From a virus: a stretch of 22,292 nucleotides of DNA. This document shows, one piece after another, positions 1 to 22,292 of the stretch (the first letter of the stretch is position 1; each line of letters starts with the position of its first letter). The stretch covers positions 1-22,292 of IMG/VR virus record IMGVR_UViG_3300014492_000034; one strand, given 5' to 3'. Made by a program: the position numbers and the translations under genes. The notes beneath the pieces were generated by a model. That model did no database searches. It saw only the letters and a list, made by a program, of their open reading frames with translations, and had not been told where the DNA came from.

Positions 1-129
1 AAGACCGTGAAGCTGGCCGCCATCGAGATGCGCAGGGACGCTGAAAAGATGCTGGAGGCGCTCGCGAAGATCCGAGAGGACTCCGAGAACTTCAACGAGG
101 CGGTGCGACCCTTGGAGAAACAGGAATGA
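1..129 (+). CDS. C-terminal part of a cut hypothetical protein
   Basis: An open frame enters from the left edge and ends at TGA 127-129; 42 residues are visible. It is charged and probably helical (Lys, Arg and Glu in regular spacing, few Gly or Pro), like the end of a coiled-coil or small helical phage protein. Its stop overlaps the next start as ATGA (126-129), so the two are translationally coupled. The function cannot be told from this fragment. Confidence 0.7.
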   Translation, partial: KTVKLAAIEMRRDAEKMLEALAKIREDSENFNEAVRPLEKQE

Positions 130-674
130 AGGTATTCTACGACACCGAGTTCGTCGACGACGGGCGCACCATCGAGCTGGTCTCGATCGGGATGGTCCGC
201 GAAGACGGGGCCGAGTACTACGCCGAGACCGACTACGATCCCGCCAAGCGCGTGCCTCGGACCGAATGGTCCCCGTGGATGTTGGAGAACGTCGTGCCCC
301 ATCTCAGCGGGGGTTCGTGCCGGAAACCCCGCGGTCAGATAGCGGACGAGATCCTAACGTTCGTCGGGAAGGATCCCGAGCTCTGGGGGTGGTACTCCGC
401 GTACGACCACGTCGCGCTGGCCCAGCTATACGGACCGATGGTCGACCTCCCCGCGGGCTGGCCCTACTACACCCGGGACGTCCGGCAGCTGGCTTCGTCC
501 CTTGGCTGGCCTGAGCGGAAGAGGCCCCCGGTGCCCAAGGTCGACGAGCACGACGCCCTGGCGGACGCTCGGTGGACGAAGGCGGTCCACGCGTGGTGCG
601 AGACGCTGAGGAGGTACGCAGCGATGGCTGAGTCCCTCGGAGTTATCTACAGGACCGGAGACGAGCTTGAATAA
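126..674 (+). CDS. RNase AS-like 3'-5' exoribonuclease (DEDDh family)
   Basis: This 182-residue protein looks like RNase AS, the polyadenylate-specific 3'-5' exoribonuclease known from mycobacteria (Rv2179c), with homologues in phages. The DEDDh active site can be followed: Asp6 and Glu8 in the DTEF motif at the N-terminus, Asp94 in YDHVAL, then His142 and Asp147 in the EHDALADAR segment. The length fits the single-domain family. ATG 126 overlaps the previous stop and the 3' end overlaps the next gene by 8 bases. Probable role: trimming of A-rich RNA ends or RNA turnover during infection. Substrate preference is inferred from the family; a DNA or mixed substrate is possible. Confidence 0.8.
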   Translation: MKVFYDTEFVDDGRTIELVSIGMVREDGAEYYAETDYDPAKRVPRTEWSPWMLENVVPHLSGGSCRKPRGQIADEILTFVGKDPELWGWYSAYDHVALAQLYGPMVDLPAGWPYYTRDVRQLASSLGWPERKRPPVPKVDEHDALADARWTKAVHAWCETLRRYAAMAESLGVIYRTGDELE

Positions 675-1038
675 GCGCACCGAAGAGAAGAGGAAGGCCG
701 CCGAGTGGCGCGCCCACTGGGCAAACCTGGCCGAGGAGCACGGCCGCCGCAGGTTCGCCGAGCGCGCGGGAGCCCATTGGGACTCCATCGGAGCGAACTC
801 TCGGGAAGTCGATCTCGAGGCCCAGTGGCGGGCCGTCTACCGAGCACGGGTCGCTCGGAACGACCCGACGTGGCGCCCGACCGGGATGCTGTCTGGCGGC
901 GGCTGGGCCTACGAGCGCTACGGAACTGCCGTCACGAAGAGGTACTTCCGGATGCTCGGCGACCGGCCGCAGCGCTGGGACGTTAAGACACAGAGAGATA
1001 ACCCGACGGTAACCCCCCGCCCTGCGAAGGCGGAGTAA
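667..1038 (+). CDS. Hypothetical basic protein
   Basis: 123 residues, rich in Arg, Trp and Tyr, with a charged N-terminal helix (residues 1-30) and a basic C-terminus. No family recognised. The start is TTG 667, preceded by GGAG at suitable spacing and overlapping the end of the exonuclease gene by 8 bases. Its last 36 bases coincide with the 5' half of a tRNA-Cys-like element (1003-1084), so the gene end and that element share sequence. A nucleic-acid-binding role would suit the basic composition, but that is only a guess. Confidence 0.6.
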   Translation: MNKRTEEKRKAAEWRAHWANLAEEHGRRRFAERAGAHWDSIGANSREVDLEAQWRAVYRARVARNDPTWRPTGMLSGGGWAYERYGTAVTKRYFRMLGDRPQRWDVKTQRDNPTVTPRPAKAE

Positions 1039-1084
1039 GGTAGCTGGATTGCAAATGCCGGTTCGAGTCCGGTCCGTCGGTCCA
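1003..1084 (+). tRNA. tRNA-Cys-like sequence, structurally defective
   Basis: A perfect 7-bp acceptor stem (CCGACGG 1003-1009 with CCGTCGG 1074-1080) is followed by T and an encoded CCA (1082-1084). The T-arm is good: GCCGG / TTCGAGT / CCGGT (1057-1073). TTGCAAA at 1049-1055 is exactly a tRNA-Cys anticodon loop (anticodon GCA), and ACC...GGT could close a D-stem. However, the 3' anticodon strand and variable loop are missing or merged with the T-stem, and the D-loop region carries an extra hairpin (CCGCC-7 nt-GGCGG, 1017-1033). It overlaps the end of the preceding gene. Most likely a decayed tRNA-Cys; it could be a tRNA-like regulatory structure. Confidence 0.4.
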
Positions 1085-1098
1085 ACACGGAATGAAAC

Positions 1099-1356
1099 AT
1101 GGAACTCTTGGTAATCCTCCTCGTCCTCTATGCATGGGTAGTGACCTGCAACGTCAGAACGCGCAGGCAGCGCCTCCGGATAATATGGGAGTTTCCCATG
1201 GGCGACGGGTACGACGCCGCCGATCGGGACTTCAACGCGGTCCCCTACGAGCGGCACCTATGGACTCTCGCGCGCTTCGGCGACTGGCGCGCCCTGTACA
1301 GCCAGCGGCTTCGGGACGCATGCCCCGAAGCGTTCAACGAAAGGAACACACCATGA
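1099..1356 (+). CDS. Small membrane protein, one N-terminal TM segment
   Basis: 85 residues. The first 17 or so (Leu/Val/Ile-rich, ending before a basic RTRRQR stretch) form a membrane anchor, by the positive-inside rule with the C-terminal domain in the cytoplasm. The rest is soluble and Trp/Arg-rich. A weak ribosome site (GGAATGAAAC) precedes ATG 1099. The stop overlaps the next start (ATGA, 1353-1356). Family not recognised. Confidence 0.7.
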   Translation: MELLVILLVLYAWVVTCNVRTRRQRLRIIWEFPMGDGYDAADRDFNAVPYERHLWTLARFGDWRALYSQRLRDACPEAFNERNTP

Positions 1357-1742
1357 ACACCGTCGCCGACCTGCCGACCTTCCGCCTCCGCGACGAGGCC
1401 CTCTGGAACAGGTGCTGCGGGAACAACACCGACGACTACGGGTGGGCCGTCCAGGTATACGCCGCCGAGTGGGCGAGCCGGATGGACCGGGCCATCGACG
1501 ACGGCGGGACCGTCGAGGCGTGCGCCGAGCGCTGCTCCCGGGAGGCCGACGACGTCGCCGGGGGCGTAACGGGCTTCATGTACGGCTGCGCCGTCTCGGA
1601 GCTCTCCGCTGTCTGGGACCGCGGCGAGGAGCTGCGGCGCTGGCACAACCTTCGGGAACAGATCGGCCGCGAGGGTGAGCGGGCCAACGAGGGCGGCGGC
1701 GTCCTGAACCCCGCCCTGGTGAACTTCGGGGAGCTCGACTGA
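1353..1742 (+). CDS. Hypothetical acidic protein
   Basis: 129 residues, acidic and Cys-containing (paired Cys near residues 20-21 and others around 55-75), mostly helical in composition, with a Gly-rich loop near the C-terminus. ATG 1353 is chosen over an upstream in-frame start because it overlaps the previous stop (ATGA) and follows AAAGGAA. No family recognised; the Cys spacing does not form a clear zinc finger. Confidence 0.7.
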   Translation: MNTVADLPTFRLRDEALWNRCCGNNTDDYGWAVQVYAAEWASRMDRAIDDGGTVEACAERCSREADDVAGGVTGFMYGCAVSELSAVWDRGEELRRWHNLREQIGREGERANEGGGVLNPALVNFGELD

Positions 1743-1743
1743 C

Positions 1744-1977
1744 GTGATTCACCCCGACCTTCGACCCGAAGCGGTCCACCCCTACTACGTCGTCGTGACC
1801 GAGCACGCCCGAGGATACGGCAGCTCGGTGATCGCCGCCGTCGGCTTCGACACCATGGCGGGTGCCGCGAGGGCGCGGGACCAGTCCGTTCGGGACGAGG
1901 CCAACCGCGCCACCCACGACCTCTACAGGACGGTGGAGATCTCCACCGACAACGTCTACGCAAGGAACATCGCGTGA
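1744..1977 (+). CDS. Hypothetical small protein
   Basis: 77 residues starting with GTG 1744, directly after the preceding stop. The N-terminal half looks like a beta strand (HPYYVVVTEH) followed by a helix rich in Ala and Arg and a C-terminal strand, a small alpha/beta fold. The stop overlaps the next GTG start (GTGA, 1974-1977). Function unknown. Confidence 0.65.
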   Translation: MIHPDLRPEAVHPYYVVVTEHARGYGSSVIAAVGFDTMAGAARARDQSVRDEANRATHDLYRTVEISTDNVYARNIA

Positions 1978-2546
1978 CCGAGAAGCAGTACACCGGCACG
2001 GCACCGCCCCTAAAGCACGGGGCGGGCAAGAACCCCGACGTCCGCAACGTAGCCCGAGGGCTCGTGGAAGCCGCCACCGCGGCCGCGACCCACATGCCCG
2101 AGGGCTGCACCGTCGTGATCGACGAGGGGTACAACCCCCGCCACGGAACCATCCACTCGCAGCACCGCGTTAAGGGCAGGGCAGCGCTCGACCTGTGCGT
2201 CGTGAGGGACAACAAGCGGGTAAGGAACCGCGGCGAGGACAAGACGGGGCTCTACACCCTCCTGCACCGACACATCCTCGGCGAGATGACGGCGCGCTAC
2301 CCGGAGCTGGTGCCTCATCTGGGTCACGGCTGCAACTTCGGCACCAGCAGCCGACACCCGGAAGAACCCGACCTCATGCACGTCGACCTCGGCGGCGACA
2401 GGGGACACATTAAACCTATGATCAGCGAGCTCGGTCCCGTCCCCAATGTCGAGTACGGCAAGCTGCGGGTCGAGTGGCCGCCTCCGGAGCCGAAGGGCCC
2501 GCCGCGGGCGTGGACTGAGAAGATGGAAAGAAGGAAGCGACGGTGA
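1974..2546 (+). CDS. Putative M15-like (VanY-type) peptidase
   Basis: 190 residues. The central part follows the order of zinc D,D-carboxypeptidase / L-alanyl-D-glutamate peptidase (M15) motifs: a DEGYNPRHG segment where the family has SGYR, then SQH...G.A..D (His64, Asp73), then HVD (His136). His64, Asp73 and His136 are the likely zinc ligands. The spacing between the first His and Asp is longer than the usual SxHxxGxAxD, so the assignment is tentative. A Pro- and Arg-rich tail ends the protein. GTG start overlapping the previous stop. Likely role: cleavage of peptidoglycan stem peptides, as an endolysin or virion enzyme; no signal peptide is visible. Confidence 0.5.
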   Translation: MTEKQYTGTAPPLKHGAGKNPDVRNVARGLVEAATAAATHMPEGCTVVIDEGYNPRHGTIHSQHRVKGRAALDLCVVRDNKRVRNRGEDKTGLYTLLHRHILGEMTARYPELVPHLGHGCNFGTSSRHPEEPDLMHVDLGGDRGHIKPMISELGPVPNVEYGKLRVEWPPPEPKGPPRAWTEKMERRKRR

Positions 2547-2755
2547 CGAAGGACACGGACCACGCCAAAGTCTACGAGGCGTTCGGGGGACGCAGCCCGG
2601 GCGGGCGCTACACCCGCCTCCGCGGGCGCGATACCCTGGTGTTCCGCCGAAGCGAGGTCGAGTTCCATCCCGACCCATGGAGCGCGGTAGCCAAACTAAA
2701 CGCCGACGTGCTCCCGTCCGGAGCCGTCGCGACGATCTTGGAGGACGAGCGATGA
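2543..2755 (+). CDS. Hypothetical small protein
   Basis: 70 residues with GTG start overlapping the previous stop (GTGA). It has a short basic Gly/Arg-rich segment in the first third and mixed beta/alpha content after it. Its end overlaps the next ATG (2752). No family recognised. Confidence 0.6.
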   Translation: MTKDTDHAKVYEAFGGRSPGGRYTRLRGRDTLVFRRSEVEFHPDPWSAVAKLNADVLPSGAVATILEDER

Positions 2756-2856
2756 AGCACAGCTACGAAGCACTTGTAAAGGCCACGGACGCCTTCAACC
2801 ACTGCGGACTCGACGAACGGGCCGCGCTGGAACTGTTCTTTCCGGATCAACTGTAA
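2752..2856 (+). CDS. Hypothetical 34-residue protein
   Basis: Very short ORF beginning at an ATGA overlap with the preceding stop and ending five bases before the tRNA-Thr gene. The product is amphipathic and acidic near the end (ALELFFPDQL). The coupling is the main reason to believe it is translated; alternatively it could be a chance frame at the operon end. Confidence 0.45.
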   Translation: MKHSYEALVKATDAFNHCGLDERAALELFFPDQL

Positions 2857-2861
2857 ACTTT

Positions 2862-2936
2862 GCCCCATAAGTGTAGGTGACGACACAGATCCCCTGTAAG
2901 GATCAGAGGCCCGTTTGAATCGAGCATGGGGCTCCA
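2862..2936 (+). tRNA. tRNA-Thr (anticodon UGU), with C at position 33
   Basis: A full cloverleaf can be drawn: acceptor GCCCCAT/ATGGGGC (2862-2868, 2926-2932), D-arm GTGT/ACAC with loop AGGTGACG, anticodon stem GATCC/GGATC, variable AGAG, T-arm GCCCG/CGAGC with one C-A mismatch and loop TTTGAAT, discriminator T and encoded CCA (2934-2936). The anticodon loop is CCTGTAA (2893-2899), giving anticodon TGT (Thr, ACA). Position 33 is C, not the near-universal U. The gene lies alone between two protein genes. ACA is expected to be a rare codon in so GC-rich a genome, so the tRNA could compensate a host shortage. Confidence 0.85.
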
Positions 2937-2968
2937 AAGCGCGCGCTAATACATAGGAAACACCCGCC

Positions 2969-3472
2969 ATGACCGAACCGATCCGAGGATTCCGAGGCGA
3001 GCACGCCTGGCTCTCCAACTTCCACCCGTGCTCCGTGAGGGTGTCGGGCGTCGTCTACCCGTCGGCGGAGCACGCCTACGTCGCCATGAAGACCGACGTC
3101 CCGGAGATCCGCGCGGAGGTCGCCCTCCTGCCGAAAGCCGCCCGGGCGAAGGCCTTCGGGCGGAACAAGAACTTCCGGCTCCGGGAGGGCTGGGACGAGC
3201 TGAAGCTGGGAGCTATGTACGTCGCGGTGCAGTCGAAGTTCCACCAGTGCCCCGACCTCGCGGAGCGGCTCCTCGAGACCGGCGACGCGCGCCTCGAGGA
3301 GGCCAACGACTGGAACGACCGGTTCTGGGGAACCGTGAACGGGGACGGCGACAACTGGCTCGGCGTGATACTCCAAACGGTCCGGGACGAGCTGCGGTCG
3401 GGGGCGTCCCTCGAGCGGGGCGCCCTGACGGCGATCCACGCGTTCGTGGCGACGCGCCGACCCTGCCCATAA
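2969..3472 (+). CDS. NADAR (YbiA-like) domain protein
   Basis: 167 residues, essentially one NADAR domain. Recognisable features: the N-terminal GFRGEHAWLSNFHPC block, the YPSAEHAYVAMK block (residues about 29-41), a central KAFGRNKNFRLREGW segment and the C-terminal FWGTVNGDGDNWLG block near residue 115. NADAR proteins are N-glycosidases: some act on riboflavin-pathway intermediates and some remove ADP-ribose from guanine in DNA, counteracting DarT-type toxins. Here the gene sits just after a tRNA gene in an accessory operon; AGGAAACACC precedes ATG 2969. Family assignment is secure, while the substrate is not shown by the sequence; an anti-defence role is inference. Confidence 0.85.
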   Translation: MTEPIRGFRGEHAWLSNFHPCSVRVSGVVYPSAEHAYVAMKTDVPEIRAEVALLPKAARAKAFGRNKNFRLREGWDELKLGAMYVAVQSKFHQCPDLAERLLETGDARLEEANDWNDRFWGTVNGDGDNWLGVILQTVRDELRSGASLERGALTAIHAFVATRRPCP

Positions 3473-3480
3473 ATACCGCC

Positions 3481-4029
3481 ATGGGCAGGATAACGCTTCA
3501 GTTCAGTACACAGGCAGACTCGTGGCAGAGCACGGTCATCCGTAAGCTCTGCCACAGTCCGTTCTCGCACTGCGACTGCGTCCTGCCCGACGGCAGCCTC
3601 CTCGGCGCGTCCGGCAGCCCCGACTGCCCCGTGATCGAGGGCAACCCCAACGGGGTAGCGATCCGGCCCCCGGACTACCAGTCCTTCGGGATCAGGCGGA
3701 ACGCCACCCTGTACGTTCACGACACGGTCGAGGAGCGCTTCATAGCGGACCTTCGGTCCCAGGTCGGCAAGCCGTTCGACGACGGCGCCCTCTACGACTT
3801 CTTCGGGGAGTTCGAGTCGCCGCGCGACTGGAGGAAGCCCGACAAGTGGTTCTGTACGGAGCTGTTCGTGTGGGACATGGAGAGGTCGGGCGTGTTCCCG
3901 TACGAGCTGCTGATCCCCAAGAACCGCGTCTCGCCGGCCGACACCCTGCTGCTCCTCAATCCCTACATCGATACGGAGAACTTCTGGCTGCCGATTCCGG
4001 GCCTGAAGCTCGGGCCGCACGAGAGGTAA
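3481..4029 (+). CDS. Permuted papain-fold (NlpC/P60, YiiX-like) protein
   Basis: 182 residues. The circularly permuted papain arrangement is visible: a His block early (FSHCDCVLPDG, His30) and the catalytic Cys late in WFCTELFVWD (Cys125), with a Gly-Ala stretch typical of the family between. Such enzymes cleave amide bonds in peptidoglycan or lipids. ATG 3481 is chosen because the domain starts there, though an open frame continues upstream through the NADAR gene; no good ribosome site precedes it, so translation may depend on coupling to the gene that ends 8 bases earlier. No signal peptide. Could be a virion or lysis component. Confidence 0.7.
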   Translation: MGRITLQFSTQADSWQSTVIRKLCHSPFSHCDCVLPDGSLLGASGSPDCPVIEGNPNGVAIRPPDYQSFGIRRNATLYVHDTVEERFIADLRSQVGKPFDDGALYDFFGEFESPRDWRKPDKWFCTELFVWDMERSGVFPYELLIPKNRVSPADTLLLLNPYIDTENFWLPIPGLKLGPHER

Positions 4030-4040
4030 CGGAGGACGCG

Positions 4041-4322
4041 ATGCACAGGCTACCGGACGGTTCAGGATTCTTCGTGATGGAAGTCGGAGGACCGCGTCCC
4101 CCGGGTCTCGTCAACTGGGTGAAGTACACCGAGCGCGCCTCGGCCAGGCGGTGGCTGTGGGCGTGGCGCAACTACCGGTCCGCCCGGGAGATGAGCCGCT
4201 GGCCCGGACTGGGACCGCCCATCGGTCGCCTGCACGCCGCGGCGTACGCCCTCGACACGGCCTATGGAACGAGCTTCATGAAGCTCACGATCGGCTTGGG
4301 ACTGTACCGTCCAAACCATTGA
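4041..4322 (+). CDS. Hypothetical basic protein
   Basis: 93 residues, Arg- and Trp-rich. A strong ribosome site (GGAGGA) precedes ATG 4041, the reason for choosing it over the longer upstream frame. The C-terminal third (SFMKLTIGLGLYRPNH) might be weakly membrane-associated. No family recognised. It is the last gene before an AT-rich gap. Confidence 0.65.
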   Translation: MHRLPDGSGFFVMEVGGPRPPGLVNWVKYTERASARRWLWAWRNYRSAREMSRWPGLGPPIGRLHAAAYALDTAYGTSFMKLTIGLGLYRPNH

Positions 4323-4502
4323 CGCGTCTGGCCTTCTCATAAAATGAGCGTAGGAGTGCAGCGAAGCAATTCACAACCAATGGACCCTACCAGAAGAACA
4401 AATTAAGCGCTAACGTACGCTCAATTCAAAAAAGTTTGGCTAGACATAACAGGCACTTATGGAACCATAGTTTTGACCAGTTTTGGGGTGCTACAACTGT
4501 GG
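4323..4502 (+). other. AT-rich intergenic region with no gene
   Basis: This stretch is clearly more AT-rich than its surroundings and holds no convincing ORF or tRNA. It contains two short inverted repeats (CTCAT-AAA-ATGAG at 4337-4349 and TATGG-AA-CCATA near 4460), a run of six A and no clear terminator. It ends at the -35 box of the next promoter and may be an upstream element or a relic of a lost gene. Confidence 0.5.
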
Positions 4503-4531
4503 TTGACACCGGCGGCGCGGCCTGATAGAAT
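4503..4531 (+). promoter_or_regulatory. Sigma-70-type promoter
   Basis: TTGACA (4503-4508), a 17-base GC-rich spacer, and TAGAAT (4526-4531). This is a consensus -35 and a 5-of-6 -10. The start of transcription should be near 4538, about 18 bases before ATG 4556. The same arrangement occurs twice on the minus strand in this window. Confidence 0.85.
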
Positions 4532-4555
4532 GGTCTTTCAATGGGAGACACAGAC

Positions 4556-4795
4556 ATGAAACAGCGCTACATCGTAACGTTCGCCGACGACGGGCTGCAC
4601 CTCTACGGACCGTTCCCCGCAACGCACGAGCACGACGCTCTGCATGAGTTCGGCGCGCGGTGGCAGGCGGACCACGGGGACGACCCGCGGTGGAACGAGA
4701 TAGACCTCGACCTGACGGGCGCCGAGCGCGTCGTCCTCCCGGTCCCGGTCGTCGATCCCGAGGACTACGAGATGCGGCTGCCGCCGAAGCCGTGA
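4556..4795 (+). CDS. Hypothetical acidic small protein
   Basis: 79 residues, first gene after the promoter at 4503-4531. An in-frame ATG at 4541 would be almost leaderless; ATG 4556 has GGGAGA about 7 bases before it and is preferred. The product is acidic, begins with a strand-like RYIVTFADDG segment and continues with a helix (HDALHEFGARWQAD). No family recognised. Confidence 0.7.
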   Translation: MKQRYIVTFADDGLHLYGPFPATHEHDALHEFGARWQADHGDDPRWNEIDLDLTGAERVVLPVPVVDPEDYEMRLPPKP

Positions 4796-4809
4796 TCAGG
4801 AGGACGGCA

Positions 4810-5022
4810 GTGGCCTTCAAAAGCGATACCTTTACCGTTCGGGTACACGGTCGAGACGCAGAAAAAACGTTGGAGCGTCGTCGGCTGCTCCGAGAAGTAT
4901 CCAACCGGCACAAGCCGGCCATGGATAGGGTCGTGGCGGATGCAAGCGCGCTGGCGAAGGATCGACAGCGCGCACTGGACGGAATCACCGACACCGCGCT
5001 CCGCGACAGCGCCGCGCGCTGA
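4810..5022 (+). CDS. Hypothetical helical basic protein
   Basis: 70 residues, highly charged and helical, Lys/Arg/Asp-rich. Two starts are possible: GTG 4792 (GTGA overlap with the previous stop) or GTG 4810, which has a perfect AGGAGG at 4798-4803 six bases upstream and is preferred. It is the last plus-strand gene before the convergent terminator. No family recognised. Confidence 0.65.
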   Translation: MAFKSDTFTVRVHGRDAEKTLERRRLLREVSNRHKPAMDRVVADASALAKDRQRALDGITDTALRDSAAR

Positions 5023-5031
5023 ACACAGCGA

Positions 5032-5059
5032 AACCCCCGTAGCTCACGCTACGGGGGTT
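5032..5059. terminator. Hairpin at the convergent gene junction
   Basis: AACCCCCGTAGC (5032-5043) and GCTACGGGGGTT (5048-5059) form a perfect 12-bp stem with loop TCAC. It lies 9 bases after the last plus-strand gene and 31 bases beyond the last minus-strand stop, where both operons need to end. No long T-run follows on either side, so termination efficiency is uncertain, but position and stem strength support a bidirectional terminator. Confidence 0.75.
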
Positions 5060-5090
5060 CGTTCGTACCTACCCTAAGCTACTCTCGCAA

Positions 5091-5459
5091 TCAGCAGCGA
5101 CGCTGCCAAGCGGCGCCCGTCCAGTAGTAGCAGGGATTCTGGGAGTAGTCGTACCCGGAGTACCCCGGCTGGGCAAGCAGGGTCGTCCCGCCGAACAGTC
5201 CCCCGAGCAGGTTGAACGGCGCCGCCGCGATCTGTCCGAGACCCCCGGCCACCTCGCTGAACGGGGCGTAGCCCGGCTGGACGTAGACGGGCGCCCGATA
5301 GATCGGCGCCGGGCGCTGCCACTGGATGTAGGCGCGGTTCACCCTGTCGTATCGGTAGCCCCGCCTCCACTCCTGCGCGTCGGCGGGCCCCGCGAACAGC
5401 GACGCCGCCAGGAGCGCGATCGCTCCGAACCCAATGATAGTCTCGTGAATACCTCTCAT
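5091..5459 (-). CDS. Secreted Tyr/Trp-rich protein with CxxWxGxxW...C end
   Basis: 122 residues. A signal peptide is clear: a short start, a hydrophobic core (IIGFGAIALLAASLFAG) and an ADAQ cleavage site near residue 27. The mature part is rich in Tyr, Gly and Pro and contains a hydrophobic Gly/Ala/Leu patch in the middle. It ends in a CYYWTGAAWQRRC motif, so one disulfide is likely. ATG 5459 follows AAAGGAACGAAGC and is preferred over the upstream in-frame start. Similar small exported proteins are common in Alphaproteobacteria. Last gene of the minus operon, possibly a host-derived cargo gene; function unknown. Confidence 0.75.
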   Translation of the reverse strand: MRGIHETIIGFGAIALLAASLFAGPADAQEWRRGYRYDRVNRAYIQWQRPAPIYRAPVYVQPGYAPFSEVAGGLGQIAAAPFNLLGGLFGGTTLLAQPGYSGYDYSQNPCYYWTGAAWQRRC

Positions 5460-5482
5460 GCTTCGTTCCTTTCCAGTTCGAG

Positions 5483-5692
5483 TCACCACTTCGTCTGTAT
5501 CTTGGTGACCTTCATATTTGGGTGACCGGAAGACGCAGCTTTATCCGCGGCTTCCTTCTTGTTCTTAGCCTTCACGACAACCGTGCCGGATCTTCTAGTT
5601 TTTTCATTGTAGCCCGGTAGCTTATGATCGTAGTCAAAGGTTACCAGGTGATGCACCCCGTCGGCTTCTAAGATCGAGCGAAGAGTACGCAT
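5483..5692 (-). CDS. Hypothetical small basic protein
   Basis: 69 residues, Lys-rich, with strand-helix-strand character (VTFDYDHKLPG, then KAKNKKEAADKAASS, then MKVTKIQTKW). ATG 5692 follows AGGAAAAGAAACGC. It lies between the two secreted proteins but has no signal peptide itself, and its codon use is less GC-rich than that of its neighbours. No family recognised. Confidence 0.7.
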   Translation of the reverse strand: MRTLRSILEADGVHHLVTFDYDHKLPGYNEKTRRSGTVVVKAKNKKEAADKAASSGHPNMKVTKIQTKW

Positions 5693-5723
5693 GCGTTTCT
5701 TTTCCTATCGGTTGTCGCGCTGC

Positions 5724-6056
5724 TCAGTAGCAGTCGACCCACTGGAAACCGTTCCACCACGGGCACTCGTCGCTGCCGTACCACTGGCCGTTGTTCCAGT
5801 AGCCGTGCCCGCCGTGCCCGCCGTGGAACCCGTGTTCCCCGCCGAAGCCGGGATGACCCATTCCACCCCCGCCGGGATGTCCACCTCCGAAGCCGCCGCC
5901 GCCCATTCCTCCGCCGCCCATGTGACCGCCGCCGCCCATGTGACCGCCTCCGCCGCCGCGGTGCTGCGCCATAGCGGGCGCCGCCGCGAACGACAGTGCC
6001 GCCGCGAGCGCGAGCGCCGCGGCCGACGTCTTTCTAGGTAGTATTACAGGTCCCAT
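5724..6056 (-). CDS. Secreted Gly/His-rich repeat protein with CxxWxGxxW...C end
   Basis: 110 residues. A basic start and a hydrophobic Ala/Leu core lead to an AMAQ cleavage site near residue 29. The mature part is built of Gly-rich units (GGGGHM, GGGGMG, GGHPGG) with many His, and ends in CPWWNGFQWVDC. ATG 6056 has AAGGAGG upstream. The His/Gly repeats could bind metal; the C-terminal Cys pair suggests a disulfide. Gly-rich exported proteins of this kind are common in Rhizobiales, which hints at a host origin. The end motif is shared with the protein at 5091-5459, so the two may work together at the cell envelope. Confidence 0.75.
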   Translation of the reverse strand: MGPVILPRKTSAAALALAAALSFAAAPAMAQHRGGGGGHMGGGGHMGGGGMGGGGFGGGHPGGGGMGHPGFGGEHGFHGGHGGHGYWNNGQWYGSDECPWWNGFQWVDCY

Positions 6057-6469
6057 CACTCTTCCTCCTTCTTTAAAGCACCGACGGTGCCTGCGGCGCT
6101 CCTTCCCGGGCGCCTCCGGGTTATTTCTTCCGTAGGGCCCGTCACGGGAGCGGCGCCTATCGTTGGGAACCTCGCTTCGAGAGCCGGCACCGCTTCCGGG
6201 GGCGCACCGAACAGCTCCTTCATCGAAGCACCCTGCTCCGGATCCGCGACCGTCGTCGACTGCACCCCGAGATCCGTTCCAGTCTTGATGAGGGGCTCTC
6301 CCGGCTTCGCCGCGACCGTGTAGCGCCCCGCCGCCGAGCCCACGGCGCCCGCCGCGGCCTCGATCGTCTCGAGCAGGCGTCGGACGTCGACCCGCTCCGT
6401 CGTCTCGCCAGCGGACCTGCCGCGCTTCATCGGCGCCCTGGACACGTGGCTCCTTGTAGGCTTGGTCAT
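6056..6469 (-). CDS. Hypothetical Ala/Pro-rich protein
   Basis: 137 residues with a basic N-terminus, a helical central segment (VDVRRLLETIEAAAGAVG) and an Ala/Pro/Thr-rich, probably disordered remainder ending in KKEEE. Its stop overlaps the start of the secreted Gly-rich protein by one base and its start overlaps the preceding stop (ATGA). No family recognised. Confidence 0.6.
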   Translation of the reverse strand: MTKPTRSHVSRAPMKRGRSAGETTERVDVRRLLETIEAAAGAVGSAAGRYTVAAKPGEPLIKTGTDLGVQSTTVADPEQGASMKELFGAPPEAVPALEARFPTIGAAPVTGPTEEITRRRPGRSAAGTVGALKKEEE

Positions 6470-6639
6470 TCGTCGCTCCCTTCCCTAGGTTCGCCGGCTT
6501 CGCCGTCCGCTCGAGCTTCGGCGAGAGAAGCACTGCGGGCTCGATACGAGTTCAGCGCCGCGAAGTACGCGCGGGCCGCGGCGCTGATGAGGACCGCTGC
6601 GGACATGACGATCGCCGCGACCGCCAGCCAGTGCTCCAT
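6466..6639 (-). CDS. Small single-pass membrane protein
   Basis: 57 residues: a hydrophobic segment (residues about 4-27, rich in Ala, Val and Ile), then a basic stretch and an acidic tail, suggesting an N-out or signal-anchor topology with a cytoplasmic tail. ATG 6639 touches the stop of the upstream gene. No family recognised; phage membrane micro-proteins often act on host functions, but nothing here shows which. Confidence 0.65.
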   Translation of the reverse strand: MEHWLAVAAIVMSAAVLISAAARAYFAALNSYRARSASLAEARADGEAGEPREGSDE

Positions 6640-7142
6640 CAGCGCTGCTCCGCAGCGTCGTCCGCGGGATCGTGCCCGCCTATCCCCGCGAAGAATATCT
6701 TCGTCGCCCCCTCGGGATACGCTACCCGTTCGTCGAGGAGCAGCCGCACGTCCTGCAGCACCGCTACGGCCCGGCGTATCGTCCGCTGCGGCGCGTCGTC
6801 GTTGTAGCCGGACGTTAAGTCGTCGAGCGCGGCGTCGAGGTTGCTGTCCACGCTGTGGTCCACCGCTACGATCGTGCCGTCCGACAGCTCCTCGATGAGG
6901 GCCGGCGGGAAGAGGAGGCGCGCTATCGTCCGCAGCTTCTCGTCCGAAGAGGTCCCCGCCGGGGACCATGCTTGAACACTGTTCAAGTTTGACTGTGTTG
7001 CCTTAGATTCGTCGCCCCAAGCCCGCGCTACCTCGTTATGACCTTCAGCGCGCTCGTCGTCGACGGAGCCCATGAACGGGTCGACGAACGTTTGTCGGCG
7101 CCACTCGTGGAAGTCGTTCAGTGCGTCAGCGATCAGTCCCAT
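6639..7142 (-). CDS. Hypothetical acidic protein
   Basis: 167 residues, acidic, with a mixed helical C-terminal half (residues 70-145) containing regularly spaced Leu and Asp. The first 65 residues look loosely structured. ATG 7142 overlaps the end of regA by 17 bases, and a TTCCTTTCCT tract on the plus strand gives an AGGAAAGGAA ribosome site. No family recognised. Confidence 0.65.
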   Translation of the reverse strand: MGLIADALNDFHEWRRQTFVDPFMGSVDDERAEGHNEVARAWGDESKATQSNLNSVQAWSPAGTSSDEKLRTIARLLFPPALIEELSDGTIVAVDHSVDSNLDAALDDLTSGYNDDAPQRTIRRAVAVLQDVRLLLDERVAYPEGATKIFFAGIGGHDPADDAAEQR

Positions 7143-7569
7143 GTTCTTCCTTTCCTAGACCGCGCTCCGCGGTCCTGCTTCCCAGCGAGTGCTTAGGGAC
7201 TAAGGTCCAGTCCGCCCGCTCCCTGTAGCTTATGACCTTCAGCGCGCTCATGGGCGCCAGCTTGTCCGCGATCGCTTCGGGGTCGAGCACCCTCACCAGT
7301 CCCCACTCCTCAAGTAATAGAGCGATCCTATTCCTACGAGCTAGGTCCTCTTCGCTGATGTCGCCGGTACGGCCGTCCATGACAAAGACTTCTTTGAACG
7401 AAAGTATTGAATACCTGCCTCTTTTATGAAGCAGGTGACAGCTTTGATGTAGCTTCCTCTCCCTCGAGCTCGCTATCCCCATGCGCTGGAGCGTCTCCCT
7501 CACCCTTCCGAAGTTCTCGGGCGCGGTGAGCTCGACTTCAACACCCAGTCCGCGGAATATGTCGTCCAT
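7126..7569 (-). CDS. regA: RegA translational repressor
   Basis: 147 residues, close to T4 RegA over most of its length: an N-terminal VELTAPENFGRVRETLQRMG segment, then LHQSCHLLHKRGRYSILSFKE, MDGR, EEDLARRN and WGL, and a C-terminal VPKHSLGSRT. RegA binds near the start codons of many early phage mRNAs and blocks ribosome loading, including its own. The C-terminal 20 residues go beyond T4 RegA (122 residues as I recall). As in T4 it lies downstream of 45-44-62, though separated here by a block of small membrane-protein genes. A GC-poor hairpin lies about 30 bases before its ATG and could be part of autogenous control. Confidence 0.93.
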   Translation of the reverse strand: MDDIFRGLGVEVELTAPENFGRVRETLQRMGIASSRERKLHQSCHLLHKRGRYSILSFKEVFVMDGRTGDISEEDLARRNRIALLLEEWGLVRVLDPEAIADKLAPMSALKVISYRERADWTLVPKHSLGSRTAERGLGKEEHGTDR

Positions 7570-7597
7570 CGCCCCGCTTCTCCCGTCGGGTTGCCAT

Positions 7598-7616
7598 GGA
7601 CTCTATTTATTAGTCC
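7598..7616 (-). promoter_or_regulatory. AT-rich hairpin before regA
   Basis: On the minus strand GGACT-AATAAATAG-AGTCC forms a 5-bp stem whose loop includes the stop codon of the preceding gene. It is the only A/U-rich patch in the region and lies 29-47 bases before the regA start. RegA of T4 prefers A/U-rich targets, so this could belong to autogenous control or be an mRNA processing site. Weak evidence. Confidence 0.3.
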
Positions 7617-7852
7617 CCGCCGGGGCTGTGCGCGCCCCCGCGGCGCGTCCCCGTCTCGCGGGGGATGACGGGCACGGCGGCACGGATCTCCATCAGCGTC
7701 GCGTGGGTCTGCTTGAGGAGCTCGTTGGTGCGCTCGATCTCCCGCTTCGCGTCCTCGGCGAGCATGCACGCCCTCCCGGCGTAGTACACGAGGACGGTGC
7801 CGAAGACCAGGATCGGGCCGGTCGCCTCGGCGAAGAGGTCCCATGAATTCAT
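7610..7852 (-). CDS. Small membrane protein with coiled-coil tail
   Basis: 80 residues: a membrane segment (about residues 8-28, including ILVFGTVLVYYAG), then a heptad-like coiled coil (AEDAKREIERTNELLKQTHA) and a Pro/Gly-rich tail. The layout resembles a spanin or holin-associated protein, but no family is recognised. The start is ATG 7852; GTG 7855 directly before it overlaps the upstream stop (GTGA) and is also possible. AAGGGAAC lies upstream. Confidence 0.65.
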   Translation of the reverse strand: MNSWDLFAEATGPILVFGTVLVYYAGRACMLAEDAKREIERTNELLKQTHATLMEIRAAVPVIPRETGTRRGGAHSPGGD

Positions 7853-7953
7853 CACGGCTTCGTTCCCTTCGTCTGCGGGAGCTCGTCCGGCTTCAGCGCC
7901 CTCCTAACGAGGTACAGGTCGCCGTCCTGGACGAACTGCTTGTCATCGATCAT
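7852..7953 (-). CDS. Downstream half of a split duplicate membrane protein
   Basis: 33 residues from ATG 7953, which overlaps the stop of the 29-residue ORF before it (ATGA, 7953-7950). ATG 7965 and ATG 7990-7992 are in-frame alternatives. Its MIDDKQ...GDLYLV segment matches MVDKKL...GKLYLI in the gene at 8032-8211, whose first half is matched by the preceding ORF. So this looks like the cytoplasmic half of a duplicated gene now read in a different frame. It may be expressed by re-initiation or be a remnant. Confidence 0.5.
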   Translation of the reverse strand: MIDDKQFVQDGDLYLVRRALKPDELPQTKGTKP

Positions 7954-8039
7954 CTTGGAGCGCATGGCGGATCCCCGACCATGACTCCCCATATCCACGC
8001 CAGCCCGACGCTGGCCAGGTACCCAAAGAACTCAACCAC
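7950..8039 (-). CDS. Upstream half of a split duplicate membrane protein
   Basis: 29 residues from GTG 8039, with GGGAG upstream and an 8-base overlap with the preceding gene. The sequence is a single membrane helix beginning MVEFF, like the gene at 8032-8211; fifteen bases (TGGTTGAGTTCTTTG) are identical at the two starts. A shift of one base near 7965-7978 would fuse it with the next ORF into a full-length paralogue. Either a frameshifted duplicate or two coupled micro-proteins. Confidence 0.5.
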   Translation of the reverse strand: MVEFFGYLASVGLAWIWGVMVGDPPCAPR

Positions 8040-8211
8040 GATCGCTCTCCCTTCCTAGGTCGCTCTGCTCGGATATGAGGTACAGCTTTCCCCTCCACTC
8101 CGTCAGCTTCTTGTCCACCATTATGTGCTGCCACGAGGCTGCGGTGCCGAGGATCATCCCGACCAGCAGGCAGGCGCCTCCCCATACCAAGAACGCAAAG
8201 AACTCAACCAT
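8032..8211 (-). CDS. Small single-pass membrane protein (intact copy of a duplicate)
   Basis: 59 residues: a membrane helix (residues 3-27, beginning VEFFAFLVWGG) followed by a charged cytoplasmic tail with MVDKK and KLYLI blocks. ATG 8211 has GGGGGTGG upstream; GTG 8217 is an alternative. It overlaps the preceding gene by 8 bases, exactly as its shortened copy at 7950-8039 overlaps it. No family recognised. Confidence 0.65.
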   Translation of the reverse strand: MVEFFAFLVWGGACLLVGMILGTAASWQHIMVDKKLTEWRGKLYLISEQSDLGRESDRG

Positions 8212-8383
8212 TTCCACCCCCGAATATTATCGAGCCGACCACGATCAGCGCGGTGCCCGCGACCCACCCCGCGCTGAACTGGAGGCGCGCCTCCGCCGGC
8301 ACGTACCTTGCCGCGAACTCCTGCGCAGCGAAGTATACCGCGGCGCACGCCAATACCCACAGAAAGAATACACCGATGCTCAT
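8204..8383 (-). CDS. Small membrane protein, two TM segments
   Basis: 59 residues: helix one from residue 4 to about 21 (GVFFLWVLACAAVYFAA), a charged loop (QEFAARYVPAEARLQ), and helix two from about 38 to 55 (GWVAGTALIVVGSIIFGG). The start overlaps the preceding stop (ATGA, 8383-8380). The hairpin-like layout resembles small holins, but the place in an early operon argues against certainty. Confidence 0.65.
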   Translation of the reverse strand: MSIGVFFLWVLACAAVYFAAQEFAARYVPAEARLQFSAGWVAGTALIVVGSIIFGGGNG

Positions 8384-8550
8384 CGCAGCGCCTCCAGCCT
8401 CTCGAGGAGCGCTCGGAATCGAGGGAGCTCCTCCGCGTATATCCCCGTCAGACCCATCTCAGCCTCGACGACCTCGTACCGAAGGATAACTGTCTTCAGC
8501 GACCGAACGAGGTCCTCGACCTCCGTGTCGTCTACGCTCAGCCACTTCAC
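8380..8550 (-). CDS. Hypothetical helical small protein
   Basis: 56 residues from GTG 8550, with GGAGGG six bases upstream and a GTGA overlap with the previous stop. It is almost wholly amphipathic helix with Leu, Val, Glu and Arg in heptad-like spacing, so a coiled-coil dimer is likely. No family recognised. Confidence 0.65.
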   Translation of the reverse strand: MKWLSVDDTEVEDLVRSLKTVILRYEVVEAEMGLTGIYAEELPRFRALLERLEALR

Positions 8551-8759
8551 CTCGATCCCTCCGTCCGCTGCCGCTGCAGCTCCCGCGACATGGGTGATCC
8601 CGGGTCCCTCAGCTGACCCTCGCGGTACATGTCGCCGGCCGTAAAGAAGGCGCCGACGAACACCAACACCCCGAGGACGAAAGCTGCGAGGAGCAGGAAC
8701 CGCAGGAGTCCCGGGAACACCAGCGCGAGCAGTATCAATGCGAGCAGGACGACTATCAT
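8547..8759 (-). CDS. Small membrane protein, two TM segments
   Basis: 70 residues; the first 40 are almost entirely Leu, Val, Ala and Phe and form two closely spaced membrane helices, followed by a basic soluble tail. ATG 8759 comes two bases after the preceding stop. It is the first of a run of small membrane proteins reaching to 7610. No family recognised. Confidence 0.7.
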   Translation of the reverse strand: MIVVLLALILLALVFPGLLRFLLLAAFVLGVLVFVGAFFTAGDMYREGQLRDPGSPMSRELQRQRTEGSR

Positions 8760-8760
8760 T

Positions 8761-9174
8761 TCAACCCGTTCCCTTCTTTTTTATAGGTCGAACGACCCTC
8801 CAATTGTTGGAGATGAGCTCCTCCGAATCGGGGTCCTCGTTCGCGAAGTACTTCTTAGCCTCCCGACGTATCTCCTCCGGATCCTTGATCCTCTTATCGA
8901 GCGTCGCGTACAGGGAGTGGTTGAGATTGCCGGCGACGGCGTCGCGCGCGTATACCGTATTGTGCCTCTCCGGAGGGAAGAGCTCCAGCTTTGGGTGTCC
9001 GCGCCTGTAGGCGTAGCTGAACTCATAGGGCAGCTCCTTCCCCGTCGCGCGCCTGCATTCGTCGGCGTATATGGGATGAACGAATTTGTACCGCGCCGCC
9101 TTGGACTGGTGCGAGAATACTACGGAACCCCGCTTCAACGAATTTGGGTACGACACGTGCACGGCTATCGTCAC
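8761..9174 (-). CDS. Hypothetical protein
   Basis: 137 residues from GTG 9174, which overlaps the previous stop (GTGA); longer upstream starts are rejected because they would run into the preceding gene. The product is basic, rich in Tyr, Arg and Lys, with an initial beta-strand (TIAVHVSYP) and a Lys-rich end (RPIKKKGTG). No family recognised. Confidence 0.7.
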   Translation of the reverse strand: MTIAVHVSYPNSLKRGSVVFSHQSKAARYKFVHPIYADECRRATGKELPYEFSYAYRRGHPKLELFPPERHNTVYARDAVAGNLNHSLYATLDKRIKDPEEIRREAKKYFANEDPDSEELISNNWRVVRPIKKKGTG

Positions 9175-9362
9175 TCGAGCCCCTCCATCGCTTCCCGCAG
9201 CAGAGCCTCGCGCTGCTCGGGCCAATACGTCGGCTGCTCAAGGAACGACCGCACCAGCCCCTCGATGGCGGACTCGTTCAGCCTTCCGGCCATCGCGGCG
9301 TCCTGCAGCTCCTGCGCGTAGGCGCATACCCGCGCCCTGCACGTATCCAGGTGCCCGCTCAC
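9171..9362 (-). CDS. Hypothetical helical protein
   Basis: 63 residues from GTG 9362 (GTGA overlap with the stop of gene 62). Helical, with Cys8 and Cys13 and acidic ends. It lies directly downstream of the small clamp-loader subunit. No family recognised. Confidence 0.65.
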   Translation of the reverse strand: MSGHLDTCRARVCAYAQELQDAAMAGRLNESAIEGLVRSFLEQPTYWPEQREALLREAMEGLE

Positions 9363-9739
9363 TTCATACCCTCCATCGAGGTGCGGAGCTCAGCGAGCTG
9401 CGCGTCCGTCATGCACCGCAGCGCCTGTCGCGCCGACGACCTGCCCATGCCGAGGGCCCTCGACACCGACTCAGCGTCCGCATCGAGGACCGGCTTCGCC
9501 CACTTCGTCCTCCGTCCCGGACCCCGCAGGGCCCCGCGGTAGTAGGCCGCTGCCATCTCGGGATCCAAGAGGGGATAGGCGTTCATGCGGTTGGCCGAGA
9601 GCACGGCGCCCTTGTCGTAGGACAGGGCGCGGTTGACGAGGAAAGGGTTGTACGCCCTGACAGCCTCGGGATCGCCCTCGCGGGGATCGCCCCGCCCGGT
9701 GCGGATGTACTCCAGCCAGCTCCATACCGTTGCGGTCAC
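9359..9739 (-). CDS. 62: Clamp-loader small subunit, T4 gp62-like
   Basis: 126 residues. It matches the gp62 pattern of T4-like phages: an NPFLVNRALSY block (about residues 31-41), an ANRMNAYPLLDP segment, AYYRGALRGPGRRTKWAKP, and a C-terminal helix-rich region. gp62 joins four gp44 subunits to open the gp45 ring and load it onto DNA. It is shorter than T4 gp62 (187 residues as I recall), as in other distant T4-like phages. GTG 9739 is chosen because of GGAGGAAG upstream and the GTGA overlap with the previous stop. It is separated from 44 by an extra gene, unlike in T4. Confidence 0.85.
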   Translation of the reverse strand: MTATVWSWLEYIRTGRGDPREGDPEAVRAYNPFLVNRALSYDKGAVLSANRMNAYPLLDPEMAAAYYRGALRGPGRRTKWAKPVLDADAESVSRALGMGRSSARQALRCMTDAQLAELRTSMEGMK

Positions 9740-10317
9740 AGCTTCCTCCGCTTGAAGGGGCACACCCACTCCTGGAACCAGAAGCCGCGCGCGTCAACCG
9801 TATAGTTCCCGGGAACGTCGAGCGGAAGCTGGGACGGTAGGACGACGCGCGCTACGGGTTGACCATCCGCGATCCAACCATTGGCCAGCACCGCTCGGCG
9901 CAGCTCGTCGTAGTCCGAGAGCTGCCCGATCGCTACCGACATGCGCTCGACGCTCTCGGACTCGACAAAGTCCTCAACTTTCTCGAAGACGATCCCGCTC
10001 CGCCAGGCGTCCGAGAAGCTGTCGTACCTCTCGCGGTGCTTCCACCCGTCGGCGATCATGGCGTGCTCGATCACCTGGAAGTCTTTCTCCGTCACCGCCT
10101 TGACGGTCACGCTTTGCTTTATTCTGTGCGTCTTGGGAGGCTCCCGCTTGATCGGGAGCGGTTCGGCGGCGCGCTCGATCGCGCGCTTGAACAGCCAGAG
10201 GTTCTGAGCCACATGGGTCAGTTCCCAGCCCTCCCTGCCCATGGAGCTGAGCCACGTCTGGTAGTTCAACCCAGGTGGGTAGTTGTACGCTACCTTGTAT
10301 TCCCAGTAGGTCGTCAT
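9736..10317 (-). CDS. DUF4177-like protein between clamp-loader genes
   Basis: 193 residues from ATG 10317, overlapping the stop of gene 44 (ATGA). The first 45 residues have the DUF4177 pattern: WEYKVAY, then a LSSMGREGWELTHV block and FKRAIER. A linker rich in Pro and Lys leads to a second part (residues 75-193) with alternating strands and helices and a Trp/Phe-rich end. The function of DUF4177 is unknown. Its position between the two clamp-loader genes, coupled to both, suggests it is made with them, but no interaction is shown. Confidence 0.65.
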   Translation of the reverse strand: MTTYWEYKVAYNYPPGLNYQTWLSSMGREGWELTHVAQNLWLFKRAIERAAEPLPIKREPPKTHRIKQSVTVKAVTEKDFQVIEHAMIADGWKHRERYDSFSDAWRSGIVFEKVEDFVESESVERMSVAIGQLSDYDELRRAVLANGWIADGQPVARVVLPSQLPLDVPGNYTVDARGFWFQEWVCPFKRRKL

Positions 10318-11258
10318 TTCTTGAACTCCGTGTCGATCATTATCTCCACACACATCGCAGCGGTGTTGATCTCCTGGTCCACCACCCGCGCCGCCATATC
10401 TTGATATTTGGCCAGGATCAACACCAGTTGTGGGACGGATTGGGGGGTCATCAGGTCCGAGGCCCGGTCGTAGAGGGCCCTCACCAAGCCCGAGGAATCG
10501 CCGTCCAAGTTAACTCCAATCCATCGCCTGCACCCCGTAAAGTCTCTGTCCCTCAGGTATCCCCAGAGCTCGTCCACGTTGGTCCTCGCCCTCGCGAGGA
10601 CGCCCGAGTCTATCCGCCCGGTCTCCTTGGAGTATGCCTGGAGCTCGTTGAGGACGCGTCGCCAATCGGGATAGTACCGCACGATGACTTCGGCGACCGC
10701 GGCTACCTCGTACTGCACCCCCTCGGCGTGGAGTATCTCGTGGAGCTTCTTGAGGAACTCGGACGCCAGCTTCTTCGACTCCGCCTTCGTGGGCTTGAAG
10801 TCGATAACGGCGCAGCGACTCTGCAGCGCTGGGATGATGCGGTCGCGATAGTTCGCGGTTAGTATGAACGAAGCGTTTTGCGAGAACTCCTCCATGAACG
10901 AGCGGAGAGCCGGCTGTGTCAACGGCGTGAGGTAGTCGGACTCGTCGAGTATGATATATTTTCGGCCCCCCGTCAGCGACACGGACGAGCAGTAGCACTG
11001 GATGTCTGTGCGCAGGGTGTCGATGTTTCCATGCAGCGAGGCGTTGATAACGATGTAGTCGGCGCCTATCTCCTCCACCATGGCTCGAGCCGCGGTCGTC
11101 TTACCGACACCGGACGATCCCACGAACAACATATGGGGAACGTCTCGCTCGTCAACGAGCTTCTGCAGCGTCGCTTTCAAGCGCGTCGGAAGGACGCACT
11201 CGCTTATCTTCTTGGGTCGATACTTCTGCGCCCAGATCACGTCGTTGAGGATCACCAA
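10314..11258 (-). CDS. 44: Clamp-loader ATPase large subunit, T4 gp44-like
   Basis: 314 residues, an AAA+ ATPase of the T4 gp44 / RFC type. Walker A is GSSGVGKT (residues 47-54), Walker B IILDESD (102-108), sensor 1 in ILTAN (132-136) and the SRC arginine-finger motif at 147-149. QKYRPKKISECVLP at the start and TPQSV near residue 270 are typical of gp44. It drives ATP-dependent loading of the sliding clamp with gp62. The start is TTG 11258 or, three bases on, GTG 11255; AAGGAG lies upstream of both. It follows the winged-helix-like gene after 12 bases and shares that gene's promoter. Confidence 0.95.
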   Translation of the reverse strand: MVILNDVIWAQKYRPKKISECVLPTRLKATLQKLVDERDVPHMLFVGSSGVGKTTAARAMVEEIGADYIVINASLHGNIDTLRTDIQCYCSSVSLTGGRKYIILDESDYLTPLTQPALRSFMEEFSQNASFILTANYRDRIIPALQSRCAVIDFKPTKAESKKLASEFLKKLHEILHAEGVQYEVAAVAEVIVRYYPDWRRVLNELQAYSKETGRIDSGVLARARTNVDELWGYLRDRDFTGCRRWIGVNLDGDSSGLVRALYDRASDLMTPQSVPQLVLILAKYQDMAARVVDQEINTAAMCVEIMIDTEFKK

Positions 11259-11270
11259 GGAAGCTCCTTG

Positions 11271-11675
11271 TTAGTAAGGGGGAAGCTTCCAATCGCGCAG
11301 GGACGACTCTCGGAGCTCGCGCGGCGGAAGCTCGTAGACCCCGCAGCCCCTGGCAATGACGCAGGTAGCGCCTCCGCGGGAGACGGGCATTGCCATTTTA
11401 TAGATGTAGCTTTCCAGCGTGCTTGGGGATCCATCGACCTCCCATCCCATTCTCCCTACATCCTTCAGGGAGATTTCGTCCCCGGGCCAGGCGATAAGCT
11501 TTTCGATGAAGCGGCCAATAACCGTGTTGGAGCGCGACTTCGGCTCCGTCGCGGCCCGCGGCGTTATGTAGGGCTTCTCGATCGCGATGTGCGTTCCGTT
11601 GAGGAGGCCCTGGATCGAAGCTAACAGCTCGCGGTCAGCTTGGTGGCCGGTGTCGAAGTTTATGGTAACCTGCAT
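11271..11675 (-). CDS. Putative winged-helix DNA-binding protein
   Basis: 134 residues from ATG 11675, preceded by AAGGAG. The second half (about residues 48-125) resembles the OmpR-type winged helix: a helix with FIEKLIAWPG, an ISLKDVGRMGWEVDG turn, a STLESYIYKMAMPV recognition-helix-like stretch, and VIARGCGVYEL, which echoes the TVRGVGYRL wing. The likeness is by pattern only. It is the first gene after a strong promoter and lies between the clamp region and the clamp loader, a plausible place for an early regulator. It may instead be an unrelated phage protein. Confidence 0.45.
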   Translation of the reverse strand: MQVTINFDTGHQADRELLASIQGLLNGTHIAIEKPYITPRAATEPKSRSNTVIGRFIEKLIAWPGDEISLKDVGRMGWEVDGSPSTLESYIYKMAMPVSRGGATCVIARGCGVYELPPRELRESSLRDWKLPPY

Positions 11676-11700
11676 GTTCGCTCTCCTTGATCTATTGTAT

Positions 11701-11729
11701 ATTCTATCCCACTCCGCGACCCGTGTCAA
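11701..11729 (-). promoter_or_regulatory. Sigma-70-type promoter for the clamp-loader operon
   Basis: On the minus strand TTGACA (11729-11724), 17 bases, TAGAAT (11706-11701). Transcription should begin near 11693, some 18 bases before ATG 11675. The -35 box overlaps the stop of the preceding gene, so genes 44, 62 and regA can be transcribed both from here and by read-through. Confidence 0.88.
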
Positions 11730-11935
11730 CCGTTGGCGAGCGCGAACGGCGCGGTGAACCCCATCGCGGGCTCCCCAGGCTCGCCGCCGAGGAGGAACGC
11801 CACCATGGGTACGCGGGTCTCAGGGTGCAGGAACTCGCGGACCAGTACCATGCCGGTGCTGGTGCGGTGCGATCCGAATACTTCGTCGACCTGCTCCTTG
11901 GTGGCCAGCTCGGTGAACTCTAGTTCGATCCTCAT
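11726..11935 (-). CDS. Hypothetical small protein
   Basis: 69 residues from ATG 11935 (ATGA overlap with the previous stop). Strand-rich: MRIELEFTEL, MVLVREFL and MVAFLLGG segments suggest a small beta-sheet fold with one helix. Its 3' end holds the -35 box of the next promoter. No family recognised. Confidence 0.65.
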   Translation of the reverse strand: MRIELEFTELATKEQVDEVFGSHRTSTGMVLVREFLHPETRVPMVAFLLGGEPGEPAMGFTAPFALANG

Positions 11936-12216
11936 ATGTGCTCCCTTCCGTCTAGGCCGTCCTCGAGGACCCTCCTCTTCGCGGCGACGGCGTCCATCGC
12001 TGCCTGCGTGAGCTCTGTCGCCGGCTTTGGATCGCCCCAGCCGATCACCACGCAGCCGAACGTCCTTCCCCGATCCATCTCCTCGAGCACCCCAAGGGGG
12101 ATCTCCACCAGCGGCTCCACGAACGACATCTCGGGAGGCATGGCGCGGACGCCGTACCACATGAGCCTGGTGCCGACGTACAGCCGCGCCCGAGTGAACC
12201 AATCGATCTTAGACAT
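11932..12216 (-). CDS. Hypothetical protein
   Basis: 94 residues. The middle part contains a Pro- and Glu-rich stretch (VEPLVEIPLGVLEEMDRG) followed by a strand (FGCVVIGWGD) and a helix (AAMDAVAAKRRVLEDG). The start overlaps the preceding gene by 8 bases. No family recognised. Confidence 0.65.
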   Translation of the reverse strand: MSKIDWFTRARLYVGTRLMWYGVRAMPPEMSFVEPLVEIPLGVLEEMDRGRTFGCVVIGWGDPKPATELTQAAMDAVAAKRRVLEDGLDGREHI

Positions 12217-12466
12217 CGGAAGCCTTCCGTGTTCGAGTGTAGTCTCGGGAGCGCTCCTTCGCGTACGCCGCGAGTCGCGGGCCGGGCCACACCGTATGAA
12301 CGGTCCAGCCGATGGAGAATCCAGCGGCGTCCAGCGGGGCGCCGAGGAAGTCGTCGATGAGCCTTACCGGTTCGCCCACGACCGCCCGCTCTGTGGGTAT
12401 CCACGCGTGGTACCTCTCGCTGCCGCGGGCCATGAGGCACTCAGTCACCGTGTAGTCTTGAGCCAT
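12209..12466 (-). CDS. Hypothetical protein
   Basis: 85 residues from ATG 12466, touching the stop of the preceding gene. It contains a strand-rich centre (SIGWTVHTVWPGP) and a basic helix near the end (AAYAKERSRDYTRTRK). No family recognised. Confidence 0.65.
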   Translation of the reverse strand: MAQDYTVTECLMARGSERYHAWIPTERAVVGEPVRLIDDFLGAPLDAAGFSIGWTVHTVWPGPRLAAYAKERSRDYTRTRKASDV

Positions 12467-12672
12467 TATCGTACGTCCGCTTCCGTGCTTACCGTGATCC
12501 CGTAGTCCTCGGGCTTAAAGACGAGCCGCATCTCCTCGCGCATCGAGCGCATTACGACGCCCACGTCGTGGAGCTCCTCCATGAGGATGCCCTCCGCGGT
12601 CTCGAGCTCGGTGTAGGTAGCGCCGCGGAAGCGCCCCAATTTACGAGGCTCTATGTCCCTCAGGCTCTTCAT
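12466..12672 (-). CDS. Hypothetical small protein
   Basis: 68 residues directly after the clamp gene, with ATG 12672 overlapping the clamp's stop (ATGA). A basic N-terminus leads into a long Glu/Met-rich helix (about residues 22-50). The position next to the clamp is reminiscent of T4 rpbA, which neighbours gene 45, but no sequence likeness to RpbA is seen. Confidence 0.65.
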   Translation of the reverse strand: MKSLRDIEPRKLGRFRGATYTELETAEGILMEELHDVGVVMRSMREEMRLVFKPEDYGITVSTEADVR

Positions 12673-13334
12673 TCGAACTTCGAATCCTTCTCAACTGAGA
12701 TGAAGTACTCAGCCGCCTCGCCGACCCAGTGGGATATGCCCTTCTCGGTCAGCTTCACCGTGTAGGCGCTGGGAAGCAGCTTCAGGTTGTCGATCTTAAA
12801 CAGGGCGCGGAACTTCTTTCCCGGGGGATCGGCGTCCACCTTGACGGAGTAGTCGTCGTTGGTGGTCCCCTTGGCGTCCACCGCCTGAAGGAACACGGAC
12901 TCCCCGTCGCCCGTCACCGCGATCTCATTCAGGCCGAGGACCCGCAGGGCGGAGGTCGCTGCCTTGAGAACAGCTTCCGGAAGGTCCACCTCGACGTACG
13001 TCGGGGGCATCGCGATGTCCTTCGTCGGCGCCGCGACGATCATCGACGGCTCGGCGAGTGCGTAGCGCAGGGCGCGCCCCTCGGAGACCGCGGACACGCT
13101 CTTGGCCGTAAAGGTTAGGTCTGGATCGCCGAGGAGGGAGAGGGCGTTGAGGAACCGGCTGAGGTCGTATATGGCGAACTCCGTCTCGAAGGCGTCCGGC
13201 ACCGTGGCGCGGGCCATCACCGTCTTTCCGGGATAGGATATGGTGGACAGTAGGCTGCCCGGCCTCACGAGGATGGAGGGATTTATGCTCGCGAAATTGC
13301 GCAGCACCTTGATAGTTTCTTGAGACAGCTTCAT
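12669..13334 (-). CDS. 45: Sliding clamp, T4 gp45-like
   Basis: 221 residues matching T4 gp45 in length and pattern: an N-terminal MKLSQETIKVLRNFASIN, an FAIYDLSRFLNALSLL block (about residues 52-67) corresponding to T4 FDVAIYDLNGFLGILSLV, a central EPSMIVAAPTKDIAMP, and a C-terminal AAEYFISVEKDS. gp45 is the trimeric ring that holds the polymerase on DNA and also activates late transcription in T4. GAAGGGAAATAGG precedes ATG 13334. The gene is third in the transcript from the promoter at 13765-13793. Confidence 0.92.
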   Translation of the reverse strand: MKLSQETIKVLRNFASINPSILVRPGSLLSTISYPGKTVMARATVPDAFETEFAIYDLSRFLNALSLLGDPDLTFTAKSVSAVSEGRALRYALAEPSMIVAAPTKDIAMPPTYVEVDLPEAVLKAATSALRVLGLNEIAVTGDGESVFLQAVDAKGTTNDDYSVKVDADPPGKKFRALFKIDNLKLLPSAYTVKLTEKGISHWVGEAAEYFISVEKDSKFE

Positions 13335-13337
13335 AAC

Positions 13338-13514
13338 CTATTTCCCTTCAATTCCGTGCTCGACGACCTTCACACACCCGTTGTCGCGCCACTCGAATCC
13401 CTGGTGCTCCAGACATTGACGCATCATAGCTGGACGATGATCCTCGTCGCACCCCCTCATGAGGAGGAACATGGTGCCAAGGATCAAGAGGACCGCTGCG
13501 GCGTTGTCGTTCAT
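13338..13514 (-). CDS. Small membrane-anchored Cys-rich protein
   Basis: 58 residues: a hydrophobic N-terminal segment (residues 5-19), then Cys22, Cys34 and Cys47 in a charged outer domain. LLMRGC is an imperfect lipobox, so it might be a lipoprotein or a signal-anchored protein. ATG 13514 overlaps the previous stop (ATGA) and GGGAG lies upstream. It ends three bases before the clamp start. No family recognised. Confidence 0.65.
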   Translation of the reverse strand: MNDNAAAVLLILGTMFLLMRGCDEDHRPAMMRQCLEHQGFEWRDNGCVKVVEHGIEGK

Positions 13515-13738
13515 GTATGTACTCCCACCGCGACCGCGACCTCCTCGATCAAATCGCTCAGATCCATGAGCTCGTTGTCCGAGGCCCCCTTGTTGTACGC
13601 GCTGTTGTACGCGCGTATAGCTCTCTTCAGCTCCGGCGGCCAGCTCGGATCCGCCTTCACGATCCCCTTGGGATCGCAGTTGAAGCCCTCGACCTCTTCG
13701 AGGTCCTCGGGCGCGCCTAGGTCAACGTGACGTGTCAT
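13511..13738 (-). CDS. Hypothetical acidic protein
   Basis: 75 residues, first gene after the promoter at 13765-13793; TTGGAG precedes ATG 13738. Acidic, mostly helical, with a likely helix AIRAYNSAYNKG and an acidic one LMDLSDLIEEVAVAVG. Its place at the head of the clamp transcript suggests strong early expression. No family recognised. Confidence 0.7.
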   Translation of the reverse strand: MTRHVDLGAPEDLEEVEGFNCDPKGIVKADPSWPPELKRAIRAYNSAYNKGASDNELMDLSDLIEEVAVAVGVHT

Positions 13739-13764
13739 GGGTGATACTCCAATTCCATGGTTAG

Positions 13765-13793
13765 ATTATATCACCCGAACGCGCCCGTGTCAA
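13765..13793 (-). promoter_or_regulatory. Perfect consensus sigma-70-type promoter
   Basis: On the minus strand TTGACA (13793-13788), 17 bases, TATAAT (13770-13765): both boxes match the consensus and the spacing is ideal. The predicted start is near 13757, about 19 bases before ATG 13738. The -35 overlaps the last codons of the glycosyltransferase gene. It drives the clamp gene and downstream genes. Confidence 0.93.
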
Positions 13794-14818
13794 CCCTTTG
13801 CGCGTCGACCCGCGCGCTTGGACTTCGCCGGCTTCTGCGACTCTAAGATCGCCGCGTCCATTTGATCGCGACGGCTCGGGGGCTTCGCTGGCTCGTCGGA
13901 TTTAATCAGGGGAGTAGGAGTCATAACCGGGGGCATCGCACCCACGCGCGGTGCTCCTCTATTCGGCTGTCGCTTGTCCTTACCCAAGGCACCCGGGTCA
14001 GCGGTCGCCGCGACGCCGATGCTGGCCAAATCAGCCAGGGATCCGCCGAAGATGTAGCTGCCTACGTGCTGCAGGTGCATCCACGGACAGAACCAGCAGT
14101 GCATGCCGGCCTGCTGCGCCTTCTGGCTGAACCAGTAGTCTTCGCTGAGGTACCTCTTGGAGACGGGATCTATCTCCGCCTGAAAGAACTGCATTATTTC
14201 TCGCGACCCATCGAAGTGTTCAGTACGCACGTGATCGGGCTTGTACATGTACTGGGGATAGCTATTTGCAAACGTTTGCATAGCTTCTTTATGCACCATC
14301 ATGAATCCGGTCCCGATCTCCAGGACCTCAACGGGTTCGTTGAGGGGGATCTGCGCCTGCCCGCTCTTGGGATTGAACACGTAGTCCCCGACGAACTTCT
14401 CGAGGACAGTAGCGTCCTGGTCCGCCACGCCCTTGTCCACCGCGTGCTTGATCTTCTCCCACGAGATGCACTTCTTGGGGTACGGCCCGCCGATGATGTG
14501 GTACTTGGGGTCCTGAACCTGAAGAGCCATGAGCGCGAGGACGTCCTGCGGGGAGAATCCGATGTCGGAGTCGATAAAGCACAAATGTCCACATTCAGAC
14601 CGCATAAATTCATCGCAGCAATAATTTCTGGCTCTTGTAATGAGACTCTCATTGAACAAAAAATACAGCTGCATCTGTATCCCATATTGGTTACAGAGCG
14701 AAGTAAGGTCCGAAATGCTCTTACAAAACATTCCCGAACAAGCGCCCCCAAACATCGGCGTAGCCACAAAAAGTTTCCGCTCGCGCAGACGTTCAATTGG
14801 GCAATTTATCTCCACCAT
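13790..14818 (-). CDS. GT-A fold glycosyltransferase
   Basis: 342 residues. The first 250 form a GT-A type (GT2-like) domain: a KLFVATPMFGG strand, an ITRARNYCCDEF segment, the metal-binding DSD motif at residues 83-85 inside CFIDSDIGFSP, a GGPYPKK block and a LEIGTGFMMVHKEA acceptor-site block. The C-terminal 90 residues are Pro-, Lys- and Arg-rich and look disordered. Such enzymes occur in many T4-like phages; together with agt and gp42 it could add a further sugar to hydroxymethylcytosine, or instead glycosylate a virion protein. Its 5' end is AT-rich and overlaps the GIY-YIG endonuclease gene by 26 bases. Confidence 0.8.
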   Translation of the reverse strand: MVEINCPIERLRERKLFVATPMFGGACSGMFCKSISDLTSLCNQYGIQMQLYFLFNESLITRARNYCCDEFMRSECGHLCFIDSDIGFSPQDVLALMALQVQDPKYHIIGGPYPKKCISWEKIKHAVDKGVADQDATVLEKFVGDYVFNPKSGQAQIPLNEPVEVLEIGTGFMMVHKEAMQTFANSYPQYMYKPDHVRTEHFDGSREIMQFFQAEIDPVSKRYLSEDYWFSQKAQQAGMHCWFCPWMHLQHVGSYIFGGSLADLASIGVAATADPGALGKDKRQPNRGAPRVGAMPPVMTPTPLIKSDEPAKPPSRRDQMDAAILESQKPAKSKRAGRRAKG

Positions 14819-15470
14819 TTTTTATCCTTTCAAAATATCTTTTCCGCCCAAGACCAATGTTAGCCCTTGTCTCAGGGGAACGCTTCTGTCCGCGATTCTT
14901 TTTCGCGGCTTTCCTGATTCTCTCAGGATTCCTTCCTGTCTCAGCAGCCCATGGACGTGGAATGCCCTTGGTTTTTGCCGACACTTTCTTACCAGTCTCT
15001 GCTAAGATACGCTTACCATCTTCACTCTGGCAAAACGCCTTCTGTGAGTCGCTCTTGCGCTTTCGAGACTCATCGGACCACTTCTTTCCCTTAGCCTGAG
15101 GCTCATTGTTCTCTAGCCACTCACGCTGCTTCCTGCTGAGATGTGCCTTTACTTCATCAGTGTGCGGGAAGTCATGAACCGGACACTTTCCTTCATTCCA
15201 ATTCAGCCACCTTGGGTTGTGTCGTACCCGCAGCCGTCGCAGCACCCGATGCTCCCACGAACGTGCACTATCCGCAGCCTCAAACGTCCGCCTAACCTCT
15301 CGAATGTCTGGAGGACCATATTGCCTTATGTATGCAGCGACCTCCTCAGACGACGTAAAGTACGTCACCCATAAGTCGTCGGGACTACATCCAACAGCGT
15401 ACCGCACGCCGTAGTACCAACGATCAAGCGCGCTCCAGCCCACGAGGTACGTGTAGGGTAGGTAGTTCAT
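14793..15470 (-). CDS. GIY-YIG homing endonuclease
   Basis: 225 residues. The N-terminal 90 are a GIY-YIG nuclease of the phage type: YLVGW (8-12) and YYGVRY (19-24) form the divergent GIY...YIG core, VRRTF carries the conserved Arg, Glu73 in SWEHRVL is the likely catalytic Glu and WLN (88-90) closes the domain. The Lys/Arg-rich rest has NUMOD3-like repeats (KKWSDESRKRKSDSQK; GQKRSPETRANIG) that bind DNA. The 3' half of the gene is much more AT-rich than the phage, a sign of transfer. ATG 15470 abuts the lysozyme stop. It is a free-standing mobile gene, not inside an intron as far as can be seen. Confidence 0.85.
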   Translation of the reverse strand: MNYLPYTYLVGWSALDRWYYGVRYAVGCSPDDLWVTYFTSSEEVAAYIRQYGPPDIREVRRTFEAADSARSWEHRVLRRLRVRHNPRWLNWNEGKCPVHDFPHTDEVKAHLSRKQREWLENNEPQAKGKKWSDESRKRKSDSQKAFCQSEDGKRILAETGKKVSAKTKGIPRPWAAETGRNPERIRKAAKKNRGQKRSPETRANIGLGRKRYFERIKNGGDKLPN

Positions 15471-16003
15471 CAGTGCTTGTGGCCGTGCGGGTGCTTGTGA
15501 GCCTCGTGCGGTTGGGTCCAGCGCATGCTCGGCTTCCTGCTGAGGTACTCGTACCACTGCTCCGACCGCAGCGCCCGCTTCGCTGCTTGTCCCGGTGCTC
15601 CGGCGCGCTCGTAGTACTGGCAGGCTACCGAACCTGCCTCCGACGCTGTCGTACATGCTTGGACTTTAATCAAAGCTCTTTCTTCAAGCAATACGTTGGT
15701 AAGCTCCCACCACACCGCTTTATGCTGGTCCGCGATGCTCGGGAGAGTGGTTAGGTCGACGCCGGTCGCGTCCTTGATGACGGCGGCGCGGTCGGTGTGT
15801 ATCTGGTACAGTCCCCACGCCGTGTAGTCGTCCCCCTTCTTGTCCCCGAACGCCGTGGGATTCAAGCTGCTCTCGGCGTCCGCTTGCGCCAGCATGCCGC
15901 AGGCCTGCTCAGGCGTGAGCTTCGCGACCTGCGTCCAAAAGTCGTATATCTCAACGGCGTTCGCGTAGTACTGGCTGTTGGACAGACCGGTTCTGTATCC
16001 CAT
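15470..16003 (-). CDS. Phage tail lysozyme-type muramidase
   Basis: 177 residues. The first 140 have the phage tail lysozyme pattern: GMLAQADAESSLNP with probable catalytic Glu44, then AWGLYQIHTDR, corresponding to the GlfQW...R block of the family. It would hydrolyse or lyse peptidoglycan glycan strands. The end is His-rich (HEAHKHPHGHKH), an unusual natural metal-binding tail. No signal peptide. Its place among DNA-modification genes rather than tail genes is odd. ATG 16003 follows AAAGGAGATCGACTAAC. Confidence 0.7.
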   Translation of the reverse strand: MGYRTGLSNSQYYANAVEIYDFWTQVAKLTPEQACGMLAQADAESSLNPTAFGDKKGDDYTAWGLYQIHTDRAAVIKDATGVDLTTLPSIADQHKAVWWELTNVLLEERALIKVQACTTASEAGSVACQYYERAGAPGQAAKRALRSEQWYEYLSRKPSMRWTQPHEAHKHPHGHKH

Positions 16004-16018
16004 GTTAGTCGATCTCCT

Positions 16019-17167
16019 TTATGGACAGCACGCGGCGCCGTCAGCTTGCATCCACGGCCGTCCGGTCACGATGTTGAGGGCGCGGTTGGGCAGGTACACC
16101 ATGTCCTTGACGGGCCTTCCGTGTATCTCCTTCTCGACGTCGACCTCGCACATGGCGCGTCGCTTGATCTCGAAGTCGTTGAGGTCGCGGGTACCGTACA
16201 GCTCGCAGACGCGCTTGCCGTCCACCTGAACAACGATCTTTCCAGCTTCCACTTCGGGGGGCCTTACCCACGTGGGATCGTCGTCCTCGCCAATCCGCGG
16301 AGTGCCGTCGTCGCTCATGCGCGTGGTGCCGCGTAGCTTCAGGAGCTCGGTGCCCCCCACTGCTGCATGCCGCGGGCTCAGGGGCGGACCAAACCACGTC
16401 TTGTCTCCCTGTGTATCAAGGACCCTCACGGTCTCCTGCACCGCCGACTGCGACTGCAGCTTCTTGGTCTCCTCTTTGTCCCTCGCGATCGCTTCGTCAA
16501 CCTCTCGCACCCAGCGACCCGGCACGCTTTCGAGGACCTCTTCATCCTCGCCCATAGTCTTAAGAGACGCCAGCTCATTGGACCCTTCAGTAAACGTATT
16601 GGAAGCAGCGATCGCAGCGTCCAGCAGCTGCTGCTGCACCGCGTCGATGATGGGGCTCGAGAGGGTGGAACCCTGTTCCTTGTCGTGGACGTACAGCGCC
16701 AGCAGCGCGTAATGAGCCGTCTTCACCAGGTCGTCGCGGTTGTACCCACCCTTCTTGCCGTAGCGCGACGCGTACTTCTGAACGTTGCCGACGGTGAACC
16801 CCCGTCCGTTGCCGGAGGAGAATATAACGTCCAAGGACTGCACGTTGTCCTCGCCGACGTAGTGGCCGCGGTACGTGTCGTCGATGTACTTCTGCAGCTC
16901 GCGGACGAGCTCGTCCTCGCGGTACTTGTAGTTGGTGACGACGTCGCACATGTTGTTGCCAAGGTCGACGACCGTGAAGGGCTTGGACATGTCGCGCTGC
17001 GGGACAGACTTTGCCTGGTCCGCGGCGAAGTGTCGTGCGGGAAGGTCGTTGTGGTACACGTTGTAGGGCGCGGCGGTGTTCGCATCAGCTTTTCCGCACA
17101 TACCCGCGCTCGGCACCGCAAAGTTGGTGTTCTTGTGTTCCTTGTTCTTATCCCATAGAACGCTCAT
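16019..17167 (-). CDS. DUF3310-like domain protein
   Basis: 382 residues. Residues about 102-160 match the DUF3310 (SaV-like) pattern found in many phages: HYVGEDNVQSLDVI, GFTVGNVQKYASRYGKKGG and DDLVKTAHYALLAL. In phages it is often fused to nucleotide-related domains, but its biochemical role is unknown. The N-terminal 100 residues are polar; the C-terminal 150 contain a Trp/Pro-rich segment and a strand-rich part (KIVVQVDGKRVCELYGTRD) that might be a separate domain, ending in Cys-Cys-Pro. ATG 17167 overlaps the methyltransferase stop (ATGA). It is likely co-expressed with it. Confidence 0.6.
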   Translation of the reverse strand: MSVLWDKNKEHKNTNFAVPSAGMCGKADANTAAPYNVYHNDLPARHFAADQAKSVPQRDMSKPFTVVDLGNNMCDVVTNYKYREDELVRELQKYIDDTYRGHYVGEDNVQSLDVIFSSGNGRGFTVGNVQKYASRYGKKGGYNRDDLVKTAHYALLALYVHDKEQGSTLSSPIIDAVQQQLLDAAIAASNTFTEGSNELASLKTMGEDEEVLESVPGRWVREVDEAIARDKEETKKLQSQSAVQETVRVLDTQGDKTWFGPPLSPRHAAVGGTELLKLRGTTRMSDDGTPRIGEDDDPTWVRPPEVEAGKIVVQVDGKRVCELYGTRDLNDFEIKRRAMCEVDVEKEIHGRPVKDMVYLPNRALNIVTGRPWMQADGAACCP

Positions 17168-18390
17168 GACACAAACTCCTCCAGTGTAGCCGGCTCGTCC
17201 TCGTACCTAACGGTCTTCGAGGCGTTGAACTGATAGACGTAGGGAGCGCTCGTGGTCTCCCTCCTCCCCTCCAGGTAGGCTAGGACCTCGGAGGACATGT
17301 CCGCGGCGGTTTGCACCGGCACGTTTTGGCATATGTGGTTGGACGACTTCTCGGGATCCAGCAGCTCGAAGTCGTCCGGCATGCCCATGATGGTCATCGC
17401 CTCGCGAAAAGTTATGTAGCGGTCCTCCGTCGGGTGCGCCAGCATATGGGGATAGTGCCCGACAAAGGCGCCGATGTGGTCGCGGGGGATGCAGGTGTTG
17501 CGCTTCATGATGCCGAGGCCCGCAGCGAGCTTGGCGCCGCGCCTCTCCGCCTTATCCGCCTCTCGGTCCAGTCCCTGGGCACGCATCCACCGGGCGATGT
17601 CGTCCTCGGTGTGTCCCTGGTTCTGGATGTAGGACAGGACGTCCATCTGTTTCAGGTTGGTGACGATGGGTTGGGACTGACTGAACTCCCGGTGGGTCAT
17701 CCCCGGGTGTATGACTTCGAGGAGGTAACGGTAGATCGGGTCGTCCCTCGACGGGGTCTTGGGATTGATCGGTTCCATCTGGAAGTTGGAGGTCACCCCC
17801 GTGATGAGGTCCTCGATCTTCTGATAGGGTCTGTCGTACCAGTCCAGGATCGGCGTACGGTTACCGCGCCAGAAGAAGTAGAAGGACCTCTCGCGTACCT
17901 GGGGGAGTCCGTGGAGGAGTGTCTTCGTCCGGTACACGGTCATGGTGTACCCGTTGTCCACACCGATACGCCTCATGTTCTCGCGTATGTTCTTGCCGAT
18001 CTTGCCAGCGAACCCCGGAGCGTTCTCGCCCCAATAGACGTCGGGTCTCAGGGTACCCATGACGTACTCCGCTACCAGGGGCAGCCACACGTTGTTGGGG
18101 TTGTCGTCCCCGTAGCCGTGCGATATGGTGGATAGACCGGCACAGGGACAGGTGGAGTTCACCGCGTCGTACGTACCGACGCGGACTCCCGAGGGAGGGA
18201 CGCCTCCCTTGTCCAGAACGTAGTAAGGGACGTCCACGCCGCGCTGGTCGTACCAGTGGAGCAGGTGCTTCTCGTTGGGGGCGAAGGCCTCGTAGGAGAT
18301 GAGGGCGTCGGGAGGGGTCCCGAAGGCACGCTCGGCGCCCATGGCCATACCGCCGATGAGGGGGACTATGGAGGCGTGTCTCACTGTCAT
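17164..18390 (-). CDS. DNA C5-cytosine methyltransferase (Dcm/Dnmt family)
   Basis: 408 residues with the ordered motifs of C5-cytosine methyltransferases. Motif I: LIGGMAMGAERAFG (11-24); motif IV: CPCAGLS with catalytic Cys83; motif VI: GENAPG with Glu122; motif VIII: QVRER (164-168); motif IX: FREAMTIMGMPDDF (328-341); motif X: QNVPVQTAADM (355-365). The variable target-recognition region lies at about 180-320. The catalytic residues are present, so it is probably active; the DNA target is unknown. ATG 18390 overlaps the stop of an HNH-AP2 endonuclease. Possible jobs: protecting unmodified C in viral DNA, or making 5mC as a base for further modification. Confidence 0.88.
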   Translation of the reverse strand: MTVRHASIVPLIGGMAMGAERAFGTPPDALISYEAFAPNEKHLLHWYDQRGVDVPYYVLDKGGVPPSGVRVGTYDAVNSTCPCAGLSTISHGYGDDNPNNVWLPLVAEYVMGTLRPDVYWGENAPGFAGKIGKNIRENMRRIGVDNGYTMTVYRTKTLLHGLPQVRERSFYFFWRGNRTPILDWYDRPYQKIEDLITGVTSNFQMEPINPKTPSRDDPIYRYLLEVIHPGMTHREFSQSQPIVTNLKQMDVLSYIQNQGHTEDDIARWMRAQGLDREADKAERRGAKLAAGLGIMKRNTCIPRDHIGAFVGHYPHMLAHPTEDRYITFREAMTIMGMPDDFELLDPEKSSNHICQNVPVQTAADMSSEVLAYLEGRRETTSAPYVYQFNASKTVRYEDEPATLEEFVS

Positions 18391-18863
18391 GAATGTGCAA
18401 ACTCCCCATGATATACACGGGCCGCGTTATTGTAAGCGGCTGCCGCTTCTTCAGCGCTATCAAATGTACCTAAATGTATGCGCTGGTTGTCAAAAGCTAT
18501 CGAAGCACTGTGTCTGTTGCCGTCACTACACACTCCTTTGTAGCCGGATGTATTATTTCGAAGCTTGCCACGGTGTTGTTGGTTCTGTCCTTGCGTACAT
18601 GTACGTATCTCGTTCCAACGATTGTCACATGTATCAAAATGTTTGTGATCGACTTGGGGAGGCCACTCACCTGTCATATAAAAAACAGCGAGTCGATGCG
18701 CTAGATATTGCTTTCCGTCTATGTGAACGTAAAAATAGCCATTCGACCCACGATGCCCAACAGGTTTTCCCACAAGCTTCGTGTGATGTGACTGAAGAAG
18801 TGTCCAATTTCCCGTCTCGGGATCGTAGCTAACTTTTTCTTTCAGCCGTTCAATCGTTAGCAT
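18387..18863 (-). CDS. HNH-AP2 homing endonuclease
   Basis: 158 residues. The HNH_3 nuclease core is AHRLAVFYMTGEWPPQVDHKHFDTCDNRWNEIR (in pieces at about residues 55-87; His56, Asp72-His73 and Asn81 or Asn84 are the likely active-site residues). An AP2-type DNA-binding domain follows at 105-155 (TSGYKGV, then RIHLGTFDSAEEAAAAYNNAA). This is a common free-standing phage homing endonuclease. Its sequence is more AT-rich than its neighbours, which points to recent entry. It overlaps both neighbours by a few bases, yet leaves agt and the methyltransferase intact. Confidence 0.93.
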   Translation of the reverse strand: MLTIERLKEKVSYDPETGNWTLLQSHHTKLVGKPVGHRGSNGYFYVHIDGKQYLAHRLAVFYMTGEWPPQVDHKHFDTCDNRWNEIRTCTQGQNQQHRGKLRNNTSGYKGVCSDGNRHSASIAFDNQRIHLGTFDSAEEAAAAYNNAARVYHGEFAHS

Positions 18864-20083
18864 AATTCCTCAATCATTTTCATCGTATCAGCAAAGACGT
18901 AGGAAGAATCCTGATGGAGCTTATAAAAAGCAAAAGCTTTTTCACGCATCTCATCGCGCAGTACATCGTCGGACGCAATTCTATTTATCTCCGCCCACGT
19001 GCCTGCCATATCGTCATCATCAAACCATATAGTACCATGGTCGCGACACTTTGTCAATGGCACGTCATAAATTCTGTGACGACAAATATCACCAAACTTT
19101 TTCCTAAAAACTGGCACAACACCTACCGACGCTATTTCTGCATGTGTGTACTCTATGGACTTCTCGACGTATTTGGGGTTCAGGAGGGACAGCTGGTACC
19201 CGAAGCCGGCGCGAGACATCCTCTTCATCATGGTGTCGTTCTCGTACTGGGAGAAGACGACGACGGGTCCTCCCCGGTGGGCGTCCACGTCGACATCGTG
19301 GTACGGCAGGGACGAGTTGCAGTGGTTGACGAACGGGGCATACATCTTAAAGTCCAGAAAAGCGGGAGACTTGTCGATCCCCTCCATCATGGAGACGCAG
19401 CGCGGGTCCTTCCGGATGAAATTCTCATGGAAGGTCATGAACTCGCGATATCCCTTCCATTGGACGGTGCGGCCCACCCACTTGTGGCTGCGCGGGTCCG
19501 TCTCCTCGATGGGCTTCCAGTACTTTGCTCGGGCAGCGTCGAAGTCGAACGCCGGCTGGAACGCAGCGACCGCCTTCGAGCTGCGGTCCTCCCCCGCGAG
19601 GATCGCCGAGACGTCTCCCTCCCAGTCGTCCAGCATCGCGCAGAAGTCGTTGCTCCGTGAGTGGACGAAGATGAGGTTGGCCCGCGCCATCGCTTCGTCC
19701 ATGCAGCGGTTGCGCAGGATGGACAGCTTGTTGTGATCGTGAACGTACATCACAACTGGCGGCTTGATAGCCGCGAGCAGTCCCGCGAAGTTCTCCACCT
19801 CCGCGACGGAGGCGTCCTTGGGAGGCAGGGAGTTCACGACGACGCAGTCGGAGAGGTTGCACGCGTCCAGCACCTCCTGCATCTCCTGAGGGCGCGAGAA
19901 GAAGTGGAGGCTGAGGCCGTCGATGTCGTGGGAGTACTTGCGGGGGTAGTTCTTCTCCTTGGACGCAAGGACGCGGCAGCGGTAGCCCGCTGCGTTCAGC
20001 CACCGGGAGAACTCAGCGGTGTGCTTGCTTACACCACAACCTTCCACACCACGACCTAAAATTATTGCTACATTCTTTATCAT
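18857..20083 (-). CDS. agt: DNA alpha-glucosyltransferase, T4 Agt-like
   Basis: 408 residues, very similar in order of motifs to T4 alpha-glucosyltransferase (400 residues as I recall). Shared blocks: RGVEGCGVSK (11-20), SHDIDGLS (51-58), HDHNKLS (115-121), WVGRTVQWKGY (202-212), MEGIDKSPAF (233-242), SGFGYQL-type AGFGYQL (292-298), EYTHAEI (311-317), GTIWFDDDDM near residue 349-358 and HQDSSY before the end. T4 Agt is a GT-B enzyme that moves glucose from UDP-glucose to 5-hydroxymethylcytosine in DNA. This fits gp42 six genes upstream. ATG 20083 overlaps the preceding stop (ATGA). The 3' end of the gene is AT-rich, where an HNH gene follows. Confidence 0.93.
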   Translation of the reverse strand: MIKNVAIILGRGVEGCGVSKHTAEFSRWLNAAGYRCRVLASKEKNYPRKYSHDIDGLSLHFFSRPQEMQEVLDACNLSDCVVVNSLPPKDASVAEVENFAGLLAAIKPPVVMYVHDHNKLSILRNRCMDEAMARANLIFVHSRSNDFCAMLDDWEGDVSAILAGEDRSSKAVAAFQPAFDFDAARAKYWKPIEETDPRSHKWVGRTVQWKGYREFMTFHENFIRKDPRCVSMMEGIDKSPAFLDFKMYAPFVNHCNSSLPYHDVDVDAHRGGPVVVFSQYENDTMMKRMSRAGFGYQLSLLNPKYVEKSIEYTHAEIASVGVVPVFRKKFGDICRHRIYDVPLTKCRDHGTIWFDDDDMAGTWAEINRIASDDVLRDEMREKAFAFYKLHQDSSYVFADTMKMIEELC

Positions 20084-20274
20084 TGAGAACCACGCTTCTT
20101 ATAGGGCCCTCGTGGTCCGCGCTTATCGCAGCACCTGCCACGTCTAAATCCTTCAGGAGGTACATCATTGAACGCAACGCGTACATCCGCACTACCATTG
20201 GTGTACCAATAGAAGTCGCACTCGCCCTTCTCAAAGCGATCAAGGTCGCGCTCGGAAAGCGCCGCCGTCTTGAT
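20080..20274 (-). CDS. Hypothetical 64-residue protein without a canonical start codon
   Basis: The frame ending at TGA 20082-20080 overlaps agt's ATG exactly as other coupled genes do, and its product looks real: a helical start, CDFYWYTNGSADVRVAFNDVP, then a Cys/Arg-rich end (FRRGRCCDKRGPRGPYKKRG). But between the in-frame stop upstream and its end there is no ATG, GTG, TTG or CTG. The best start is ATC 20274-20272, ten bases after AGGAG, giving IKTAALSERD where a Met would be expected. Other options: +1 frameshifting from the dCMP deaminase frame (they overlap by 35 bases), or a mutated ATG. No family recognised. Confidence 0.5.
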   Translation of the reverse strand: MKTAALSERDLDRFEKGECDFYWYTNGSADVRVAFNDVPPEGFRRGRCCDKRGPRGPYKKRGSQ

Positions 20275-20833
20275 AGAAGTACCGCTCCTGTGTGTCGTGT
20301 CCGGTGCACAGGTGTTCCGGCAGCGGCGCGCCGGTGTTAGCCTCGCGGTACAGCGGGTGCTGGGTATCGTTCATCTCCACGTTGTCGAAGTTGTACATCA
20401 CCCACTCAATGCCGACCTCCCGGAACATGGCCTGGGTGTACTCAACGAACGACTCGAGCCACTTGTCGGAGATGGGAAACCGCGACCTCATGACGAGCCG
20501 ACCCACGCCGGCCTGGACGAGGGACTTCGCGCAGTCGGCGCACACCGGCACGCCATGGACGTACATCGTGGCGCCGTCTAGGGAGACTCCGTTGTACGCT
20601 GCGCTGAGGACGCAGTTCATCTCCGCGTGCACCGTCATGGCGTACTTTGACTCGCGGTGCATCAGCCTCTCCTCGGTGTCCTTGACTCCCCGGGGAAATC
20701 CGTTGTACCCCGTCGAGAGTATCTGGCGCCGACCGTTAACGGCGACCGCACCCACACCGATCGAGGGGTCCTTCGACCACGTCGCGATCTGAGCTGCGAT
20801 ACCGAGGAAGCGTTCGTCCCACTTCTCAAGCAT
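20240..20833 (-). CDS. cd: dCMP deaminase
   Basis: 197 residues, a zinc-dependent deoxycytidylate deaminase. Visible are STGYNGFPRG (40-49, nucleotide site), HAEMN with His69 and Glu71, and CADC with Cys98 and Cys101 as zinc ligands (here preceded by PV rather than the usual P). It converts dCMP to dUMP, feeding thymidylate synthesis and controlling the C/T pool, which matters when gp42 also draws on dCMP. The C-terminal 50 residues (from about 150) are an extension I do not recognise. ATG 20833 overlaps the previous stop by a few bases. Confidence 0.88.
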   Translation of the reverse strand: MLEKWDERFLGIAAQIATWSKDPSIGVGAVAVNGRRQILSTGYNGFPRGVKDTEERLMHRESKYAMTVHAEMNCVLSAAYNGVSLDGATMYVHGVPVCADCAKSLVQAGVGRLVMRSRFPISDKWLESFVEYTQAMFREVGIEWVMYNFDNVEMNDTQHPLYREANTGAPLPEHLCTGHDTQERYFYQDGGAFRARP

Positions 20834-21017
20834 TGAGATCCTCCAGCACCTTCTTCGCGGCCTCGAGCTCCTCGACGTAGCTGGGACCGGTGTAGGGCGC
20901 GCCGTGAATAAATGCCGATTCCCACACTGCTAGGTACTGGGGATCATTTTCTATGAGGTCCAGCTTCTCCACCAGGTCCCTCAGCGCCTTCTCAATCGGC
21001 CAGCAGCAGTCGCTCAC
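20826..21017 (-). CDS. Hypothetical small acidic protein
   Basis: 63 residues from GTG 21017 (GTGA overlap with the preceding stop). Helical at both ends (PIEKALRDLVEKLDLI; YVEELEAAKKVLEDL) with an aromatic turn between (WESAFIHGAPYTGPS). No family recognised; it is probably part of the nucleotide-metabolism transcript only by position. Confidence 0.7.
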   Translation of the reverse strand: MSDCCWPIEKALRDLVEKLDLIENDPQYLAVWESAFIHGAPYTGPSYVEELEAAKKVLEDLNA

Positions 21018-21331
21018 GCTGCGTCTCCCTGCGGTACGATGACGTCCGGCCCGCACTCGTCGGGATCGAGGACCGTGATGAACCCCCTCTTCCTTTCCGG
21101 TTCAATGCCTCGCAGGTAGTCGTTGTCCTCGTCGAAGACGCGGAGGAACTCCCCGTCGTCGATCACCCGGTGCGACACGCTCATCTCCCCAAGGTGCAGC
21201 TGCGAGACCTCCGTCGCTTCATCCATTGTCACAGTATCCAGAGCCCACTCAGGGTCGCCGGCGTCGCCGACGTCCACGACGTACCTTATCCGGTGTTGGC
21301 TGATCGTCTCGACGAGTACCAACTTGCTCAT
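21014..21331 (-). CDS. Hypothetical protein, T4-like phage type
   Basis: 105 residues from ATG 21331, with AGAGGGCGG upstream. Strand-rich start (LVLVETISQHRIRYVVDV), an acidic middle with SQLHLGEMSVSHRV, then FLRVFDEDNDYLRG. A similar ISQ-RxRYVV...DEDNDYL pattern is, to my recollection, found in small uncharacterised proteins of marine T4-like phages. Function unknown. Its 5' part overlaps the next upstream ORF by 83 bases in another frame. Confidence 0.7.
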   Translation of the reverse strand: MSKLVLVETISQHRIRYVVDVGDAGDPEWALDTVTMDEATEVSQLHLGEMSVSHRVIDDGEFLRVFDEDNDYLRGIEPERKRGFITVLDPDECGPDVIVPQGDAA

Positions 21332-21443
21332 GTTCCGCCCTCTCGCGCTCTATCATCCTGTATATCCACTGTATGTTGGGGTCCCGTTGAACGGAGGCCA
21401 TCAGCTGCGCGGGGAAGTCTCCCCAGTCGATAGACGACTTCAT
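21249..21443 (-). CDS. Hypothetical small basic protein with poly-Arg tail
   Basis: 64 residues from ATG 21443, overlapping the stop of gene 42 (ATGA). The first 40 residues look natural (helix QLMASVQRDPNIQWIYRMIERERAE in pieces); the tail ends in RRGRRRRRRP and is encoded in the region shared with the downstream gene. The coupling supports translation, but the long overlap means the real end could reflect constraint from the other frame. Confidence 0.55.
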   Translation of the reverse strand: MKSSIDWGDFPAQLMASVQRDPNIQWIYRMIERERAEHEQVGTRRDDQPTPDKVRRGRRRRRRP

Positions 21444-22114
21444 TCCTTCACCAGGTGGAAGTGCTTCTCGTATACGTGGAGGCTGCTGGCGTGCCAGTAG
21501 ATGTCGCCCGCCTCGACGACGGCGTCTTGACACGTGTTGAGGTCGCGGATCATGTATCTTTGCATGTACTCAGCCCACGCCCTGTCGTTCTTATAGCCGA
21601 ACACTACGTCATTGGAGCGCATCTGCACCAAGACATGGAGCTTCCCGTCCCTAATGAGATACTGCACCGCGTTGGTGCACATGAAGTCGCCGCGACCCCT
21701 GTCGTTGTACTCGAGCCAGATCCTCGGGCGTGTGTGGATGACCACTGCCCTGCGCGAGTACGGGTTCTTCTTTAGCTCCTCCAACGCGTGGTTGTACTGG
21801 AAGTAGTTATCGCGGTGCCAGTTCACCCAACCGTAGTTGCTGGTGATGAGGCCGTCCTCACCGGCCACGGCCTTCCACACCTCGGGCGCCCCTCCGGGGA
21901 AGTCGTTGACGCTGAGCGATTGGCTTATGTACCAGTCGATCTCGCGCTGGACGTAGTCCCAATTGACGGTGCCGAAGATCGCCGGCTCGTCGGCGACGAA
22001 GGTGGCGCCGACTATTTCCAACATTTTACAGCCCGTCTTATCGACGACGAACTCCTCGATCGCGAGCTTGTGGACGAACTCCTCGCGGACGTCTCGACAG
22101 CACCAGTGCTTCAT
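21440..22114 (-). CDS. 42: dCMP hydroxymethylase, T4 gp42-like
   Basis: 224 residues, close to T4 gp42: FVVDKTGCKMLEIVGATFVADEP (in pieces at 22-44), SNYGWVNW (92-99), GDFMCTNAVQYLIRD with catalytic Cys146, MRSNDVVFGYKNDRAW with Asp177 and SLHVYEKHFHLV (211-222). In T4 the matching residues are, as I recall, Cys148 and Asp179; the Asp replaces the Asn of thymidylate synthase and gives preference for dCMP. The enzyme makes 5-hydroxymethyl-dCMP with methylene-tetrahydrofolate. ATG 22114 overlaps the previous stop (ATGA) and matches the family's start; a longer in-frame extension is rejected. Confidence 0.95.
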   Translation of the reverse strand: MKHWCCRDVREEFVHKLAIEEFVVDKTGCKMLEIVGATFVADEPAIFGTVNWDYVQREIDWYISQSLSVNDFPGGAPEVWKAVAGEDGLITSNYGWVNWHRDNYFQYNHALEELKKNPYSRRAVVIHTRPRIWLEYNDRGRGDFMCTNAVQYLIRDGKLHVLVQMRSNDVVFGYKNDRAWAEYMQRYMIRDLNTCQDAVVEAGDIYWHASSLHVYEKHFHLVKE

Positions 22115-22292
22115 AGGATGCGGCTCCCGTCCTCGCGAACGGGACAACCGAGAACTTCCTTGGCCCCCGCGGCTATCTCCCTGCGACCCACGTCGGTGGC
22201 GGCCTTTGGCCACGCAGCTAGTATGTCTCCCCCGTCCATGGTGGGTTCAGCCGGTCGGTGCTCGTGATATATCACCGCAGCGTCTCGAAGCA
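22111..22292 (-). CDS. C-terminal part of a cut hypothetical protein
   Basis: An open frame enters from the right edge and ends at TGA 22113-22111, overlapping the gp42 start (ATGA). Some 59 residues are visible, with HEHRPAEPTMDGGDIL and AATDVGRREIAAGAKEVLG segments. It is the gene transcribed just before 42. No family is recognised from the fragment. Confidence 0.65.
   Translation of the reverse strand, partial: LRDAAVIYHEHRPAEPTMDGGDILAAWPKAATDVGRREIAAGAKEVLGCPVREDGSRIL

Follow-up and report, generated by a model that had tools for sequence, protein, structure and literature searches.

Why should a phage whose genes point to 5-hydroxymethylcytosine (hmC) in its DNA keep a cytosine C5-methyltransferase (MTase) homologue next to them? 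The question is raised by a 22.3 kb IMG/VR fragment (IMGVR_UViG_3300014492_000034; the whole stretch of 22,292 nucleotides is called the window here). An earlier note, made from the letters of this DNA, regarded the juxtaposition as a paradox, and we agree, since the C5 site is already occupied in hmC. We compared the locus with its relatives in environmental and cultured phages and favour the view, at somewhat less than even confidence, that the phage's hmC module includes the MTase homologue as a dedicated component, working on the phage's own DNA and probably on hmC itself or with an altered chemistry.

Gene content of the window

The source phage is T4-like, as indicated by a gp45 sliding clamp and a gp44 clamp loader and, beside these, a gene for a translational regulator. 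A DNA-level search of a phage collection with the window returned zero matches. The genes that bear on the question are as follows.

21440..22114, minus strand: dCMP hydroxymethylase (T4 gp42 type; product hydroxymethyl-dCMP); phmmer to T4 gp42, 1.8e-76
21014..21331, minus strand: small ORF of 105 aa between gp42 and deaminase, also in the near-identical contig L082
20826..21056, minus strand: small predicted ORF of 76 aa
20240..20833, minus strand: dCMP deaminase; PF00383, 1.6e-18; phrog_174, 1.6e-45
18857..20083, minus strand: DNA alpha-glucosyltransferase (AGT); PF11440, 1.3e-70
18387..18863, minus strand: HNH endonuclease with AP2 domain, probable homing insert; PF13392, 1.7e-7; phrog_99, 1e-58
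17164..18390, minus strand: C5-cytosine methyltransferase homologue (MTase) with aberrant cofactor motifs; PF00145, 8.4e-10
16019..17167, minus strand: DUF3310 protein, constant neighbour downstream of the MTase; PF11753, 1.8e-9
13790..14818, minus strand: phrog_1574 protein, glycosyltransferase-like by eye; phrog_1574, 2.7e-57; no Pfam match
12669..13334, minus strand: gp45 sliding clamp; PF09116, 8.5e-11
10314..11258, minus strand: gp44-like clamp loader; PF21328 (Gp44_lid), 2.9e-9, plus AAA

A GTG at 22213, upstream, is an alternative and less likely start for gp42. Neither the 105-aa nor the 76-aa ORF matched Pfam or PHROG. The HNH and MTase genes overlap as ATGA and the start of the DUF3310 gene overlaps the MTase stop, so the shared transcript named in the earlier note is likely. 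The HNH-AP2 gene, probably a homing insert, lies between AGT and the MTase.

The window gp42 keeps both features of a T4-type dCMP hydroxymethylase, the catalytic Cys (DFMCTN) and the dCMP-type Asp (FGYKND) where thymidylate synthase (TS) has Asn, and its RS-D-G-ND motif is kept in 53 of 54 relatives. Zinc motifs of the deaminase (HAE and PVCADC) were recognised by eye. The AGT, the DNA glucosyltransferase of such a pathway, aligns over its full length with T4 AGT structures (1e-84). Because gp42 and AGT align with the T4 proteins and the gp42 motif is so widely kept, the gene observation is sound and far beyond chance. By homology, gp42 and the dCMP deaminase can supply hm-dCMP and the AGT belongs with the enzymes that glucosylate hmC in DNA; the window genes predict glucosylated hmC, which bears out what the earlier note had concluded from the same three genes. 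A gp56 dCTPase was not found in the window or in the relatives' fragments and was found only in a complete relative, Pseudoalteromonas phage XG4, so complete replacement of cytosine in the window phage stays putative.

The three proteins are clear homologues of the T4 hmC pathway. Unlike T4, the window and its relatives tie a C5-MTase to that pathway, and the relatives replace AGT with many other sugar and hypermodification genes. We know of no C5-MTase in the hmC pathway of T4.

A C5-methyltransferase fold with altered cofactor motifs

The window MTase exceeds the Pfam PF00145 gathering cut-off (39 bits vs 22), and Cys83, Glu122, Gln164, Arg166, and Arg168 are invariant across 48 aligned sequences. 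An AlphaFold2 model (pLDDT 86.7, pTM 0.86) was compared with known structures by VIA-align and matched M.HaeIII with Z 24.0 over 274 residues and M.HhaI and DNMT1 with Z of about 23; 8yf3 is also one of the nearest structures. The protein therefore has the PF00145 score, the PC, EN, and QxRxR residues, and the fold of the C5-MTase superfamily, and its invariant catalytic residues and structural matches suggest that it resembles a C5-MTase both in its fold and in how it treats cytosine. With M.HhaI, M.HaeIII, and Dcm (PF00145) it shares the fold (Z 23–24), intact cytosine-handling motifs IV, VI, and VIII, and the general form of motifs IX and X.

It differs from these enzymes in its cofactor motifs. 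Motif I, DLFAGxGG in Dcm and phage MTases, reads SIVPLIGG in the window, with Asp, Phe, and the first Gly gone; across the family the positions of HhaI Phe18 and Gly20 hold Val/Ile and Leu. The motif II acid (HhaI Glu40) varies among the 48 aligned sequences (E/S/K/D/T), and the motif X Asn (HhaI Asn304) is replaced by Gln355 in 48/48, as aligned with M.HaeIII. The canonical set of motif I FxGxGG, motif II Glu, and motif X Asn is thus missing. Scores against TIGR00675 (dcm) are 17.8 bits for the window MTase and 53.3 for the XG4 homologue, both below the cut-off of 100.65, and hhalign of the family against a single Dcm gave only a weak match. The earlier note's description of the catalytic motifs as intact holds for cytosine handling (IV, VI, and VIII) and fails on the cofactor side, for motifs I and II and part of X. 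Such changes suggest that either the cofactor or the substrate is a different one. The adenine-contacting Asp60 is kept in 44/48 sequences and the GG of motif I is retained, so S-adenosylmethionine may still bind, which counts against a role on hmC.

Relatives of the MTase are encoded in at least 598 IMG/VR stretches, the best 80 of them at 52–59% identity. CG/GC dinucleotides are not depleted in MTase-positive relative to MTase-negative contigs, two sets that differ in G+C.

Association of the MTase with gp42

Our first set of loci was picked by the MTase itself. Since such a set cannot test the gp42–MTase link, a second set was picked by phrog_1574, a neutral anchor that occurs with and without the module. 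This neighbour was used for the presence/absence test because single-protein baits found too few loci in IMG/VR (two with gp42, one with AGT). Counting only loci with enough sequence, gp42 and MTase were both present in 11, both missing from 17, and split in none (Fisher 4.7e-8, kinship ignored). The tree requires about 10 changes for gp42 and about 8 for the MTase; about three independent contrasts agree and none oppose, too few for significance. Whole-record searches of gp42-less contigs of 73–173 kb found the MTase missing too, and among GTDB-contig relatives (about 42–45% identity) gp42 is present wherever the contig extends to its place.

One locus, L164, has gp42 without the MTase within its 15 kb and is a genuine exception. 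Two others without gp42, L033 and L066, seem truncated, with the contig end just past the deaminase. Because L164, like T4, has gp42 and no such MTase, gp42 seems to depend less on the MTase than the MTase does on gp42. The juxtaposition of gp42 and MTase is a conserved module, a rule. This coupling holds at the level of the module and by itself does not single out the substrate of the MTase, a point to be set against a role on hmC. We found no description of the association in the literature searched, the coverage of which was incomplete, and its novelty is provisional. The aberrant cofactor motifs and the conserved pairing go beyond what the earlier note had observed.

Members of the family also occur together with dCMP-type hydroxymethylase homologues in phage XG4, in S-TIM5-type cyanophages, and in Bacillus phage G. 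In XG4, gp42, sugar genes, MTase, and a gp56-type dCTPase (identified at about 41% identity) fall within one 8-kb cluster. An Asp-type ThyA lies about 2 kb from the MTase homologue in S-TIM54. In phage G the homologue, gp301, is near gp306, annotated as an alpha glucosyl transferase, and an Asp-type TS paralogue is about 13 kb from gp301. In cultured Tevenvirinae, ordinary C5-MTases sit in groups without hmC genes (PMC8056088), and the Slopekvirus examined has TS of the Asn type only.

A variable set of sugar genes in the interval

Nearly all sufficiently long MTase loci have gp42, and usually the deaminase, upstream, and DUF3310, phrog_1574, and the clamp downstream; the DUF3310 and phrog_1574 genes occur in loci with and without the gp42/MTase module. 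The interval between deaminase and MTase holds a variable set of sugar and hypermodification genes in the relatives, which includes AGT, UDP-galactopyranose mutase, epimerases, UDP-glucose dehydrogenase, and nucleotidyl transferases, as well as myo-inositol phosphate synthase, a PLP-type enzyme, and a weak match to the helical hmdU kinase. The window has the simplest interval, AGT alone plus the HNH insert. Of the 21 loci in which AGT is full-length, 19 have a gap of 6–12 nt between its tblastn match and that of the MTase.

The clusters resemble those of 5hmC carbamoyltransferases in the MetaGPA study (PMC8670742), which are environmental phage contigs with thymidylate-synthase-fold, deaminase, and hmC-decorating genes. 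They differ in that no C5-MTase is named in the text searched, and no carbamoyltransferase match occurred among the slot proteins scanned here.

Exchange with a TET/JBP module

Three sister contigs without gp42 and MTase all carry a TET/JBP dioxygenase in the same slot (PF12851, 1e-18 to 1e-22). An amino acid:DNA transferase (PF18724) is in the slot of two of the three, and these contigs also hold a P-loop kinase there, with PF18751 in the one scanned. With the sister contigs as positive control, a search of 41 records found TET in 20 and MTase in 15, and never both (Fisher 1.1e-6, kinship ignored); the 35 neutrally anchored records gave a Fisher value of 1.6e-5, kinship again ignored. On the tree the exchange needs 6–8 switches, with few branches well supported. 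From the neighbouring genes we infer that the TET module of the sister phages acts on thymine. As the earlier note had reported, TET found no match among the window proteins scanned, the window being a genome fragment; PF12851 likewise had no match in the XG4, S-TIM54, and phage G genomes.

Proposed role of the MTase and alternatives

In the proposed scheme, gp42 and deaminase would feed hm-dCMP, hmC would enter the phage DNA, and AGT would add glucose to it there. The MTase homologue would act after gp42 on the phage's own replicated DNA, and its companion genes, by already blocking the methylation site, suggest that it has a different job. Its dependence on gp42, the gp56 neighbour in XG4, and the changed cofactor sites make hmC, or cytosine with a non-standard donor, a likelier substrate than plain cytosine. 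Once hmC is flipped out, Cys83 would attack its C6, and the group on C5 would next be lost, swapped for another, or substituted further at the target sites. T4 makes glucosylated hmC without any such enzyme, and L164 lacks the MTase despite having gp42, both of which count against a role on hmC. Attack on hmC by a C5-MTase has in vitro precedent in M.MpeI, an ordinary C5-MTase that forms covalent complexes with hmC and for which dehydroxymethylation was inferred (PMC11347137).

The main rival, a serious one that we consider only somewhat less probable, is that an ordinary S-adenosylmethionine-dependent C5-MTase methylates leftover cytosine and so hides it both from the restriction systems of the host and from C-specific nucleases that the phage itself makes. 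Every catalytic residue is kept, the nearest folds are true C5-MTases, the link to gp42 would be accounted for, and the ordinary C5-MTases of hmC-less Tevenvirinae have been proposed to offset DenA and dCTPase (PMC8056088). Against this stand the altered motifs I and II and motif X Asn, and the small number of cultured-phage records that match the family, only eight, compared with over a thousand that have gp42-like genes. Partial replacement of cytosine, raised in the earlier note, is possible, but XG4 keeps its MTase adjoining a gp56-type dCTPase, where little cytosine should remain.

Transfer of a group other than methyl is unlikely. Here the MTase would use a modified S-adenosylmethionine or another donor to give cytosine a non-methyl group at C5 that would serve as a second handle, in the manner of CmoX, a cytosine C5-carboxymethyltransferase (PMC12783734). 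Like the window MTase, CmoX is a C5-MTase homologue encoded in a phage hypermodification cluster, and its donor was changed through the residue at HhaI Asn304 (PMC12783734); that position is an invariant Gln in the present family, and 8yf3 is among its closest structural matches. The CmoX signature of SPPC plus Arg at Asn304 (PMC12783734) is, however, replaced by CPC plus Gln in 48/48 sequences. The family is linked to gp42 and not to CmoA, with no CmoA/CmoY-like gene among the window-module and slot proteins scanned, and free cytosine would be needed here too.

An enzyme that acts early, methylating host or incoming DNA, or that serves as a DNA-binding regulator is more improbable still. Abundant free cytosine exists in host DNA only, but such a role gives no ground for the tight linkage to gp42, which also disfavours the earlier note's version of it, and phages of hosts as different as cyanobacteria, Pseudoalteromonas, and Bacillus retain the family. 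Some phages combine a C5-MTase with TET and glycosyltransferases, and a route of this kind parallel to gp42 (5mC from the MTase, hmC from TET, glucose from AGT), also entertained in the earlier note, would fit a C5-MTase adjoining glycosyltransferases and the TAGT-type (TET-associated) glycosyltransferases in the clusters of a few relatives, but it is contradicted in this clade and highly improbable given the mutual exclusion of TET and window-type MTase in the tested records, the TET/JBP genes at the same locus in the gp42/MTase-less sisters, and the three TET-negative genomes of distant carriers.

Implications for phage DNA hypermodification

A dedicated role in the hmC module leads to a broader proposal, which we put forward tentatively and with clearly less than even confidence: a C5-methyltransferase fold may have been repurposed for 5-hydroxymethylcytosine, not cytosine, as a standing hypermodification step in many environmental T4-like and several distant phages, with gp42/MTase and TET/JBP modules exchanging at one slot. 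To our knowledge, action of this fold on an already modified base is known only from in vitro side reactions. If the proposal is true, a textbook enzyme fold would gain a natural role on such a base, and the annotation "DNA methylase", given to a gene widespread among phages, would be wrong. The swap with the TET/JBP module offers a natural comparison of cytosine-based and perhaps thymine-based DNA armour in similar phages. The UDP-galactopyranose mutase, UDP-glucose dehydrogenase, myo-inositol phosphate synthase, hmdU-kinase-like, and PLP enzymes of the relatives predict a series of hmC decorations, which may be undescribed.

Module swap at the gp42-MTase slot

In sister phages (relatives without gp42 and the C5-cytosine methyltransferase homologue, MTase), the slot of the window's gp42-MTase module holds genes for a TET/JBP dioxygenase, an ADDT amino acid:DNA transferase, and a P-loop kinase. 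The gp42-MTase module and these genes represent a module swap. The sister-phage loci, by contig, are:

L087, 6996-9280
L091, 3108-9396
L153, 5856-9649

Probable homing-type genes and other features of the window

An HNH-AP2 gene is inserted exactly at the junction of AGT, the DNA alpha-glucosyltransferase gene, and MTase. Its 5' part is seemingly disrupted in the near-identical contig L082. A perfect sigma-70-type site is located upstream of the clamp gene.

2969-3472, NADAR-domain protein (PF08719, 4.1e-22)
13765-13793, minus strand, sigma-70-type site (TTGACA-17-TATAAT with TG)
14793-15656, second homing-endonuclease-like gene (phrog_314, 5.7e-8)
18387-18863, minus strand, HNH-AP2 gene

Predicted hydroxymethylcytosine decoration in relatives

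Some hydroxymethylcytosine (hmC) clusters include NPPY-motif proteins (L037, 4295-4957; L045, 4603-5319), which by eye appear adenine N6 or cytosine N4 methyltransferase-like; a Pfam scan of the L037 protein gave no match. The gp42 gene group of contig L164 (9012-12760) lacks MTase and comprises gp42 and, after it, a 382-aa protein, a homologue of a threonine-dehydratase-like PLP enzyme, and a third protein; the group could possibly encode an amino-type hmC modification. Cluster genes pointing to unusual hmC decorations occur in five contigs:

L045, 5352-7980
L058, 4038-5039
L064, 1954-2862
L080, 2496-3689
L073, 2029-2874

From their sequences, the relatives' clusters are predicted to yield unusual hmC sugars or groups, by a uronic acid route or with galactofuranose or inositol phosphate.

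Follow-up and report, generated by a model that had tools for sequence, protein, structure and literature searches.

In phage T4, promoters of downstream genes are located within mobB and other homing endonuclease genes, an arrangement considered to favour the retention of the latter, and one of the T4 endonucleases, I-TevIII, is inactive through a large deletion (PMC2988022). In the PLE satellites, the CapR protein is derived from the DNA-binding domains of homing endonuclease genes, or HEGs (PMC10448857). The locus considered here lies in an IMG/VR virus record of 22,292 bases, the whole of which is called the window below. There, a 64-codon frame devoid of standard start codon is found between the genes for a dCMP deaminase and for the DNA alpha-glucosyltransferase AGT; we put at about 0.63 the probability that it is the surviving 3' part of a free-standing homing endonuclease gene which once stood at this place and has since been truncated on its 5' side. 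Gene decay is a simpler account of the missing start than an exotic mode of translation. The features concerned are the following:

18387-18863, minus strand: HNH homing endonuclease gene (HNH_3, AP2-like), directly after agt
18857-20083, minus strand: agt (PF11440), with a weak SD of its own and an ATGA overlap with the stop of the putative remnant
20080-20274, minus strand: 64-codon frame without standard start, matching by homology the linker and C-terminal module of homing endonucleases; in the preferred reading, a remnant truncated at its 5' end
20083-20133, minus strand: basic tail, CCDKRGPRGPYKKRGSQ
20134-20208, minus strand: conserved module of 25 residues, WYTNG-x12-P-x-G-F-x2-GR
20240-20833, minus strand: dCMP deaminase gene, the last ~11 codons of which overlap the putative remnant out of frame
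20272-20274, minus strand: ATC, candidate start codon, at the frame switch (20275-20274) of the codon-usage scan
20285-20289, minus strand: AGGAG, SD-like, no better than 10% of random sites

The minus-strand frame is open for 96 codons (20370-20080); as the initial annotation had pointed out, it does not contain a single ATG, GTG, TTG or CTG. The geometry given there was verified as well: the ATC lies ten nucleotides past the AGGAG, the 64-codon part overlaps the deaminase frame by 35 nt, and its TGA (20082-20080) overlaps the ATG of agt (20083) to form an ATGA junction. No ribosome binding site with an initiation codon of its own could be assigned to the frame: there is no standard start, and the SD is an ordinary one, the anti-SD pairing of the AGGAG being within chance (matched by 10% of random minus-strand sites). 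The overall codon score is weak, at a level reached by 30% of non-coding open frames. Over its first 20 codons the frame has a codon usage of phage type and not a foreign one, a point which counts against the remnant reading.

The frame by itself matched no family in Pfam (0 families), PHROGs or NCBIfam, and gave only weak tblastn matches (E 0.3 or worse); several of these were the C-termini of T4-type homing endonucleases, which provided the lead. A DNA pattern was built from the shared motif, W-Y-x-N-G-x12-P-x-G-aromatic-x2-G. With the correct spacing it was found in 81 viral contigs, against 1 for a control pattern whose spacing was shifted by one base. An HMM made from 63 modules, the window being left out, recovered the start-less frame at E 3.4e-10 (34.8 bits, versus 11.6 for the best of 200 shuffled windows). 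These 63 modules had been chosen by a pattern that the window fits as well; the search was hence repeated with 15 modules outside that pattern, the window again left out, and the frame came up at E 7.7e-8 (27.5 bits versus 9.6 for the best of 200 shuffled windows). Because both models recover the frame, including the pattern-independent one, the module, which corresponds to residues 23-47 (WYTNGSADVRVAFNDVPPEGFRRGR), is real and not part of a chance ORF. The earlier impression of a gene-like frame abutting agt is thereby borne out. In the AlphaFold model, residues 21-40 form a beta hairpin with a pLDDT of about 90; searches of the PDB by sequence and by fold gave no significant match to a solved structure. 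MbtH-like hairpin matches were disregarded as weak (E above 5), and two other candidates, L002 and L003, were set aside, having in common with the frame nothing but GPRGPYKKR, which is no evidence of homology.

Judged by sequence matches, the module is otherwise carried mostly by homing endonucleases. The 58 carriers that were scanned matched phrog_314 (27/58), phrog_655 (20/58), NUMOD3 (14/58), SegE_GIY-YIG (10/58), GIY-YIG (9/58) and HNH (8/58). The relatives are about 150-400 residues long, and the module usually lies near their C-terminus, with a GIY-YIG or HNH nuclease and NUMOD3 repeats on its N-terminal side; a NUMOD3-like linker often precedes it and the tails downstream are mostly basic too. 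The 64 residues of the window align without gap to linker, module and basic tail, residue 1 falling on the mid-protein linker. The best pairwise matches, 47% over 36 aa (L069) and 32% over 72 aa (L041), are both with GIY-YIG proteins. As the homology of the frame is with the interior and the C-terminal end of homing endonucleases, there is no reason to expect a start codon where the ATC lies. An ATG at this position, which the initial annotation had proposed to look for in homologues, was found in none of 42 aligned relatives, where the position is mostly inside longer proteins. The DNA upstream of the frame is that of the dCMP deaminase and has no endonuclease similarity: no trace of a nuclease catalytic domain was detected there, the 1.5 kb upstream being without HEG match below E 0.018 (6e-11 for the module region). 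Among relatives not cut by a contig end, only one other start-less module frame was seen (L049); its nuclease part lies upstream in another frame, which makes it a broken endonuclease gene and a direct precedent. More generally, the WYNNG...P-x-G-F..G module recurs in many homing endonucleases (L030-L109); it is widespread among endonucleases, and the Pfam searches assigned no family to it. In some other proteins it lies close to the N-terminus (L088, L109, L037, L100, L102). Elsewhere in the window, a 287-aa frame (14793-15656) has repeats that look NUMOD3-like by eye, for which Pfam gave nothing at E 0.01.

A total of 80 agt loci was fetched with an alignment of AGT proteins. Many of them share the order deaminase - agt - DNA methylase-like gene, the latter being at 17164-18390 (PF00145) in the window. 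The deaminase-agt interval is variable among relatives: in some there is no gene in between (ATGA or -11 overlap), in others the two are separated by a UDG-superfamily-like ORF, by an ORF of 219 aa, or by longer inserts and other genes. UDG-superfamily-like ORFs of ~120-136 aa are found there in many of the loci L122-L133, L147-L149, L156, L158 and L190 and overlap the agt start by 4-8 nt; the one of L127 matches PF03167 at E 1.3e-4, under the Pfam cut-off. What looked like a deaminase-UDG fusion in L168 was dismissed, as a stop separates the two. Sequences resembling mobB are located upstream of agt in L173 and L177. A full endonuclease at the deaminase-agt site was found in no phage of the set, which also counts against the remnant reading. 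The absence of homologues, named initially as what would refute the gene, did not hold for the frame as such, which has homologues; however, the module was not encountered upstream of agt in any other fetched locus, save that of a near-identical contig. The deaminase-agt junction of these agt-bearing phages thus appears to be a variable spot which, as in T4, has held mobile endonuclease genes.

In relatives, the end of the gene preceding agt often coincides with the agt start or lies close to it, in many cases with ATGA, and several of the agt genes have a weak SD, so that coupling to whatever is upstream looks like a habit of agt. Reinitiation requires no more than the last bases of the upstream frame, but its efficiency declines over a distance of tens of nucleotides (PMC10666635). 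Some 157 nt separate the deaminase stop (20240) from agt, which therefore, if coupled at all, would be coupled to the start-less frame. No agt promoter was found within the putative remnant, a further point against the reading; the one consensus match (20089-20061) spans the agt start. agt is GC-rich in its middle and AT-rich at both ends (18860-19175 and 20030-20119; 37-49% GC); these ends adjoin the endonuclease gene and the putative remnant and are possibly co-conversion tracts. At a larger scale, a thymidylate-synthase-like gene, the dCMP deaminase, agt and the C5 DNA-methylase-like gene stand together at 17164-22213, a gene content which suggests that cytosine is modified and glucosylated in this phage, which is unlike T4.

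On the deaminase side, the core of the 197-residue protein ends at about residue 150 and is followed by a tail of about 45 residues (window 20240-20390) for which no homologue was found, the relatives ending before it; where tblastn extended deaminase homologues as far as residue 194, the extension was spurious, as it crosses stop codons. The codon usage of the tail is of the deaminase-frame type, and the likelihood scan places the change from the deaminase frame to the start-less frame at 20275-20274. Such a change suits a deletion joint, and equally a former start codon; the fact that the frame-specific usage begins at the ATC is in this respect another point against the remnant reading. No intron was detected at the site by Rfam. 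Elsewhere in the window, Rfam gave a weak tRNA match at 1003-1081 (30.3 bits versus a gathering score of 29).

Given the homology to a C-terminal module, the lack of start and of nuclease domain, the position and the variability of the interval in relatives, the truncation would have proceeded as follows. A homing endonuclease gene was presumably inserted between deaminase and agt; a deletion, or a recombination, would have taken away its nuclease domain and start codon, joining the deaminase end to the endonuclease linker near 20275. The deaminase frame would now continue into the remnant for ~11 codons, out of register with it, and then stop. The module, without initiation signal of its own, probably gives little or no product; the former endonuclease would have bound DNA through it, as is assumed for other C-terminal endonuclease modules. 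Against this scenario, all the diagnostic residues of the module are intact, which implies either a recent decay or selection acting on the module. The 3' piece has probably been kept as a leader for agt, i.e. as a translation-initiation and coupling segment, in a way comparable to the T4 promoters in endonuclease genes; if the remnant serves anything today, it is probably that. Reading the frame as a remnant takes away a false lead for non-canonical initiation.

Two modes of expression had been proposed by the initial annotation, ATC initiation and a +1 shift from the deaminase frame, and neither gained positive support. The second would yield a deaminase-module fusion, either through programmed frameshifting near the CCT-TGA stop of the deaminase or by way of one mutated base. 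The two frames are indeed +1 related over the 35-nt overlap, the coding signal passes from one to the other without gap, and the 45-residue tail is peculiar to this deaminase. But there is no SD-like stimulator beside the stop, the codon signal switches about 33 nt ahead of it, the module is on none of the deaminases examined, and both available contigs have the same sequence; we hold the fusion to be unlikely. A small functional gene starting at the ATC (or at a recent ATG to ATC change), which would give a low-level, stand-alone module protein from a frame coupled to agt, is quite improbable as well. It would account for the SD context of the ATC, the codon-usage switch, the intact module and the ATGA overlap, and short proteins with the module near the N-terminus are known (L088, L109, L097). 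Against it, the SD is of ordinary strength (10% of random sites), and homologues have no ATG there but the middle of a linker. ATC is moreover a very poor start codon, giving in E. coli a very small fraction of ATG initiation. We are similarly doubtful of a domestication of the module as a DNA-binding protein, of 64 residues or fused to the deaminase, that would be made at low level via the ATC or the +1 shift and determine agt levels by way of coupling.

An assembly or base error masking an intact start or an in-frame gene would have to be present in two records, and is very unlikely. The second one, IMGVR_UViG_3300038559_000097, is 99.98% identical to the window over 6.4 kb, and the sole difference, one indel at 18730, demonstrates that indel errors or polymorphisms do occur; however, the two are identical throughout the region and the site is without homopolymer. 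Since this second IMG/VR contig has the same sequence across the start-less frame, a miscalled base at 20272 is unlikely. The indel is an extra T in the second contig (L001, position 4545), inside the HNH gene at 18387-18863, the reading frame of which it breaks; tblastn gives two pieces there. No relatives at the DNA level were found in phage records. As for a chance open frame, the weak codon score would agree with it, but the HMM matches to the module refute it.

To compare the truncated-endonuclease reading with known systems, the nearest are the free-standing Seg/Mob-type GIY-YIG/HNH HEGs of phages. In Krischvirus G5211, QBO66414.1 has, like the window, a C-terminal WYNNG...P-x-G-F..G module with a basic tail, and its gene is also hard against the next one, ending 5 bp before a UvsW-like gene; in the same phage the motif is present twice within one GIY-YIG-type protein. 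The window differs from these genes in having linker and module only, with neither nuclease domain nor start codon. On this reading I-TevIII is a parallel, coming from a phage homing endonuclease gene that a deletion has inactivated, but it is an intron-encoded HNH protein in nrdB. With CapR the frame would share an endonuclease DNA-binding part set apart from the nuclease; CapR, however, is expressed and acts as a repressor, with a zinc finger. Finally, mobB of T4 is intact, of the HNH type and without WYNNG module, but it lies directly upstream of a-gt, so that in T4 a homing endonuclease gene occupies the position which the frame has next to agt in the window.
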